Position numbers and translations under genes: made by a program. Source: an uncultured Erythrobacter sp. (GTDB lineage Bacteria; Pseudomonadota; Alphaproteobacteria; Sphingomonadales; Sphingomonadaceae). From it: 64,000 nucleotides of DNA. A model generated the notes under the pieces. It made no database searches and was not told where the DNA came from. It saw only the letters and a program-made list of their open reading frames with translations. The stretch covers positions 62,001-126,000 of the forward strand of contig CAJXJR010000001.1 in the NCBI GenBank assembly GCA_913055155.1, in the 5' to 3' direction. Shown here one piece after another: positions 1 through 64,000 of the stretch (position 1 is its first letter; each line of letters starts with the position of its first letter).

Positions 1-1058
1 GCGACGAACAGAAGCGCACGCTGACCAAGGTCGTCGTCATCGGCGCGCCCAAGGGCACGGCAGCCGAGTGGGAAGACGCGCAGGCCGTGGCCCGCGGCGT
101 GGAATTCACCCGCGAGCTGGTGGCCGAGCCGGCGAACGTGATTTACCCCGAAAGCTTTGTGGCGCGCTGCCAGGAACGCTTCAAGGGCACCGGCGCGAAG
201 CTGGTGGTGCTGGACGATGCGGCGATGGAAAAGCTGGGTATGGGCGCGCTGCTGGGCGTCGGGCTCGGCTCCGAACGTCCTTCGCGCCTGCTGGCCATCG
301 AATGGATGGGCGGCAAGAAGAACGAAGCGCCCACCGCGTTCGTCGGCAAGGGCGTGACCTTCGATACCGGCGGTATCTCGATCAAGCCCGCGCCCGGCAT
401 GGAAGACATGAAGTGGGACATGGGCGGTGCCGGCGCCGTGGCCGGGGCCATGCTGGCGCTGGCGCTGCGCAAGGCCAAGGCCAACGTGATCGGCGTGTGC
501 GGGCTGGTGGAAAACATGCCCGACGGCAAGGCCATGCGCCCCGGCGATATCGTCACCTCGATGTCGGGCCAGACGGTGGAAGTGCTCAACACCGATGCCG
601 AAGGGCGGCTGGTGCTGTGCGACGCGCTGACCTGGGTGCAGCAGGAGTACAAACCTGCCCGTATCGTGGACCTGGCCACGCTGACCGGCGCCATGCTGAT
701 CGCGCTGGGGCACGAACATGCCGGGCTGTTCTCCAACAACGACAAGATCTCCGACGAACTGCTGCACGCCGGCAAGCAGGCGGGCGACAAGCTGTGGCGT
801 TTCCCGCTGGCCCCGGAATACGACAAGCTGCTCGACAGCCCGATTGCCGACATGAAGAACATCGGCGGGCGTTACGCCGGCTCCATCACCGCCGCGCAGT
901 TCCTGGGCCGCTTTATCGAGAACGACACGCCCTGGGCGCATCTCGATATCGCGGGCATGGTCTGGGCCACAAAGCCCGGCGCCACTTGGGACAAGGGCGC
1001 AACCGGCTACGGCGTGCGTCTGCTCGATCGCTTCATCCGCAATACGACCGAAGCGTAA
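1..1058 (+). CDS. pepA: Leucyl aminopeptidase (M17), 5' end cut off by the window
   Basis: Cytosolic M17 metallo-aminopeptidase that removes N-terminal residues from peptides. The reading frame is open from base 3 at the left edge, so the N-terminal domain start lies outside the window; about 351 residues are visible of a family length near 480-500. The two-metal catalytic core is intact: [10 protein letters not shown] supplies the metal-binding Lys and Asp, and the family signature NTDAEGRL is present, followed by a typical C-terminus. It is followed after 11 bp by a DUF2256 gene and then holC; pepA-holC is a common proteobacterial arrangement. Recognition rests on motifs and synteny. Confidence 0.95.
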
Positions 1059-1069
1059 GGGCGCGCCCA

Positions 1070-1224
<155 letters not shown>

Positions 1225-1228
<4 letters not shown>

Positions 1229-1662
1229 GGGTCGACTTCTATCTCCTCTCCTCCGATCCCGCGCCTGCCGCCGTGGCCCTGCTGGCCGGCAAGGTGCGGC
1301 AGGCGGGTGAGCGGCTGCTGGTGGTGGCGGACGACCTCGCCTTGCTGGAGGAAACCAGCAAGACCTTGTGGGAAGCCGACCCCGAGGCCTTCCTCGCCAA
1401 CGGCATCGCCGGGGACGAGCACGATGCGGTGCAGCCGATCCTGCTGTCGGGCGATGTCGATCCGGCCAACGGTGCGGGCTTCCTGCTGATCGCCGACGGC
1501 GTCTGGCGCGAACCGGGCGAGCACTTCAAGCGCGTGTTCTACCTGTTCGACCAGGATACGATTGCCGGTGCGCGGCAGACCTGGAAGGCGCTGCAAGACC
1601 GCGAGGGGCTGGAACGCAAGTTCTGGAAACAGCAGGACGGGCGCTGGGTCGAAGGGCCTTGA
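1225..1662 (+). CDS. holC: DNA polymerase III chi subunit
   Basis: Clamp-loader accessory subunit that in E. coli links the replisome to single-strand-binding protein through psi. The 145-residue product matches chi in length and layout: an MRVDFYLL beta-strand start, an alternating Rossmann-like alpha/beta fold, and a C-terminal FYLFDQDT segment followed by a Trp/Lys-rich tail. Start codon overlaps the stop of the DUF2256 gene by 4 bp, indicating translational coupling in a pepA-DUF2256-holC operon. Alphaproteobacterial chi proteins diverge from E. coli, so the call relies on overall pattern and synteny with pepA. Confidence 0.88.
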
Positions 1663-1718
1663 CGCTGGCGCCTTCCCGGCAGACATTCGCCTGGCTTTTT
1701 CGAGGGGAAGGGATCACC

Positions 1719-2228
1719 ATGCGCAAAGTCTCCGTAATCAGTGCCGCGACCGGCGCCCTGCTGCTGGCCGCCTGTGGCAGCTCCGACGAAGGCACGATTG
1801 TAACCGAAGATGGTGAGACCGTGGAATACGATGTCGATGGCGATGGCGGCGACGCGCAGATCACCATGCGCGGCGAGGATGGCGAGGAAGTGGTCATCAA
1901 TTCCGGCAGCGGAGCCAGCGGTGCCGACCTGCCCGATGGCTATTCGCTCTATCCGGGGGCCAGCGTGGTCAGCACGGCCACCATCAACCAGGCCGATGGG
2001 CAGGGCACCATGGTAATGATGCAAAGCGATGCCTCGCCCGAGGACATGGTCAGCTTCTATCGCAACCAGGCCGAAGGTGCGGGGATTACCATCCAGATGG
2101 AAATGACGACCAACGGCAACGCCATGATTGCCGGCGAAGGCGAAGGCGGCACCAGCTTCAGCTTCAACGCCACGCCGTCGGATGACGGCACGCTGGGTCA
2201 ACTGATGGTGGGCCGCGAGCTGAACTGA
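1719..2228 (+). CDS. Putative lipoprotein, acidic, function unknown
   Basis: Codes for 169 residues. The start is set by an ATG preceded by a GAGGGGAAG ribosome-binding site at about 1701-1710. The first 20 residues form a lipoprotein signal ending in a lipobox LAAC, so the mature protein should begin with a lipid-modified Cys around residue 20. The next 50 residues are rich in Asp, Glu and Gly (probably a flexible periplasmic linker); the C-terminal half looks like a compact alpha/beta domain with a hydrophobic start (YSLYPGASVV). I do not recognise the family. Confidence 0.75.
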   Translation: MRKVSVISAATGALLLAACGSSDEGTIVTEDGETVEYDVDGDGGDAQITMRGEDGEEVVINSGSGASGADLPDGYSLYPGASVVSTATINQADGQGTMVMMQSDASPEDMVSFYRNQAEGAGITIQMEMTTNGNAMIAGEGEGGTSFSFNATPSDDGTLGQLMVGRELN

Positions 2229-2271
2229 CGGGCGCCAGTTCGGCACTGTTGATTGTTGCAACCAGTGCAAG

Positions 2272-2294
2272 CCCGCTTGCCCTGCGCAGGCGGG
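2272..2294 (+). terminator. GC-rich hairpin between the lipoprotein gene and ndk
   Basis: A 9-bp stem (2272-2280 with 2286-2294, one G-T wobble) and 5-nt loop. No T-run follows, so it may be a weak terminator of the upstream gene or a processing structure in the ndk leader. The rest of the 122-bp gap holds nothing else I can support. Confidence 0.35.
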
Positions 2295-2350
2295 GGCGCT
2301 AGTGGGCGCGCGAAATCACAAAACACTGCATTTTCGCAAAGGAACATCCC

Positions 2351-2773
2351 ATGGCGGTTACCCGCACCTTCTCGATCATCAAGCCCGATGCGACGCGTCG
2401 CAACCTGACCGGCGCGGTCACCAAGATGCTGGAAGAGGCCGGCCTGCGTGTCGTCGCTTCCAAGCGCATCCAGATGAGCAAGGAACAGGCCGAAGGCTTC
2501 TACGCCGTGCACAAGGAACGCCCCTTCTTCGGTGAACTGGTGGAATTCATGACCAGCGGCCCGGTGGTGGTGCAGGTGCTGGAAGGCGAAGACGCCGTGG
2601 CCCGCAACCGCAAGGTGATGGGTGCGACCAACCCGGCCGACGCCGACGAAGGCACGATCCGCAAGACCTTTGCCGAAAGCATCGAGGCGAACTCTGTCCA
2701 TGGGTCGGACAGCGACGAGAACGCCAAGATCGAAATCGATTTCTTCTTCAAGCCCGAAGAGATCGTCGGCTAA
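2351..2773 (+). CDS. ndk: Nucleoside diphosphate kinase
   Basis: Transfers the gamma-phosphate from ATP to other (d)NDPs through a phospho-histidine, balancing nucleotide pools in the cytosol. The 140-residue length is standard. It starts with [14 protein letters not shown] (the family's IKPD motif) and carries the active-site segment NSVHGSDS with the catalytic His near residue 117. An AAAGGAAC ribosome-binding site lies just before the ATG. It appears monocistronic: an isolated promoter-sized gap precedes it and a long hairpin with a T-run follows. Confidence 0.97.
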
Positions 2774-2804
2774 CTTCCTTAGACAGAACGTTAACGGCTT
2801 TTGG

Positions 2805-2860
2805 ATTCCCCTCGACCGGTGGTATAAACCCCACGGGTCGCAGGGGAATTTCGCTTTTTT
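2805..2860 (+). terminator. Long stem-loop with T-run downstream of ndk
   Basis: Three stacked helices can form: 2805-2812 with 2842-2849 (8 bp), 2813-2817 with 2836-2840 (5 bp) and 2819-2822 with 2831-2834 (4 bp), closing a short A/T-rich loop. TTTCGCTTTTTT follows. This is a good factor-independent terminator for ndk; the unusual stem length could also give a stable 3' RNA. Confidence 0.7.
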
Positions 2861-2915
2861 GCGTTAGTTTTCCGGCGATTCGCGAGCCAAGTGATGCGAA
2901 GGCGGGAGATTGCCG

Positions 2916-3311
2916 GTGTTCCGGTGGCGCAAACCATCTCCGGTGGAAACGGTGCAGGAATTCATCACGGCGATGAATAACCGCGACTTCGCGCAGGTGG
3001 AAAAACTGCTGGATCCCGATTTCCGCATGATCGACAACGCCAACAAGGAACTTCGCGGTATCGAACCGTGCATGGCCATGTTTCGGCGGGTTACCGAACT
3101 CGCGCCCGATTACCGGTTGAACGCGAAGTCCATCGTCGAGCGGGGCGAGGATATCCTCGTCTCCGGCGATGCCGATACCAGCAGCCCGGAAATGGCCAGT
3201 GCCACCCAGTGGCGCGCGCGCGCCAGTGCAGGCAAGCTGCGCGAATGGCAAAGCTACAGCAACACGCTGACGCCATCGATGATCGCGATGGTGCAGTCTT
3301 CCTACAAGTAA
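2916..3311 (+). CDS. NTF2/SnoaL-like fold protein, function unknown
   Basis: About 131 residues. The pattern PVETVQEFITAMNNRDF followed by LLDPDFRMIDN and a C-terminal set of beta-strands is typical of the cone-shaped NTF2/SnoaL fold, used by enzymes such as ketosteroid isomerase and by many small binding proteins. No catalytic signature is clear. The GTG at 2916 is chosen because a GGCGGGAG ribosome-binding site ends 7 bp upstream; a TTG at 2910 is in frame but too close to it. It follows the ndk terminator, so it probably has its own promoter, and it converges with the sulfotransferase gene. Confidence 0.65.
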   Translation: MFRWRKPSPVETVQEFITAMNNRDFAQVEKLLDPDFRMIDNANKELRGIEPCMAMFRRVTELAPDYRLNAKSIVERGEDILVSGDADTSSPEMASATQWRARASAGKLREWQSYSNTLTPSMIAMVQSSYK

Positions 3312-3324
3312 GGCGCAGGACTGA

Positions 3325-4521
3325 TCAGGCTTCGGCGAAGGCCTGGTAGAACTGCGCGTGGGTGCGGTGCTTGCCTTTGGCCGCACGGCCCTGTTCGGCG
3401 CGCATGGCATCCATGGCGGCAGGTGTCAGTTGCATGCCAAGATCGGCATAGATGCGGGCGGCCTCGGCTTCCCAGTTGGCATTGAGGGCATCGAATTCGA
3501 CCACCGAAAGCGGGCCATCGAATGCTGTCAGGGCGTCGTCCATGCGCTGCTGCCGCAGGGCGATCTTGCGAGAGACTTCGCCCTCGATCCAGGCGTAGTC
3601 GACCGCATCGCTCTGCATTGCCATTTGGTTTGCCACCAGCGAGGCCGCGCTGCGCGCCAGTTCGTGTTCGCAGCGTCGTGTCAGCACCACGCGGGCATCG
3701 GGGAACTGTTCCAGCAGGGTGGGCAGGTCTTCGGCGAACTGGGGCACCTTCAGCACTCGCGGGCGGTGGGCATTGCCGTGCCATGCGGCATCGGTGCGCA
3801 GCATCCGCGCGAACTCGCGATAGACGGGCGCGGCATCGCGCGCTTCGCTGAACGCGGTGAAAGTGGGTATGCGCCACTGCGCCTCGTAAGCGCAATGATC
3901 CAGCGCGGCTGCCAGCCAGCCCAGTTCCTCGTCTGCGCGGGTGACGCCGAAGGGGTGGATCGCATCCAGCCACGGGTCGAGCGCGCGGGCGAAGACCAGC
4001 GACAGGGCAGACCATGCCGGGCGCGTGTCGGGCGAGCGCGGGACGGGGTGCCAGCTGTCGCAAAAACGGGTGGCGGCCAGCGCCGGATCTGCAGCCAGCA
4101 GGCGATGCACGCGGGTGGTGCCGCTGCGCATGTGGCCAACCACGATGATCGGCGGTGCCAGCGGCGTTTCCAGCATTGCAGGCTCCAGCTGCCACAGTGC
4201 GCCCAGTTCCAGCCGCTGGCGGATCGCCCGCACCAGCTGGCCGTGCGCCATGGTCAGGCCCAGCGGGTTGAGCTGCGCCTCTGTGGCGAGGGTTTCGGCC
4301 AGCACGCCCAGTCGCAGGCGGAAATCGGTCATGTCGGCCTCGCTCCGCGGCCCCTGTTCGCCTGCTGCCGGGGCATCGCGCAGGGCCTTGGCCCACAGCG
4401 CCTCGGGATCGAGCGAGGGGCGCTCACTCAGCCCCTTGCGCCAGGCTTTTTCAAGCCAGCCGTTCACCCGGTCGACGCGGGTTGAACGGGCGAGGGGATG
4501 CGGGCGCGGGGGCAGGCTCAT
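3325..4521 (-). CDS. Sulfotransferase family protein
   Basis: A 398-residue member of the PAPS-dependent sulfotransferase superfamily (Sulfotransfer_3-like). The P-loop-like 5'-phosphosulfate-binding motif appears as GHMRSGTTRVHRLL around residue 130, preceded by a hydrophobic strand (PPIIVVG). A second conserved region, PRVLKVPQFAEDLPTLLEQFPDARVVLTRR, fits the 3'-phosphate-binding part: Ser/Arg after a beta-strand. The substrate cannot be predicted; homologues act on lipids, sugars or small alcohols. The 3-bp gap to purN on the same strand suggests cotranscription with purM-purN, though a functional link is not evident. Confidence 0.8.
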   Translation of the reverse strand: MSLPPRPHPLARSTRVDRVNGWLEKAWRKGLSERPSLDPEALWAKALRDAPAAGEQGPRSEADMTDFRLRLGVLAETLATEAQLNPLGLTMAHGQLVRAIRQRLELGALWQLEPAMLETPLAPPIIVVGHMRSGTTRVHRLLAADPALAATRFCDSWHPVPRSPDTRPAWSALSLVFARALDPWLDAIHPFGVTRADEELGWLAAALDHCAYEAQWRIPTFTAFSEARDAAPVYREFARMLRTDAAWHGNAHRPRVLKVPQFAEDLPTLLEQFPDARVVLTRRCEHELARSAASLVANQMAMQSDAVDYAWIEGEVSRKIALRQQRMDDALTAFDGPLSVVEFDALNANWEAEAARIYADLGMQLTPAAMDAMRAEQGRAAKGKHRTHAQFYQAFAEA

Positions 4522-4524
4522 CGG

Positions 4525-5490
4525 TCAGAATTCATCCGCTGCATCGAGCAGTCTTGTCAACCGCTTGGGGGCCACGGATCGCCAGCTTCGCGTCAGCCAT
4601 TCAGCGACATGATCCCAATCGACGCCGGGCCGGTTCAGGATGAGGCCTACCCACCCGCTGGCCCCGTAATAGGCGGGCTTGAAATAGGTATCCGGCGCGG
4701 TTTCGACGAGGCCCGCCAGTTCGTCCGGTCCACTGGTTTTCACCAGCACGGCGACATGCGGCTCGCCGTGATGCCGGTCGGTGAAATAAGCGAAGTACTT
4801 GCCGCTCTTGCCGCCGGTGCGCCAGCCTGGCGAGCCGTGGCTGTCGCGGCTTTCGGCTTCGGGCAGGGAGAGGGCGAGTTTGTTCACTTGCTCCAGTAAC
4901 CAGTCGGCGCGGTAGTGGCGGCTGACATAGTCGGAGACCATGCGCGGGTAGAGCTGGTATTCGGCCAGGATCACCCGGTGGGCCAGGCTTTCGGGCGTGT
5001 CGCTGGGCAGGATGGCCACGGGCACCTGCCCCAGCAGCGGCCCGCCATCGAGTTCCGGCGTCACCACGTGGACCGAACAGCCGCCGAATTGCTCACCCGC
5101 CTCGATCGCGCGCTGGTGGGTGTCGAGCCCCTTGTACTTGGGCAGCAGGCTGGGGTGGGTGTTGACCATGCGGCCTTCCCAGCCTTGCACGAAATCCGCC
5201 GTCAGGATGCGCATGTAGCCGCACAGCGCGAGGTATTCGGCGCCGGATTCGCGCAGCGCGGCGTCCATGACCTGCTCGTGCGCGCGCCGGTCCATGCCGT
5301 GGTGATCGTGGGCAAAGGTGGCGATGCCTTCGGCAGCGGCTATCTTGAGGCCCGGCGCATCGGGATTGTTGCTGGCGACCAGCACGATTTCATAGGGGCA
5401 ACCCGGCAGGCGCGACTGGAACAGCAGCGCCGACATGGTGGTGCCGTTGCCCGACAGCAGGCAGGCGATTTTCGCCTTCTGCTCAGGCAT
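4525..5490 (-). CDS. purN: Phosphoribosylglycinamide formyltransferase fused to a MmcQ/YjbR-like domain
   Basis: Third step of purine synthesis: transfers formyl from 10-formyl-THF to GAR. Residues 1 to about 200 are a complete PurN, with the substrate loop [18 protein letters not shown], the catalytic [12 protein letters not shown] segment (His in HPSLLP) and the distal Asp in ELDGGP. PurN normally ends near residue 190-215; here about 105 more residues follow, with [21 protein letters not shown] and WRSVAPKRL, which matches the MmcQ/YjbR (DUF419) fold of unknown role. Overlaps the purM stop region by 8 bp, so the pair is translationally coupled. Confidence 0.95.
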
Positions 5491-6580
5491 CGTGCTCGGC
5501 GACCCAGTCGGCCTTGGCAGACCATGTGCCTGCCGAGCCTTTCACGGTGCAGCCGCGCTGGCCTTCGACGATTTCGCCGATGCGGAACACGGTCTCGCCT
5601 GCTTCGCTGAGGGCCGAGGTCACCGTGTCGACCTTGTCCGGCGTTACCGCCAGCACCATGCCCACGCCGCAGTTGAAGGTGCGCGCCATTTCGCCCGGCT
5701 CGATATTGCCCTGTGCCTGCAGGAAGGCCATCAACCGCGGCTGCTCCCAGCTATCGGCGTCCACCACGGCGCGCGCGCCCTGCGGCAGGACGCGCGGCAG
5801 GTTTTCCAGCAAGCCGCCGCCGGTGATGTGTGCCAGCGCGTCGATGTGCCCCGCGCGCACGGTGGGCAGCAGGCTTTTTACATAGATGCGGGTGGGGGCG
5901 ATAAGCGCGTCGATCAGCAACTGGTCCTGGTCGAACAGGGCCGGGCGGTCGAGCTTCCAGCCCTTGTCCGCCGCCAGCCGCCGCACCAGCGAATAGCCAT
6001 TGGAATGGACGCCCGAGCTGGCCAGTCCCAGCAGCACGTGACCGGGCGCAACGCGCTCTCCGGTCAGCTGTTCGCCGCGCTCCACCGCGCCGACGCAGAA
6101 GCCGGCTAGGTCGTAGTCGCCTTCGGCATACATACCCGGCATTTCCGCCGTCTCGCCGCCGATCAACGCGCAGCCGGCCTGCTTGCAGCCTTCGGCGATC
6201 CCGGCAATCACGCGTTCGGCTATGCCGTTCTCCAGCTTGCCGGTGGCGAAGTAGTCGAGGAAGAACAGCGGCTCTGCCCCCTGCACGATCAGGTCGTTAA
6301 CGCACATGGCGACAAGGTCCACGCCGACGGTGTCGTGGCGATCCATGTCGATGGCCAGCTTCAGCTTGGTGCCGACGCCATCGTTGCCAGCCACCAGCAG
6401 GGGGTCTTTGTATCCCGCCGCCCTGGGGTCGAAGAAACCGCCGAAGCCGCCGATCTCGCCGTCCGCGCCAGGGCGCATGGTGGCCTTCACCAGTGGACCG
6501 ATGGCCTTCACAAGGCGATTGCCGGCATCGATCGAGACCCCGGCCTGTTCGTAGGTGTAGCTCTGCTTGTCCGAATTCAT
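5483..6580 (-). CDS. purM: Phosphoribosylformylglycinamidine cyclo-ligase (AIR synthase)
   Basis: Closes the imidazole ring in purine synthesis using ATP. The 365-residue product has the expected PurM layout: N-terminal SYTEQAGVSI-like start ([14 protein letters not shown]), GGFGGFFD, the [11 protein letters not shown]/substrate loop, the [17 protein letters not shown] segment, and EMPGMY. It overlaps purN by 8 bp downstream. The 68-bp gap upstream is shared with a divergent secreted-protein gene, so that gap should hold the promoter for the purM-purN-sulfotransferase unit. Confidence 0.97.
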
Positions 6581-6648
6581 GCACCTGCCTTAGACTTTCG
6601 CGCTTGGAATTCCACTCGCCTTTCGGCAAAAGACCCGCGAATTCCCCG

Positions 6649-7932
6649 ATGAACATCGTTTTACCCTCTCCCCGGCCCCTTTCGACCCGCCTGCCCACCG
6701 CCGTGGCGGTGCTGGCCTTTGTCCTGCTGGCCGCGCTCGCCGCAGTATCGCTGGTGGCGCAGGTCTCGGGCGATCGCGGCATCGCGCCGGTTGCCAGCAG
6801 CAGCGATATCGACGTGGGCGGGATCGAGGTGGACGTGCACGGCGACAGCGCGGAAGAGGCGCGCGCCAACGGCTGGCGCCAGGCGCAGCGGATCGCTTGG
6901 GAACGGCTGGATGGCCCGTCGATCCCCGATTCGCGGCTCGAATCACTGGTCGCGGCCATCGTGGTAGAGGAAGAGAACATCGGCCCGCGCCGCTATATCG
7001 CCCGGCTGGGGGTCATCTTCGACCGCCAACGGGCAGGAGCACTACTGGGCGCCAGCGGCTCGCGCTCGCGCTCTGCCCCGATGCTGACGCTGCCGGTGCT
7101 GATTTCTGGCGGGACGGAGACCATGTTCGAAGTGCGCAACCCGTGGCAGCGGGCCTGGGCGGAGTACCAGTTTGGCTCCAGCGCCATCGACTACGTTCGC
7201 CCCTCCGGCTCCGGTGGGGAATCGCTGCTGTTGACCTATGGACAGACCGGCCGTCGCAGTCGTGCCTGGTGGAACAATATCCTCGACCAGTTCGGCGCGG
7301 CCGACGTGGTGGTACCGATCGCCAACTTGCGCTGGCAATGGCCGGGCGGCCCGGTGGAAGGGCAGTTCACGGCGCGTTATGGGCCTGACGATCGCTATCT
7401 CGAGAGCTTTTCCATGCGTGCGGACAGCGCCGAGGACCTGCCCGCCATGCTTAACCGCGCGGTGGCGCGGTTCGACGAGATCTTTGCCGCGGCGCTGGCC
7501 GATGGCACCTTGCGGCCCGATCCCACACTGACGCTCGACAACATCGAGATCAGCCCGGAAATCCGCGCGCTGCTGGAACAGGCCCGTGCTGCCGAAGCTG
7601 CCGAACAGGCAGCCGCTGCGGGCGAGGGCGATACGCCTGTCGATACCGCGCAGGCGGGCACGGAAACGCCGCAACCGGTGGAAACCGCCGTGGCGGCTGC
7701 GTCCTACCCGGTGCAGGTGGCAACGCCCGATGCCGTGTCCTTCGACGGCGCCATTTCGGCCTTGCGCGCGGTGCCCGGTGTCAGCCGCGTGTCGATCACC
7801 TCTACCGCCATCGGCGGGGCATCGGTAATGAGCGTGACCTACGCCGGAGACCTGTCCGCGCTCGCCGCAGCGCTGCGCCAGCGTGGTTGGGCGGTGAACG
7901 AAGGACAAGGCGCGCTCGGCATTTCGCGCTAG
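6649..7932 (+). CDS. DUF2066-like secreted/anchored protein
   Basis: A 427-residue protein with a single N-terminal hydrophobic segment (about residues 15-38), so it is probably exported or anchored with most of the chain in the periplasm. The central region (VDVHGDSAEEARANGWRQAQR, then GVIFDRQRAGALLG) resembles the DUF2066 family that sits beside purM-purN and hdaA in alphaproteobacteria. The last 70 residues (AVPGVSRVSITST, then AALRQRGWAVNE) look like a ferredoxin/HMA-type fold without the metal-binding CxxC. An Ala/Glu-rich linker separates the two. Molecular function is unknown. Confidence 0.7.
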   Translation: MNIVLPSPRPLSTRLPTAVAVLAFVLLAALAAVSLVAQVSGDRGIAPVASSSDIDVGGIEVDVHGDSAEEARANGWRQAQRIAWERLDGPSIPDSRLESLVAAIVVEEENIGPRRYIARLGVIFDRQRAGALLGASGSRSRSAPMLTLPVLISGGTETMFEVRNPWQRAWAEYQFGSSAIDYVRPSGSGGESLLLTYGQTGRRSRAWWNNILDQFGAADVVVPIANLRWQWPGGPVEGQFTARYGPDDRYLESFSMRADSAEDLPAMLNRAVARFDEIFAAALADGTLRPDPTLTLDNIEISPEIRALLEQARAAEAAEQAAAAGEGDTPVDTAQAGTETPQPVETAVAAASYPVQVATPDAVSFDGAISALRAVPGVSRVSITSTAIGGASVMSVTYAGDLSALAAALRQRGWAVNEGQGALGISR

Positions 7933-7945
7933 AAGGCTCCTCAGG

Positions 7946-8554
7946 ATGAGCCAGATTGCACTTCCCCTTTCTGCCGGTGGCAAAGGCCCTGCGCGCATCG
8001 TGCTGGGCAATGCCAATGCCCACGTGGCCGAGGCACTGCTGGCGCCCGAGACCTGGCCTTACAAGACAGCCGTGCTCACCGGCCCGCCGCGTTCGGGCAA
8101 GTCGCTGCTGGCACGCTGGTTTTCCGAGAAAGGAAAGGGCCACGCCATCGACGATGCGCAGGAACTGCCGGAGGACGAGCTGTTCCACCGCTGGAACCGG
8201 GCGCAGGAGCAAGGCATGCCGCTGCTGATCGTAGGCGGGGAGCCGCCGTGGAAAATCGCCCTGCCTGACCTGCGATCGCGCCTTGGTGGATCGTTGCAGC
8301 TGGAAATCGGCCTGCCGGACGACGACATGGCGCATGGCCTGCTGCTGTCGCTGGCGCAGGAACGTGGCCTGCCGCTGCCGGGCGAGGCAGCCGATTATCT
8401 CGTCCCGCGTGCATCGCGCGCGCAGGCGGATCTGGAAAAACTGGTCGCCACGATCGATCGCTTGTCTCTTGAAAGAAAGGTCCCACCTACCATGGGTATC
8501 TGGCGCGCCGCACTGGAGGCAGTGCACGGGCCGGAGGAGCCGCGCTTGATCTGA
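7946..8554 (+). CDS. hdaA: DnaA regulatory inactivator Hda (HdaA)
   Basis: Short DnaA-like AAA+ ATPase which, with the sliding clamp, stimulates ATP hydrolysis on DnaA and so prevents re-initiation. The 202-residue product begins with MSQIALPL, containing a QxxLPL-type clamp-binding motif typical of Hda, then a Walker A GPPRSGKS (about residues 48-55). The acidic IDDAQEL stretch replaces the usual Walker B core, and a C-terminal lid region contains RAQADLEKLV. The DnaA DNA-binding domain is absent, as expected. Placement 13 bp after the DUF2066-like gene and near purM-purN is the usual alphaproteobacterial context. Confidence 0.88.
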   Translation: MSQIALPLSAGGKGPARIVLGNANAHVAEALLAPETWPYKTAVLTGPPRSGKSLLARWFSEKGKGHAIDDAQELPEDELFHRWNRAQEQGMPLLIVGGEPPWKIALPDLRSRLGGSLQLEIGLPDDDMAHGLLLSLAQERGLPLPGEAADYLVPRASRAQADLEKLVATIDRLSLERKVPPTMGIWRAALEAVHGPEEPRLI

Positions 8555-8581
8555 GCCGGTTTTGATGGGAAACTGAGCATT

Positions 8582-9295
8582 ATGTTCGACAGGTTGATTG
8601 CCTATCTGGATTCCATTCGCGCCCGCGACCCTGCGCCGCGTTCGCGTTGGGAAATCCTGCTTTATCCGGGGGTTCTGGCTCTCGGCATGCACCGGATTGC
8701 GCACTGGCTGTTCGAGGCGGAAATGTTCTTCCTGGCCCGGCTGGTGAACCACGTTTCGCGCTGGATGACCGCGATCGACATCCATCCGGGGGCGAAGATC
8801 GGCAAGAACTTCTTCATCGATCACGGCTTTACCGTGATTGGCGAGACGGCCGATATCGGCGACAACGTGACCATATACCAGTGCGTGACGCTGGGCGGCA
8901 CCAACCCCACCAACGGCGTGGGCGGCAAGCGCCACCCAACCTTGTGCGATAACGTGATTATCGGGTCTGGCGCGCAGGTGATCGGGCCGATTACCGTGGG
9001 GGAACGTGCCCGCGTAGGCGCCAATGCCGTGGTAACCGACGACGTGCCTGAAGGCGCGACCATGATCGGCCTGAAGGCCCGATCCACGCTGGTACCCGCC
9101 GAGACCTGGCTGCGCGAATTCATTCCCTATGGCACCCCGTGCGACGAACCGTGCGAGCCTGCGCCCACCGCGAGGGTGAAGGCCCTTGAAGCCGAACTGC
9201 AATCGATGCAGGCCGAACTGGCTGAACTGCGCAAGAGCCTGCCGACGCCTCAGGATGCCGAGACCGGCGTGCGCAAGAGCGGGACCAAGAGTTGA
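8582..9295 (+). CDS. cysE: Serine O-acetyltransferase
   Basis: Acetylates serine with acetyl-CoA, the first step of cysteine synthesis. The 237-residue length suits the short EpsC/NifP-type enzyme. The left-handed beta-helix is visible as hexapeptide repeats from about residue 60 (IHPGAKIGKNFFIDHG, IGETADIG, then GAQVIGPITVG), with the catalytic His in the DHG segment and the substrate loop TLGGTN. The C-terminus adds a predicted coiled coil (EAELQSMQAELAELRKSL). Its stop codon shares one base with the start of the DUF2794 gene. Confidence 0.94.
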   Translation: MFDRLIAYLDSIRARDPAPRSRWEILLYPGVLALGMHRIAHWLFEAEMFFLARLVNHVSRWMTAIDIHPGAKIGKNFFIDHGFTVIGETADIGDNVTIYQCVTLGGTNPTNGVGGKRHPTLCDNVIIGSGAQVIGPITVGERARVGANAVVTDDVPEGATMIGLKARSTLVPAETWLREFIPYGTPCDEPCEPAPTARVKALEAELQSMQAELAELRKSLPTPQDAETGVRKSGTKS

Positions 9296-9654
9296 TGGCA
9301 GCCCACTCCGGCGCGCCGAATATCGTTGCATTTCCCGGTCAGCGCCCGCCTGAGCAGGTGGGTTTCGACCGGCTGGAACTCACCCGCATCCTCGACCTGT
9401 ACGGTCGCATGGTCGCTGCCGGCGAATGGCGCGACTACGCCATGGATTTCACCCGCGAATGCGCCACCTTCGCTGCCTTTCGCCGCACCGCCGAAGTGCC
9501 GCAGATGCGACTGGAAAAGCGCCCGGCGCTGCGCCAGAAGCAGGGCATGTGGACGCTGTTCGGCGAACAGGGGCAGGTGCTGAAGCGCGGGCACGAACTC
9601 AGCAATGTGCTCGCCCCGTTGGAGCGGCGACTGGTCAAGCTGGTCGACCAATAA
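9295..9654 (+). CDS. DUF2794 family protein
   Basis: A 119-residue protein of the alphaproteobacterial DUF2794 family: NIVAFPGQ near the N-terminus, then RILDLYGRMVAAGEWRDYAMDF and a C-terminal basic stretch (QVLKRGHELSNVLAPLERRL). No enzyme motif is seen and the function is unknown. The ATG at 9295 is chosen over an overlapping upstream TTG (9292) because it gives the TGATG junction with cysE, a common coupling arrangement. A strong hairpin follows. Confidence 0.85.
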   Translation: MAAHSGAPNIVAFPGQRPPEQVGFDRLELTRILDLYGRMVAAGEWRDYAMDFTRECATFAAFRRTAEVPQMRLEKRPALRQKQGMWTLFGEQGQVLKRGHELSNVLAPLERRLVKLVDQ

Positions 9655-9657
9655 GAA

Positions 9658-9685
9658 ACGCCCGCGAGCGCGAACTCGCGGGCGT
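9658..9685. terminator. Perfect 11-bp stem-loop between convergent genes
   Basis: Positions 9658-9668 pair exactly with 9675-9685 around the 6-nt loop CGCGAA. It lies 3 bp after the DUF2794 stop and about 30 bp before the end of the opposing membrane-protein gene, so it can act in both directions, though the T-run is replaced by a C-run on the + strand. Confidence 0.7.
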
Positions 9686-9714
9686 CCCCCCTCCCAAAGC
9701 TCGGATAGCGGTTG

Positions 9715-10767
9715 TCAGGCTGCCTGGGCCAGCGGCCCGACGACAGGCAGGCGTTCGCGCAGGTCGCCCGGCAGTTTCTCCACTACGCCCGCACGGATGG
9801 CCGGCCAGAAGGCCGAGAGCATCAGCAGCGCCGTGCCGATCACCAGCGCGGTGAGCGCCACGCTGAGCTCCACCATGCCGTATTGCTCGAACAGGCTGCC
9901 CAACGCGAACAGCACATAGGCCAGCGCCGAGACCAGCAGGGCGCGGCGATCGATGGCAAGGGCGACAAGGCCGAACAGCACATAGACTGCCAGCACCAGC
10001 ACGACGCCGCCGGGGCCGACCATTCCGCCATCGGCGATACCCAGCCAGTTGAACAGCGGGTGGGCGATCATCGGGGCGGCCAGCAGGTGCAGCCAGAAGG
10101 CCACGTCGCTGCGCCGCGTCTGCCGCGCGCGGTCGGAAATGTCCCAGCGCATGGCATAGGTGAAGATCGCGATACCGGCGGCAAAGACCAGCGGCAGCAG
10201 CACCGTGTCGGGCGAAGCGAGGCCCGGCCCGACGGCCGTTACCACCAGCGCGATGATGGCCGCCACCGCGGTGGCGCAGATTGCCGCAATGGTGACAGGC
10301 ACCATGAAACGCTTCCAGTGCAGCCATGCGGCCGCGGTGCCGGCAACGAAGCTGGCAGCGAACAGCGCGGTCGCCACTCGGCTGGGTCCGGATTCGAAGG
10401 TCTCGGCAAGAATCTCGATCGGTGCAGCGACCACGCCGCCCACGAAGGCCAGCATCAGCACGATGCTGGGCAGCGCCATGCGGCGGCGGCGGGTGAAGAA
10501 TTCGCTCATCCCCCATGCCGCAACGGCAATCAGCACGCCGGCAAGGCCCGGTACGATGGCGCTACCGATGCCGCCCATGGCCACCAGCAGCAACACGGCA
10601 GCGATGGTGACGAAAATGTCGTTGAAGGAATTGACGAGGCGGAAGTTCTCCTCGTCGGTGACGGGCATCTGGCGCATCTGCGCCACATGGGCGCGCAGCG
10701 CGCGCGCTGCCTCGTCGGTGATTGCGCCTGCCGCCACGGCATCGCGGAGGTCCTGTTCGCTATACAT
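9715..10767 (-). CDS. DUF2157/DUF4401-like polytopic membrane protein
   Basis: A 350-residue integral membrane protein. A soluble N-terminal stretch of about 45 residues (YSEQDLRDAVAAGAITDEAARALRAH) resembles the helical start of DUF2157-type proteins; about ten hydrophobic segments follow (for example IFVTIAAVLLLVAMGG, VPVTIAAICATAVAAIIAL and VVLVLAVYVLFGLVALAI). No transport signature is recognised. It is a single gene with a candidate promoter and operator directly upstream. Function unknown. Confidence 0.72.
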   Translation of the reverse strand: MYSEQDLRDAVAAGAITDEAARALRAHVAQMRQMPVTDEENFRLVNSFNDIFVTIAAVLLLVAMGGIGSAIVPGLAGVLIAVAAWGMSEFFTRRRRMALPSIVLMLAFVGGVVAAPIEILAETFESGPSRVATALFAASFVAGTAAAWLHWKRFMVPVTIAAICATAVAAIIALVVTAVGPGLASPDTVLLPLVFAAGIAIFTYAMRWDISDRARQTRRSDVAFWLHLLAAPMIAHPLFNWLGIADGGMVGPGGVVLVLAVYVLFGLVALAIDRRALLVSALAYVLFALGSLFEQYGMVELSVALTALVIGTALLMLSAFWPAIRAGVVEKLPGDLRERLPVVGPLAQAA

Positions 10768-10800
10768 TCGGGTTTCCCCCTCTCCGTCCCAACGGCGGGA

Positions 10801-10835
10801 AGGGTAGCTTACTGTAGTAAGGTGTCAATACACCT
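10801..10835 (-). promoter_or_regulatory. Candidate promoter with overlapping dyads for the DUF2157-like gene
   Basis: On the minus strand a perfect -35 TTGACA (10828 to 10823) is followed after 16 bp by TACCCT (10806 to 10801) as a possible -10. The 12-bp dyad TTACTACAGTAA fills most of the spacer (10809-10820), and a second dyad, AGGTGT-N4-ACACCT (10820-10835), covers the -35. Dyads at these positions are typical repressor operators; the TACTACAGTA core resembles PadR- or BlaI-type sites. The regulator is not in the window. Confidence 0.5.
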
Positions 10836-10840
10836 GTGGA

Positions 10841-11512
10841 TTACAGGCTTTCGAGCACGCTCACCAGTTCGTCGAAATGGTCGATCATCGCGTCACCGCC
10901 CAATTCGTCGACCGGCACGTCGTGATAGCCATAGCGGCAGGTGACGACCGGCAGTCCGGCGGCCTTGCCGGCGCGCACGTCGTAGGTGGAATCGCCGATC
11001 ATCACCGCGCGTCCGCCACCGCAATCCTCGATCGCGGCGTGCAGCATGTCGGGCAGCGGCTTGGCCCGCTCGCGTCCCAGCGTATCGCCGCCGTAGATCG
11101 CGGCGAAACGGCCTGTCATGTCGAGTGCATCGAGCAGCTGGCGCGCGGGCTTTTCGGCCTTGTTGGTCACCACCGCCAGCTTGCAACCGCGTGCGGCCAG
11201 CACGTCAAGCGCGCCAAGGCAGCCGGGATAGGGCACGGTGTTCTCGGCGATATTGGCCCAGTAGTAATCGAGCAGCGCCTGCGACAGCTTGCGGTATTCG
11301 GCTTCCTCTACCTGTCCGCCCGTCGCTTCCAGCGCGCGGGTCAGCATCATGTCGGTGCCGCCGCCGATCATACCGCGCGTGGCGCTTTCGGTAACTGGGT
11401 CACGGCCCAGCACGCCCAGTGCGTGGTTTACTGCCGGGGCCAGGTCGCGGGCGGAATCGACCAGTGTGCCATCGAGGTCGAACAGGACGATATCGAAAGG
11501 AAAATTGCTCAT
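10841..11512 (-). CDS. gph: Phosphoglycolate phosphatase (HAD superfamily)
   Basis: HAD hydrolase that dephosphorylates 2-phosphoglycolate from DNA repair or oxygenase side reactions. The 223-residue product has motif I DLDGTLVDS near the N-terminus, motif II in LAVVTNKAEKP (Thr), a Lys in RERAKPLPDML and motif IV in VMIGDSTYDVRAGKAAG. The small capping domain between motifs I and II matches Gph. The ATG at 11512 is chosen because it sits directly before the first beta-strand; the frame is open further upstream only as an antisense extension into glmU. It is divergent from glmU with a 49-bp gap. Confidence 0.88.
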   Translation of the reverse strand: MSNFPFDIVLFDLDGTLVDSARDLAPAVNHALGVLGRDPVTESATRGMIGGGTDMMLTRALEATGGQVEEAEYRKLSQALLDYYWANIAENTVPYPGCLGALDVLAARGCKLAVVTNKAEKPARQLLDALDMTGRFAAIYGGDTLGRERAKPLPDMLHAAIEDCGGGRAVMIGDSTYDVRAGKAAGLPVVTCRYGYHDVPVDELGGDAMIDHFDELVSVLESL

Positions 11513-11561
11513 CGCGGCGCCATGTGGGGCACGGATATGGAAACTGCAATGAATTGATGGC

Positions 11562-12932
11562 ATGCCCGCGCGCATGAATGAAAGACCGATTGCCGCCATC
11601 ATCCTTGCCGCGGGCAAGGGTACCCGCATGAAGAGCGCCAGGCACAAGGTGCTACACGAAATCGCCGGTCGCCCGATGATCGAGCACCTGCTTGCCAGCG
11701 TGGATGCGCTGGGACCGGAGAAGCTGGTGACGATCGTGGGCGAATCGCGCGAGCAATTGCAGGACCGGCTGTCAGGCCGGGTCGAGTTTGCCGTGCAGGA
11801 TCCGCAGCTGGGCACCGGCCACGCGGTGCAGCAGGCCGAGGGCGCCCTTGCCGGTTTCGATGGCGACGTGCTGGTGCTGTATGGCGACGTGCCTTTCGTG
11901 AAGGCAGACACCATGCGCGCCATGATCCAGCGGCTGCGCGCGGACGACAGCCCGGCTGCCGTGGTGCTGGGTTTCGAACCGGAAGATCCGCTGCGCTATG
12001 GACGCGTGATCGCGCAGCAGGGCCACATCATCAAGATGGTGGAGTGGAAGGACGCCACCGAGGACGAGCGTGCCTGCCGCATGTGCAATTCCGGCCTTCT
12101 GGCGGCGCGCGCACAAGACCTGTTCGCCTTGCTGAACCGGGTGAAGAACGAAAACGCGCAGGGCGAATACTACCTGCCCGATATCGTCAACATCGCCATT
12201 GCCGACGGGCAAAGCTGCGCGGTCGTTTCCTGCGACAACCCTGACGAGGTGGCAGGCATCAACAGCCGCGCCGAACTGGCCGCTGCCGAGGCGCAGTGGC
12301 AGGCGCTGCGGCGCGAGGAAGCGATGGCCGACGGCGTCACCTTGCGCGCGCCGGAGACGGTGTTCTTCAGCTATGATACCGAGCTGGCGCCCGACGTGGT
12401 GGTGGAGCAGAACGTGGTGTTCGGCCCCGGCGTCTCTGTTGCCAGCGGCGCGACGATCAGGGCCTTCAGCCATCTGGAGGGCGCCACGGTGGGCGAGAAC
12501 GTGTCTGTCGGCCCCTATGCCCGCCTGCGCCCCGGCGCGGTGCTGGAGAAAGACAGCAAGGTCGGCAACTTCGTGGAGATCAAGAATGCCACGCTGGGCG
12601 AAGGGGCCAAGGCCAGCCACCTCACCTACCTTGGCGATGCCACGGTGGGCGCGGGTGCCAATATCGGCGCAGGCACCATCACCTGCAATTACGATGGCTA
12701 TTTCAAGCACCAGACCGTGATCGGTCCGCGCGCCTTCATCGGATCGAACTCTGCCTTGATTGCGCCTGTCAACATCGGCGCCGATGCCATCGTTGCCGCC
12801 GGCAGCGCGGTCAGCCGCGACGTGGCCGACGGCGAGCTGCGCATGGTCCGCGCCGAACAGCTGATAAAGCCCGGCTGGGCAGACCGCTTTCACGACGCGA
12901 TGAAGCGCAAGAAGGCCGCGCAGGACAAATGA
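11562..12932 (+). CDS. glmU: Bifunctional UDP-GlcNAc pyrophosphorylase / GlcN-1-P acetyltransferase
   Basis: Makes UDP-GlcNAc for peptidoglycan and LPS. It has the full 456-residue two-domain layout. The N-terminal uridyltransferase carries AAIILAAGKGTRMKS, then GTGHAVQQAEG and LYGDVPF. The C-terminal left-handed beta-helix acetyltransferase carries VNIGADAIVAAGS and the catalytic region VEIKNATLGEGAKASHLTYLGDA. A second in-frame ATG lies 12 bp downstream and could be the true start. The gene ends with an ATGA overlap into a small unknown gene, and glmS lies about 1.4 kb downstream, so both ends of the amino-sugar pathway are close. Confidence 0.97.
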   Translation: MPARMNERPIAAIILAAGKGTRMKSARHKVLHEIAGRPMIEHLLASVDALGPEKLVTIVGESREQLQDRLSGRVEFAVQDPQLGTGHAVQQAEGALAGFDGDVLVLYGDVPFVKADTMRAMIQRLRADDSPAAVVLGFEPEDPLRYGRVIAQQGHIIKMVEWKDATEDERACRMCNSGLLAARAQDLFALLNRVKNENAQGEYYLPDIVNIAIADGQSCAVVSCDNPDEVAGINSRAELAAAEAQWQALRREEAMADGVTLRAPETVFFSYDTELAPDVVVEQNVVFGPGVSVASGATIRAFSHLEGATVGENVSVGPYARLRPGAVLEKDSKVGNFVEIKNATLGEGAKASHLTYLGDATVGAGANIGAGTITCNYDGYFKHQTVIGPRAFIGSNSALIAPVNIGADAIVAAGSAVSRDVADGELRMVRAEQLIKPGWADRFHDAMKRKKAAQDK

Positions 12933-13240
12933 CCGACCGTTACGAGGGCAAGCCCTTCCTGCGCCTTCTAGACAGCTACGTGCTGGCCGCCATCGGCCAC
13001 CTGGACGAGGCCAATGCCAAGTGGCTGGTTGAGGCAGAACCGCATTTCTGGGCCACCTACGGAATCGAAGGCAGCTGGCGCGTTATCGTCGAGAAACGGA
13101 TGCAGTTTCCCGAGGGAATGCCTGCTGCCATCCTCGAGGTGTGGATCAAGGGGCAGACGAAGTTCCGTGAAGCCGCGGGCGAAGATCCGGACCCGGTGCT
13201 GTTCGCGCACCAGTTCGTCGACACCAACTTTCCGCACTGA
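12929..13240 (+). CDS. Small conserved-looking protein, function unknown
   Basis: A 103-residue protein translated from an ATG overlapping the glmU stop (ATGA), so it is probably coupled to glmU. The sequence is mixed alpha/beta with many aromatic residues (LLDSYVLAAIGHL, EPHFWATYGIEGSWR, LFAHQFVDTNFPH) and no signal, membrane segment or cysteine pair. I do not recognise a family. Position within the glm cluster does not by itself imply a role in amino-sugar metabolism. Confidence 0.6.
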   Translation: MTDRYEGKPFLRLLDSYVLAAIGHLDEANAKWLVEAEPHFWATYGIEGSWRVIVEKRMQFPEGMPAAILEVWIKGQTKFREAAGEDPDPVLFAHQFVDTNFPH

Positions 13241-13258
13241 CCCTTGCAAGGAGCACCC

Positions 13259-13693
13259 ATGCCCGAACCCGGCTTTACCGACGAACACCTGGCCATGCTG
13301 CTGCAAGCCAGCCGCGATTTCGCTTTCGAGCAGATCGCGCAAGGCATGGTGTTGCTGCCCTTTGCCACCTGCGTGAAGCCCGATGGCGACATGACTTTCG
13401 TGCGCTTTGCCGAGCCGGGAACCGAGCTGTCGCCCGACGAGGTGCTGGCGCTGACCGAGACCGAACTGGCGCAGGAAGCGGGCAAGGACGGTCTGATCGC
13501 TGCCGCCGTGGTTTCCGGCGTGCGGCTGAACGAGCCGCACGAGGGCATGGAAGATGCGGTGCGCGTGCATGTCGAGGCGCCCGGCTTCGCGCGGCAATTC
13601 CTGGCTTTCTATGCCATGACCGAAGGCGGCACCAAAGTTGCGCCTGGCAAGCTGGTGCCCTTCGAAGCGGACGCGGTCATCTTCTCCAACTAA
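13259..13693 (+). CDS. Hypothetical protein, 144 residues
   Basis: Soluble, acidic protein beginning MPEPGFTDEHLAMLLQASRDFAFEQIAQGMVLLPFATC. The ATG at 13259 has an AAGGAG ribosome-binding site ending 5 bp upstream, which decides it over an in-frame TTG at 13244. It follows the previous gene by 18 bp and is probably the last gene of the glmU transcript. The central part (VKPDGDMTFVRF, then AAAVVSGVRLNEP) suggests a beta-rich fold. I do not recognise a family. Confidence 0.6.
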   Translation: MPEPGFTDEHLAMLLQASRDFAFEQIAQGMVLLPFATCVKPDGDMTFVRFAEPGTELSPDEVLALTETELAQEAGKDGLIAAAVVSGVRLNEPHEGMEDAVRVHVEAPGFARQFLAFYAMTEGGTKVAPGKLVPFEADAVIFSN

Positions 13694-13740
13694 CTGGCAA
13701 AACGTCTGTTTTCAGGACAGGCTGCTGCTTCGTCCTTGCA

Positions 13741-13763
13741 ATGATATCATAGTATGATATCAA
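13741..13763 (+). promoter_or_regulatory. Paired palindromes upstream of vapB, probable antitoxin operator
   Basis: ATGATATCAT (13741-13750) is a perfect palindrome, and a near-perfect copy, ATGATATCAA, begins 13 bp later (13754-13763). TATGAT at 13753-13758 could be the -10. The vapB ATG is only 7 bp after the second copy and has no visible ribosome-binding site, so the message may be nearly leaderless. Ribbon-helix-helix antitoxins commonly bind such repeated palindromes over their own promoter. Confidence 0.65.
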
Positions 13764-13770
13764 TCTGGCC

Positions 13771-14001
13771 ATGCGCACCCTGGTCGAGATCCCCGATGAC
13801 GATATCCAGTGGCTCGACCGTGTGGCGGAAGAGCGCGGCGTCTCGCGCACCGCAATGGTTCGCGAGGCCGTGGCCCGGATGCGCAGCGGCACCTCGCGCA
13901 AGGCGGTGGACGATTTCTTCGGTATCTGGCGCGACCGTGCCGACGTGGGTGAAGGGCAGGGTTTCCAGCGCCGCGTGCGCAGCGGTGGGCAACCGGGATG
14001 A
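13771..14001 (+). CDS. vapB: Ribbon-helix-helix antitoxin of a VapBC-type module
   Basis: A 76-residue protein. The N-terminal strand MRTLVEIPDDDI and the following two helices (WLDRVAEERGVSRTAMVREAVARM) fit the ribbon-helix-helix (CopG/Arc) fold that binds operator DNA as a dimer. The remaining part (DFFGIWRDRADVGEG) is probably the toxin-binding tail; the FGIW segment is the type that inserts into the PIN active site groove. Its stop overlaps vapC by 4 bp. Paired palindromes lie immediately upstream. The module sits between the glmU-linked genes and glmS, with no integrase or repeats beside it. Confidence 0.85.
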   Translation: MRTLVEIPDDDIQWLDRVAEERGVSRTAMVREAVARMRSGTSRKAVDDFFGIWRDRADVGEGQGFQRRVRSGGQPG

Positions 14002-14363
14002 GCGGTGTCGTCTTCGACAGTGCGATCCTGGTCGATGCCCTTGTCGGCCTCTCTTCCGCCCGCACGGAAATCGTGCGTAGCCCTGAGCGCTGGATCACCC
14101 GCCTGGCCTGGAGCGAAGTCCTGGCCGGCGCGCGCGGCGATGCCGACCGGGTCGAGGATTACCTGAGCCATTTCAAGGTCGTCGAACTGAACGAGGAAAT
14201 CGCCCGCCGCGCCGCCGCGCTGGTGGAACAGCGCCCGGTGGTGGCGCTGGGCGATGCCATTTCGCTTGCCGCTGCGCAGGTGACAGGGCGCATCTTCGTT
14301 ACCCGCAACACCACCGCTTTCCCGGCCTCCATGCCGGGTATTCGCATCCCCTATACTCTCTGA
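13998..14363 (+). CDS. vapC: PIN-domain ribonuclease toxin, VapC type
   Basis: A 121-residue PIN-domain protein, the normal VapC length; relatives cleave tRNA or rRNA using Mg2+. Conserved acidic residues are visible at D7 (VVFDSAILVDAL), E40 (WSEVLAGA) and D86 (LGDAISLAAA), followed by the strand-turn VTRNTTAF. In most VapC proteins that last motif carries a fourth acidic residue just before the Phe; here it is Ala107, so activity could be reduced or the metal site altered. Overlaps vapB by 4 bp; glmS begins 15 bp downstream, so read-through from vapBC into glmS is possible. Confidence 0.87.
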   Translation: MSGVVFDSAILVDALVGLSSARTEIVRSPERWITRLAWSEVLAGARGDADRVEDYLSHFKVVELNEEIARRAAALVEQRPVVALGDAISLAAAQVTGRIFVTRNTTAFPASMPGIRIPYTL

Positions 14364-14378
14364 AGGAAAACCTCTCTC

Positions 14379-16202
14379 ATGTGCGGAATCATCGGAATTG
14401 CAGGCACAGCCGAAGTCGCTGACCGGCTGGTCGAGGGGCTGCGACGCATGGAATATCGCGGCTACGATTCGGCAGGCATCTGCACCGTTTTTGACGGCCA
14501 GCTGATCCGCCGGCGCGCGGAGGGCAAGTTGGCCAACCTCGAAAGGGTGCTGACCGAAGAGGATACCCCCGGCGACATCGGCATTGCGCACACGCGCTGG
14601 GCCACGCACGGCGCGCCGACGGCCAAGAATGCTCATCCGCATGCCACCGGCACCGTTGCGCTTGTCCACAACGGGATTATCGAGAACTTCAAGTCGCTTC
14701 GCGAGGAACTGCAAGCGAGCGGCCGGGTGTTCGAAAGCGAGACCGACACCGAAGTGGTGGCCCATCTCGTATCACAGGAAATCGAGAACGGCGCCTCCCC
14801 GCAAGACGCGGTAAAGGCTGCGCTGCCGCGCCTGCGTGGTGCCTTCGCGCTCGCCATCGCCTTCCGCGAACACCCTGACATGCTGATCGGCGCGCGACTG
14901 GGCTCGCCGCTGGTGGTGGGCTATGGCGAAGGCGAGACCTATCTTGGTTCGGATGCGCTGGCGCTGGCGCCGCTCACCCAGAAGATTGCCTATCTCGAAG
15001 AAGGCGACTGGGTGGTGATTACCCGGCAGGGGGCGCAAATTTTCGATAGCGAGAACAATCGGGTACAGCGCGAGATCACCACCTCGGGGGCCTCGGCGGC
15101 GGCAATCGAGAAGGGCCCCTATCGCCACTTCATGCAGAAGGAGATCTTCGAACAGCCCACCGTCGTGGCGCAGACGCTGTCCTCCTACCTGCGCCGTGAA
15201 GACAACACCGTGGCGCTGCCGCAGATCGATTTCGACCTGGGCGGCATCAACCGGGTCACCATCGTCGCCTGCGGTACCTCGTACTACGCGGGCATGGTGG
15301 CCAAATACTGGTTCGAGCAGTTCGCGCGCCTGCCGGTCGACATCGATGTGGCAAGCGAGTTCCGCTACCGCGACCCGGTGTTGGAGCCGGGCGGCCTCGC
15401 GCTGTTCATCAGCCAGAGCGGTGAGACTGCCGACACGCTGGCCGCTTTGCGCCACTGCAAGGAGCACGGGCAGACCATCGCCGTGGTGGTCAACGTGCCT
15501 ACCAGTTCCATGGCGCGCGAGGCGGACCTGCTGTTGCCGACCCATGCCGGGCCCGAGATTGGCGTTGCCAGTACCAAGGCCTTTACCTGCCAGCTGGCCG
15601 TGCTGGCCGCGCTGGCGGCGCACATGGCGATCAAGCGCGGACGCATCGACAAGGCCGAGGAAGCGGAGATCGTCAAGCACCTGATAGAGGCGCCTGCCGC
15701 ACTTAACGCCGCACTGGCGCATGACGAGGACATTGCTGGCATGGCGCACCTCATCGCACCGGCCCGGGACGTGCTTTACCTGGGGCGCGGGGCGGACTTC
15801 CCGCTGGCCATGGAAGGTGCCCTGAAGCTGAAGGAAATCAGCTACATCCACGCCGAAGGCTATGCCAGCGGCGAGATGAAGCACGGCCCCATCGCGCTGA
15901 TCGACGAGGCGGTGCCGGTGATCGTGCTGGCGCCGTCCGGCCCGCTGTTCGAAAAGACCGTGTCGAACATGCAGGAAGTGCAGGCGCGCGGTGGCAAGGT
16001 GGTGCTGATCTCCGATGCCGCCGGAATTGCCGAGGCAGGCGATGGCTGCATGGCCACGATCGAGATGCCGAAGGTGCACCCGCTGATCGCTCCGCTGGTC
16101 TATGCCGTGCCAGTGCAACTGCTGGCCTATCACGTGGCCGTGGCCAAGGGCACCGATGTGGATCAGCCACGTAACCTGGCGAAATCCGTAACCGTCGAGT
16201 AA
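14379..16202 (+). CDS. glmS: Glutamine-fructose-6-phosphate aminotransferase
   Basis: Forms glucosamine-6-phosphate from fructose-6-phosphate and glutamine, the entry to UDP-GlcNAc synthesis. The 607-residue length and architecture are standard: an N-terminal class-II glutaminase with nucleophile Cys2 (MCGIIGIAG) and two SIS sugar-isomerase domains (ACGTSYYAG, then SQSGETADT and STKAFT). The C-terminal substrate-closing tail LAKSVTVE is complete. A GAAGGA ribosome-binding site precedes the ATG. No glmS ribozyme is present, as expected outside Firmicutes. Confidence 0.98.
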   Translation: MCGIIGIAGTAEVADRLVEGLRRMEYRGYDSAGICTVFDGQLIRRRAEGKLANLERVLTEEDTPGDIGIAHTRWATHGAPTAKNAHPHATGTVALVHNGIIENFKSLREELQASGRVFESETDTEVVAHLVSQEIENGASPQDAVKAALPRLRGAFALAIAFREHPDMLIGARLGSPLVVGYGEGETYLGSDALALAPLTQKIAYLEEGDWVVITRQGAQIFDSENNRVQREITTSGASAAAIEKGPYRHFMQKEIFEQPTVVAQTLSSYLRREDNTVALPQIDFDLGGINRVTIVACGTSYYAGMVAKYWFEQFARLPVDIDVASEFRYRDPVLEPGGLALFISQSGETADTLAALRHCKEHGQTIAVVVNVPTSSMAREADLLLPTHAGPEIGVASTKAFTCQLAVLAALAAHMAIKRGRIDKAEEAEIVKHLIEAPAALNAALAHDEDIAGMAHLIAPARDVLYLGRGADFPLAMEGALKLKEISYIHAEGYASGEMKHGPIALIDEAVPVIVLAPSGPLFEKTVSNMQEVQARGGKVVLISDAAGIAEAGDGCMATIEMPKVHPLIAPLVYAVPVQLLAYHVAVAKGTDVDQPRNLAKSVTVE

Positions 16203-16238
16203 ATCGCACCTTAATCCCTTCGCAAGGCAGCGGTTTTA

Positions 16239-16260
16239 CCGGGCAATAACCATTGCCGGG
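16239..16260 (+). terminator. Hairpin after glmS
   Basis: A 9-bp imperfect stem (16239-16247 with 16252-16260, one mismatch) around the loop AACC, 36 bp after the glmS stop. There is no T-run, so termination is only a possibility. It also overlaps the earliest candidate start of the GGDEF-EAL gene and could affect its translation. Confidence 0.35.
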
Positions 16261-16267
16261 TTACGGC

Positions 16268-18631
16268 GTGCGCGTGACGAGCAAGCACTCTGGACTTCCC
16301 AGCCTTCCGCTGCAGATGAGCTTCCTGCAAGTGATCGGCCTGCGCGACCCTGGCGAGGGCGACTGGGCGCGGCTGCGCACGCTGCAGTATTCGGAGCTGC
16401 ACAAGGTCTCCATCATCCGTATCGCGGCGCACGGATTGGCCGCTTCGCTGGTGGTGGCGCTCTATCTCAACACCATTGCGCACTGGATCCTGGGGGTCTG
16501 GTTGCTCAGCGTCGTGGCGGCGGTGTGGAACGTCAGCCGCATCGATCGCAAGTTCATCGATATCGAGAACCGCGGCGTGCAGTGGAACGAATTCACCCGC
16601 CAGGCGCTGGGGGTGGCCGGGTGCACGATCCCGTGGGTTGCGGCGCTGATGTTCTTCGTGCCGCTGGGATCGACGAGCGATCACTACGCCTTTTGGGCGA
16701 TTGCCGCGATGCTGATTGCCGGCAGCGCCGCCGCCATGGCCAGCGCGCCGGTAGCAACCGTGGTGTTCGACCTGGTGGTGGGTGCGGCAGGCGTTGCCTC
16801 CTTCATCCTGACCGGCGATTTCCTGTTCGCCATCGCCGCGGCAGCCTACACCGTTACCATCGTGGCCGGCGCCTTGCGCTCGGCGCGCACCTATCTCTCG
16901 GCCAAGATCGCCGAGGCCGGCGTTGCCGAGAAGGACGAGGTCGTCTCGTTGCTGCTGCGCGAGTTCGAGGAGAAGGAATCGGACTGGCTGTGGCAGGTCG
17001 ACACCAGCCGCCGCATCCGCTCCGCCTCCCCGCGCTTCGCCTTCGCCTTTGGTTCCACCCCGGAAGACATCGAGGGTGAAAGTTTCATCAAGCTGATCGC
17101 CGGGGCATCGTGGGAAAGCGGCGAATTTCCGCGCAGCTTGCACGAACTGGCCGAGAAGCTGAAGCGGCGCGAGCATTTCTCCAACCTGCTGGTGCAGGTC
17201 TACCTCGAAAACGGGCGCCGCTGGTGGGAGCTTTCGGGTACGCCGATGTACGACGACAACGGCAGCTACATCGGCTTTCGCGGCGTCGGCTCCGACGTGA
17301 CCGAACAGCGCGACCGCGACGAAAAGATCGCCTACCTCGCGCGCTACGACACGCTGACCGGCCTGCCGAACCGCCTGATGCTGACCGAGGCGCTTGGCGA
17401 AGCCATGCGCTATGCCGAACAGTGGAAGACCCGCTGCGCATTCCTGATGATCGACCTCGATCGCTTCAAGGCGGTGAACGATTCGCTGGGCCACCAGCTG
17501 GGTGACCGCTTGCTGGCCAAGGTCTCGAAACGCCTGGCCAGCGTAATGACCGAGAACGAGCAGTGCGGCCGGCTGGGCGGGGACGAGTTCGCCGTGGTGA
17601 TCCGCGATGCTACCGACAAGGGACGGGTGGAACGGCTGGCCGATGCCATCATCGACACGCTTTCGCAGCCTTACATGATCGACAACCACACGCTGTTCAT
17701 TGGCGCCAGCGTCGGCTCTGCCGTGGGGCCGCGAGATGGCAACACCGTCGAAACGCTGATGCGCAATGCCGACCTTGCGCTGTACCGGGCGAAGGACGAA
17801 GGCGGGAATACCCATTACCGCTATGTCCCCTCCTTGCATGCCGATGCCGAGGAGCGTCGCAAGCTGGAGCTGTCGCTGCGTCGTGCGATCGGCAACAACG
17901 AGCTGGAACTGGCCTTCCAGCCGGTGGTGAACGCGCGCAGCGAGATGGTGGTCAGCTTCGAAGCGCTGCTGCGCTGGAACAGCGAAGAGCACGGCTTTGT
18001 CAGCCCCGCCAAGTTCATCCCGCTGGCCGAGGATACCCGCCTGATCGTGCCCATCGGCGAATGGGTGCTGCACGAGGCCTGCCGCGAAGCCGCGCGCTGG
18101 CCGGACGATATCCGCGTCGCCGTCAACGTCTCGGGCGAGCAGCTGCTGGAGCCCAACTTTGCCAGCAGCGTGGTGCGGGCGCTGGCCGATACCGGGCTGC
18201 CGGCCCACCGGCTGGAGGTGGAAGTCACCGAAAGCGTGTTCCTGCGCGACGGACGCACCGCGCGCCAGACGCTGGAAGAGATCATGGCGCTGGGCTGTTC
18301 CATCGCGCTCGACGATTTCGGCACCGGCTACTCTTCGCTCGGTTACCTGCGTACCCTGCGCTTCTCCACCATCAAGGTGGACAAGAGCTTCGTCCAGGGC
18401 GCCTCGCAGGAAAGCCAGGAAAGCCTGGCCATCATTCGCGCCGTGGTGGCCATGGCCCGCAGCCTGGAAATGACCACCACCGCCGAAGGGGTGGAAGATG
18501 CAGAACAAGCTGCGCTGATCCGCGAACTGGGCTGCACCAAGATCCAGGGCTACTATTTCGGTCGCCCCATGCCCGCGCTGGAAGCCCGCTCGCTGGTGGT
18601 CAAGCGGCGGAACAACAGCCGCGCGGCCTGA
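16268..18631 (+). CDS. Membrane-anchored PAS-GGDEF-EAL cyclic-di-GMP enzyme
   Basis: A protein of about 787 residues. The N-terminal third has several hydrophobic segments (roughly residues 55-100 and 115-205), then a PAS-like sensor (about 240-345). The GGDEF domain has an intact GRLGGDEF active site, and the EAL domain has EALLRW, NVSGEQL, the EVTES acidic motif, DDFGTGYSS and KVDKSF. Both synthesis and breakdown of c-di-GMP are therefore possible; which dominates cannot be told. Start is uncertain: a TTG at 16253 lies within a hairpin, so the GTG at 16268 is preferred; an ATG at 16316 is also possible. Confidence 0.92.
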   Translation: MRVTSKHSGLPSLPLQMSFLQVIGLRDPGEGDWARLRTLQYSELHKVSIIRIAAHGLAASLVVALYLNTIAHWILGVWLLSVVAAVWNVSRIDRKFIDIENRGVQWNEFTRQALGVAGCTIPWVAALMFFVPLGSTSDHYAFWAIAAMLIAGSAAAMASAPVATVVFDLVVGAAGVASFILTGDFLFAIAAAAYTVTIVAGALRSARTYLSAKIAEAGVAEKDEVVSLLLREFEEKESDWLWQVDTSRRIRSASPRFAFAFGSTPEDIEGESFIKLIAGASWESGEFPRSLHELAEKLKRREHFSNLLVQVYLENGRRWWELSGTPMYDDNGSYIGFRGVGSDVTEQRDRDEKIAYLARYDTLTGLPNRLMLTEALGEAMRYAEQWKTRCAFLMIDLDRFKAVNDSLGHQLGDRLLAKVSKRLASVMTENEQCGRLGGDEFAVVIRDATDKGRVERLADAIIDTLSQPYMIDNHTLFIGASVGSAVGPRDGNTVETLMRNADLALYRAKDEGGNTHYRYVPSLHADAEERRKLELSLRRAIGNNELELAFQPVVNARSEMVVSFEALLRWNSEEHGFVSPAKFIPLAEDTRLIVPIGEWVLHEACREAARWPDDIRVAVNVSGEQLLEPNFASSVVRALADTGLPAHRLEVEVTESVFLRDGRTARQTLEEIMALGCSIALDDFGTGYSSLGYLRTLRFSTIKVDKSFVQGASQESQESLAIIRAVVAMARSLEMTTTAEGVEDAEQAALIRELGCTKIQGYYFGRPMPALEARSLVVKRRNNSRAA

Positions 18632-18641
18632 TTTGGTTTTC

Positions 18642-18785
18642 GCTCCGACCTCCGTCGGAGCATCCTCGGTGCTATTCGCTCCGTCCTTCGGACTGCGCGG
18701 CACCTGCGGGTCGCGACCAGCGACCGACAGCCCGCGACTGCGGGCCGCCCGGTAGGGCGGAAGCCAAGGACGCCGGACGGCGTCC
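18642..18785. repeat. Tandem array of six perfect hairpins (intergenic element)
   Basis: The 210-bp gap between the GGDEF-EAL gene and purQ (convergent) is occupied by successive perfect stem-loops: 18642-18649/18654-18661, 18683-18686/18690-18693, 18709-18714/18720-18725, 18730-18735/18740-18745, 18745-18750/18755-18760 and 18768-18774/18779-18785, with loops of 3-5 nt. The region has no credible gene; the minus-strand frame across it is rich in Arg and Ser and starts inside the neighbouring CDS. It looks like a dispersed palindromic repeat of the kind found in sphingomonad genomes, and could also stop transcription from both sides. Copy number cannot be judged here. Confidence 0.6.
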
Positions 18786-18841
18786 GCCCGGCGCTTGAGG
18801 GACCCAACAAACAACCTGCGGAGGCGGGTGCGAAAAGCAAA

Positions 18842-19513
18842 TCAGGCTCCCACCAGACTTCCGATCACGCTTTCGAACAGGCGCCGACCGTCGCTGCCGC
18901 CGTGAGCCGCCTCGATCGCGCGTTCGGGGTGGGGCATCATGCCCAGCACGTTGCCCGCCTTGTTGAGTACTCCGGCGATATCGCGCTGCGAGCCGTTGAC
19001 CGCCTCGGCATAGCGAAAGGCCACGCGGCCTTCGCCTTCCAGCCGGTCAAGTGTTTCCGCATCGGCGAAGTAGTTGCCGTCGTGGTGCGCTACCGGGATG
19101 TGGATCGTCTCGCCCGCCTCGTAGGCTGAGGTGAACAGGCTCTGGTTGTTCTCCACCGTCAGCGGCACGGTGCGGCAGATGAAGTGCTGGTTCGAATTGC
19201 GCATCAGCGCGCCCGGCAGCAGCCGTGCCTCGGTCAGCACCTGGAAGCCGTTGCACACGCCCAGCACCGGCACGCCCCGTTCGGCTGCCGCCACGACCGA
19301 GCGCATGATCGGGCTGTTTGCCGCCATCGATCCCGAACGCAGGTAGTCGCCATAGGAGAAGCCGCCGGGCAGGGCGATGAAATCCAGGCCATCGGGCAGC
19401 TCGGCATCGCCGTGCCACACCTTTACCGGTTCCTTGCCCGAGACATCGCGCAGCGCGACCCAAATGTCGCGATCGCAGTTCGATCCGGGGAAGGTGACGA
19501 CTGCGGTTTTCAT
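18842..19513 (-). CDS. purQ: Phosphoribosylformylglycinamidine synthase, glutaminase subunit
   Basis: Class-I glutamine amidotransferase that supplies ammonia to PurL in the fourth step of purine synthesis. The 223-residue product starts [16 protein letters not shown] and carries the Cys nucleophile in GVCNGFQVL and the His/Glu of the triad in MMPHPERA. The ATG at 19513 overlaps the purS stop by one base (TGATG). PurS-PurQ-PurL form a three-subunit complex; purL is not in this window. It converges with the GGDEF-EAL gene across the hairpin array. Confidence 0.97.
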
Positions 19514-19746
19514 CAGGCAACCTTCTCGATGCGGTAGTTCTCGATCACCATGTTGGCGAGCAGCTTCTGGCACATGTCGTCCAGCGCGGCGTCGGTGGTG
19601 GTGTCCGCCACCTCCATCTCGATCAGGCGGCCGATGCGCACGTCCTGCACGCCTTCGAAGCCCAGCCCGTCAAGAGCGTGGTGCACGGCGCGGCCCTGCG
19701 GATCGAGCACGCCGGGCTTCAGGCTGACATGGATGCGGACTTTCAT
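19513..19746 (-). CDS. purS: Phosphoribosylformylglycinamidine synthase, PurS subunit
   Basis: Small dimeric adaptor that joins PurQ to the short-form PurL. The 77 residues match the family: [20 protein letters not shown], the [13 protein letters not shown] strand, and the C-terminal [17 protein letters not shown] helix. One-base overlap with purQ shows coupling. Its presence implies that the missing purL is the small (about 730-residue) type. Upstream is a 265-bp gap shared with a divergent gene. Confidence 0.96.
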
Positions 19747-20011
19747 GGATCGGGCCTTTCGCGAGCAAGGGTATTTGCCCGCAGCCTATGGCGATTGCCG
19801 CGCTGATCGGCAAGGGGCGGGGCGCACTTCCGCTGGGGAAGGGTGAAGCTAATGTGGAGCACATGGAGCACTGTCCTGGCGGCAAGATCGCGCAACACGT
19901 CCTGGCCCCGTTGAAAAGGGTGCGGGACGGGCCAGGAAACGGTTGCATGGGCCAGCGTGTTAGTGTGCCATAACGCGGGTAGGAAAGCCGCGCGGCCAGA
20001 AAGGCACACAG
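19747..20011. other. 265-bp divergent intergenic region, no gene seen
   Basis: Lies between purS (minus) and the hydrolase-OsmC gene (plus), so it should contain both promoters. I see no convincing -35/-10 pair, no riboswitch-like fold and no small gene with a ribosome-binding site. A ribosome-binding-like AAAGG stands about 8 bp before the plus-strand gene. Confidence 0.4.
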
Positions 20012-21235
20012 ATGATCGCGACCGAAAAGTTCACTTTTACCGGCAAGGACGGCCAGACGCTTGACGGGCGGCTGGAACTGCCGCTGTATACCAAGCCGCG
20101 CGCCGCCGCGCTGTTCGCCCATTGCTTTACCTGCACCAAGCAGAGCCATGCCGCGACCCGCGTCTCCTCTGCCCTGGCGGCGAAGGGGCTGGCGGTGCTG
20201 CGCTTCGATTTCACCGGGCTGGGCGGCAGCGACGGCGAATTCGCCAATGCCGGGTTCGCTTCCAACGTGGAAGACATTGCCTGCGCGGCACGGGCGCTGG
20301 AGGCGCGCGGCCTGCCGCCGGTGTTGCTGATCGGCCATTCGCTGGGCGGGGCCGCCGTGCTGGCAGCAGCCGGGCAGGTGCCGCAGGCGCGCGGTGTCGC
20401 CACGCTGAACGCGCCGTTCGATACCGCCCACGTGTTCGACCATTTCGGCGAGCAGGCGCTGGAGGAGATCGAGGACAACGGCGAAGGCGAGATCACGCTG
20501 GCCGGGCGCAGCTTTCGCGTCACCCGCGAATTCCTAGAACAGGGACGCAACCAGCCGCAGGCAGAGCGCATCGCCGACCTGGACTGCCCGCTGCTGGTGA
20601 TGCATTCGCCGACCGACGAGATCGTCGGCATAGAGAACGCGCGGGCGATCTTTGCAGCAGCCATGCATCCCAAGAGCTTTGTCGCGCTTGACGGGGCGGA
20701 CCACTTGCTGACCGAGCCGGGATCGGCCGAATATGCCGCCAACCTGATCGCCGCCTGGGCCACGCCTTACCTGGCGGACCTGCCGCTGGAGGAGCGTGGC
20801 CAGTTCGGCGGCGCGGTGGAGGTTTCCACCGCAGGCGGAAAGTTCGCCCAGTGGGTGCGCACGCGCAGCCACGAATTCATCGCCGACGAGCCGGAGAAAT
20901 ACGGCGGCAGCGACCATGGCCCGACGCCGTATGACCTGCTGCTGGCGGCGTTGGGCACGTGCACCAGCATGACGATCAAGATGTATGCCGACCGCAAGGG
21001 CATTCCGCTGGAGAACGTCCGCGTCGAGCTGGAGCACAGCCGCGAATACGTGGAAGACTGCGAGGATTGCGAGGATCCCGAAGTGGTGATCCACACCCTG
21101 GACCGGGCGATAGAGCTATCCGGCGACCTCACCGAGGCGCAGCGCAAGCGCATGATGGAAATCGCCGAAATGTGCCCTGTTCACAAGACCTTGACCGGCG
21201 AACTGCGCATCTATTCGACGCTGATCGAAGACTAG
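20012..21235 (+). CDS. Bifunctional alpha/beta hydrolase - OsmC family protein
   Basis: A 407-residue fusion. Residues 1 to about 255 form an alpha/beta hydrolase with the nucleophile elbow GHSLGGAA, an acid in SPTDEIV and the catalytic His in DGADHLL. Residues from about 270 are an OsmC-like peroxiredoxin domain whose two reactive cysteines are visible in LGTCTSMTIKMYA and AEMCPVHKTL. The OsmC part should reduce organic hydroperoxides; the hydrolase may release or process an acyl substrate (inference). The fusion occurs in other proteobacteria. The gene lies between purSQ and purC and shares its stop CTAG with the M16 protease gene. Confidence 0.9.
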   Translation: MIATEKFTFTGKDGQTLDGRLELPLYTKPRAAALFAHCFTCTKQSHAATRVSSALAAKGLAVLRFDFTGLGGSDGEFANAGFASNVEDIACAARALEARGLPPVLLIGHSLGGAAVLAAAGQVPQARGVATLNAPFDTAHVFDHFGEQALEEIEDNGEGEITLAGRSFRVTREFLEQGRNQPQAERIADLDCPLLVMHSPTDEIVGIENARAIFAAAMHPKSFVALDGADHLLTEPGSAEYAANLIAAWATPYLADLPLEERGQFGGAVEVSTAGGKFAQWVRTRSHEFIADEPEKYGGSDHGPTPYDLLLAALGTCTSMTIKMYADRKGIPLENVRVELEHSREYVEDCEDCEDPEVVIHTLDRAIELSGDLTEAQRKRMMEIAEMCPVHKTLTGELRIYSTLIED

Positions 21236-24135
21236 CCTTCGGCGCTGTCCGTGCCTTCGGGCCGCGGCAGCACCTGGATCTCCAGGCGCTGCTCCGGATC
21301 GAGATAGCGCAGGGCTGCCGCGTGGATCTGCTCCGGCGTGATCGCGCGCAGCATGTCCTCGCCATTCAGGAAGCGGTCGATCCGCTCGGGCTCGCTCTGG
21401 GCGCGGTCCACCAGGCCCATCCAGCCGCTGTTGGTGTCCAGTGCATTGTCATAGGCTTCCAGCAAGGGCTGGCGGGCGCGCAGCAGCATGTCCTCGTCCA
21501 CCGGGGCGCTGCGGATCGTATCCAGCGCGGCCAGCATGGCCTCGCGCGCGGCATCGACCTGGGCCGTATCCACCTGGGCGCTCATGTCGAAAGTACCATA
21601 GCCGGGATAGGTGCGGCTCTGGTCGGCATCGACAGAGGGCGAATAGGTCTGGCCCAGTTCCTCGCGCAGCACATCGGTCACTTCCAGTTGCAGCACGCGT
21701 TCGAGCAGTTCAAGTTGCATCGCTTCGCGTGCATCGGAATCATCGCGCGTAGGCCATGCCATCACCAGCATCGCCTGGTCCGGCTGGCCCTGGTGAAAGA
21801 TCGTGCGCAAGGACCGGTCTGCGGTGAAGCTGCGCCGGCGTGCCTGTTCGTAGGCGCCGAAACTTTCTTCGCGCTGGGGCAGTGTGCCCAGCGTGGCGGC
21901 GACCAGGTCTATCGCGGCCTGTTCGTCCAGGTCGCCCACCAGCGCGACTTCGATCGCACCGTTGGCCAGCCGGTCGGCGATATTGTCGCGCAGGCCGGCG
22001 AAGGTGAGGGCGAGGTATTCCTCTTTCGGGCGCAACGAGAAACGCGGGTCGTTGTCGGAAAGGATCGCGCCGATCTCGGTGTTGAAGGCGCTGCCGGGTG
22101 TCGCCATGCGGCTGGCGAAGAAGTTCTCCACGTTGCGATAGTATTGCGCCTCGCCCGTGGGCCGATAGGCGGAATCGGCGATGGTGGCGGTGTAGACCTG
22201 CAGTTGCAGTTCCAGATCGCGCGGGCTGGTAAGGCCGGAGAAACGGAAGGTCTCGTCCGCCGAGCCCAGGCTGATCCCCACGCGGCGTCCGGCCAGCACG
22301 CTCTGCAATTCATCCAGCGTATGTTCGCCAAGGCCGCCTACCGGCAGCGAGTTGAACATGGCCGTGGCCAGCGGGTTGTCGGGCGTATCCAGCAGGTCGC
22401 CGCCATCGATATTGAGCTGCACCAGCACCCGGTCGTCTTCGAGGTCGGTCTGCTTCAGGTTCAGCATCACGCCGTTGGCGAAGCGCACCTCGCGGATGCC
22501 GAGGCGCTCGTCGCGCGTGTCGGACACGACTTCGCCCGGTTCACCGAAATCGGTGTAGGCGAATTCGACCGCTTCGACCTCTGCCTGGGCTTCCAGCGGG
22601 CGCGTCATGCCTTCGGACCAGGCGGTGCGCAGCGCTGCTTCGCCGCCTGCGGGCGCGGTGCGGCCCTCGAAACGGATCAGCGGGTTGTCCAGCGGGACGA
22701 CTTCGGCCTGCAGCGCCTCCAGCACGGCTTCCGGGGTGATTTCCGGCTCGTGCGCGTTCCAGCGTTCCAGCGCGCTTTCGGGCGTGGTGGGCACCTGCCC
22801 GTCGCGCCACAGGGTAACGGCGCCGGTCACGAAGTTTGCGTTGCCGCGCGTGGCCGCGCCTGCCGCGTTGCTTTCGATCGCCTGCCGAAGGTTGGCGACC
22901 TGTTCGGCGACTTCGGCCTCGGTAAAACCGAATTCCAGGGCGCGGCGATATTCTTCCTGCGCTGCCGCGAGGCCGCGTTGCCATTCCCCCTCGGCAGCGG
23001 CGACCAGCAGGCTGGTGGTGCGCGCTTCCTCGAAGAAGTCGTCGGTGCCGAAAGCCGCGCCGCGGAACGGCGGGTCTTCCAGCCGCCCAAGGCGCTGCAG
23101 GCGGCGGTTGATGATGCCATAGCCGATCTGCCGCAGCACCCGCGCGCGGCGGCTGGCGACGGTATCGGGCTGCCCCAGCCATGGCCCGTTGGCGCTGACG
23201 GTAACCTGTTCTGAAAGTGCCGGATCGAGGAACACGTCTGTCGCGCCGGCATAGTCCATGTCCACCGGGCCGAACGCCGGCAGGTCCAGGCTGGGCTCAC
23301 CCTGCCAGTCGCCGAAATGCTCGATAATGGCGGCTTCCACGGCGTCGGCGTCGTAATCGCCAACCACGATCAGGGCCATGTTCTCGGGGCGATAGTAGCG
23401 TTCGTAGAGCGCGCGCAGGGCATCGCCGTCGGCCGCCTCGATGGTTTCGATCGTGCCGATGGGCAGGCGCTCGGAAATGCGGCTGCCGGGGTAGAGGAAG
23501 CCGAGATTGTCGATCAGGTTGCGCAACTGGTAGGTATCGCGCACGCGCCGTTCGGACAGGATGATGCCCTTCTCGCGGTCCACCGCTGCGTCGTCGAAGG
23601 TGATTTCGCTGGCGGTTTCGCGCATCAGCATCAGCGCGGTGTCCAGCAGGTCCATGTCGTTGCGCGGCAGGTCGAGCCGGTAATGCGTGTTGTCGAACCC
23701 GGTGGAGGCATTGGTGTCGGCGCCAAAGGCCAGTCCCTCGCGCTCCAGCAGGCGCACCATCTCGCCTTCGGGCACGTTGGTGGTGCCGTTGAAGGCCATG
23801 TGTTCGATGAAATGGGCATAGCCCTGCTCGTCCTCGCGCTCCGCCGCAGAGCCGAAGTCCACCCACAGCTGCACCAGACCCTGCTCGGGCGGGGTGGCAT
23901 TGGAACGGATGATGTAGTGCATGCCGTTGTCGAGCTGGCCGACGCGGTAATCCGTATCGAACGGCAGGTCGCTGTCGGCAATCTCAGGGAAGGCCTCGGC
24001 AACATCTGCGGGGATGTTGGCAGCCGTATCCCACGGTTGCGCGGCAAGTTCGGGAGCCTGCGCGGCAGCAGGGTGAATTACGGCAAGCGGAAGGGCGAGC
24101 GCGGCAAGAAGCGCTGCGAAAGGACGGAAATTCAT
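21232..24135 (-). CDS. M16 family (insulinase/pitrilysin-type) periplasmic metalloprotease
   Basis: A 967-residue protein with a signal peptide ending around AAAQ (residues 22-26). The N-terminal M16 domain has the inverted zinc motif HFIEH (residues 108-112) and a downstream Glu in GIILSE (E195). The C-terminal half contains the inactive partner domain (for example RRRSFTADRSLRTIFHQGQPDQAML), giving the usual clamshell. Such enzymes degrade peptides in the periplasm; the substrate is unknown. The ATG at 24135 directly precedes the signal peptide and is preferred to an upstream start 12 codons earlier. It converges with and overlaps the hydrolase-OsmC gene by 4 bp. Confidence 0.93.
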   Translation of the reverse strand: MNFRPFAALLAALALPLAVIHPAAAQAPELAAQPWDTAANIPADVAEAFPEIADSDLPFDTDYRVGQLDNGMHYIIRSNATPPEQGLVQLWVDFGSAAEREDEQGYAHFIEHMAFNGTTNVPEGEMVRLLEREGLAFGADTNASTGFDNTHYRLDLPRNDMDLLDTALMLMRETASEITFDDAAVDREKGIILSERRVRDTYQLRNLIDNLGFLYPGSRISERLPIGTIETIEAADGDALRALYERYYRPENMALIVVGDYDADAVEAAIIEHFGDWQGEPSLDLPAFGPVDMDYAGATDVFLDPALSEQVTVSANGPWLGQPDTVASRRARVLRQIGYGIINRRLQRLGRLEDPPFRGAAFGTDDFFEEARTTSLLVAAAEGEWQRGLAAAQEEYRRALEFGFTEAEVAEQVANLRQAIESNAAGAATRGNANFVTGAVTLWRDGQVPTTPESALERWNAHEPEITPEAVLEALQAEVVPLDNPLIRFEGRTAPAGGEAALRTAWSEGMTRPLEAQAEVEAVEFAYTDFGEPGEVVSDTRDERLGIREVRFANGVMLNLKQTDLEDDRVLVQLNIDGGDLLDTPDNPLATAMFNSLPVGGLGEHTLDELQSVLAGRRVGISLGSADETFRFSGLTSPRDLELQLQVYTATIADSAYRPTGEAQYYRNVENFFASRMATPGSAFNTEIGAILSDNDPRFSLRPKEEYLALTFAGLRDNIADRLANGAIEVALVGDLDEQAAIDLVAATLGTLPQREESFGAYEQARRRSFTADRSLRTIFHQGQPDQAMLVMAWPTRDDSDAREAMQLELLERVLQLEVTDVLREELGQTYSPSVDADQSRTYPGYGTFDMSAQVDTAQVDAAREAMLAALDTIRSAPVDEDMLLRARQPLLEAYDNALDTNSGWMGLVDRAQSEPERIDRFLNGEDMLRAITPEQIHAAALRYLDPEQRLEIQVLPRPEGTDSAEG

Positions 24136-24202
24136 GCCCGTCCTTCTGGCACCGGCTAGCTTAAGGAGCAATGACCGAAAGGTACCCCGCCGCTTGTTGC
24201 AC

Positions 24203-25024
<822 letters not shown>

Positions 25025-25293
25025 GGGCACACAACCTTTCACTCGTGAAAATACGAGCGCCCCGGCATCGCGAAACTGGTTCGCATGGGCCGGGGCGCTG
25101 GGAGCCAAGGCCTATACACCGAAGTGCGGGTGGGGGCAATCGGGCGGCGGGGGGCGAGTCGTCTGCCAGCCATGATCGCTGCCAGGCGGTGCGGGCGAAG
25201 CAATTGTCCGGCGAATCCAGCACCATGGTGAATAGGGCGTGGCAAGGGCCGAATCCGTGGTAGCGTCAAGGCTCCAACAAAGGGGGAAATGCC
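25025..25293. other. 269-bp divergent intergenic region, no gene seen
   Basis: Separates purC (minus) from a lipoprotein gene (plus). Short open frames exist on both strands but none has a ribosome-binding site or a plausible protein. No riboswitch or clear terminator was found. It presumably holds two promoters, which I cannot place with confidence. Confidence 0.4.
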
Positions 25294-25698
25294 ATGAAGA
25301 AGCTTGTAATCGTCGCTGCTGTCGTACTGGCGGCGTGCGGTGGCGCCGAAACCGAAGAGCCGATGGCCGACGAGGAAACGGTTGTCGAAGAGCCCGCTGT
25401 CGAGGTTGCCATGGCCGCCGACGGCCTGCCGCTGGTCGGCACTTTCGAAGTGACCAATGCCGAAGGCGAAACCTACACCCAGGTCGTTTCCGCCGACGGC
25501 ACCTATGTGAACACCTATGCCGACGGGCGCGAGGCGACCGGAACCTGGTCTTCGGAAGAACCGGGCCAGTGGTGCGGCGCGCTGGACGGCGAGGAGATCG
25601 AATGTTCGACCGAGTCCGTCGACGAGGACGGCGTGTGGACTTCGGTCTCGGACAACGACCCGGAAGACGTTGCCACGATCGTTCGCGTCGAATCCTGA
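25294..25698 (+). CDS. Putative lipoprotein, acidic, 134 residues
   Basis: Starts from an ATG with a strong GGGGGAAA ribosome-binding site. MKKLVIVAAVVLAACGG is a short lipoprotein signal with lipobox LAAC, so the mature protein is anchored by Cys15. A Glu/Val-rich linker (residues 18-40) leads to a beta-rich domain (GTFEVTNAEGETYTQVVSADGTYVNTY, then GREATGTWSSE) with two further cysteines. The domain resembles small lipocalin-like or META-type proteins, but I cannot name a family. A single gene with its own promoter. Confidence 0.75.
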   Translation: MKKLVIVAAVVLAACGGAETEEPMADEETVVEEPAVEVAMAADGLPLVGTFEVTNAEGETYTQVVSADGTYVNTYADGREATGTWSSEEPGQWCGALDGEEIECSTESVDEDGVWTSVSDNDPEDVATIVRVES

Positions 25699-25794
25699 TC
25701 GCGGGCCGATAGTGACAAGGGGGGTATTGCCGAGGCGATGTACCCCTTGTTGTCTTTGGACTTGGCGACCCGACTGGTCAGGCAGCGCGATGCA

Positions 25795-27090
25795 TCACTC
25801 CAGCCCCTCCGGCGCGTGGGCCGGGTCTTCCGGTGGCCTGCTGCGTTCGATCATGCGGCCCAGCGTGGCGCGTTGCACCAGCACGCTGAACAGCACCGCA
25901 CCGAAGGTGGCTGCCAGCAGCAAGGATCGCACCGGGCCTTCGGGCAGCGACAGCGCCAGCGCGATCGATATGCCGCCGCGCAGGCCGCCCCACCACAGCA
26001 CGCCCCATGCGCCCGGCGCCTTGGGCCGCGCGGCAGGCACCACGCGGGTCGACAGCGTTACCGCCGCCGCGCGCGCCAGCAGGGTGATGGGAATGGCCGC
26101 CAGCATCAGCAGGCTTTCGTCCACGCCGGGAACCAGCACGATCATCTCCAGCCCGATCAGCAGGAACAGCACGGAGTTGAGCAGTTCGTCCACCACTTCC
26201 CAGAAGCGGATCACATAGTCGCGGGTGACATCGCTCATGGCGTAGGTCACGCCCTGGTTGCCGATCAGCAGGCCCGCCACGGCCATGGCCAGCGGGCCGG
26301 AAACATGCAGCGCGGCGCACAGGGCATAGCCTCCCATCACCACCGCCAGCGTGATCGTCACCTCCAGCGCATATTCATCCATCGAACGCATGGCGCGAAA
26401 GCCCATGTAGCCCGCGACCAGCCCGATCAGCAGGCCGCCGCCGGCTTCCATCACGAACAGCCGTGCGCCTTCGCCCAAGCTGAAATCCTGCCCCGTCAGC
26501 GCCGCGCCCAGCAGGATGGTGAACACCACGATGCCCACGCCATCGTTGAACAGGCTTTCGCCCGCGAAGCTGGCTTGCAGGCTTTCGTCGACTTTCTCTT
26601 CCTTCAGCACGCCCAGCACCGCCACCGGATCGGTGGGCGCGATCAGTGCGCCGAAGACGAAGTACCAGATCGGCGCCAGCGGCAGGTCCCGCAGCAGGCC
26701 CAGCCCCCAGGTCAGCAGGCCGACGATGACGGTGGAGACGATCACCCCGACGGTGGAAAGCAGCAGCACCGGCACCCAGTCGGCCTTCAGCCGATCCAGG
26801 TCGACATGCAGTGCCCCGGCGAACAGCAGGAAGCTAAGCATGCCCTGCAACAGCGTTTCGGTGAAATTCATCTGCGCCAGCAGTTGAGAGACGGTATCAT
26901 CCAGCGTCAGTCCCGGCAGCAAGATGTTGGACAGCAGCAGCCCGATCGCCGCCACCGCGCCCATCGCGGTCAGCCCGACGACGTGCGGCAAGCGAATGAA
27001 ATGGTGGTTGAACCAGCCCAGCAGCGCGCTGGCGACCACCAGCATGGCGGCCAGGTCGAACGGCGACAGGGCGTGGGCGGTTTCGGGCAT
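25795..27090 (-). CDS. Cation:proton antiporter, CPA1/NhaP type
   Basis: A 431-residue inner-membrane protein with about 12 predicted helices. The CPA1 signature is present: TDPVAVLGVLKE and the paired polar residues in FAGESLFNDGVGIVVF (Asn-Asp) that carry cation and proton. It should exchange Na+ or K+ for H+. The ATG at 27090 lies 5 bp after the stop of the M14 gene, giving tight coupling; a longer start at 27126 would overlap that gene. Order on the minus strand is GCS2 ligase, M14 peptidase, antiporter. Confidence 0.88.
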   Translation of the reverse strand: MPETAHALSPFDLAAMLVVASALLGWFNHHFIRLPHVVGLTAMGAVAAIGLLLSNILLPGLTLDDTVSQLLAQMNFTETLLQGMLSFLLFAGALHVDLDRLKADWVPVLLLSTVGVIVSTVIVGLLTWGLGLLRDLPLAPIWYFVFGALIAPTDPVAVLGVLKEEKVDESLQASFAGESLFNDGVGIVVFTILLGAALTGQDFSLGEGARLFVMEAGGGLLIGLVAGYMGFRAMRSMDEYALEVTITLAVVMGGYALCAALHVSGPLAMAVAGLLIGNQGVTYAMSDVTRDYVIRFWEVVDELLNSVLFLLIGLEMIVLVPGVDESLLMLAAIPITLLARAAAVTLSTRVVPAARPKAPGAWGVLWWGGLRGGISIALALSLPEGPVRSLLLAATFGAVLFSVLVQRATLGRMIERSRPPEDPAHAPEGLE

Positions 27091-27095
27091 GGCGA

Positions 27096-28121
27096 TCAAA
27101 TCCGCTCCATCAGGTAGCACAGGCAATCCTGCTTCACGATCTGCGGGTCGACCGTCAGCATCGCAGGCAGGGCGCTGCGGGTAAGGCGCAGCGTGCCGTC
27201 CTCCACGGCGAACAGGTCGTCGGCGATATCACACCCGGCCTCGTCGATGACTTCCAACGGCCGGGGCAGGCTGGTGGTGCCGAAAGGAGTGCCGGCATCG
27301 ACCATCTGGAAATTGAGCCTGTCGAGCGTGGGCGAGAAGTTCAGCGCGCAGGCTTCCTTACCGAAGTCAAAAGCAATACCGGGCCGCACGTGTACCACGC
27401 CGATGGTGTGGAACAGCTCCAGCGCGTCTCTTTCCGGTGTGGCTTGCGGCAGCGTGTCCAGCGTCAGCACGGCTTCCACAAGGCGCGCGGCAGCCTTGGC
27501 ATTGGCGGGCAGGCCGGGCTGGCCGCATTCGGCGGTGATGGCGGGAACCAGTCCGTCGAACGAAGCCGTCTGCGTGCCGGGCAGGCCCAGGAACAGCACG
27601 GCGCGGCGAGCGAACAATGCGGCCAGCGCCAGCACTTGCGGGTCGCGGTGTGTCACCACCGCGTAATGCGGGTTGCGACCGGTGTTGTTGTGCAGGTCGA
27701 GCGCGGCGAAGGCCCCGCGCTCCACCACGCGCCTGTGCACCGCCGCCATCAGCCTTGCTTCGGGCACCTCGGCCAGGTGCGGTTCCGCGCCCGGCCACAC
27801 GCGGTTGTAATCCGGCTGGCTGTCCAGCCGCCGCAGGCCCTCGCTTGCGGCAGCGATATTGCCCACCATCAGCATCAGGCTGCGCGGCAGCGGGCGGTCC
27901 TGCCATTTGGCCAGCACGCGCTGCATCGCACCAAGGCCGGAATCCTCGTTGCCGTGCAGCAGGATGGATACGAACAGCGGCGCCTTGCGCTCGCCCGGCA
28001 GTTCGATCAGCGTCGGTCCGGGCAGCAGCCGGTGCAGGTCGCGCGCGCTGGCTTGCAGGAAGCCTTCGGGCAGGCGGTCCATGATCGTCAGCTCGGGCGC
28101 GGGCACGGTTGCGGTGCTCAC
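27096..28121 (-). CDS. M14 family zinc carboxypeptidase / aspartoacylase-like protein
   Basis: A 341-residue cytosolic protein of the succinylglutamate desuccinylase/aspartoacylase branch of M14. Zinc ligands are visible in ILLHGNEDSG (His and Glu) and in LDLHNNTGRN (His), with the catalytic Glu in PAITAECGQP. Likely reaction is hydrolysis of an N-acyl amino acid or amide; the substrate is unknown. The GTG at 28121 forms a GTGA overlap with the stop of the GCS2 ligase gene and is preferred to a GTG three codons upstream. The coupling hints that both act on amino-acid or peptide amides. Confidence 0.83.
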   Translation of the reverse strand: MSTATVPAPELTIMDRLPEGFLQASARDLHRLLPGPTLIELPGERKAPLFVSILLHGNEDSGLGAMQRVLAKWQDRPLPRSLMLMVGNIAAASEGLRRLDSQPDYNRVWPGAEPHLAEVPEARLMAAVHRRVVERGAFAALDLHNNTGRNPHYAVVTHRDPQVLALAALFARRAVLFLGLPGTQTASFDGLVPAITAECGQPGLPANAKAAARLVEAVLTLDTLPQATPERDALELFHTIGVVHVRPGIAFDFGKEACALNFSPTLDRLNFQMVDAGTPFGTTSLPRPLEVIDEAGCDIADDLFAVEDGTLRLTRSALPAMLTVDPQIVKQDCLCYLMERI

Positions 28122-29539
28122 AGCCGCCACTCGTGAACAGGCAGGCCGGTGCGCTGGTTCTCGACATAGGCGGCAGTCAGCGCGAACAGGTCCTGGTGGC
28201 GGGCGTAATGCTCCAGCTGCCAGGCGGCCCCGGTGCGCCCGGTGGCAAGGCGCATGGCGATTACCGAGAGATAGTGATCGACCAGGTCTTCCGCCATGCC
28301 CTGCGCGGCAAGGCCTTCCGCCGCCAGCGGCAGCAGGTCTTCGACCACGCTACTTGCCGCGCGCGGCGCGCTATCGCCGGGCCACAAGAGCTCCGCCCCC
28401 AGTCCGTTGCGGGCGGCGGCGTAGAAATTGGCGCGCGCGGTCTCGATCGGTAGTGCCGCCTTGCGTTCGCCGATGCGATCGGCCAGTGCGTGAAGAGCGC
28501 CATAGAACAGCGCGGCATTGGCCATCATGTCGAGGTTGCTGGGCCCGGCGGGCAGCACGCGCTGTTCGATCCGCAGGTGCGGCGTGCCGTCGTCGTCGAA
28601 ACCCACCAACGGGCGGACCCAGCGCCAGATCGTGCCGTTGTGCAGGCGCAAGGCGGGAAAGCGGCTGGCGGGCCTGTCGTCCAGGGAGGGCAGCAGCACC
28701 GGGTATTCCCGCAGGTTCTCGGCAAACAGCTCTGCCGGGTCGTCCCCCAGGTAGTGCGAGCCGAAGATCACGCGCGAGGAGCCATCGGGATGCTGCAGCG
28801 ATTGTTCGAAGGCGGCGATGCGGGTTTCGTGCCACAGTGCCTTGCCGAACAGGAATGGCGAGTTGGCGGACACGGCCAGCAATGGCGCGCTGAGTTGCAG
28901 GGCGCCGTTGTAATGGCGGGCGAACTCGTCCGGCGGCAGTTGCAGGTGCAGTTGCAGCGAGGTAGTGGCCGCCTCCAGCATCACGTCTTCGTAAGCCGCG
29001 GTGAAATGCGGTGCGCCGGGAATGGCGGTATCGATATCCACCTGCAGCGGGGCGTTGTCGCGCTGGCGCATGGCCTCGCGGTTGAGCGCGAGATAGCGGT
29101 TGTACGGCGTCATCGAGGCCAGCGAGAGGTCTTCCTTGCGCAAGGTGGGCAGGGTGCCAATGGTGATGACGGTGTCGACATCCTCGTGCGCGTTAGTGGC
29201 GCAGCAGCGCACCTTCTCGCTCAGGTGCGCGTGCATGCGCTTCAGCCCTTCGCCTGCGAGGGTTTCGACAGGCGCGTTGATCTCCACGCTGAACTGCGAC
29301 AGTTCGGCCACCACTTCGGGATCGTTCAGGCGTTCGAGGAAGCTCTGGTTATGCGGGGCCGGGAAGTGGCTGTGGTCGATCAGCCAGACTTCCAGTTCCA
29401 GTCCGATGTGCGGCCCGGCGCGCGACAGGCCCCCTTCCGCCGCCAGCTGTGCGAAGGCAGCCGTCTCCTCTGCCAGACGCGCGGAAAAGCGCTGGAAATC
29501 CTCGGCGGCAAACCCGTCTGCCGCAATGTCCTGGCCCAA
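28118..29539 (-). CDS. GCS2-type carboxylate-amine ligase (glutamate-cysteine ligase family)
   Basis: About 473 residues of the ATP-grasp-like GCS2 family, which makes gamma-glutamyl or similar amide bonds. Typical segments are GLELEVWLID, FSVEINAPVETL, DVDTVITIGTLPTLR, ALNREAMRQRDNAPLQVDI and SANSPFLFGK, then RIEQRVLPAGPS. It may be the cell's glutathione-precursor enzyme or a YbdK-like ligase; the sequence alone does not settle this. Start: no ATG is available; a TTG at 29539 has GAGCGGGGA about 6 bp upstream. The open frame continues upstream to 30091 but that part is an antisense shadow of the helicase gene. Confidence 0.8.
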   Translation of the reverse strand: MGQDIAADGFAAEDFQRFSARLAEETAAFAQLAAEGGLSRAGPHIGLELEVWLIDHSHFPAPHNQSFLERLNDPEVVAELSQFSVEINAPVETLAGEGLKRMHAHLSEKVRCCATNAHEDVDTVITIGTLPTLRKEDLSLASMTPYNRYLALNREAMRQRDNAPLQVDIDTAIPGAPHFTAAYEDVMLEAATTSLQLHLQLPPDEFARHYNGALQLSAPLLAVSANSPFLFGKALWHETRIAAFEQSLQHPDGSSRVIFGSHYLGDDPAELFAENLREYPVLLPSLDDRPASRFPALRLHNGTIWRWVRPLVGFDDDGTPHLRIEQRVLPAGPSNLDMMANAALFYGALHALADRIGERKAALPIETARANFYAAARNGLGAELLWPGDSAPRAASSVVEDLLPLAAEGLAAQGMAEDLVDHYLSVIAMRLATGRTGAAWQLEHYARHQDLFALTAAYVENQRTGLPVHEWRL

Positions 29540-29610
29540 TCTGCGTCCCCGCTCCGGTGAAGGTGCCAAGCTAGCAGCAACAGCCGCAGCGGGGCAAGGC
29601 GAAGGCTCGC

Positions 29611-32243
29611 CTAAAGCCACATGCTGCGCCGTTCGACCGGGGACCGCAGCCCGGCGACCAGCGATTTCGACCGCGCACGTAGCAGCACCGTGCGACCATG
29701 GGCAGAGCGGGTGAAGATGAGGCGCGCAGGGCCGATGCGTTTCGCCCACAACTGACGGAACATTTCCGCGTCTTCCTTGCGCGTGCCCAGCGGGGCAGGC
29801 ACGGCGTGGTAATCGAGCTGGCGAAAGCCCATGGCCTCGCCTTCGCGGCGCAGGATGTAGCGCGGGTTCTCTACTGGGCCGAGCAGTTCCATCATGGCAT
29901 CGACGAAGCGGTGCTGGTCTGCCCGCGTGCCGCCTTCGATGGTGACGGCGTGGCGACCGCGCAGCCCCTCGCGCACCTGCACGCGGTAGGCCTCCTTGCC
30001 GCGCGACAGGATATCGCACTGCGCCAGAGCCTCCACCAGCACTTCGCCCACGGCCTCCAGCCGCCGTTCCAGCGTGCCGTTGCGCAGCCACAGCCGCGCC
30101 GAGGTGACAAGGCCGGGCAGGGCATAGATCAGCGCCGCACCGCCGCCGATGGCCATGATCGCATCCAGCCCGCCAAGCCCGCGCACGCTGAGGCCCGCTG
30201 CCATGAACCCGCTGCCAAGGCTACCGATCCACGCTGCCTTCAGCGTGTTGCGCACGTGCAAGGTCGCGCTACCCACGCCGCTGCCCACCTCGGCCACCTC
30301 GCGCACTTGTGAGCGCGCGGTGCTGGCCCCCAGAGAGCGTTGCCAGTGGCGCGCGGTATCGGCGCGGTTGCAGGCGCGCCGCATTGTCAGGGCATTGCGA
30401 TCCGCAATGGGCGCAGTCATGGCGATATCGAGCCGGTCCAGGCCGTTCTCGATTACGTTCGTGCCATCTTCCGCCACCCCGTCAAACATCGAGAAGCGGC
30501 GCACCAGGCGAGCGAAATCGGGTCCGGCTTCGCCATCGAGGCCAGCCGGATCGACCGTAGCGAGGTGCCAGATGTTGGCGACCTTTTCCGGAGTATCGGG
30601 ATCGCTGCGGATCGCCCGTCCCCGCATCTGGTTGGACAGCATGTAGCTTGCCGCGTTGCTGGCCAGCACGAGGCTGTTGATCGAGGGCGCATCCCATCCT
30701 TCGCCCAGCAGGGCCTGCGTGCCGACGAGCACGCCGGATTTGGCCCGCCGCAACCAACCGGGTGACCAGCGCCACGCGGCCCCGGTCAGCTGCCGCCGTG
30801 AAATCCAGGCCGCAATAGCCGGGCACGCCGGGCAATTCTGCAAAGGTGAGGTCGCTGGCAGGAATGCCGCAGTCTTCCGCCGCGATACAGGTCGCCTCGC
30901 GTGCGGCCTCGGGCACGATCACCAGCGATCCGGTCAGCACGCCCAGCGGCTGGTCGATGCTGCTGCGGCGCAGGGTCTCGAAAATGGGCACCACGCCAAG
31001 CCGGGCAGGGGCATAGGGCGCGTCGGGCTTGCTCGGCAGTTCGGCGGCGCGGACGTGGTGCTGTCAGCACCGCCAGGCGCAGCCTCTCGCCCAGTTGCGC
31101 AGCTTCTGCATGCGCAATTTCCACCACCGAGGCGAGCTTGCCTGTGCTGCCCGCCAGCACGCGCGCCAGCTCCAGGCTTTCGGAAAAGTCCACGCGCTGG
31201 TTGGTGATAAGGCCTGCCTCGGAAAGCTGGCGCTTCCAGCCCTTTGCGCGCACGTCATCCAGCCGCCATGCGCCAATATGGCGGTGCAGCAGGCATTCCA
31301 GCATCGGTTGCAGCCAGAAGTGGCTGAACTCGGAAACCGCGTTGCCATCGACACCCAGCAGCGCCAGCGGTTCTTCCGGCAGGGGGACGCCGCGTCCGGC
31401 AAGGTAGAACAGCATGGCGGAAAGCTGTTCGGGCGCCTCGAGGATGTCCTCCTGGTGCCGGAAGGGTTCGGCCAGGAAGGGATGCTCCATCAGCATTCCG
31501 GGCAGCTGCGGATCCTGCTGCACCGCGTGCGTCAGAGCGAATACGGCATCGCGGCGCCGCATCAGCGTGGCGACAACGTCCGCATCGGGCTGCGAGAAAT
31601 GCACGTGGTCCTGGTGCGGGGCGAGGTCGCCGTTGCGCACAAGTTCAGGCACGCCGATCTCGGCATCGATGGGGCCGCACAATCGCTCGTAACGCGACCA
31701 CTCGGCATGGCTGGCATCGTAGGGCGGGGTGGCCGTGAGTGCCACGATCGTCACGTCGTCCAGCCGGTCGCGCAGGGCGAACAGCGCGGTCCACCATTCG
31801 CGGCGCAGGTGGTGACATTCATCCAGCACCAGCGTGATCGGGCCAAGCGCGGCCAGCGCGGCGAAATCGGCGTCACGCGTGTGCGCGGCGTGCAGCGCCT
31901 GATAGGTGGCCAGCGTCATGTCGCCGGGGGTCAGGATATCGCGCGAGATGCGCTGTGCGTGGGCTTCCAGCGAAGTCAGGAACAGCGGTTCCAGCCGCTC
32001 TGCCCACTGGTTGCGGATCGTCAGGCTGGGGGAGAGGACAAGGGCAGGGCGTCCGGCGCGGCGCGTCGCCTCCAGCCCCAGCACGGTCTTGCCGCTCCCG
32101 GGGGCTGCGACCACGTGCAGGCGGCCATCGCCCAGATAGTCGTCCATCTCGGCCAGCACCCGCGCCTGGTAATCGCGCCATTCGCCCGAAAAGCGCATGG
32201 CAGCCAGAAGTGGCGGCGTGCTGGCCTGTGGTGCGTCCCCCAT
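29611..32243 (-). pseudogene. Superfamily II helicase with C-terminal membrane hairpin, broken by two frameshifts
   Basis: Three successive minus-strand frames encode one protein: 32243 to about 31059, about 31057 to 30743, and about 30741 to 29611. Removing one base near 31058-31061 and one near 30742-30746 restores an 876-residue reading frame. Helicase motifs are ordered correctly: Walker A APGSGKT (residues 47-53), DECHH (141-145), TATPPYD (170-176) in the first part; TQALLGEGWDAP and QMRGRAIR in the last. After the core, two hydrophobic segments (nt 30106-30237) form a likely membrane hairpin, followed by a conserved-looking C-terminal domain. It is either a decaying gene or two sequencing errors. 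The role is unknown; a defence or RNA-related role is conceivable. Confidence 0.85.
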
Positions 32244-32285
32244 CGTGGGGACGCTAGGCAGGTTCGTGCTGGGTTTCCAGTGGCT

Positions 32286-32888
32286 TTAGGCCGCCAGCTT
32301 TGCCGCCGTGCGGGCCACGCGCGCACCAAGGTACTTGGCGCCGTCGATCTCCACTGCACTCGGCTGGCGGCTGCCGTCCGGCCCGGCGATGGTGGTGGCG
32401 CCGTAGGGGGCGCCGCCCTTCACCTCGTCCACGCCGTTCTGCCCGCCAAAGCCATAGTCCAGCCCGATGATCGACATGCCGAAGTGCAGCAGGTTGGTGA
32501 TCATCGAGAACAGCGTGGTCTCCTGCCCGCCGTGCTGCGAATTGCTGCTGGTGAACACCGCGCCCGGCTTGCCGATCAGCGCGCCCGATGCCCACACGCC
32601 GCCGCAGGTGTCGAGGAAGGCAGCCATCTGGCTGGGCAGGCGGCCAAAGCGGGTGGGGGCGCCCAGCACCAGGCCGTCATAGTTGCCCAGCGCATCGGGG
32701 CCTTCGATCAGAGCGTGGCTGTCGTCAGTCTGGAAACCGAAGTTCTCCACGATTTCCTGCGGTGCGGTTTCTGGCACGCGGCGAATGTCGGCCTCGTGCC
32801 CGGCCTCGCGGATGCCGGCGGCAACGGCCTCTGCCATCTGCGAGATGTGGTCGTAGGAAGAGTAGTAGAGCACGAGGATGCGAGCCAT
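32286..32888 (-). CDS. wrbA: NAD(P)H:quinone oxidoreductase, WrbA type
   Basis: FMN-binding flavodoxin-like enzyme that reduces quinones by two electrons, avoiding semiquinone radicals. The 200-residue length is standard. FMN phosphate loop at the N-terminus ([14 protein letters not shown]), then [16 protein letters not shown] and [17 protein letters not shown], which is diagnostic of WrbA. It lies 42 bp upstream of the helicase reading frame on the same strand and is divergent from the DUF8021-like genes with a 73-bp gap. Confidence 0.95.
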
Positions 32889-32961
32889 GATTGTGATGTC
32901 CTTTCAATTGGCAGCTTGCCGCATGGCCCCTTGCCGCTAAGCTCGCGGCGAGGGAGGATGT

Positions 32962-33957
32962 ATGCGTAGATTGATTCTGTCCGTCTTGGCAATGATGGGG
33001 GCGCTTGGCGGTTCCGCAATGGGACCAAAGCCCGTGTCCGCGCACGATAACGGCTGCGCGCGCGAATGCCTTGAAGGCTTCGTCGACGCCTATCTCACCG
33101 CGATGGTGGCCAAGGACCTGGACGCACTGCCGCTTGCGGACGGCGTGCGCTTTGCCGAGAACGGGGTGCAGCTGCAGCCGGGGCAGGGCAGCTGGGCGAC
33201 GATCGATTCCACCGGCACCTATCGCCACGTCTTCGCCGATCCGCACACCGGCAATGTCGGCGCGATCACCACGGTTACCGAACACGGCGCGCCGGCCATG
33301 CTCGATCTGCGGCTGCGCGTGATGGACGGGCAGATCCACGAGATCGAGACGCTCTATATCCGCGATCCCGGCGGCTATGCCCGGTACGAGGAAATGGGCG
33401 AGGCCGAGGCCACCTGGTACGAGACCGTGCCCGAGGAAGAGCGCCTATCGCGCGAGGAAATGGTGCAGGTGGTGAACCGCTATTTTACCGCCATGGTGCG
33501 CAACGACGGGCGCGCCGACTACACCTTCTTCCACACCGATTGCGACCGGCTGGAACATGGCCTGAAGACCACCAACCTGCCCACGCGCGAGGCCTATGGC
33601 CACTCGCAGGACACCGATTTCCGTTCGCTCGACTGCCGCAACCAGTTCGGCATGGGCTTCCTGGGCTTCGTTACCGACATTCGCGACCGGCGCTTCCTGG
33701 TGCTGGACGAGGAACGCCAGGCGGTGCTGGCCATGGTCTATCTCGACCATGACGGCACGGTGCGCGAACTGCCGCTGTCCACCGGCAACACATTCGTGCT
33801 GCCGCCCTATTTCAACGTGCCGCGCGGGCTGACCGTGGTGGAGGGCTTCAAGCTGAAGGACGGCATGATCCACCGCATCGAGATGACGCTGATCGAAACG
33901 CCATACGGCAACCCGCCGCCATGGCCCGATGCAGAGGACGTGGAGGTGATCCGATGA
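32962..33957 (+). CDS. DUF8021-like secreted protein, first of two
   Basis: A 331-residue protein with an N-terminal signal (MRRLILSVLAMMGALGG, cleavage probably near VSAHD). The mature part has CLEGFVDAYLTAMVAKDLDALPLADGVRFAENG, then GTYRHVFADPHTGNVG and a second half starting SREEMVQVVNRYFTAMVRNDG. These are the two NTF2-like modules of the family labelled DUF8021, whose activity is not established. Four Cys residues in the mature chain could form disulfides. The gene overlaps the next by 4 bp (ATGA) and both encode the same kind of protein. Confidence 0.75.
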   Translation: MRRLILSVLAMMGALGGSAMGPKPVSAHDNGCARECLEGFVDAYLTAMVAKDLDALPLADGVRFAENGVQLQPGQGSWATIDSTGTYRHVFADPHTGNVGAITTVTEHGAPAMLDLRLRVMDGQIHEIETLYIRDPGGYARYEEMGEAEATWYETVPEEERLSREEMVQVVNRYFTAMVRNDGRADYTFFHTDCDRLEHGLKTTNLPTREAYGHSQDTDFRSLDCRNQFGMGFLGFVTDIRDRRFLVLDEERQAVLAMVYLDHDGTVRELPLSTGNTFVLPPYFNVPRGLTVVEGFKLKDGMIHRIEMTLIETPYGNPPPWPDAEDVEVIR

Positions 33958-34997
33958 GCGCGCGCTGGCTGATCGCCGCAACGGCCCTGCTGGCCACCCC
34001 TGCCGCCGCGCAGGAAGTGACCTGGGCAGAAGACCTGGCTGACCGGTTCGAACGCGCGCTGGTGGCTGGCGACTACCGCGTGCTGCCGATCACCGAGGAT
34101 TTCACCTATACAGAGAACGGCGCCGAGCTCGATCCGTGGGACGGCCTGTGGCGCACCACCACTGCGGTGGAGGGGGCGGTCGATTTCCCCGAGCTGGATT
34201 TCCGCGTCGAACACGCGCGGGACCTCACCGCGGTGCGCGTGGTGGAGTACCTCGAAAACGGCGTACACGGCGTGATGGCCTACCGCCTTGTCGCGCGCGA
34301 GGGCGCGATTGCCAGCGTGGAAGTGCTGCCGATCCGCGAGGAATTCGGTGGCGACCGCGGCGGCACGATTACCCTGCTGCAACCCATGCTGGAATTCACC
34401 ATGGACGGCGAACTGGTCGAGGCGGCCAGCCCGGCATACCTCGCGTTCGGCGGGGCGCTGGACGACGCCACCTTGCGCGCGCGCGTGGCGGACTATTTCG
34501 CGGCCTATTCGGGCGAGGTGCCCGCAGGCCTTACCTTTGCCGAGGACTGCGTGCGTGTCGACAATGGCCAGCAGGCCACCGGCGTGGCGGATGCGCCCGT
34601 GCTCGATCCAGAGCAGCCGGGCTTCCATCCCTATGCGCTGGGCTGCGAAGAACAGCTGCGCAGCCGGTTCTATTCCAACTTCGCCGCTGCCGAGCCCACG
34701 GTCTACACCGACCCTGCGCGCGGGCTGGCGATTGCCTTCGTCCGGCTGGACCAGGCAGGCACGAAATTGAGCTTCGAGGCGCCCGGTGTGGGCGCGGTCG
34801 CCTACCCCGGCCCGCGCGGCGCGGTGGAAGGCGCGGATACCGGCGAACAATTCGACGGACGCGTGCTGACCAACATGATCACGCCGATGAGCGTGAACGG
34901 CGTCTATCTGTTCAAGTTCGATGAAGCGGGCGAGATCAGCCGGATCGACGCGTTCTATCGTGGCGCGCCGCTGGGCCGGGATGCTGTTCCGGACTAA
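33954..34997 (+). CDS. DUF8021-like secreted protein, second of two
   Basis: A 347-residue protein with a clear signal peptide ([20 protein letters not shown]). The mature chain parallels the preceding protein: RFERALVAGDYRVLPITEDFTYTENGAEL matches the AYLTAM...RFAENG region of the first, followed by a GVHGVMAYRL strand and a second module starting about residue 165 (RVADYFAAYSG). The pair probably arose by duplication and then diverged strongly. Export suggests a periplasmic or outer-membrane role. Coupled to the upstream gene by a 4-bp overlap; tRNA-Phe lies 10 bp downstream on the other strand. Confidence 0.7.
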   Translation: MSARWLIAATALLATPAAAQEVTWAEDLADRFERALVAGDYRVLPITEDFTYTENGAELDPWDGLWRTTTAVEGAVDFPELDFRVEHARDLTAVRVVEYLENGVHGVMAYRLVAREGAIASVEVLPIREEFGGDRGGTITLLQPMLEFTMDGELVEAASPAYLAFGGALDDATLRARVADYFAAYSGEVPAGLTFAEDCVRVDNGQQATGVADAPVLDPEQPGFHPYALGCEEQLRSRFYSNFAAAEPTVYTDPARGLAIAFVRLDQAGTKLSFEAPGVGAVAYPGPRGAVEGADTGEQFDGRVLTNMITPMSVNGVYLFKFDEAGEISRIDAFYRGAPLGRDAVPD

Positions 34998-35007
34998 TTT
35001 GGAGGAG

Positions 35008-35082
35008 TGGTGCCCGGGGGCGGAGTCGAACCACCGACACGACGATTTTCAGTCGTCTGCTCTACCACTGAGCTACCCAGGC
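35008..35082 (-). tRNA. tRNA-Phe (GAA)
   Basis: A 75-nt cloverleaf on the minus strand: acceptor GCCTGGG pairs with CCCGGGC (one G-T), D-arm GCTC-AGTGGTA-GAGC, anticodon stem GACGA/TCGTC with loop CTGAAAA (anticodon GAA), T-arm GGTGG-TTCGACT-CCGCC. The terminal CCA is encoded. It stands just downstream of yacG in the infA-maf-RNase-yacG cluster. Confidence 0.97.
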
Positions 35083-35172
35083 ATCTCGTTCGCAGCAGGC
35101 ATCTTCGATGTGCCCGGCGAGCAAGTGAAGCGCGCCTATGGCGAAGCTGCGCGCGCTTGGCAAGACCCCAAT

Positions 35173-35337
35173 TCAGTCTTCTTGCGCGATATCTTCAGGA
35201 GAGGCCGGAGGGCCGGGCACGGCGTAGCCATCGCCAAACCACTGCGCCAGGTCGCGGTCGCGGCAGCGGCTGGAGCAGAACGGGCTGAATTCCTCTACGC
35301 GAGGCTTCTTGCAGATCGGGCAGGGTTTGCTGGTCAT
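35173..35337 (-). CDS. yacG: DNA gyrase inhibitor / zinc-binding protein YacG
   Basis: A 54-residue protein with the four-cysteine zinc site CPIC ... CSSRC and the following RDLAQWFGDGYAVPG segment that defines YacG. In E. coli it binds GyrB and blocks DNA binding by gyrase. The ATG at 35337 overlaps the stop of the upstream RNase gene by 4 bp; the frame upstream of it is a shadow. The usual alphaproteobacterial order infA-maf-RNase-yacG is kept. Confidence 0.93.
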   Translation of the reverse strand: MTSKPCPICKKPRVEEFSPFCSSRCRDRDLAQWFGDGYAVPGPPASPEDIAQED

Positions 35338-36311
35338 CGCTGCACAAGCTGGGCGTGCGGAGCCTCTATCGCAAGGGCGGGATCGGGCCTTGTCGACACT
35401 TGGCGGCCCGTGCGGCGGGAAAGTTCGGCCAGCCATTTGTCGGCAAGCCGGGACAGAACTGCGGGATGGGCGGTGAGTTCGATCGTGCCGGGGCCTTCCA
35501 TTCCCTCGGCGCGGCGCAGCAGCAGGCGTGCGGCCGCGCCCGTCGGGTCGTGCCGGACAAGGTGCAGCATTGAAGGGCGTTCGAAACGCGCAACGATCTG
35601 CACGAAGCCGAACCCATTCATGGCCGTGCGCTCATGGTCGATTTCGACCAGGGCGGCCTCCAGCGCTTCGTCCACCGCCTTGCGATCGGCCTTCGCCTGC
35701 AAGGTGGGAAAGTCGACGCCGATGATTCCGCCAAGCCCGAACAGGCTGATGGCACGCGCTAACGGCTCTACAGCTGCCAGGGCAAGCGCGCGCGCGGGCA
35801 AGTGGCCATCGATATCGACCACCACCATCGCGGGTGTCGCCGCAAAGTGCAGCGATCCGCCGGTGAAATCGACAATCGCCTCGACGGCGAGGTCGCGAAT
35901 TTCCTCCCAGTCAACATGCACGAAGCGGCGCACGACTTTCGCATCCGGCAAGCTCTTTGCCAGCGTGGGAGCAGGGCGCACGGGTTCATCGGTGGGGCGG
36001 ACTTGCGCCGGTTTCAGCCGGTTTGCCTCGCCCACCGCAGGGCGGGTGACGACGAAGCGCATGGTCGCGCCTTCGCTGGCGTCGCGCGGCAGCTTGTCGA
36101 CCAGCGCCTCCTCGCCGCCGGGAAAGGCTGCACGTCCGCGTGCCGAGCCTTTCGCCCTGGCGACCAGCGTGCCTTCGACCACCGCACCCGGCTCCAGCCC
36201 GCCGGGCCAGCGCATGCGGGCGGCCACCGGCTGGCCCTTGCGGTAGAGGATGGCGCGTTCCTCGCCGATGCCCTGTTCGACGAGCCAGCCGTCGGGAACG
36301 GGCTCAGCCAA
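35334..36311 (-). CDS. Ribonuclease E/G family protein
   Basis: A 325-residue member of the RNase E/G family, shorter than RNase G (about 490) and lacking a clear N-terminal S1 domain. Conserved catalytic-domain segments are TPAMVVVDIDGHLPARALALAAVEPLARAI, GGIIGVDFPTL and FGFVQIVARFERPS; the acidic DID corresponds to one of the metal-binding aspartates of RNase E. The Zn-link CPxC is not visible. Such short forms sit between maf and yacG in sphingomonads. Likely role is RNA processing or decay. Overlaps maf by 8 bp. Confidence 0.85.
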   Translation of the reverse strand: MAEPVPDGWLVEQGIGEERAILYRKGQPVAARMRWPGGLEPGAVVEGTLVARAKGSARGRAAFPGGEEALVDKLPRDASEGATMRFVVTRPAVGEANRLKPAQVRPTDEPVRPAPTLAKSLPDAKVVRRFVHVDWEEIRDLAVEAIVDFTGGSLHFAATPAMVVVDIDGHLPARALALAAVEPLARAISLFGLGGIIGVDFPTLQAKADRKAVDEALEAALVEIDHERTAMNGFGFVQIVARFERPSMLHLVRHDPTGAAARLLLRRAEGMEGPGTIELTAHPAVLSRLADKWLAELSRRTGRQVSTRPDPALAIEAPHAQLVQR

Positions 36312-36897
36312 TTGCGAACCCCGCCGCCTTCAGCAGCGCGCGCGTTTCATAGAGGGGCAAGCCGACCACGCCGGAGTGGCTGCCCTGGATCCACGGGATC
36401 AGCGCCTCTGCCATGCCTTGGATGGCATAGCCACCGGCCTTGCCGTGCCATTCGCCGCTGGCGATGTAGGCGTCGATTTCCGCCTGCGAGAGTCGCTTGA
36501 ACTTGAGCTGCGTCTCGCTCAGCTTTTCGCGGATCGTGCCGTCTGGCGCGGCCAGCGCCACGGCGGAGAGCACGCGGTGACGGCGGCCCGAGAGCAGGGC
36601 GAGGCATTGCCGTGCGGTCGCCTCGTCCTCCGCCTTGGGCAGGATGCGGCGTCCGGCGGCAACCACGGTGTCCCCTGCCAGCACGAAAGAACCTGCGCCA
36701 TCCACCGCCAGCGCCTTTTCCCGCGCCATGCGCTGGGCATAGGCGCGCGGCAGTTCGCCCTTTTGCGGGGTCTCGTCGATATCGGCAGGGGCGATGGAAT
36801 CCGGCACAACGCCGATGCGCGCCAGCCATTCGCGGCGGCGCGGGCTGGCGGATGCCAGGGTCAGCTTGGGGGTGGTTGAGGGGGTGTCCTCGGCCAC
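36304..36897 (-). CDS. maf: Maf family nucleotide pyrophosphatase
   Basis: Hydrolyses non-canonical or dTTP/UTP-type nucleoside triphosphates to monophosphates; earlier called septum formation inhibitor. The 197-residue product has LASASPRRREWL at the start, VLAGDTVVAAGRRIL with the catalytic Asp, and the conserved GKAGGYAIQG plus GSHSGVVGLPLYET near the end. It lies 15 bp downstream of infA and overlaps the RNase gene by 8 bp, forming one transcript. Confidence 0.94.
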   Translation of the reverse strand: MAEDTPSTTPKLTLASASPRRREWLARIGVVPDSIAPADIDETPQKGELPRAYAQRMAREKALAVDGAGSFVLAGDTVVAAGRRILPKAEDEATARQCLALLSGRRHRVLSAVALAAPDGTIREKLSETQLKFKRLSQAEIDAYIASGEWHGKAGGYAIQGMAEALIPWIQGSHSGVVGLPLYETRALLKAAGFAIG

Positions 36898-36912
36898 GGG
36901 CGCGTCGGCGCC

Positions 36913-37164
36913 TTAGCCGTTGTATCCCGGCGGGCCACCACGGCCCGGCATGAAGCGATAGGTGATGCGCGCCTTGGTCAGGTCGTACGGCGTCAGCTCG
37001 CACAGCACCTCGTCACCCACCAGCACGCGGATGCGGTTCTTGCGCATGCGGCCGGCGGTGTGCCCCAGGACTTCGTGGCCATTCTCGAGCTCGACGCGGA
37101 ACATTGCATTGGGCAGCAGTTCCACAACCTTGCCGCGCATTTCGAGAAGTTCTTCTTTAGCCAT
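36913..37164 (-). CDS. infA: Translation initiation factor IF-1
   Basis: Small S1/OB-fold factor that binds the ribosomal A site during initiation. Characteristic stretches are [30 protein letters not shown] and [16 protein letters not shown], followed by [14 protein letters not shown]. At 83 residues it is about 11 longer than the E. coli protein, because of a Gly/Pro-rich tail ([12 protein letters not shown]) seen in sphingomonads. First gene of infA-maf-RNase-yacG; divergent from the TonB receptor gene. Confidence 0.98.
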
Positions 37165-37394
37165 TCAGTGTCCTGGTCCTTTTGCAACTTGGTAGAATTA
37201 CCGGATATCGGCGGCGCGCTTTAGCGGCACCGGGCGCAAAATGGAAGATGCGCCATGCATATCGCCTGAAAAGGCCTGAAAGCTGCGATACATCTGCGAC
37301 AAAATACGACAAGGGTCCGTATTGCCTGTTTGTGCGTTGCACCACATATGCCCTTGCCTCAAGCCTTGTTGATTTTGTCCGGAGTGGCGTAACC

Positions 37395-40289
37395 TTGCGA
37401 ATTTCCCTGTCTTGCAGTGCCTTGGCGATTGCTGTTGCGATGACTGCCGGCAATGCAGCGCCGGTCCTTGCGCAGGATGCGGCGCCCGCGCCCGTTCCCG
37501 CCACCGCGCAGGACGGCGACCAGCCGCTGCCGCCGCAAACGCCGGACGAGGACGTGAACACCATTATCGTGCTGGGCGCGCGGCTGATGGGGCAGGTCGA
37601 CGCGCCCGAACCGCCGATTCTCGAACTCGACCAGGAAGACATCGCTGCCTACGGCGCGGGTTCGATCGAGGAGTTGTTGCAGGCGCTGGGCCCGCAGGTG
37701 AATTCCAGCCGCGGGCGCGGCGGCAGCGGCGGTTTCGGTGGCGGGCCGGTGATCCTGGTGAACGGCGTGCGTATCTCCTCCTTTCGCGAACTGCGCAGCT
37801 ATCCGCCCGAGGCGATCGAACGGACCGAGGTTTTCAGCGAGGAGGTGGCCCAGCGCTATGGCTATTCGCCGGACCAGCGGGTGGTGAACTTCATCCTCAA
37901 GGACAATTTCTCCAGTCGCGAGATCGAAGCGGAATACGGCCAGCCTTTCGATGGCGGCTATTCCACGCAGCAGGTGGAAGGCACCTACCTGCGGATCGAC
38001 GGGCCCAGCCGCATCAACCTGAACGTGGAATGGGACAATTCCAGCCTGCTGACCGAAGCCGAGCGCGGCATCGTCCTGGCCGAAGTCAGCCAGCCTGACC
38101 TCGCCAGCGATCCCGACCCGGCGCAGTTCCGCAGCCTGGTGGCCGATACATCGGGTGTGGAGGCGACCGCCAACCTGACCACGCGGCTGGGCGAAAGCGG
38201 CAATTCGCTGTCGCTCAACGCCACCTACGAACGCAATGACAGCTTGCGCTTCCAGGGCCTCGACAGCGTTCTGCTGACCGACAGCAGCGGCAATTCGCTG
38301 CTGCGCACCTTCAACGAAGGCGATCCGCTGACGGTGGACAGCCGCAGCGAGAACTATTCCTTCGGCAGCACGCTGAACCTGGGCGTGGGCGACTGGCAGG
38401 TAACCGGCACGCTGGATGGCACCTATGTCGATTCGATCAGCCGCACCCAGGCGCGCGTGGATACCTCTGCGCTGGTGGCGGATGCAGCGGCAGGCCTGCT
38501 GCCGATCGATGCCGACCTTGGCCAGTTCCCCGATGCCGGCTTCGACGAAGCCCTCACCGATACCTACACCTTCAACGCGTTGGCGACGGCGCGCGGCAAC
38601 CCGCTTTACCTGCCCTCTGGCGATGTCGCGGTAACGCTGCGCAGCGGCTATCGCTGGAACCGTATCGAAAGCAGCGACACGCGCGCGCTGGCCAGCGCCG
38701 CCCAGCTGACGCGCGGGCGGGTGTTCGGCGGGGCCAACATTTCCATCCCGCTTACCAGTCGCGACGAGGATTTCCTTGGCGCGGTTGGCGATTTCACGCT
38801 CAACCTGAATGCCGGGGTGGACGAGCTTTCCGATTTCGGCACGCTGCACGACTGGACCGTGGGCCTGACATGGGGAGTGACCGACACGCTGACGCTGTCC
38901 GCCACTCACATCAACCGCAAGGTTGCCCCCTCGCTCAGCCAGCTGGGCAATCCCGCCATCGCCACGCCCAACGTGCCGGTGTTCGATATCCTCAACAACG
39001 AGACCGTGCTGGCCACCGTCATCAGCGGTGGTAACCCGGATCTGCCAGCTCAGGACCAGAGCGACTGGTCGTTCGGCCTGATCTGGGAACTGCCCTTCAT
39101 CGATGGGGGCACCGTGTCGGTCGACTATTTCGACAACCATTCCACCGACGTTACCGATGGCCTGCCCACGCTGACGCCCGAGATCGAGGCGGCCTTTCCC
39201 GACCGGGTGGTGCGCGATGCGACCGGGCGGCTGGTGCAGCTGGACGACCGCTTCGTCACCTTTGCCGCGCGTGACGAGCGGCGGCTGCAATTCGGCCTGA
39301 ACCTGTCTGGCCGTGTCGGTGGTGACGGCAGTCGCGGTGGCCCTCCCGGTGCCGGTCGCGGTGGCCCTCCGGGTGGTGCCCGCGGAGCGCCTGCAGGCGG
39401 TCCCGTGGGTGGTCCTCCCCCCGGCGGCGGCGCGGGCGGTCCGCCCAATGCCGAACGGTTCGCGCAGATGCGCGCGACTTTCTGCGAAAGCGAGCCTGGC
39501 CAGCTGGTCGAGCTGTTCAACCGCGCGCTGGCCGCGCAGGCCGCGGGCGAGGAGCCGCCGGTCGGCCCCGATGGTGAGCCGATCCGTATCCCGCCGCAGA
39601 TGCTGCAGCGCATGGCTGGTGAAAACGGGCAGGTCGATTCCGAACGCTTTGCCCTGTTCCGCGAGCGGATTTGCAGCGCCGATGGCTCGCCTTCCGGCCC
39701 GCCGCAGCAGGCGACTGGCGGCAACCAGGGCGGTGGCGGTCCCGGTCGGGTGCGTGGCCTTGGCCGAATGAACCGGCTGATGGGTGGCGGCAACTCCGGA
39801 CCGCCCACCGGACGCTGGTTCTTCAACCTCGACTACACGCTGGAGCTGGAGAACACCGTGCTGATCGCGGACGGGCTGCCCCGGCTCGACCTGCTGGATG
39901 GCGATGCGCTGTCGGGTGGCGGTGAACCGCGCCATGCCGTGCGCGCGCGCGGCGGTGTGTTCTACGACGGGTTCGGCCTCATTACCTTCATCAACTACAC
40001 CGGTTCCTCCCGCCTCGACGGGTCCGGCTTGCCAGGCAGCACGGACCTGTTTTTCGGCGATTACGTAACCGTGAACCTGCGCGCCTTTGCCGACCTTGGC
40101 CGGCGCCAGGGTCTGGTCGAAGCGGTGCCCTTCTTCGAAGGGTCTCGCGTGGGGCTGAGCATCGACAACCTGTTCGACGCGCGCCAGCGTGTGACCGACA
40201 GCAACGGCGACGTGCCGCTGCGATACCAGCCGTTCCTGATCGATCCGACCGGGCGCGCCTTCGAGATCGAATTCCGCAAGATGTTCTGA
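37395..40289 (+). CDS. TonB-dependent outer-membrane receptor with Gly/Pro-rich insert
   Basis: A protein of about 964 residues. The chosen TTG (37395) has a GGAG 10 bp upstream and begins a good signal peptide ending AAPVLAQ; earlier in-frame starts would bury it. The plug follows (IAAYGAGSIEELLQALGPQVN, then GGPVILVNGVRISSFREL), and the barrel ends in the outer-membrane signature with final Phe (FRKMF). Near residues 635-800 an insert rich in Gly, Pro and Arg carries two related Cys segments (ERFAQMRATFC and ERFALFRERIC). The ligand is unknown; no Fur-like site was recognised. Upstream, 230 bp separate it from infA. Confidence 0.88.
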   Translation: MRISLSCSALAIAVAMTAGNAAPVLAQDAAPAPVPATAQDGDQPLPPQTPDEDVNTIIVLGARLMGQVDAPEPPILELDQEDIAAYGAGSIEELLQALGPQVNSSRGRGGSGGFGGGPVILVNGVRISSFRELRSYPPEAIERTEVFSEEVAQRYGYSPDQRVVNFILKDNFSSREIEAEYGQPFDGGYSTQQVEGTYLRIDGPSRINLNVEWDNSSLLTEAERGIVLAEVSQPDLASDPDPAQFRSLVADTSGVEATANLTTRLGESGNSLSLNATYERNDSLRFQGLDSVLLTDSSGNSLLRTFNEGDPLTVDSRSENYSFGSTLNLGVGDWQVTGTLDGTYVDSISRTQARVDTSALVADAAAGLLPIDADLGQFPDAGFDEALTDTYTFNALATARGNPLYLPSGDVAVTLRSGYRWNRIESSDTRALASAAQLTRGRVFGGANISIPLTSRDEDFLGAVGDFTLNLNAGVDELSDFGTLHDWTVGLTWGVTDTLTLSATHINRKVAPSLSQLGNPAIATPNVPVFDILNNETVLATVISGGNPDLPAQDQSDWSFGLIWELPFIDGGTVSVDYFDNHSTDVTDGLPTLTPEIEAAFPDRVVRDATGRLVQLDDRFVTFAARDERRLQFGLNLSGRVGGDGSRGGPPGAGRGGPPGGARGAPAGGPVGGPPPGGGAGGPPNAERFAQMRATFCESEPGQLVELFNRALAAQAAGEEPPVGPDGEPIRIPPQMLQRMAGENGQVDSERFALFRERICSADGSPSGPPQQATGGNQGGGGPGRVRGLGRMNRLMGGGNSGPPTGRWFFNLDYTLELENTVLIADGLPRLDLLDGDALSGGGEPRHAVRARGGVFYDGFGLITFINYTGSSRLDGSGLPGSTDLFFGDYVTVNLRAFADLGRRQGLVEAVPFFEGSRVGLSIDNLFDARQRVTDSNGDVPLRYQPFLIDPTGRAFEIEFRKMF

Positions 40290-40298
40290 GGCAAGGGT

Positions 40299-40323
40299 GG
40301 GGCCGGACCGTCGATCCGGCCCC
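40299..40323. terminator. Perfect 9-bp hairpin between convergent genes
   Basis: Positions 40299-40307 pair with 40315-40323 around a 7-nt loop. It lies 9 bp after the receptor stop and 8 bp before the end of the peroxidase gene. There is no T-run, but the symmetric position suits bidirectional termination. Confidence 0.6.
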
Positions 40324-40331
40324 GCTGCCGG

Positions 40332-41750
40332 TCAGGGCTGGGCGACCGTCACCAGCTTGCCTAGCGTATTCCACTCCTCGCGCGGGGACCAGTTGCGGTT
40401 GGCCCCGAGATAGGAATGGTCGTCCAGTTCCAGCAGGCCGATGATCGTCTCTGCCACGATCGTCGCGCCGACAGGGCCCAGCGCTTCGCCTTCCTTGGTG
40501 CTGCCGTTGTCCTCCGCGCGGCCGATCACTTCGGCTTCGGCGAGGATATACAGCCACAGCGGCACGCCGTGCGGCGGCAGGTCGCCGCTCAGCTTGGCGA
40601 CCTTCTTCAGCACCTTGTCGATCACCTTCTGCTCGCAGCCGATGGCTTCGGCCACCTTCTCGCCGCCGGGCAGCAGGAAGGTGTTGCCGCGCAGCAGGTT
40701 GCGCGTGGCCAGCGAGGCCTCGCCTTCGGTGATGAAGGGCAGTTGCAGCAGGTCGCCCGCCAGCCTGGTATCCAGTTTCTGCGCGCGTTCCACCTGGCGG
40801 TTTTCCGGCGTGAACAGCAGTTCGTGCCAGTCGACCACGGCATCGGTATCGCCGAGCGGGTCGAAACCGCTGCCCAGCTTCGTGCCGAACAGCTCCAGCT
40901 TGGAGCCACCCTTCTGCACCTGCACCTTCATCGGGATCATCGAGTGGCCAAAGCGGTAGGCCGCGACGGAGAACTCGATCGGGATGAAGGGCACGCTGCC
41001 GCAGTAGTGCTGGCGCCCGCAGCCCAGGATGCGTTCCACCACCGGCGTGCCGCACATGGCGGTAAGGAAGTCATTCACCACTGCCCACTGGTAATGCCAG
41101 GTGGTGGTGACGCGGGCATGTTCGTAAAGCTCGCTGCCTTCATAGCCTTCCTCTGCGTGCAGCGTGTCGCACACGTGGTTGTGGAAGCGGATGATGGCCA
41201 GTTGCAGCTGGCTGATCACGCGGTTTTCGTCATTGCGCGGATCGCCGATGATCGCGCGGCCGTTGGGGCTCCGCAGCAGGTCGCTGGCGGGGATGCCCGC
41301 CTGCCCCGGATTATCCGCCCCGGTCAGCAGCTTGGCCCCGCCGAAGGCGCCGCCCTGCACATAGAGATAGGGCTGCGCCTCGGGCCCGAGGCCGTAGATG
41401 CAGTCGAGATCCAGCATGGGCGTGCGGACATTGGCGATCTCGCCGGGGTTGTCGACCACGCTGTCGAACGTGGTGGAGGTATCCAGCGTGATGTCGTGGT
41501 CCACGAACTGGCCGAAGAACACCATGCCCACGGGCACGGTATCGGTGCGGTCGTTGGCGGACTTGCCGTCCATCGGACCATTCTTGGCACCGATTGCCTG
41601 CAGCACCGCCGGATCGGTGTAGGCCGGGCTCAATTCCTGGAACAGGCGACCGAAGCGGTCGTCGCGTTGCTTGGTATCGTAATGGCCGCGCACGCAGTAG
41701 GCAGACATGCCTTCCAGCGGCTTCATTCCATGGTGTTCGTGGGCACTCAT
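40332..41750 (-). CDS. Animal-type haem peroxidase family protein
   Basis: A 472-residue member of the peroxidase-cyclooxygenase superfamily. The distal His/Asp motif is FGQFVDHDIT and the proximal His motif is YRFGHSMIP; the Arg/Glu region RVTTTWHYQWAVVNDFL lies between. No signal peptide is seen, although the N-terminus is His-rich (AHEHHGM). Bacterial relatives oxidise halides, aromatic compounds or fatty acids; the substrate here is unknown. The ATG at 41750 has GAGGAG 7 bp upstream, which decides it over an in-frame TTG two codons earlier. Convergent with the receptor gene. Confidence 0.87.
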   Translation of the reverse strand: MSAHEHHGMKPLEGMSAYCVRGHYDTKQRDDRFGRLFQELSPAYTDPAVLQAIGAKNGPMDGKSANDRTDTVPVGMVFFGQFVDHDITLDTSTTFDSVVDNPGEIANVRTPMLDLDCIYGLGPEAQPYLYVQGGAFGGAKLLTGADNPGQAGIPASDLLRSPNGRAIIGDPRNDENRVISQLQLAIIRFHNHVCDTLHAEEGYEGSELYEHARVTTTWHYQWAVVNDFLTAMCGTPVVERILGCGRQHYCGSVPFIPIEFSVAAYRFGHSMIPMKVQVQKGGSKLELFGTKLGSGFDPLGDTDAVVDWHELLFTPENRQVERAQKLDTRLAGDLLQLPFITEGEASLATRNLLRGNTFLLPGGEKVAEAIGCEQKVIDKVLKKVAKLSGDLPPHGVPLWLYILAEAEVIGRAEDNGSTKEGEALGPVGATIVAETIIGLLELDDHSYLGANRNWSPREEWNTLGKLVTVAQP

Positions 41751-41841
41751 AGCCAATCTCCTCGAACGATCTGTTCGTGACAGGGGGTGGGATTGTTGGC
41801 GACCTGAGTGCGAAGTCGAACAGTTTATCGAGGCAAAACAA

Positions 41842-41890
41842 TGGCATTAACCGTAGCCGGACCCGGAACGCGCACGGCTCGTGGCATTAA
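41842..41890. repeat. Two direct copies of TGGCATTAA 40 bp apart upstream of the peroxidase gene
   Basis: TGGCATTAA occurs at 41842-41850 and again at 41882-41890; the second copy is part of the palindrome GCATTAATGC (41884-41893). Both fall in the 151-bp gap before the peroxidase start. The spacing of about four helical turns would suit cooperative regulator binding, but no regulator is known. Confidence 0.35.
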
Positions 41891-41901
41891 TGCGAATTTA
41901 A

Positions 41902-43083
41902 CTATAACGCCTGGGCCGCTGCGTGGGCCGATGCCCATGCCCACTGGAAATTGTAGCCGCCCAGCCAGCCGGTCACGTCCACCGCCTCGCCGATGGCAAA
42001 CAGGCTGGGAACCTTGCGGGCTTCCATGGTCTTGGACGACAGCTCGCGCGTGTCGATGCCGCCGACGGTGACTTCGGCCTTGGCAAACCCTTCCGTGCCG
42101 TTGGGGTGGAAGCTCCATCCAGCCAGCTTTTGCTGCGCCGCGCGCAGGGCCTTGTCGGGCACGTTGCCAAGGTCGCCTGTCACGCCCAGCCGATCTGCCA
42201 GCACGTCGGCCAGCCGGTCGGGCAAGTGGTCGCGCAGCACCGCGCGAAAGGTGGCGGAGGGGCGGGCACGCTTTTCCTCGATCAGCCAGTCGGGCGCGGC
42301 ATGTGGCAGGAAATCCAGCGTCACTGCCTCGCCCGGCTTCCAGTAGCTGCTGACTTGCAGGATCGCCGGGCCCGAAAGCCCGCGGTGCGTCATAAGCGCG
42401 GCTTCGCGAAAGGTGGTCTTGCCCGCAGTGGCATCCACTTCGGTGGCGACGCCGGACAACTCGCGGAACAGCAAGTCTTCCCCGCCCAGGGTCAGCGGGA
42501 CGAGGGCGGGGCGCGGCTCCACCACTTTCAGCCCGAATTGCCGCGCCAGACGGTAGGCAAAGTCGCTCGCCCCCATCTTGGGGATCGACGGGCCGCCGGT
42601 GGCGATCACCAGCCTGGGTGCGACGAAGGTTCCGTCCTGCGTGGTGACCGTGAACGTCTCGCCGTCGTGCGCCACGTCGGTCACGTCCTGGTTGCAGCGG
42701 ATATCCACCGTGCCCGGTTCCCTGGCGCACTCGTCCAACAGCATGTCGACGATCTGCTTCGCCGAGCCATCGCAGAACAGCTGCCCCAGCGTCTTCTCGT
42801 GCCAGGTAATGCCGTGCTTCTCGACCAGCTCCAGGAAATCGCGCGGTGTGTAGCGGCTGAGCGCGCTCTTGGCGAAATGCGGATTGGCCGAAAGGTAGTT
42901 GGCCGGCCCTGCACCGATGTTGGTGAAATTGCAGCGTCCGCCGCCGGAAATCAGGATCTTCTTGCCGACCGCGCCAGCGCGTTCGAGCACCAGCACACGG
43001 CGCCCGCGCTGCCCGGCCAGCGCAGCGCAGAACAGGCCCGCCGCACCGCCGCCGAGGATGATTGCATCGAAGCCTGCTTCCAT
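41902..43083 (-). CDS. NAD(P)/FAD-dependent oxidoreductase, BaiN/HI0933 family
   Basis: A 393-residue flavoprotein. The FAD dinucleotide-binding fold starts at residue 5 (DAIILGGGAAGLFCAALAG), followed by the family hallmark KILISGGGRCNFTN and a second nucleotide motif LVIATGGPSIPKMG. The C-terminal GWLGGYNFQWAWASAHAAA closes the FAD site. Relatives include BaiN and YhiN-like enzymes of unclear substrate. The ATG at 43083 is preferred to a GTG six codons upstream. It follows the GGDEF gene by 39 bp on the same strand. Confidence 0.9.
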   Translation of the reverse strand: MEAGFDAIILGGGAAGLFCAALAGQRGRRVLVLERAGAVGKKILISGGGRCNFTNIGAGPANYLSANPHFAKSALSRYTPRDFLELVEKHGITWHEKTLGQLFCDGSAKQIVDMLLDECAREPGTVDIRCNQDVTDVAHDGETFTVTTQDGTFVAPRLVIATGGPSIPKMGASDFAYRLARQFGLKVVEPRPALVPLTLGGEDLLFRELSGVATEVDATAGKTTFREAALMTHRGLSGPAILQVSSYWKPGEAVTLDFLPHAAPDWLIEEKRARPSATFRAVLRDHLPDRLADVLADRLGVTGDLGNVPDKALRAAQQKLAGWSFHPNGTEGFAKAEVTVGGIDTRELSSKTMEARKVPSLFAIGEAVDVTGWLGGYNFQWAWASAHAAAQAL

Positions 43084-43122
43084 GGCTCCCGCGTTAGGCA
43101 CGAATCGCGCCCGCGTCCAAGC

Positions 43123-44241
43123 CTATGCGCGCGGATCGTCCAGGCAGACGCGGTTCCGTCCGGCCTGCTTGGCATGGTACAGCGCCTCGTCGGCGGCAGC
43201 CAGCGCGGCGCGTGGGTCGTCGTAGGCGAAGACATCGGCGATCCCGCCCGAGAAGGTGACCTGGCCGAAGGGTTCCTTCGTGCGGCGGTTCACCAGCTTG
43301 CGTGCGGCCATCGCCTCGCGCGCGCTCTCAAGGATTGTCAGCGCTTCCTGCGGCGTCGAACCGCGCAACAGCAGCACGAATTCCTCGCCGCCGTGGCGGG
43401 CAATGTGGCATTTCTGGCCGGAGATCGTCGCCAGCGTTTCCGCCACCACGCAGATCACCCGGTCGCCCGCGTCATGGCCATGGGCGTCGTTGATCGCCTT
43501 GAAATTGTCGATATCGCAGAAGGCCACGCACAGCGGCTCCACCGCGGCCTGCGCCTCTCGATATTCGCTTTCCAGCAGCGTCTCGAAGGCGCGGCGGTTG
43601 GGCAGGCCGGTGAGGAAGTCGACTTCCGCATCGCGGCGTGCGCGAGCAAGATTGTGGCGCAGCGAGGCAGCTTCCTGCTCGGCATGAGCAAGCTCTTCCT
43701 CCGCCTTGCGCGAGCGTTCCAGCATGGCGCGGGCATAATCGGCGAGGCTGGCGATCACGTCGTCCTGGCCCGGCGTTGCATCCAGCGCGTCGACATGCTG
43801 TGCCAGCGCATCGCCATAACTGCTGGCGCTGTTGCGCGCAGTTTCGGTGCTGCGCGAAAACTGGTCGATGCCGTATTCCAGCTGCTGCGCCAGCTTGTCG
43901 ATGGCATCGTCGCCTTCCCGCTCTTCCGTGGCGGTGGAGCGGTCGAGCCAGGCCTGGGTGATCGGATCGCCGCTTTCCAGGCGCCGCCGGATGCGCCTCT
44001 CCAGCCCCGGATTGAGCCCGGCAAAGGCGCTGTGCGCGGCAGAAAGGTTGTGCGCGGTGACTTCCAGGTCGTTGTCGAGCAGGAAGGCGCCGATCCGCTT
44101 CAGCAGCTTTTGGCGGGCCTGCCGCACAGCATCGGCGCGGTCGAAGGAGTCTTCTTCCTCTGCGCTGCTGCGTCCGAATCCCAGCCAGCCGAGGAGCCCC
44201 CCGTTGGCGCCGGGCGAAAAATCTGTTCCATGCCGTGTCAT
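43123..44241 (-). CDS. Diguanylate cyclase (GGDEF domain)
   Basis: A 372-residue soluble protein. Residues 1 to about 190 are mostly helical with a long probable coiled coil (ARAMLERSRKAEEELAHAEQEAASLRHNLAR) that could couple sensing to dimerisation. The GGDEF domain follows: DFLTGLPNRRAFE, FCDIDNFKAINDAHGHDAGD and the active-site RHGGEEFVLLL. An RxxD inhibitory site is not seen five residues before the GGEEF, so product feedback may be absent. It should make c-di-GMP. The N-terminal input domain is not recognised. Probably cotranscribed with the downstream flavoprotein gene. Confidence 0.92.
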   Translation of the reverse strand: MTRHGTDFSPGANGGLLGWLGFGRSSAEEEDSFDRADAVRQARQKLLKRIGAFLLDNDLEVTAHNLSAAHSAFAGLNPGLERRIRRRLESGDPITQAWLDRSTATEEREGDDAIDKLAQQLEYGIDQFSRSTETARNSASSYGDALAQHVDALDATPGQDDVIASLADYARAMLERSRKAEEELAHAEQEAASLRHNLARARRDAEVDFLTGLPNRRAFETLLESEYREAQAAVEPLCVAFCDIDNFKAINDAHGHDAGDRVICVVAETLATISGQKCHIARHGGEEFVLLLRGSTPQEALTILESAREAMAARKLVNRRTKEPFGQVTFSGGIADVFAYDDPRAALAAADEALYHAKQAGRNRVCLDDPRA

Positions 44242-44312
44242 GCGGCTGAGGACGGCAGCGCCGCGCGCGCGTTCAGCTAGGGACGAGTGCCTAGGCCGGG
44301 GCTGCAAAGCGT

Positions 44313-45590
44313 TCAGGCGGCAGTGGGCGCATCCTGTCGTCGGGCGAGGAAGAACAGCCCGGTGCCGACCACGAAGACCAGCCCCAGCATCTGGTAGGCC
44401 GCTACGCTGGCATGGGTGGCGACCCAGATCGTGGCAATCGTCGCCAGCCCGGCCACGGGCAGGTGCCACCAGGGTGCCGCATCACCCTCGCGCCGTTCCA
44501 GCACCGGCAGGGCGAGGGCGGACAGCAGGTACATCACCAGCCGCGACAGCGTGCTGGTTACGGCCAGCGCGGCAAAGCCTCCCCACAGGCTGAACAGGAT
44601 CGCCGCCCCGCCATAGAACAGCACCGAGACATCGGGCGTTTGGAAGCGCGGGGAAACGTGGGCGAACAGGCTTGGCAGGGTGCCCTGTTCTGCCATGCCA
44701 TAAGTCATGCGTGGCACCACGATGCCGCCGTTCAGCGTGTTGGCGGCGACGGAAAAGGCGGCAGCCAGCGAAATCGCGATCACGCCGGCCTGCCCGGCCA
44801 CTGCATTTGCCGCTGCCGCCAGCGCGCTCTCGCCTCCCCCGGCGTCGGGCGCGATGGCCAGGTAGGCCCAGATGACGGCCATGTAGAACAGCGCCACGGC
44901 GGCCAGCGTGGTCATCAGCGCCAGCGGGATGGTGCGGCGCGGGTTCTTCAGCTCGCCGGCGGGGAAATTGCCATTTTCGAACGCCATGTAAGCGTAAAAG
45001 GTCAGCAGGACGACGCTTTCGAATTCGCTGAACTGCGGCAGGCTAAAGCCGATCGCCGGATCGCGCGTGGCCAGCCCCCACACCACCAGCACTACCAGCG
45101 GCGCCAGCTTGACCACGGTCATCAACCCCAGCGTGCCGACAGAGGCGCGCATGCCGACGAGGTTCACCAGCGTGACAAAGGCGATGAAGGCGATCGCCGC
45201 AGCGGAACTGACCATGGGGTTTGCCAGCACCGGGAACAGGACCGCGAGATAGGCGATGGCGACGTGCGCATTTGCCGCCACGGCCACCACGGCAGAGGCA
45301 TAGCGCATCCAGCCGGCCTGGAAGCCGAAGAACTTGCCGAAGGCGGCATTGGCATAGAGCACCGGCCCGCCGTGCCCGTCGAACCGCATGGCCAGCGCGG
45401 CAAAGACCCAGGCCAGCGGCAGGATCAACAGCGCGCCCAGCAGCATCATCCACGGTGCGAAATTGCCTACCGCGGCGACAAGTATTGCGGGCATGGCGAA
45501 GATGCCCGATCCGATCATGCCGTTCACCGGGAACAGCGCCGTGCCCCAGAAACCCACCGTGCGCGGCAGGGTGGCGGGTGTCTTGTCCAT
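44313..45590 (-). CDS. APC family amino acid permease
   Basis: A 425-residue inner-membrane transporter with about 12 helices and the APC-superfamily first-helix motif VNGMIGSGIFAMPA. Further conserved parts are FESVVLLTFYAYMAFENGNFPAGELKNPRRTIP (helix 6 to loop) and TLNGGIVVPRMTYGMAEQGTLP. Substrate probably an amino acid or amine; not predictable. The ATG at 45590 is directly before the first helix; upstream in-frame codons extend into the divergent uvrC promoter gap and are rejected. Confidence 0.88.
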   Translation of the reverse strand: MDKTPATLPRTVGFWGTALFPVNGMIGSGIFAMPAILVAAVGNFAPWMMLLGALLILPLAWVFAALAMRFDGHGGPVLYANAAFGKFFGFQAGWMRYASAVVAVAANAHVAIAYLAVLFPVLANPMVSSAAAIAFIAFVTLVNLVGMRASVGTLGLMTVVKLAPLVVLVVWGLATRDPAIGFSLPQFSEFESVVLLTFYAYMAFENGNFPAGELKNPRRTIPLALMTTLAAVALFYMAVIWAYLAIAPDAGGGESALAAAANAVAGQAGVIAISLAAAFSVAANTLNGGIVVPRMTYGMAEQGTLPSLFAHVSPRFQTPDVSVLFYGGAAILFSLWGGFAALAVTSTLSRLVMYLLSALALPVLERREGDAAPWWHLPVAGLATIATIWVATHASVAAYQMLGLVFVVGTGLFFLARRQDAPTAA

Positions 45591-45690
45591 GCAGCTGTTG
45601 CCCCCGTGATCCCGAAAAACCCACGCTGCCCTGTGGGGAGCGCAAGCGCAAGCTTTGCCAAGCGCGCGGTCAAGACCTATCTGACCTGCC

Positions 45691-47634
45691 ATGTCGCGAA
45701 CCGAAGCCGGATCCCCTTCAGACCCCCGTGGGGCAGAGCGTTTCAACGAGGAACGCGCCACCTACACGGTGAAGGGCAGCACGCAGCCCGACCTGGAGGC
45801 AGGCGTGGCGGCGATCCGCGAGGTGGTGAAGACGCTGAAGCCCAAGCCCGGCGTCTACCGCATGCTGGATGCGCGCGGCGACGTGCTCTACGTCGGCAAG
45901 GCGCGCAGCCTGAAGGCGCGGGTGGCGAACTACACCCAGGTGAAGAACCTTACCAACCGGCTGCAGCGGATGGTGGCGCAGACGCGGGCGATGGAGATCG
46001 TTACCACCAATTCCGAGGCAGAGGCGCTGCTGCTGGAAGCGCAATTCATCAAGCGCTTTCGCCCGCCCTACAACGTGCTGCTGCGCGACGACAAAAGCTT
46101 TCCCTTCATCCTGCTGCGCGAAGGGCACGATTTCCCGCGCATCATGAAGCACCGCGGCGCGCGCAAGGCCAAGGGCAACTATTACGGCCCCTTCGCCAGC
46201 GCCGGATCGGTCAATACGACGATTAACGCGCTGCAGAAGCTGTTCCTGCTAAGATCCTGTACAGACAGCTTTTTCGAGCGGCGTGACCGGCCCTGCCTGT
46301 TGTACCAGATCAAGCGCTGTTCGGCGCCGTGCGTGGGGCGGATCGACAAGGAAGGCTATGACGCGCTGCTGCAGGAGGCGAAGGATTTCCTGGGCGGCAA
46401 GTCGGGCGCGGTGCAGGCGCGGATCGAGGCGCAGATGCAGGAAGCGGCGGAGCAGCTGGACTTCGAAACTGCTGCCCTTCTGCGCGACCGGCTGCGCGCG
46501 GCCACTTTCATCCAGGGCAGCCAGGCGGTGAATGCCGATGGCGTGGGCGATGCCGACGTGTTCGCACTGGCCGCCAAGGGCGGGCAGGTCGGCGTGCAGG
46601 GGTTCTTCGTGCGCGGCGGGCAGAACTGGGGGCACAAGGCCTTCTTCCCCTCAAACACCCGCGAACTGGAAAAGGACGAGGTGCTCGCCCGCGTGCTGGC
46701 GCAGTTCTACGAGGAGGTGCCACCACCGCGCATGATCCTGGTTGACCGCGAACTGCCCGAACAGGCCCTGCTGGAAGAGGCCTTCAGCGAACTGGCGGGC
46801 CGCAAGGTGGCGATCAGCGTTCCCCAGCGCGGCGAGCGGCGCAAGCTGATGCAGCAGGCCAGCCGCAACGCGGTGGAGGCGCTGGACCGGCGGCTGGCGG
46901 AAAGCGGCACGCAGGCGAAGATCATGCGCGAAATGGCCGAATTCCTCGAACTGCCGGACATTCCGCAGCGCATCGAGATCTATGACAACAGCCATATCCA
47001 GGGCGCCAAGGCGGTGGGCGCGATGGTGGTGGCCGGGCCCGAAGGCTTCCTGAAGAACCAGTACCGCAAGTTCAACATCCGCGAGGCGCAGTCGAACGAC
47101 GATTTCGCCATGATGCGCGAAGTGATGCACCGCCGTTTCAGCCGGGCGATGAAAGAAGACCCGGATCGCGAACATGGCCTGTGGCCAGACCTGGTGCTGA
47201 TCGACGGGGGCAAGGGGCAGCTCTCGTCGGTGCGCGACACGCTGGAGGAGCTGGGCATCGAGGACGTGCCGCTGATCGGCATTGCCAAGGGTCCGCACCA
47301 CGGGCGCGAGGGGCGCGAGGTGTTCCACTTCCCCGACGGGCGGGAGAAGATGCTGCCCACCAATTCGCCCGTGCTGTTCTACCTCCAGCGTCTGCGCGAC
47401 GAGGTGCACCGCTTTGTGATCGGGGCGCACCGGGCGAAACGTAGCCGCGCCATTTCGGCATCCCCGCTGGACGAGATTCCCGGCATCGGCCCGGCGCGAA
47501 AGCGCGCGCTGCTGCTGCATTTCGGAACCGCCAGCAAGGTGCGCGCCGCCGCGCTGGACGACCTGAAACGCGTGCCAGGCGTCAGCGCAAGCGTGGCACA
47601 GGCGATCTATGATTTCTATCACGCCGGCGGCTGA
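45691..47634 (+). CDS. uvrC: Excinuclease ABC subunit C
   Basis: Makes both incisions in nucleotide excision repair. The 647-residue product has an N-terminal GIY-YIG nuclease (PGVYRML then VLYVGKARSLKARV), a Cys-containing linker (RPCLLYQIKRCSAPCVG), the UVR helix pair that contacts UvrB (about residues 250-280), the RNase H-like endonuclease (RIEIYDNSHIQGAKAVGAMV, then LVLIDGGKGQL) and C-terminal helix-hairpin-helix motifs (IPGIGPARKRALL). The N-terminal 35 residues before the nuclease are longer than usual. No SOS box was recognised in the 100-bp divergent gap. Confidence 0.97.
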   Translation: MSRTEAGSPSDPRGAERFNEERATYTVKGSTQPDLEAGVAAIREVVKTLKPKPGVYRMLDARGDVLYVGKARSLKARVANYTQVKNLTNRLQRMVAQTRAMEIVTTNSEAEALLLEAQFIKRFRPPYNVLLRDDKSFPFILLREGHDFPRIMKHRGARKAKGNYYGPFASAGSVNTTINALQKLFLLRSCTDSFFERRDRPCLLYQIKRCSAPCVGRIDKEGYDALLQEAKDFLGGKSGAVQARIEAQMQEAAEQLDFETAALLRDRLRAATFIQGSQAVNADGVGDADVFALAAKGGQVGVQGFFVRGGQNWGHKAFFPSNTRELEKDEVLARVLAQFYEEVPPPRMILVDRELPEQALLEEAFSELAGRKVAISVPQRGERRKLMQQASRNAVEALDRRLAESGTQAKIMREMAEFLELPDIPQRIEIYDNSHIQGAKAVGAMVVAGPEGFLKNQYRKFNIREAQSNDDFAMMREVMHRRFSRAMKEDPDREHGLWPDLVLIDGGKGQLSSVRDTLEELGIEDVPLIGIAKGPHHGREGREVFHFPDGREKMLPTNSPVLFYLQRLRDEVHRFVIGAHRAKRSRAISASPLDEIPGIGPARKRALLLHFGTASKVRAAALDDLKRVPGVSASVAQAIYDFYHAGG

Positions 47635-47643
47635 TGCGGGCGG

Positions 47644-47657
47644 TTGACCCGTATCAA
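47644..47657 (+). promoter_or_regulatory. FNR/FixK-type binding site upstream of the universal stress gene
   Basis: TTGACCCGTATCAA (TTGAC-N4-ATCAA) matches the CRP-FNR family consensus TTGAT-N4-ATCAA with one change. It ends 49 bp before the start of the universal stress protein gene. Such genes are often activated by FnrL/FixK at low oxygen in alphaproteobacteria. No regulator gene is in the window. Confidence 0.6.
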
Positions 47658-47706
47658 TGACGGGGCAGGCTGTGGTATCCATTCTTCTCAGGCAAAGGAG
47701 GATGCC

Positions 47707-48522
47707 ATGCGATCGCTACTCGTTCACACCCACGACGATGACTGTTTCGAAGCCCGCCTGCAGGTGGCGCTGGATATGGCCCGCAAGTTCGACGCCCACC
47801 TCACCCTGATGCAGACCATCGCCTACGATGTGGTCGTGCCGACCGATCCCTTCGGCGTTTCCGCCGTCGATGTCTCGGCGGCCAATCTCGAACTGGCGAA
47901 GGAATTTCGGGCGAAGGTGGAACAGCGGTTGAAGCAGGAAGACGCGCGCTGGGACTGGACGGTGGAGACCGGCTACGACGGCACCAGCATGACGCGGCAC
48001 GCCGCGCTGAACGACCTGGCGCTGGTATCGGGCACGGTGGCCGGGTCCGACAGCCGCAGGCCATCCCCGCTGGCGGGCATGCTGGCGATCCATTGCCGCT
48101 CGCCGATCATGGTGGTGCCGAAGGCTTCGCGCGGGATCGACGCCGGCAAGCCTGCGGTCGTGTGCTGGAACGGCTCGCTGGAAGCGGCCCGTGCCATGCG
48201 GGCAGCGGTGCCGTTGCTGCAAGCGTCGGGCACGGTGCATGTCGTCAGCGTCGGCGATCCGTCGGACGAGGATGACGACAAGTTGCCGGCCATTGCCGGG
48301 GCCAGCTACCTGGAACGCCACGGCGTGGATTGCGAAGTGGTGGAACTGCCCGACGGATCGGAGCCGGTGCACGAGGTGCTGCGCAAGGCCGCCGAAGCGC
48401 GCGAGGCCGGGCTGATGGTGATGGGCGCCTATGGCCAGCCACGCTTTATCGAAACGCTGTTCGGCGGGGTTACCCGGTCTGTGCTGGCAGAGCCGCCGAT
48501 GCCCGTGCTTATGGCGCACTAG
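47707..48522 (+). CDS. Universal stress protein family (UspA-like)
   Basis: A 271-residue protein with two Usp-like halves. The first half (RSLLVHTHDDDCFEARLQVALDMARKFDAHLTLMQ) is degenerate; the second keeps the fold and the nucleotide-binding-type end MVMGAYGQPRFIETLFGGVTRSVL, which matches the G-x2-G-x9-G-[ST] loop of ATP-binding Usp proteins. A strong AAAGGAGG ribosome-binding site precedes the ATG and an FNR/FixK box lies upstream. Role is probably survival under oxygen limitation or stress (inference). Confidence 0.88.
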   Translation: MRSLLVHTHDDDCFEARLQVALDMARKFDAHLTLMQTIAYDVVVPTDPFGVSAVDVSAANLELAKEFRAKVEQRLKQEDARWDWTVETGYDGTSMTRHAALNDLALVSGTVAGSDSRRPSPLAGMLAIHCRSPIMVVPKASRGIDAGKPAVVCWNGSLEAARAMRAAVPLLQASGTVHVVSVGDPSDEDDDKLPAIAGASYLERHGVDCEVVELPDGSEPVHEVLRKAAEAREAGLMVMGAYGQPRFIETLFGGVTRSVLAEPPMPVLMAH

Positions 48523-48536
48523 GGCGCCACCCGTGG

Positions 48537-49436
48537 TCAGGTGTGGCGCAACATGCCCTCTTGCGCCACACTGGCCACCAGCCTGCCATCGCGCGAGAAG
48601 ATCTGCCCGCGCGCCAGCCCGCGCGCATGGCCCGACCACGGACTTTCGGTAGCGTAGAGCAGCCATTCATCGACGGCGAAACTGTCGTGGAACCACAAGG
48701 CATGGTCGAGGCTGGCCGCCTTCACGGTGGGGTCGAAGACCCCTTTGCCATGCGGATGCAGGGCGGTGCCGAGCAGGTGGAAATCCGAAATGTAGGCCAG
48801 CACCGCGCGGTGCACGGCGGGTTCGGGCGGCAGCGGAGCCACCGTGCGGAACCAGACGTGGCTGACCGGCTCGCGCACTTCGGGCTTCAGCCAGTCGCGC
48901 GGCTCGACAGAACGGAAATCGATGGGGGACGGACGCTCGGCCAGTCGCCGCAGCGGACCTTCCGGCAGCGCCTTGGCCACCTGCTTCTGCAGGTCGCTGT
49001 CGGGCACCAGCTCTTCCGGGCCGGGCACCTCGGGCATTTGCGGGGCCTGGTGGTGCGGGCCGCCCACCGGGATCTGGAACGATGCCGTCAGGTTCAGGAT
49101 GGGCTTGCCATCCTGGCTGGCGACCACACGCCGGTTGGAAAAGCTGCGCCCGTCAAGGTCGCGCTTCACGCGGAATTCGATCGGCAGGTCATCGCTGCCC
49201 GGACGCAGGAAATAGGCGTGCAGCGAATGCGCCTCTCGCCCCTCTTCCACGGTGTGGCGCGCCGCGCCCAGCGCCTGGGCAATGGCCTGCCCGCCGAACA
49301 CGCGGCCGGTGCCATCGGGATGCTTGCGCCCGATGAAACGGTCGCCGCCCTTGTGCTCCAGGTTCAGAAGCAGGACCAGGCAGGCGACGAGTTCTTCGGG
49401 TGTCTGGGGCATGTTGGAAGCCATTGCCTGTCGCAT
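48537..49436 (-). CDS. tesB: Acyl-CoA thioesterase II
   Basis: Hydrolyses acyl-CoA to free fatty acid and CoA. The 299-residue length fits the double hot-dog TesB fold. Conserved parts include RVFGGQAIAQAL and HSLHAYFLRPGS in the first half and KAASLDHALWFHDSF with the catalytic Asp in the second; the C-terminal GLARGQIFSRDGRLVASVAQEG carries the Gln. A second ATG four codons in could be the true start. Converges with the stress-protein gene over 14 bp. Confidence 0.94.
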   Translation of the reverse strand: MRQAMASNMPQTPEELVACLVLLLNLEHKGGDRFIGRKHPDGTGRVFGGQAIAQALGAARHTVEEGREAHSLHAYFLRPGSDDLPIEFRVKRDLDGRSFSNRRVVASQDGKPILNLTASFQIPVGGPHHQAPQMPEVPGPEELVPDSDLQKQVAKALPEGPLRRLAERPSPIDFRSVEPRDWLKPEVREPVSHVWFRTVAPLPPEPAVHRAVLAYISDFHLLGTALHPHGKGVFDPTVKAASLDHALWFHDSFAVDEWLLYATESPWSGHARGLARGQIFSRDGRLVASVAQEGMLRHT

Positions 49437-49480
49437 TGCGCCTCCACCCGCACTTCGTCAAGCGATGGACACCGTCCGGC

Positions 49481-50365
49481 CTAGAGCAAACCCGGAATCC
49501 GCCTTGCAATCCTGCAGCCAAGCGCCTTCAGGCGATTCTGCCTGGGCCAGCGATTGGTCGAGCGCGGAGTCATGCCCCAGCGACGCAGCAGGTGGTTGAA
49601 GGCGCGGGCATCGGCTTCGTCATAGCTCCAGTTGGAACGCCAGGTGATCGACAGCGACACCGACACCTCGGTTCCGTTGCGCACGTAATGCGGTGCCATA
49701 ACCGGCACGTAGACCGCATCGCCCGGATGTAGGGGGAAGGTAATGCCGAAATCGGCAAAGGTCTCTTCCCAACCCAGTTCGCGTCCACCGCCGGTGTGAT
49801 AGGCTTCGTGCACCTTGTCGGGCGCGAAGCGGTTGTCGCCTGCGGGCCACAGCGTCATCGCCTTGCTGCCGCGCAGTTGCAGCAGGATGTTGTGCTCCGG
49901 GTCGAAGTGATAGGGTGTTACCGCGTCGGGACTGGTGACGAAGATGAAGCCCTGCGGCGTCAGCATTTCGCCGGTTGCCGGCTCGATCACTTCGCGCATT
50001 TCGTCCAGCAGTTCGTGCAGCAGCCCGGCATAGGCCGGGTCCTGTTCGATGTTCTTCAGCACCGCCCAGCTGTTGGCGCTGTCGATCTCGCGGATGGTTT
50101 CGCCGATCGTCCTGCCGGTCGCGCCGGGCTTTTCGGTGATGCCGATAGGCAAGTCGCCGCGATTGTATTCGATGCTTGCTGCGGGAAGCGTCTCTCCCAG
50201 CTGGGCCAGGGCTTCCAGTTCCAGCAGCGGATGCGCCACCAGGTCATGCGTCAGCTTGTGCGCACCTTCGGGATAGGAGGCAGCGAAGTAGGCGCGGCTG
50301 CGCGCGGGGAAGATCTGCTTTCCGCCCACCTGGCGGCCGTGCAGGTTTCCGACATAGTGACTCAT
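49481..50365 (-). CDS. Cupin_8/JmjC-like putative 2-oxoglutarate oxygenase
   Basis: A 294-residue protein with a single cupin (JmjC-like) domain. The iron-binding HxD is seen in TPYHFDPEHNILLQLRG and a second His in VPVMAPHYVRNGTEVSV, the arrangement of Fe(II)/2-oxoglutarate hydroxylases. The N-terminal 100 residues are not recognised. The C-terminal 45 residues are basic. The target may be a protein side chain or small molecule (inference). It overlaps the GNAT gene by 4 bp, so the two are translationally coupled, which suggests that they act on the same substrate or pathway. Confidence 0.75.
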   Translation of the reverse strand: MSHYVGNLHGRQVGGKQIFPARSRAYFAASYPEGAHKLTHDLVAHPLLELEALAQLGETLPAASIEYNRGDLPIGITEKPGATGRTIGETIREIDSANSWAVLKNIEQDPAYAGLLHELLDEMREVIEPATGEMLTPQGFIFVTSPDAVTPYHFDPEHNILLQLRGSKAMTLWPAGDNRFAPDKVHEAYHTGGGRELGWEETFADFGITFPLHPGDAVYVPVMAPHYVRNGTEVSVSLSITWRSNWSYDEADARAFNHLLRRWGMTPRSTNRWPRQNRLKALGCRIARRIPGLL

Positions 50366-51546
50366 GACAATCCTCTCGCGCCGCGTCCGGTTTCAAGCCG
50401 GATCAGTGTGGCGAAGGCGGCGCGGCGCAGCTTGCCTCCGATGCCGATGGATCGGCGTTGGATCACCCGGCGCTCGCGCCAGAAGTGATCGATCATGGGA
50501 TGGTCCTGCGCGGCACAGCTGTCGGCCCAGCCAATGTCTTCGCGGTCGAGCAGGTCCAGGTTTTCGCGTTGCAGCAGCACGCCGGGCGAGAAGCGCGAAA
50601 ACGCCTCGTCGAAGGCGGTCTTGTAGGAATAGGCCCCCGGCGCGGTAATGAAGTTGGCCAGCATCGCAATCGGCCTGCCGTCGAGCCGCAGAGCCAGGCG
50701 TTCCAGCCGACCGCGCGCGGCGGCCCCGGCGATGGCATACCGGAACAGCTCGCGCGTCGCGTCCTGGCTTTGCATGGCGGAGCCTGCCTCTCCCTTCCAG
50801 CCGCGCGCTTCCAGTTCCATGAATTCGCGCGTCCAGTCGGCCACGCCCGAATAGTCGGTCAGGCGCTCCACGGTGAAGCTGCCTTCCTCTTCCAGCCGCC
50901 GCCGCTGGCGGCGCAGTTCCTTGCGCTTCTTGGTGGACAAGGAGGCCGCGAAATAGCTTTCCGCCGATTGCGATGAAGACAGCATGGCGCGTTCTTCGGT
51001 CATCACGGTCGCGGTCGGGCGCGGGGCCTCGGCCAGCACCGTGGCCAGCGCATCGTGCAGCGGGCCTTCGGCGGGTACGTGCGAAAGGTGCAGGAACAGG
51101 GGGAGCCCGCCCGCGCTGTCGCACCATGCCAGCAAGGCGCGCCAGAATGCGCGTTCGAACCCCTTGGCCACCAGCGGCTGGCCCAGGAAGCAGTTGGGAT
51201 GAACCCAGTTCGCGAAGTGCGGGATCGGATGGCCGTAATAGTCACGCAGACGGCAGACCGGCATCAGGCCCGCCAGCTGGCCCTCGGCCTCCAGCGCCAG
51301 AAGGGAAACCTCGCCCTGCTTGTCCATCGCCCGCAGCGAGGGCAGCAGGTACCAGCTTTCGTAGAACGGGTTGGGCTCTGTGGCCCATTCGGCCAGCGCA
51401 TCCCACGCGCCGATCCGGTCACGCCGGTCGAAACTGCGCCAGTCCGCCTCCTTCACCACCACGCGTGGGGCGGGGGCACTGCGCACGGGCGCAATTGTGC
51501 CGCCGTCGAAGGCGCCAAGGCGGGGAAGGGGGGCGTCATAAGCCAA
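50362..51546 (-). CDS. GNAT-fold acetyltransferase, CelD/BcsL (PF13480) type
   Basis: A 394-residue double-GNAT protein. The first half (GEVSLLALEAEGQLAGLMPVCRL) and the second (LERLALRLDGRPIAMLANFITAPGAYSYKTAFDEAFSRFSPGVLL) are typical of the BioF2/CelD acyltransferase family found in polysaccharide and lipid gene clusters. The middle has a Lys/Arg-rich segment (STKKRKELRRQRRRLEEEG) characteristic of this family. Start is uncertain: the TTG at 51546 lacks a good ribosome-binding site; a GTG near residue 22 is an alternative. It is coupled to the cupin gene downstream. Confidence 0.78.
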   Translation of the reverse strand: MAYDAPLPRLGAFDGGTIAPVRSAPAPRVVVKEADWRSFDRRDRIGAWDALAEWATEPNPFYESWYLLPSLRAMDKQGEVSLLALEAEGQLAGLMPVCRLRDYYGHPIPHFANWVHPNCFLGQPLVAKGFERAFWRALLAWCDSAGGLPLFLHLSHVPAEGPLHDALATVLAEAPRPTATVMTEERAMLSSSQSAESYFAASLSTKKRKELRRQRRRLEEEGSFTVERLTDYSGVADWTREFMELEARGWKGEAGSAMQSQDATRELFRYAIAGAAARGRLERLALRLDGRPIAMLANFITAPGAYSYKTAFDEAFSRFSPGVLLQRENLDLLDREDIGWADSCAAQDHPMIDHFWRERRVIQRRSIGIGGKLRRAAFATLIRLETGRGARGLS

Positions 51547-51580
51547 GGAAAAGGGTTAACCTCTCGTCGCGGGATAGACC

Positions 51581-51594
51581 GGGGAACATTCCCC
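51581..51594. repeat. Palindrome GGGGAACATTCCCC upstream of the GNAT gene
   Basis: A 14-bp dyad with 6-bp arms, 35 bp before the GNAT start. On the plus strand it is followed by TTTTCT, on the minus strand it precedes the GNAT leader. It could be an operator or a weak terminator. Confidence 0.35.
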
Positions 51595-51641
51595 TTTTCT
51601 AGGGCGAGGGCGACAAGGAAGGTTTAAGTGCAAAGGTAAAG

Positions 51642-51675
51642 AAAACCCTCCCCGACACCGGCCGGGGAGGGTTTT
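51642..51675 (-). terminator. Strong rho-independent terminator of hppA
   Basis: A 13-bp perfect stem (51642-51654 with 51663-51675) around an 8-nt loop, 33 bp beyond the hppA stop. T-rich tracts lie on both sides, so it also works from the plus strand. It is the best intrinsic terminator in the window. Confidence 0.85.
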
Positions 51676-51708
51676 TGTTAACCCAACAATGGGTGGGCTG
51701 AACGCGCC

Positions 51709-53826
51709 TTAAACGTGTCCGGCCAGCGCGGCGAGCAGCAGCAGCGCCACGATATTGGTGATCTTGATCATCGGGTTCACGGCCGGGCCCGCGGTGTCCT
51801 TGTAGGGATCGCCCACGGTATCGCCGGTAACGGCGGCCTTGTGGGCTTCGGAGCCCTTGCCGCCGTGGTTGCCGTCTTCGATGTACTTCTTGGCGTTATC
51901 CCATGCACCGCCACCGGCAGTCATGGAAAGCGCCACGAACAGGCCACCGACGATTACGCCCAGCAGCAGCGCGCCCAGAGCGGCAAAGCCGTTCTCTTCG
52001 CCTGCCACCCAGGTGATAACGAAATAGACCACGATCGGTGCAAGCACCGGCAGCAGCGAAGGCACGATCATTTCCTTGATCGCGGCCTTCGTCACCAGGT
52101 CCACCGTGCGGGCATAGTTCGGGCGGCTGGTGCCCGCCATGATGCCCGGATCGTTGGCGAACTGCTCGCGCACGTCCTTCACCACGTCACCCGCGGCGCG
52201 GCCCACGGCGGTCATGCCCATGGCACCGAACAGGTACGGCAGCAGCGCGCCCAGCAGCAGGCCCACGATCACGTAGGGATTCTCGAGGCTGAAATCGACC
52301 GAGATATCCGGGAAGAAGATCCCGAGGTCGGTGGTGTAGGCAGCGAACAGCACCAGCGCGGCAAGGCCGGCGGAACCGATGGCATAGCCCTTGGTCACGG
52401 CCTTGGTGGTGTTGCCCACGGCATCCAGCAGGTCGGTCTTTTCGCGGACGCTATCGTCCAGACCGGCCATTTCGGCGATGCCGCCGGCGTTGTCCGTCAC
52501 CGGGCCATAGGCGTCCAGCGCCACGACCATGCCAGCCAGCGCCAGCATGGCGGTTGCGCCGTAGGCGAGGCCGATCAGGCCGGCCAGCTGGTAGGCGCCG
52601 ATAATCGCCGCGATGATGGCGATGGTCGGCAGGGCGGTGGATTCGAGGCTGATGGCAAGGCCCTGAATCACGTTGGTGCCATGCCCCGTTTCCGAGCTCT
52701 TGGCGATCGAGCGCACCGGACGGAAGCCCGTGCCGGTGTAGTACTCGGTGATCCAGATGATGACGCCGGTCAGCACCAGGCCGATCACCGCGCAATAGAA
52801 CAGGTCCCAGCCGGTGAAGGGAACCATGTCGGTGCCCGGATTAATGACGGTGTTCATGTCGATCTCGACCGTGCCCAGCGCGCGCATGGTGACATACCAG
52901 ATGAGCGGAATGGCCAGCACGGCGGTGACGAGGAAGCCCTTGTACATGGCGCCCATCACGTTACTGCCGCCACCCAGGCGGACGAAATAGGTGCCGATGA
53001 TGCTGGTAAGGATGCAGGCACCCCCGATCAGCAGCGGCAGGGCCATCAGCGGCAGCAGCGCATCGCCCAGCGAGGTGAGCAGCAGCGCGGTGAGCACCAT
53101 GGTGGCGCCCACGGTGACGACGTAGGTCTCGAACAGGTCGGCGGCCATGCCGGCACAGTCGCCCACGTTGTCGCCCACGTTGTCGGCGATCACGGCGGGG
53201 TTGCGGGGGTCATCCTCGGGGATGCCTGCTTCCACCTTGCCGACAAGGTCTGCGCCCACGTCAGCCGCCTTGGTGAAGATACCGCCGCCAAGACGCGCGA
53301 AGATGGAGATCAGCGAGGCACCGAAGGCCAGCGCCACCAGCGCATCCACCACGGTGCGGCTGCTGGCTTCCAGCGCCATCGGGCCGACCAGCACGTAGAA
53401 GAAGACGGAAATGGCCAGCAGGGCCAGGCCCGCCACCAGCATGCCGGTGATGGCGCCCGCGCGGAAGGCCAGCGTCAGGCCCTGTTGCAGGCCCTTGCTT
53501 GCCGCCTGTGCGGTGCGCACGTTGGACTTCACCGAGATGTTCATCCCGATATAGCCCGCCACGCCCGACAGCACGGCACCGATCACAAAGCCCGTGGCCG
53601 AGATCGGGCCGAGGAAGACCCCGACCAGCACGGCCACGACCACGCCGACCATGCCGATGGTGGTGTACTGGCGGTTGAGGTAGGCCTTCGCGCCTTCCTG
53701 GATCGCCCCTGCGATTTCCTGCATTTTTTCGTTGCCGGCATCCGAGCCGAGCACCTGGCGGCTGGTGACGAAACCGTAGACAACGGCAAGCAGTCCCAGG
53801 CCAATAGCGATAAGTATGAGGTCCAT
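51709..53826 (-). CDS. hppA: Proton-translocating membrane pyrophosphatase, K+-independent type
   Basis: Couples pyrophosphate hydrolysis to proton pumping across the inner membrane. The 705-residue product has about 16 helices and the catalytic loops [21 protein letters not shown] and [19 protein letters not shown]. The determinant of potassium dependence reads [16 protein letters not shown]: Lys then Thr three residues later, the pattern of K+-independent H+-pumps (K+-dependent enzymes have Ala at both places). It is transcribed separately from thiL: 137 bp upstream with a CCCGG-CAGAA-CCGGG hairpin in the leader, and a strong terminator after it. Confidence 0.96.
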
Positions 53827-53963
53827 GACCTGCTATTCCCCTCTTCCCTAAAATGAAAACGGCCCGGTTCTGCCGGGTCCGCCTAGGGGCACAGGGCTAA
53901 CACACTGGCGCTCTTTCACAAGCGTGAATGCGCGTTTTCCACGCTGCGGGGTGCCAAAGCGGC

Positions 53964-54833
53964 CTATTTGTGGACGTATCCCAGCCCTTCGCGATTGGTC
54001 ACCGGTTCGCCATCGACGAACAGCGGCGCGAAGCCGCGCGGTTCGACCTGCCCGATGCGGGTGGCGGCAACAGGCGGCTCAACCCCGGCGGGCAGGGCGA
54101 ACAGCAACTGGTAATCGTCGCCCCAGGTCAGGCATTCCATGCGCCGAGCGGGGTCGGCGACGGGGCAGGCGGCAGACTCTATGGCGATGGAGACCTCGCT
54201 TGCCTCGGCCATGCGGAAGGCATCGAGCAGCAAGCCGTCGGAGACATCCATCATGGCTGTCACGTGCGGGGCCAGTTCGCAGCCTTCGGCCAGCAGGGGG
54301 CGCGGCATGGAGTAGGCACTCGCGTTGTCTTCCCTGCCGCCTTGCAACGCCTCGAACCCCAGCATGGCTGCGCCCAGCGTACCTGTAACCCACAGCGCAT
54401 CGCCGATCTGCGCGCCGGTGCGCGAAGGCACGGGCGTATGCACGGCCTTGCCGATGGCCGTCAGCCCGAAGGATCGCGGCGAGGGGGATGAAACCGTGTC
54501 GCCGCCCAGCAGCGGCGCGTCGTAGGTGCGTAGCGCTTCGCCAAGCCCGTGCAGGAACCGTTCGTCGCCGTCGCCCAGCGCATGGCCCAGCAGCACGCCC
54601 ACGGGCTGCGCGCCCTTGGCGGCCAAGTCGCTGAGGTTCACCGCTGCCAGCTTCCAGCCGACATCGGCCATGTCCTGCTTGGGCAGGAAGTGCACGCCTT
54701 CCACCATCACGTCATGCGTAATGACCAGCGTTTCTCCGCCCACTTCGAGCACGGCGGCGTCGTCTTCCAGATTGCGCGCGCCGGGGTGGAGGGGCAGGTG
54801 GCGCAGGGCGGCGATGAAGTCGGCTTCGTTCAC
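53964..54833 (-). CDS. thiL: Thiamine-monophosphate kinase
   Basis: Phosphorylates thiamine monophosphate to the active diphosphate. The 289-residue product has the PurM/AIR-synthase fold with LEDDAAVLEVGGETLVITHDVMVEGVHF, LLGGDTVSSPSPRSF and the DVSDGLLLDAFRMAEAS motif. The GTG at 54833 is chosen because a GGAG lies 6 bp upstream; the in-frame TTG six bases earlier touches the GGAG. Order nusB-thiL is widespread. A repeat pair lies between nusB and thiL. Confidence 0.93.
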   Translation of the reverse strand: MNEADFIAALRHLPLHPGARNLEDDAAVLEVGGETLVITHDVMVEGVHFLPKQDMADVGWKLAAVNLSDLAAKGAQPVGVLLGHALGDGDERFLHGLGEALRTYDAPLLGGDTVSSPSPRSFGLTAIGKAVHTPVPSRTGAQIGDALWVTGTLGAAMLGFEALQGGREDNASAYSMPRPLLAEGCELAPHVTAMMDVSDGLLLDAFRMAEASEVSIAIESAACPVADPARRMECLTWGDDYQLLFALPAGVEPPVAATRIGQVEPRGFAPLFVDGEPVTNREGLGYVHK

Positions 54834-54850
54834 GGCCAACTCCTACACCG

Positions 54851-54935
54851 CTCATGCCGAGCTTGTCGAAGCATCGCTTTTCCTTTCAGCATCACCGCAA
54901 AAGGAAGGGCAACCCTTCGACAGGCTCAGGGTCAG
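54851..54935. repeat. REP-like inverted repeat pair between nusB and thiL
   Basis: GAGCTTGTCGAAG (54859-54871) and CTTCGACAGGCTC (54915-54927) are inverted copies with 12 of 13 positions matching, 43 bp apart; the similarity extends outward (GCTCATGCC against the complement of CAGGGTCAGC). Inside, TTCCTTT and AAAGGAA form a nested stem. I recall the CTTCGACA-GCTCAG core as a frequent intergenic repeat in sphingomonads. It could fold into a long hairpin in the nusB-thiL transcript. Confidence 0.7.
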
Positions 54936-54949
54936 CGGAAGGAGGAGGA

Positions 54950-55402
54950 TCAGCCCCGCACCTCTTTCGCCACCGCATCGAGCACGCCGTTGACGAACTT
55001 CGCCTCGCGCTCGTCGAAGAAGGCATGCGCGACATCGACATACTCACTGATCGCGGTGGCCACCGGCACATCGGCGCGGGCCATCAGTTCGTAGGAGCCG
55101 CAGCGCAGGATCTGTAGCATGGTCTTGTCCAGCCGGGCCAGCGTCCAGCCATCGGCCAGCCGTGCGGTCAGCGCAGCGTCGATCTCTTCCTCGCGCGCGA
55201 TCACGCCGGAAACCACGTCGTCGAAGAAATCGACTTCGGCTTCCTCGTACTGGTCGTCCTCGATCTCCGCACCCAGGCGGTGCTGGTGGAATTCGTCGAG
55301 CAGCCTGGCGGTCGGCGTCTTTTCCATCTGCCGCTGGTACAGCGCCTGCACGGCGGCAAGGCGCGAGGCGGAGCGGGCGCGGCTGCGCGCGGGAGTGTTC
55401 AT
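54950..55402 (-). CDS. nusB: Transcription antitermination factor NusB
   Basis: Binds boxA RNA together with NusE/S10 for rRNA antitermination. The 150-residue all-helical product shows RSASRLAAVQALYQRQM at the start, then DGWTLARLDKTMLQILRCGSYELM and the C-terminal AISEYVDVAHAFFDEREAKFVNGVLDAV, all typical. Its start codon shares one base with the hisD stop (TAATG), so it is coupled to hisG-hisD, an arrangement common in alphaproteobacteria. Confidence 0.96.
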   Translation of the reverse strand: MNTPARSRARSASRLAAVQALYQRQMEKTPTARLLDEFHQHRLGAEIEDDQYEEAEVDFFDDVVSGVIAREEEIDAALTARLADGWTLARLDKTMLQILRCGSYELMARADVPVATAISEYVDVAHAFFDEREAKFVNGVLDAVAKEVRG

Positions 55403-56694
55403 TACAATCTAACCTTCACGCTGGCGGCATGGGCGGGCAGGCCTTCGATCTCGGCCAGGGCCACGGCGGCAGGGCCAATAGCGCCCAGGGCCTTTTCGTC
55501 CAGCGAAATGAAGCTGGTGCGTTTCATGAAATCGAGCACCGAGAGCCCGCTGGAAAAGCGCGCGCGGCGCCCGGTCGGCAGCACGTGGTTGGGCCCGGCC
55601 ACGTAGTCGCCGATGGCCTCTGGCGTGTAGCGGCCCAGGAACACGCTGCCCGCGTGGCGGATCTTTGCGAACATGGCTTCCGCATTGTCGATGGCCAGCT
55701 GCACGTGTTCGGCGGCCAGCCGATCGGCCAAAGCGGGGGCCTCGGCCATCAGGTTGTCCACCACGATCACCACGCCGTGCCGGTCCCAGCTCTGGCGGGC
55801 GACGTCCTTCGTGGCGAGCTGCGAGATCAGCACGTCGACGGCGTCTTCCACGGCGGCGGCATAGCTGGCGTCGTCGGTGATGAGGATCGACTGGCTGGAG
55901 GGATCGTGTTCCGACTGGCTCATCAGGTCGGCGGCGATCCAGTCCGGCTCGTTCGCGTTGTCGGCGATTACCAGGATTTCGCTGGGGCCGGCGACCATGT
56001 CGATGCCGACCACGCCGTACAGCTGGCGCTTGGCTTCGGCCACCCAGGCATTGCCGGGGCCGGTGATGACATCGACCGGGCGGATTTTCTCCGTGCCATA
56101 GGCGAGCGCGGCAATCGCCTGCGCCCCGCCCACGCGCCACATCTCGTCCACGCCAGCCACGTGCGCGGCGGCAAGCACCAGTTCGTTGATCTCACCCTTG
56201 GGCGTGGGCGTGGCGACCACCAGCCGTTCCACCCCGGCAACCTTCGCGGGAATGGCGTTCATTAGCAGGCTGGAAGGGTATGCCGCGCGTCCACCGGGAA
56301 CGTAGAGGCCTGCTGCCTCCACTGCCGTCCAGCGCGCGCCGAGGCGCACGTCGGTGGCGTCGCGGTAGTCGCGGTCTTCGGGCAGCTGACCTTCGTGGTA
56401 GGCGCGGATGCGCTGTGCCGCCGTATCCAGTGCCGTGCGCGCTTCGGGCGCCAGCGCTTCGTAAGCGGCCTGGCAGTCGCTCGCATCGATCTGCCACGTC
56501 GACTCGTCGGCGGTCAGCGCGTGCTTGTCGAAGCGCATGGTGAGCTCGGCCAGTGCCTCGTCACCCTTCTGCCGCACCTGGTCGATGATCGCGCGCACGT
56601 CATTGGCGACATCGGAATCGCTCTCGCGCCGGTCGTTCACGATGCGGGCGAACTGCGTTTCGAAATCCGCGTCTGTCGAAGTCAGGCGGCGCAT
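55402..56694 (-). CDS. hisD: Histidinol dehydrogenase
   Basis: NAD-dependent zinc enzyme for the last two steps of histidine synthesis. The 430-residue product contains [27 protein letters not shown], the [21 protein letters not shown] region, the catalytic/zinc segment [18 protein letters not shown] and [19 protein letters not shown]. The ATG at 56694 shares a base with the hisG stop (TGATG). Operon order is hisG-hisD-nusB-thiL. Confidence 0.97.
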
Positions 56695-57374
56695 CACGCA
56701 GCCTTCCTCTCCGCGCCTTCGCGGAACCGTTCGACCAGCTGCGCCACGCGCGGATCGGTCTTCCACGCGGCGCGGTTGACGATCAGCCGGGCGCTGACCT
56801 GCATGATTGTGTCCTTTTCCACCAGCCCGTTCGACTTCAGCGTACCGCCGGTGGAGACAAGGTCCACGATCCGGCCCGCTAGCCCGCTGGAGGGGGCCAG
56901 TTCCATTGCCCCGTTCAGCTTGATGCATTCGGCCTGGATGCCCCTGGCTTCGAAATATCGGCTGGTGATATTGGGATACTTGGTGGCAACGCGCAGGTGG
57001 CTGGCATTGCCGTACTTGTATTCCACCGGCTCCTTCGGCTCGGCAATGGACAGGCGACAGGCGCCGATGCCAAGATCAACGGGCGCGTAAAGCTCGGAAT
57101 AGTCGAATTCCTCGATCACGTCTGAACCCACGATGCCCACCTGCGCTGCGCCAAAGGCGACGAAGGTGGCAACGTCGAAGGCGCGCACGCGCAGGATGCG
57201 CATGGTGCCGGTCTCGTCCGCAAAGCTGAGCGAACGATCGAGCTTGTCGTGAAAGGCGCTTTCCGGCACGACGCCCGCAGCCGCCATCACGGGCAGCGCC
57301 TCGTCGAGGATGCGCCCTTTTGGCAGGGCGAAAATCAGCGGGCCGAACCGGCTATCGTCGGAACTGGTGGTCAT
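56694..57374 (-). CDS. hisG: ATP phosphoribosyltransferase, short form
   Basis: First enzyme of histidine synthesis. The 226-residue product is the short catalytic form: [39 protein letters not shown], and the PRPP-binding end of [21 protein letters not shown]. It lacks the C-terminal ACT-like regulatory domain of the long form, so it should require HisZ for activity and feedback inhibition (known for the family); no hisZ lies in the window. Start at 57374; divergent from the DUF2332 gene with only 21 bp between starts. Confidence 0.96.
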
Positions 57375-57395
57375 GGCCGCGCGATGTAGGGACAC

Positions 57396-58493
57396 ATGGC
57401 AAAAAGGGCAATGCGAATGGCGAATGCAGGTGAAACGCCGGCGATGGAGATCGAAAGCGTGGCAGACGCGCTGAACTGGCACGCCGACCACTGCGATCGC
57501 GCCGATGCGCCGATTACCGCCCGCGTCATCCGCAGCCTGCTGGCCGTGATGCAGACCGATACCGCAAGCGGCAGGCGGCTTACGCACTGGGCGGGCAAGG
57601 GCATCGAGGATGCGCTGGCGCTGCGCGTGGTGGGCGGCCTGCACAGCCTGTACCTGTCTGGCGAGGAGCCGCGGCTGGAGCCGGTCTTCACCGGCCGCGT
57701 GACCGACCAGGCGCAGGTCGATGCCATCGTGTGCGAGGTGGTGCAGACCTTCGATTTCAAGCTGCTGCCGTGGTTCGACGGTCCGCCGCAGACCAACGAG
57801 GCCGGGCGATCCGCCAGCGTGATGGCGGGGTTGATGTGGCTTTCGGGCAAGCTGGGGCCGAAGTTCGAGCTGAACGAAATCGGCGCCAGTGCGGGGATAA
57901 ACACCATGATGGCACGTTTTGCCTTCGATCTTGGCGGGGTGAAGGCGGGGCCAAGCCTGTCCTCGATCCGCATCACGCCCGAATGGCGCGGCAGTCCACC
58001 GCCGGCGAACCCGGTGGAGATCGTGGGTGCGCAAGGCTGCGACATTGCCCCCATGGACCTGACCGATCCCGCCCAGGCCGACCGACTGAAAGCCTATATC
58101 TGGGCCGACGCGCGCGAACGCATGGCGCGCATGGATGCCGCCATTGCCATGGCCGAGCGCATGCCGCCCGAACTGGTGAAGATGGACGCCGGCGACTTCG
58201 TGGAGCAGCGCCTCGCCGCCGAACAGCAGGAGGGCGTCACCCGCGTCTTGTTCCACACCATCATGTGGCAATACCTGCCGCAAGCGACGCGCGACCGGAT
58301 TACGGCGCTGATGGAGGCGGCCGGCACGCAGGCCACGGCGGACAAGCCACTGGCATGGCTGCGGCTGGAGACCAATCGCGAAACCTTCAAGCACGAATTG
58401 CGCGTGCGATACTGGCCCGGTGGCGAGGAGTGGGTGCAGCTGGCCGAAGCCCATCCGCACGGTGCCTGGGTTGAGTGGAAAGGCGCGGACTAG
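57396..58493 (+). CDS. DUF2332 family protein
   Basis: A 365-residue protein of the DUF2332 family, which has a methyltransferase-like fold. Recognisable parts are [22 protein letters not shown] at the N-terminus, [25 protein letters not shown] (glycine-rich, like an S-adenosylmethionine-binding loop), [33 protein letters not shown], and [19 protein letters not shown]. The activity is not known. It is divergent from hisG across 21 bp, so their promoters must overlap the coding regions or each other, and its stop shares CTAG with the hydrolase gene. Confidence 0.88.
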
Positions 58494-59395
58494 GCGGTGC
58501 GCTCGAGGAAAGCATCCAGCGCCGCGTTCACCGCCTCGGGCGCTTCCCAGGGCACGAAATGCCCCGCATTTTCGATTTTCTCCACCGTCAGGTCCGCCAC
58601 CACGGCAGGCAGCCCTTCGACATTGGCGGGCAGCAAGGCTTCGTCCTGCATGCCCCACACCACCAGCGTGGGGATTTGAAGCATGGGCATTTCCATCATC
58701 CCGGCGGCCGGTGGCAGCACGTAGGGCGCTTCCAGCGAAGGCACGATGATGGTGCTGGCGCGATACCAGTTCAGCATGGCGAAGGCGTTTTCGGGATTGG
58801 CCCATTGCTGCATCAGCAGGCCTAGCTCGTCCGGATCGTATTGCGGGCGGTTTTCCCAGTTCAGCGCCTGCTGCAGCAGCGCGCCAAGGCCGTGTTCGCG
58901 GATCAGCCGGTCGTTCGCCTTGTCGCGAAAAACGCGCATGTACTGGCTGGCCTTGCGCTGTGCCTCGTCGGTGAACAGCAGGTGCTGGAACACCGTGGGG
59001 TGCGGGGCATTGGCGATCACCGCGCGGGTAACGCGGCCCTCTGCCTGCCCGAACATGGCCACTAGCCAGGCGATCGCGCCGCCCCAGTCGTGGCCGATCA
59101 CAGTGAAGCTTTCCACCTCCAGCGCATGGGCCAGCATGAACACGTCGCCCACCAGGTTGCCGACAGCATATTCGCTGACATCCTGCGGGTGCGAGCTGTT
59201 GCCGTAGCCGCGCTGGTCGGGCGCGATGCAGCGGAAACGGTCGTTCAGGTGCTCCACCTGGTGGCGCCAGGTGCGGTGGTTCTCCGGGAAACCGTGCAGG
59301 AACACCAGCGCAGGCGCATCGCGCGGGCCGCTGTCCCACACGTCCAGCTCCACGCCGGTGGGCAGGGTGACGCGCGTCAGCTCGTTCACGCTCAC
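58490..59395 (-). CDS. Alpha/beta hydrolase, epoxide-hydrolase-like
   Basis: A 301-residue alpha/beta hydrolase. The oxyanion motif [17 protein letters not shown] and the nucleophile elbow [10 protein letters not shown], with Asp in place of Ser, point to an epoxide hydrolase or haloalkane dehalogenase; the catalytic His is in [12 protein letters not shown]. The HGFPE sequence favours epoxide hydrolase. Substrate unknown. The GTG start overlaps the FKBP stop (GTGA), so it is coupled to the isomerase gene; it converges with DUF2332 with a 4-bp overlap. Confidence 0.88.
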
Positions 59396-59889
59396 ACGCC
59401 CTCGCTGGGAATGCCGAGCAGCTCGATGGTGAAGAACAGCGTCGCGCCGCCGGGGATCGGACCCTGGCCGCGCAGGCCATAGGCCAGCTCTGCCGGAATG
59501 GCGATTTCGGCGGTGTCGCCCACGCCCATGTAGGGGATGGCCACCTGCCAGCCGCGCACCAGCCGGGCGAGCGGGAATTCGATGGGATCGCGGCCTTCGT
59601 TCGAATCGAACACTTCGCCATCGGCAAAGCGGCCGGTGTAGTTCACCCGCACGATATCGCGGATGGTGGGGGCGGGGCCGGTACCGTCGCCGCCCGTGCG
59701 GCGGAACTTGATGCCGCCTTGCAGTGTGGCCCAGCCGTCAGCCGCAGTCAGAGAGTGCAGCGCGCTTTGCTGGGTGTTGAGCCATTCGATGGAGCCGGGC
59801 GCGCCGGGTGCGGGCTCCGGCGGCGCATCCTGCGCGGCAGCAGGAGTGGCAAGGAGAAGGGCGGCGAGGGGGAGGAGGATCTTGCTCAT
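59392..59889 (-). CDS. FKBP-type peptidyl-prolyl isomerase, exported
   Basis: A 165-residue periplasmic prolyl isomerase. Residues 1-21 are a signal peptide ending AAAQ. The FKBP domain follows a linker: [64 protein letters not shown], with the usual Tyr, Phe-Asp, Val-Ile/Trp and Tyr pocket residues. The ATG at 59889 begins the signal peptide. It probably assists folding of exported proteins. Coupled to the downstream hydrolase gene. Confidence 0.94.
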
Positions 59890-59926
59890 GGGCAATGCCT
59901 TAGCCGCCTGCGCGCGATTGGCAACG

Positions 59927-60814
59927 TCAGTCCTCTGTAATGGTCAAGGGCCGACGATCAGGAAGAGGGATCCATTCCTCCTCGTCGCCCGGCACCGTGG
60001 CAAAGCGCCCTTCGCGCCAGTCTTCCTTGGCCTGGTTGATCCGCTCGCGGTCGGAGCTGACGAAGTTCCACCACACATGGCGTTTGCTGGTGAAGGCCTC
60101 GCCGCCCAGCAGCATCACCCTGCCGCCGGCATGGCTGGAAAGGGTCATCGCAGCGCCGGGTTTCAGCACTACCAGGTCGTACAGCCCCAGCGGCGCGCCA
60201 TCCAGCGCGGCCTCGCCGCCCACCAGCATTACCGCGCGCTCGTCGGCCTCTGCGTCGATGGGAATGGCGCCGCCGCCGCCCAGCACGATCTCGGCATAGA
60301 TTGTTTCGGCATAGGTGGTGGTCGCCGCGCGCTTGCCCCACAGTTCGCCCATGATGACTTGGGCCTTCACGCATTGGTCCTCGACAACCGGCAAGTCGCT
60401 CACCGCTTCGAACGCGGGGTCGATCTCCTCTTGCCCGTCGGGCAGGGCCAGCCACGTCTGCATGCCGTAGAGTTTCGGCCCGTTGGCGCGTTCGCTTTCC
60501 GGGCTGCGTTCGGAATGCACGATGCCGCGCCCGGCGGTCATCAGGTTCACCGTGCCGGGATGGATGGTTGAGAATGTGCCCAGGCTGTCGCGATGGTCGA
60601 TCGCGCCTTCGAACAGCCAGGTGACGGTGGCAAGGTTGATGTGCGGGTGCGGGCGCACGTCCATGCCCGTGCCAAGATCAAGCTGGGCCGGGCCGAACTG
60701 GTCGACGAAGACGAAGGGGCCGACCATGCGACATTCCTTCGACGGCACCGCGCGGCGCACGGTGAAATCGCCAAGATCATGGCTGACGGGGGTGACGGTC
60801 TTGACGATACTCAT
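59927..60814 (-). CDS. Pirin family protein
   Basis: A 295-residue bicupin. The metal-binding histidines occur in DVRPHPHINLATVTWLFEG and in TAGRGIVHSERSPE, and the substrate-pocket segment is YGMQTWLALPDGQEE. Pirins act as quercetin dioxygenases or regulators; the bacterial role is often unclear. The ATG at 60814 begins the family's conserved start; the frame upstream runs into the GST gene and is a shadow. It lies 14 bp downstream of the GST gene and is probably cotranscribed. Confidence 0.93.
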   Translation of the reverse strand: MSIVKTVTPVSHDLGDFTVRRAVPSKECRMVGPFVFVDQFGPAQLDLGTGMDVRPHPHINLATVTWLFEGAIDHRDSLGTFSTIHPGTVNLMTAGRGIVHSERSPESERANGPKLYGMQTWLALPDGQEEIDPAFEAVSDLPVVEDQCVKAQVIMGELWGKRAATTTYAETIYAEIVLGGGGAIPIDAEADERAVMLVGGEAALDGAPLGLYDLVVLKPGAAMTLSSHAGGRVMLLGGEAFTSKRHVWWNFVSSDRERINQAKEDWREGRFATVPGDEEEWIPLPDRRPLTITED

Positions 60815-60828
60815 GAAGCAGAGACCCC

Positions 60829-61536
60829 TTACTGTTCGTCCAGTTCCTCGTAGTGGCGGAAAATGCCGTCTTCGTTGAATTCCATGCGTCGTTCGCTGGC
60901 GAGGTAGTCGGCCAGCGTCTCGATCTCGGGCACGGCGCCCTGCAACCCTTCCAGGTGCGGCCACGAACCCTGCATGGTCTTCATGTAATTGGGGAACATG
61001 TAGTCCAGCCCCTCCATCACCTGGAACAGGCTGGTGTCGACATGGGTGGGTTGCTGGCCCAGCACGAAGGGCCCGCCATTGGCGGCCAGCGCATTGTCGA
61101 AATGGATCAGGAACTTGGGAATCCGGTCGGCGCGGAAATGCTGCGCTTTCTCGAAGGCAGCTTCCATCTGGTCGGCATAGTAGAGCCCGCCGGAAATGGG
61201 ATGGTGGACGGAGTGCACCTCCTCCACGAAATCGGCCACGTCCATTTGTAGCTGCAGCAGCCCGAGGTCCACTTCCATCTCGCCAGAGCCAAGCCCTTCC
61301 TTGTCGGACAGGTATTGCAGGATCAGCGCGGTCTGGCCGATCACCACCTCGTCATCGACGATATAGGGCGGGGCGTAGGGGCGAATGCCTTCAAGGCCAT
61401 GCATGTGCTCCACCAGCGCATCGGCATTCTGCTCGCGCGCCATGTCGGTGTAGTCGATCTCGAACGCTTCGCAGAACAGCCGGATGAATTCACCCCGGCC
61501 GGGGATGTTCGGCCAGTACCACAGTTCCACGCTCAT
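60829..61536 (-). CDS. Glutathione S-transferase family protein
   Basis: A 235-residue GST-like protein. The N-terminal thioredoxin-like domain has LWYWPNIPGRGEFIRLFCEAF with a Tyr at position 7 and PPYIVDDEVVIGQTALILQYLSD containing the cis-Pro and the Gln-Thr that contact glutathione's gamma-glutamyl group. The all-helical C-terminal domain follows. It most resembles sigma/mu-type GSTs. Substrate unknown. On the minus strand the order is BolA, GST, pirin; the gap to the bolA stop is 4 bp. Confidence 0.87.
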   Translation of the reverse strand: MSVELWYWPNIPGRGEFIRLFCEAFEIDYTDMAREQNADALVEHMHGLEGIRPYAPPYIVDDEVVIGQTALILQYLSDKEGLGSGEMEVDLGLLQLQMDVADFVEEVHSVHHPISGGLYYADQMEAAFEKAQHFRADRIPKFLIHFDNALAANGGPFVLGQQPTHVDTSLFQVMEGLDYMFPNYMKTMQGSWPHLEGLQGAVPEIETLADYLASERRMEFNEDGIFRHYEELDEQ

Positions 61537-61540
61537 CGGT

Positions 61541-61825
61541 TCAAGCTCCTTGGGCCTCTCCGGGCGCGAAGCACTTCATGGCGAAGGCGTGGACGCGGTT
61601 GCCGGGAATATCGCCCAGCGCGCCCAGCACCATGCGCTGGCGGGCGAGGCGGTTCTTGCCTTCGAAGGCAGCGCTTTCGATCACCACGGTGAAGTGGGAT
61701 TCGCCGCTGCCATCGTCGCCGGAATGGCCGGCGTGGTGGGCGCTATCGTTGATGATATCCAGCCGCGTAGGGGATAGCGCTTCGCGCAGCAGCTTTTCGA
61801 TTTCTTGTGCAACAGGTCCGCTCAT
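61541..61825 (-). CDS. BolA family protein
   Basis: A 94-residue protein with the BolA fold. MSGPVAQEIEKLLREALSPTRLDIINDSAHHAGH has the conserved SHHAGH-like His segment; SHFTVVIES then KNRLARQRMVLGALGDI and the helix NRVHAFAMKCFAPGE complete it. BolA proteins pair with monothiol glutaredoxins in iron-sulfur trafficking. The ATG at 61825 is 54 bp from a divergent DnaJ-domain gene; the bolA-dnaJ-like pairing is common in sphingomonads. Confidence 0.92.
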   Translation of the reverse strand: MSGPVAQEIEKLLREALSPTRLDIINDSAHHAGHSGDDGSGESHFTVVIESAAFEGKNRLARQRMVLGALGDIPGNRVHAFAMKCFAPGEAQGA

Positions 61826-61879
61826 GCGTCCCAATTGGGGGTTCCAATCGCGCGGCGCAATCCCCATCAAGGGCGCTTC

Positions 61880-62470
61880 ATGCGCAATGAACGATTCCAC
61901 GGCCGCCATGAGAGCGAGGGGAGGGTGTGCGAGCACCCCACTTGCGAGCAGCCGGGCGAGTTCCGCGCACCGGGCACGCGCGGCAATTCTTTCGACGGAC
62001 CGGGCGAATGGCGCTGGTTCTGTCTTGAACACGTGCGCGAGTTCAACGCGGGCTACGACTGGTTCGAAGGCATGAACGCCGACGAGATCTACGCCGCACA
62101 GGCGCCGGGCATGGGCTGGCAGACCGAAAGCCCGGCGTTCAGGCCGACAGCAGGTGTCGATGGCATGCCGCGCTGGGCCGACTTCAACGATCCGCTGGAC
62201 GCCATCGGCGCGCGGGCGGGCGATATCAAGCGCGCAGCGGCACGCCGCAGTTTTTCCGAGCACAGCCGCTTCACCCCCCGCGAGCGGGAGGCGCTGACGG
62301 TGATGGGGCTGGGACCAAAGGCAGACCGGCCACAACTGCGGCGTCGCTATTCCGAACTGGTGCGGCGCTATCACCCGGACCGCAACGGCGGCGACCGCAC
62401 GCACGAGGCACGCCTGCAACGCGTAGTGGAAGCCTACCAGCTGCTGCGCCGGGCGGAGGCGTTCGGCTAG
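61880..62470 (+). CDS. DnaJ-domain (J-protein) co-chaperone
   Basis: A 196-residue protein. The N-terminal half has Cys-containing segments (CEHPTCEQPGEFRAP, then RWFCLEHVREFNAGYDWF), which could bind zinc; a linker leads to a C-terminal J-domain (about 130-190) with the essential HPD in RRYHPDRNGGD. It should stimulate an Hsp70 ATPase, perhaps DnaK, for a specific client. The ATG at 61880 is chosen as the first well-placed start; upstream codons fall in the bolA promoter gap. It converges with and overlaps the MpaB-like gene by 4 bp (CTAG). Confidence 0.9.
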   Translation: MRNERFHGRHESEGRVCEHPTCEQPGEFRAPGTRGNSFDGPGEWRWFCLEHVREFNAGYDWFEGMNADEIYAAQAPGMGWQTESPAFRPTAGVDGMPRWADFNDPLDAIGARAGDIKRAAARRSFSEHSRFTPREREALTVMGLGPKADRPQLRRRYSELVRRYHPDRNGGDRTHEARLQRVVEAYQLLRRAEAFG

Positions 62471-63327
62471 GGCGAGCGGCCCGGTTTCTGTCGGAATGCC
62501 CACCTCAGCGTTCCGCCCAGCGCATCGGTAACCAGTTTCGAGGGCGTTGCCTGCCAGCCGGGGCGTTCCAGCGCCAGCATGGTGCGGGCAAACGGCGGGA
62601 TCAGGTCGACCGCGGCATTGGCAAGGAACGGCTGCACTGCGCCGGTCGCGCCATCGACGCGGCGTTTCACGATCAGGTCCGCCACTTCGCGCGCTTCGGG
62701 GCTTGCGCGCAGCTCGCCGCGCATGTCGCGGAACAGGGCCAGCGCCTCGGCCTTGGTCTCGGGCACCGGGTCGGCTCCCAGTCGGCGGGCGATAAGGGCG
62801 AACTGGCGGAAGTACTCATCCTGCTCGGCCATGGGCATCTGCGGGCGCACGTGGGTGAGCCATGCCTCGAGGAACATCAGCGCCTCGGTCACGTGCACCC
62901 AGGCCAGGATGCACGCGTTGGTGGCGGAGTAGGGCGTGCCGTCGGGCAGGGTGCCGTTCACCCTGGCGTGGATCGCATTCACCCGCGCTATGGCCGCGTC
63001 GGCATCGTCTCGGTGCCCGTAGGTGGTGACAGCGATAAAGCGCGCGGTGCGGCGCAGGCGGCCGTGCATGTCCTGCCGGAAGTTGGAGAAATCCAGCACC
63101 CCGCGCAGCGCGTGCGGGTGGAGCATCTGCAACAGCAGCGCCGCCATGCCGCCCACCATCATGCTCACCACGTCGGCATGGACCATGCGGATCGGGGTGT
63201 CCTTGGCGAAGTACGCCTCGTCCGATGGCGGCACCGGCTGTTCGCCTTTCGCCGTGTCGTTGAACGCGGCGCGCACGCTGTCGACCAGTTTCTCCCGAGC
63301 GAATTCGATTGGATCGGGGCGCGCCAT
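62467..63327 (-). CDS. Oxygenase MpaB / DUF2236 family protein
   Basis: A 286-residue helical protein. Conserved parts are VHADVVSMMVGGMAALLLQMLHPHALRGVLDFSNF, RTARFIAVTTYGHRDDADAAIARVNAIHARVNG and YSATNACILAWVHVTEALMFLEAWL; the His-containing helices match the b-type-haem family that includes latex oxygenase LcpK30 and mycotoxin MpaB. Activity and substrate are unknown. The ATG at 63327 is preferred; the frame upstream is a shadow of GST. The gene converges with the J-protein gene. Confidence 0.85.
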   Translation of the reverse strand: MARPDPIEFAREKLVDSVRAAFNDTAKGEQPVPPSDEAYFAKDTPIRMVHADVVSMMVGGMAALLLQMLHPHALRGVLDFSNFRQDMHGRLRRTARFIAVTTYGHRDDADAAIARVNAIHARVNGTLPDGTPYSATNACILAWVHVTEALMFLEAWLTHVRPQMPMAEQDEYFRQFALIARRLGADPVPETKAEALALFRDMRGELRASPEAREVADLIVKRRVDGATGAVQPFLANAAVDLIPPFARTMLALERPGWQATPSKLVTDALGGTLRWAFRQKPGRSP

Positions 63328-63367
63328 GATGAGCAATGTGGGGCAAGCCCGGCGATATTGCGATAGG

Positions 63368-63970
63368 CTAGTCGCCCGTCTTGCCGATGCTGGCTTTGTA
63401 GCCGTCACGTTCTTGCAGGCGCGACTGGTAGGCGCGGAAGGAGGAGCGGTCGGTCAAGGTGCCGAAGTTCAGGCCCCAGTCGACCTGGCTGCCGACGATC
63501 ACATCCGCCATCGTAAACCGATCGCCACAGGTAAAAGCGTGTTCCTGGAACCACTTGTCCAGCGTATCGACCACGCGTTCGTAACTGCCGAAGCCCGCGG
63601 TCATCTGCTGGCGCGCATCTTTCGGCTCCCACCCCAGCGCCTTGTTGGTCACCGCCGCCTCGACAGGCCCGGCGGCGAAGAACAGCCAGCGGAAATAGTC
63701 TGCCTTTTCCTCTGGCCGGGGGAGAAGGTCCGGTGCTTCCATCTCGGCCAGGTAGTGGCAGATGGCGGGCGCCTCGGTAATGACCCGGTCGCCGAAATCG
63801 GCGTGGTGGATCACCGTGGGGATCTTGCCCATCGGGTTGGCTTCCAGCAGCGCGGCGGGCTTGTCGTCCCAGTCCACCTGCACGAGTTCGGGCTCCGCGC
63901 CTGCTTCGGCAAAGCCCCATTGCGCGATCAGCGCTCGGCTCATCGGATTGAAGAACAGGGTGTAGGCCAT
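63368..63970 (-). CDS. Glutathione S-transferase family protein (beta/nu-like)
   Basis: A 200-residue GST. The thioredoxin-like domain begins MAYTLFFNPMSRALIAQWGFAEAGAEPELVQVDW, with NPMGKIPTVIH (cis-Pro) and VITEAPAICHYLAE (Glu-Ala in the glutathione site). The C-terminal helical domain contains FTCGDRFTMADVIVGSQVDWGL with the N-capping box Asp. Substrate unknown. The ATG shares a base with the stop of an upstream gene (TGATG), so it is coupled to a gene beyond the right edge. Confidence 0.88.
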   Translation of the reverse strand: MAYTLFFNPMSRALIAQWGFAEAGAEPELVQVDWDDKPAALLEANPMGKIPTVIHHADFGDRVITEAPAICHYLAEMEAPDLLPRPEEKADYFRWLFFAAGPVEAAVTNKALGWEPKDARQQMTAGFGSYERVVDTLDKWFQEHAFTCGDRFTMADVIVGSQVDWGLNFGTLTDRSSFRAYQSRLQERDGYKASIGKTGD

Positions 63971-64000
63971 CAGTCCCGCCCGATGGTGAAGATGGGCGCA
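63970..64000 (-). CDS. C-terminal end of an upstream gene, cut off by the window
   Basis: On the minus strand the last 31 bases read ...APIFTIGRD then TGA, and that TGA shares a base with the start of the GST gene. The TGATG overlap is the same type as at cysE-DUF2794, purS-purQ and hisG-hisD, which supports this as a real gene end. Nine residues are too few to identify it. Confidence 0.35.
   Translation of the reverse strand, partial: APIFTIGRD

Follow-up and report, generated by a model that had tools for sequence, protein, structure and literature searches.

Closest described motors

Several families of superfamily II (SF2) motors offer points of comparison for the gene described here. 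Among solved structures, its sequence profile comes closest to the XPB/RAD25 DNA translocases, the best-matching stretch being in lobe 1; RadD and UvrB come further down. The lobe 1 profile matches the archaeal XPB/RAD25 structures 6p66 and 2fwr with E-values of about 6e-14 (A1 profile) and about 9e-18 (A2 profile), and human XPB is matched too. The likeness to archaeal XPB and to the XPB of TFIIH extends over about 130–190 residues of lobe 1 and includes the SF2 motifs. However, within the best stretches shown, XPB chains are matched by lobe 1 only, and this family has in addition a long inter-lobe region, a hydrophobic hairpin and a C-terminal domain. The protein is not an XPB equivalog: the best NCBIfam XPB score is 34.6 bits for the N-terminal piece alone, against a cut-off of 610.

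Lobe 1 also resembles the motor subunit of restriction enzymes. It scores 60.1 bits with the Pfam ResIII model (PF04851), whose gathering score is 22.5, and the DEAD cut-off is passed as well. In contrast to restriction motors, Pfam finds no restriction endonuclease domain in the pieces of the gene examined here, no specificity partner occurs among the neighbours scanned, and the gene stands alone.

ComFA is an SF2 helicase which acts at the membrane in DNA uptake; it has zinc-binding cysteines and a role in competence. The parallel with ComFA would be that of an SF2 motor working at the membrane, but the Pfam matches and deposited annotation of the neighbours reveal no competence context around this family. 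Another parallel is PbeA, a candidate defence protein of PADLOC, which matches weakly, and over helicase stretches only, within lobe 1 and near motif VI (E 4.8e-10 to 3e-3). No name or assigned job for the family was found in the libraries and papers searched.

Anatomy of the gene

The window, i.e. the whole stretch of 64,000 nucleotides that was analysed, comes from an uncultured Erythrobacter sp. A single helicase gene lies on its minus strand at 29611..32243, spread end to end over three frames. When the intact relative from the genus genome G013 is compared with the window by tblastn, three collinear pieces appear: one in frame -3 (32255-31062, residues 4-399 of the G013 protein), one in frame -1 (31057-30734, residues 401-508) and one in frame -2 (30732-29614, residues 509-880). 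A profile of ten intact relatives yields the same three pieces, at model positions 6-395, 396-504 and 504-877. The first piece (31062..32243) contains lobe 1 (ResIII/DEAD; Pfam ResIII E 3.2e-16 on an ORF of 485 residues) with the motifs APGSGKT, DECHH and TATPPYD, and most of the inter-lobe region; its frame stays open as far as 30786. The middle piece (30734..31057) holds the end of the inter-lobe region and the start of lobe 2, while the third (29611..30732) carries the rest of lobe 2 with GEGWDAP and QMRGRAIR, the hydrophobic hairpin, the C-terminal domain and the stop codon.

The five motifs follow one another in order across the pieces, as the sequence-only reading had stated, and this succession of Walker A, DExH, TAT, motif V and a motif VI with its arginines is that of an SF2 helicase. 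The core residues of Walker A, DExH, TATPP, GEGWD and QxRGRxxR are among 80 columns that are invariant across 21 diverse homologues. The N- and C-terminal pieces are 59–79% identical to six of the seven intact homologues found in the genus, and 54% and 48% identical to the seventh, from G035; matches at this level show that the window gene is not a chance assembly of reading frames.

The description of the locus as one SF2 helicase gene with two shifts of single-base type is thus borne out by the collinear pieces, against both G013 and the ten-sequence profile. The first frame change falls where it had been placed, at 31058..31061, between the end of the frame -3 match and the start of the frame -1 match. 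The second also exists, but it was put at 30742-30746; since the frame -1 match to G013 continues to 30734 and the frame -2 match starts at 30732, it really lies near 30733 (30732..30734), about 10 bases nearer the 3' end of the gene. The gene has 2633 bases, two of them surplus, and this arithmetic is consistent with the 876–899 residues of the intact copies. A working copy would be one ORF spanning both lobes, but the window copy is spread over three frames; all 27 aligned homologues (the broken plasmid copy L050 left out) are in a single frame. The two frame changes would part lobe 1 from lobe 2 and from the putative anchor, and no working motor is expected from the window copy.

Distribution and genomic site

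An uninterrupted copy is present in 7 of 39 other genomes of the genus and measures 876–899 residues from stop to stop, while 32 of 40 genus genomes have no full or near-full copy. G011 retains only a shattered tail, about 70–95 residues long and spread over two to three frames, at some 1.3 kb from purC; this indicates that the gene decayed independently in that genome. Two further copies occur in another family of the same order. Relatives are carried by 3 of 385 genomes of the class and 4 of 398 Pseudomonadota genomes (the window's genome counted in both), and by 10 of 296 Bacteroidota genomes, one of the ten being the centre genome itself. Four of 72,556 plasmid records hold relatives, including plasmids of Rhodobacterales and Paenibacillus, as do 2 of 50,697 phage records, both of which are unverified scaffolds from human faeces that were filed under phage. 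A second broken copy of the family, split elsewhere in the gene, is found on plasmid pRSMBA of Rhodovulum sp. MB263 (L050:8059-11183). The deposited annotation at that copy gives a helicase-family gene and a hypothetical gene.

On the minus strand of the window, the order is wrbA, the helicase gene, a glutamate-cysteine-ligase-like gene, an AspA/AstE-like gene and a Na+/H+ antiporter gene. The edges of the site, as defined by comparison of sites, are the upstream neighbour, a WrbA-type NAD(P)H:quinone oxidoreductase (32286..32888, minus strand; NCBIfam PRK03767, E 2.9e-82), and a CPA-type Na+/H+ antiporter (25795..27126, minus strand; Pfam Na_H_Exchanger, E 2.6e-54). For the glutamate-cysteine-ligase-family and AspA/AstE-like genes (27096-29560), which lie between the helicase and the antiporter gene, no counterpart was found in the loci of the relatives compared. 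In the window, G010, G013 and G028, wrbA is on one side of the helicase gene and the antiporter gene on the other. These three genes follow one another on one strand in G013; in G010 and G028 the helicase adjoins the antiporter gene and another gene lies towards wrbA. Six of the seven intact copies of the genus are within about 5 kb of purC, the seventh (G035) being elsewhere. About 2.8 kb from the helicase, on the wrbA side, the window has a tRNA-Phe gene (35008-35082), and the gene content of this stretch varies among relatives.

For comparison, the 12 kb beside purC was taken from 20 genus genomes in which this place holds no copy; 19 of them lack the gene altogether, and the other is G035. 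No helicase remnant was detected in these sequences at E <= 0.01. Both wrbA and the antiporter gene are found in 8 of the 20 sites. They are direct neighbours in four of these (L105, L106, L110 and L115), 1–85 bases apart as measured by match ends, while in the other four they are separated by 667–4084 bases of other sequence. The presence of other sequence in half of these sites means that the site is generally variable, rather than a switch between two states.

The setting is different in Bacteroidota, where the gene is in or beside a haem biosynthesis cluster, near hemF, in 6 of 10 loci (L066, L067, L068, L069, L071 and L074; the families of the cluster were named from L067 and L071). The divergence of the helicase in these six loci does not track that of its neighbours. 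The six helicases are 44–53% identical in all 15 pairs, against 83–89% for the nearby hemE copies, which suggests either rapid evolution of the helicase gene or its replacement in place. At other loci, the genes close by include those for gyrase B, DXP synthase and 2-oxoglutarate dehydrogenase.

The possibility of a defence protein had been raised from the sequence, but the genomic context does not back it. The neighbours of the homologues, named by Pfam or by deposited annotation, are mostly housekeeping genes and hence lend no support to an anti-phage role. Ten flanking proteins were compared with PADLOC: a C5 methyltransferase is the one clear defence-type protein, and one other protein, of 1354 residues and encoded directly downstream of the G035 helicase (L038:3051-7112), matches a GajB model over 24 residues and has no match in Pfam. 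No defence gene cluster was found around the homologues, the other flanks having been viewed by Pfam or deposited names only. With six intact homologues and the window pieces as queries, there was no whole-protein match to a component of a PADLOC 2023 system, only partial matches over helicase stretches.

Hydrophobic hairpin and C-terminal domain

Two hydrophobic segments follow the helicase core, as had been noticed in the sequence, where their extent was given as 30106..30237 (minus strand). In the window copy their Kyte-Doolittle peaks over 17 residues are 1.26 and 1.75; the weaker segment is the first, and would be doubtful if taken alone. By hydropathy only, both segments, long enough to span a membrane, recur in 26 of 28 sequences, a set that excludes the broken L050 and is not wholly independent (L040 is almost identical to L041). 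One exception is the Tritonibacter protein L051 (795 residues), which has no hairpin zone; in L038 the second segment is just below threshold. When the alignment is cut into 29 blocks of 30 residues, the two blocks of the zone have the highest mean hydropathy, +0.83 and +0.92 (next 0.55), and mean column identities of 0.32, the lowest of all, and 0.38, other blocks being at 0.34, 0.37 and 0.39. The zone contains the hydropathy maximum of the protein or piece in 21 of 28 sequences, and in 7 of 28 some stretch outside it is as hydrophobic as its best. Lys and Arg outnumber Asp and Glu directly after the second segment in 25 of 28. At the same place, hydropathy reaches about 2.8 over 17 residues in the faecal homologues and in several of those from Bacteroidota.

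The further domain announced beyond the core and the hairpin is indeed present and conserved, with a recurrent NPRY-like stretch and a TRxxxGRxxLLxAR-like stretch. Pfam gives no family for it at a useful level in five tails, only two chance-level matches (E 0.07 and 0.1). The structure models are poor (mean pLDDT of 50.2 and 62.3) and too weak to name a fold.

State of the window copy and possible roles

The breakage is real in the sequence as given, and there is no decay beyond the two breaks. Over 860 shared codons, the non-synonymous distance of the window branch is 0.069–0.086, against 0.067–0.080 for the intact G010 and G013, so that amino-acid change is not accelerated. Moreover, the window copy retains 99 of the 100 near-invariant residues (columns at least 95% conserved in 26 homologues, within the first and third pieces). 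Taken together, these two observations fit either a very recent loss or a sequence artefact. They speak for the explanation that both shifts are errors of assembly or sequencing and that the gene is intact in the living strain, which has a real chance of being correct, at rather less than even odds. Against it, the classic context of such errors is missing, as no base run longer than 3 occurs within at least 33 bases of either break. In addition, two errors within one gene of 2.6 kb would be a coincidence. Across the 56,864 bases of the window covered by ORFs of relatives, no second gene with an internal break was recognised, and the genome (3.1 Mb in 21 contigs) is rated 100% complete with 0.12% contamination. 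Phase variation, which had been listed among the causes, is unlikely, since the runs near the breaks never exceed 3 bases.

The family as a whole is best read as a stand-alone SF2 motor that translocates on DNA and is held at the inner membrane, with an accessory role; this reading, to which we give a probability of roughly 0.45, is tentative. The intact protein would be a superfamily II motor of the XPB/ResIII kind, whose two RecA lobes would hydrolyse ATP and move along DNA, most likely double-stranded. RNA surveillance, the other role suggested earlier, finds no support; by sequence, the solved proteins nearest to the family belong to the DNA-acting XPB/RAD25 group. The two-helix hairpin after lobe 2 would anchor the motor in the inner membrane and leave both ends of the protein cytoplasmic, the conserved C-terminal domain coming after it. 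It is however conceivable, if improbable, that the hydrophobic stretch forms a pair of buried helices which join motor and C-terminal domain in a soluble protein. The segments of the window's lineage are indeed Gly/Ala-rich and weakly hydrophobic, the Tritonibacter protein does without the stretch and seven sequences have an equally hydrophobic one elsewhere, but the strong hydrophobicity at the same place in the faecal and several Bacteroidota homologues, the low conservation and the basic residues that follow argue for a membrane segment. The same membrane-held motor might instead be a helicase for chromosome maintenance or DNA repair, doing an XPB- or RadD-like job at the membrane and not facing incoming DNA. 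Its nearest solved relatives and its mostly housekeeping neighbours, such as the haem genes in Bacteroidota, agree with this, whereas its absence from most genomes of the genus, its breakage in at least two lineages (the window's and G011), which would be odd for a maintenance enzyme, and the very low XPB score make such a job unlikely. A ComFA-like competence motor, helping to pull DNA through the membrane in natural transformation, would suit the anatomy, but with no competence gene among the neighbours named by Pfam or deposited annotation it is very improbable.

Under the preferred reading of a membrane-held translocase, the motor would work on DNA close to the membrane; its most probable part would be an accessory one, directed against DNA entering the cell or serving to handle it. 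Confidence in this role is kept low because the patchy, fast-changing, come-and-go behaviour of the gene resembles that of defence genes, but its surroundings do not. A bolder version, speculative as a whole, is that of an unnamed family of inner-membrane-tethered double-stranded DNA translocases, one gene long, which would patrol DNA arriving at the membrane as a one-protein sentinel; it would span Pseudomonadota, Bacteroidota and Bacillota, bear a C-terminal domain for which no known family was matched here, and come and go at variable sites away from defence islands.

The window copy is itself just a broken member of this family; close relatives with and without the gene, as well as intact copies, are on hand for testing. 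A DNA motor with its own membrane anchor would be unusual, and the architecture recurs across three phyla.
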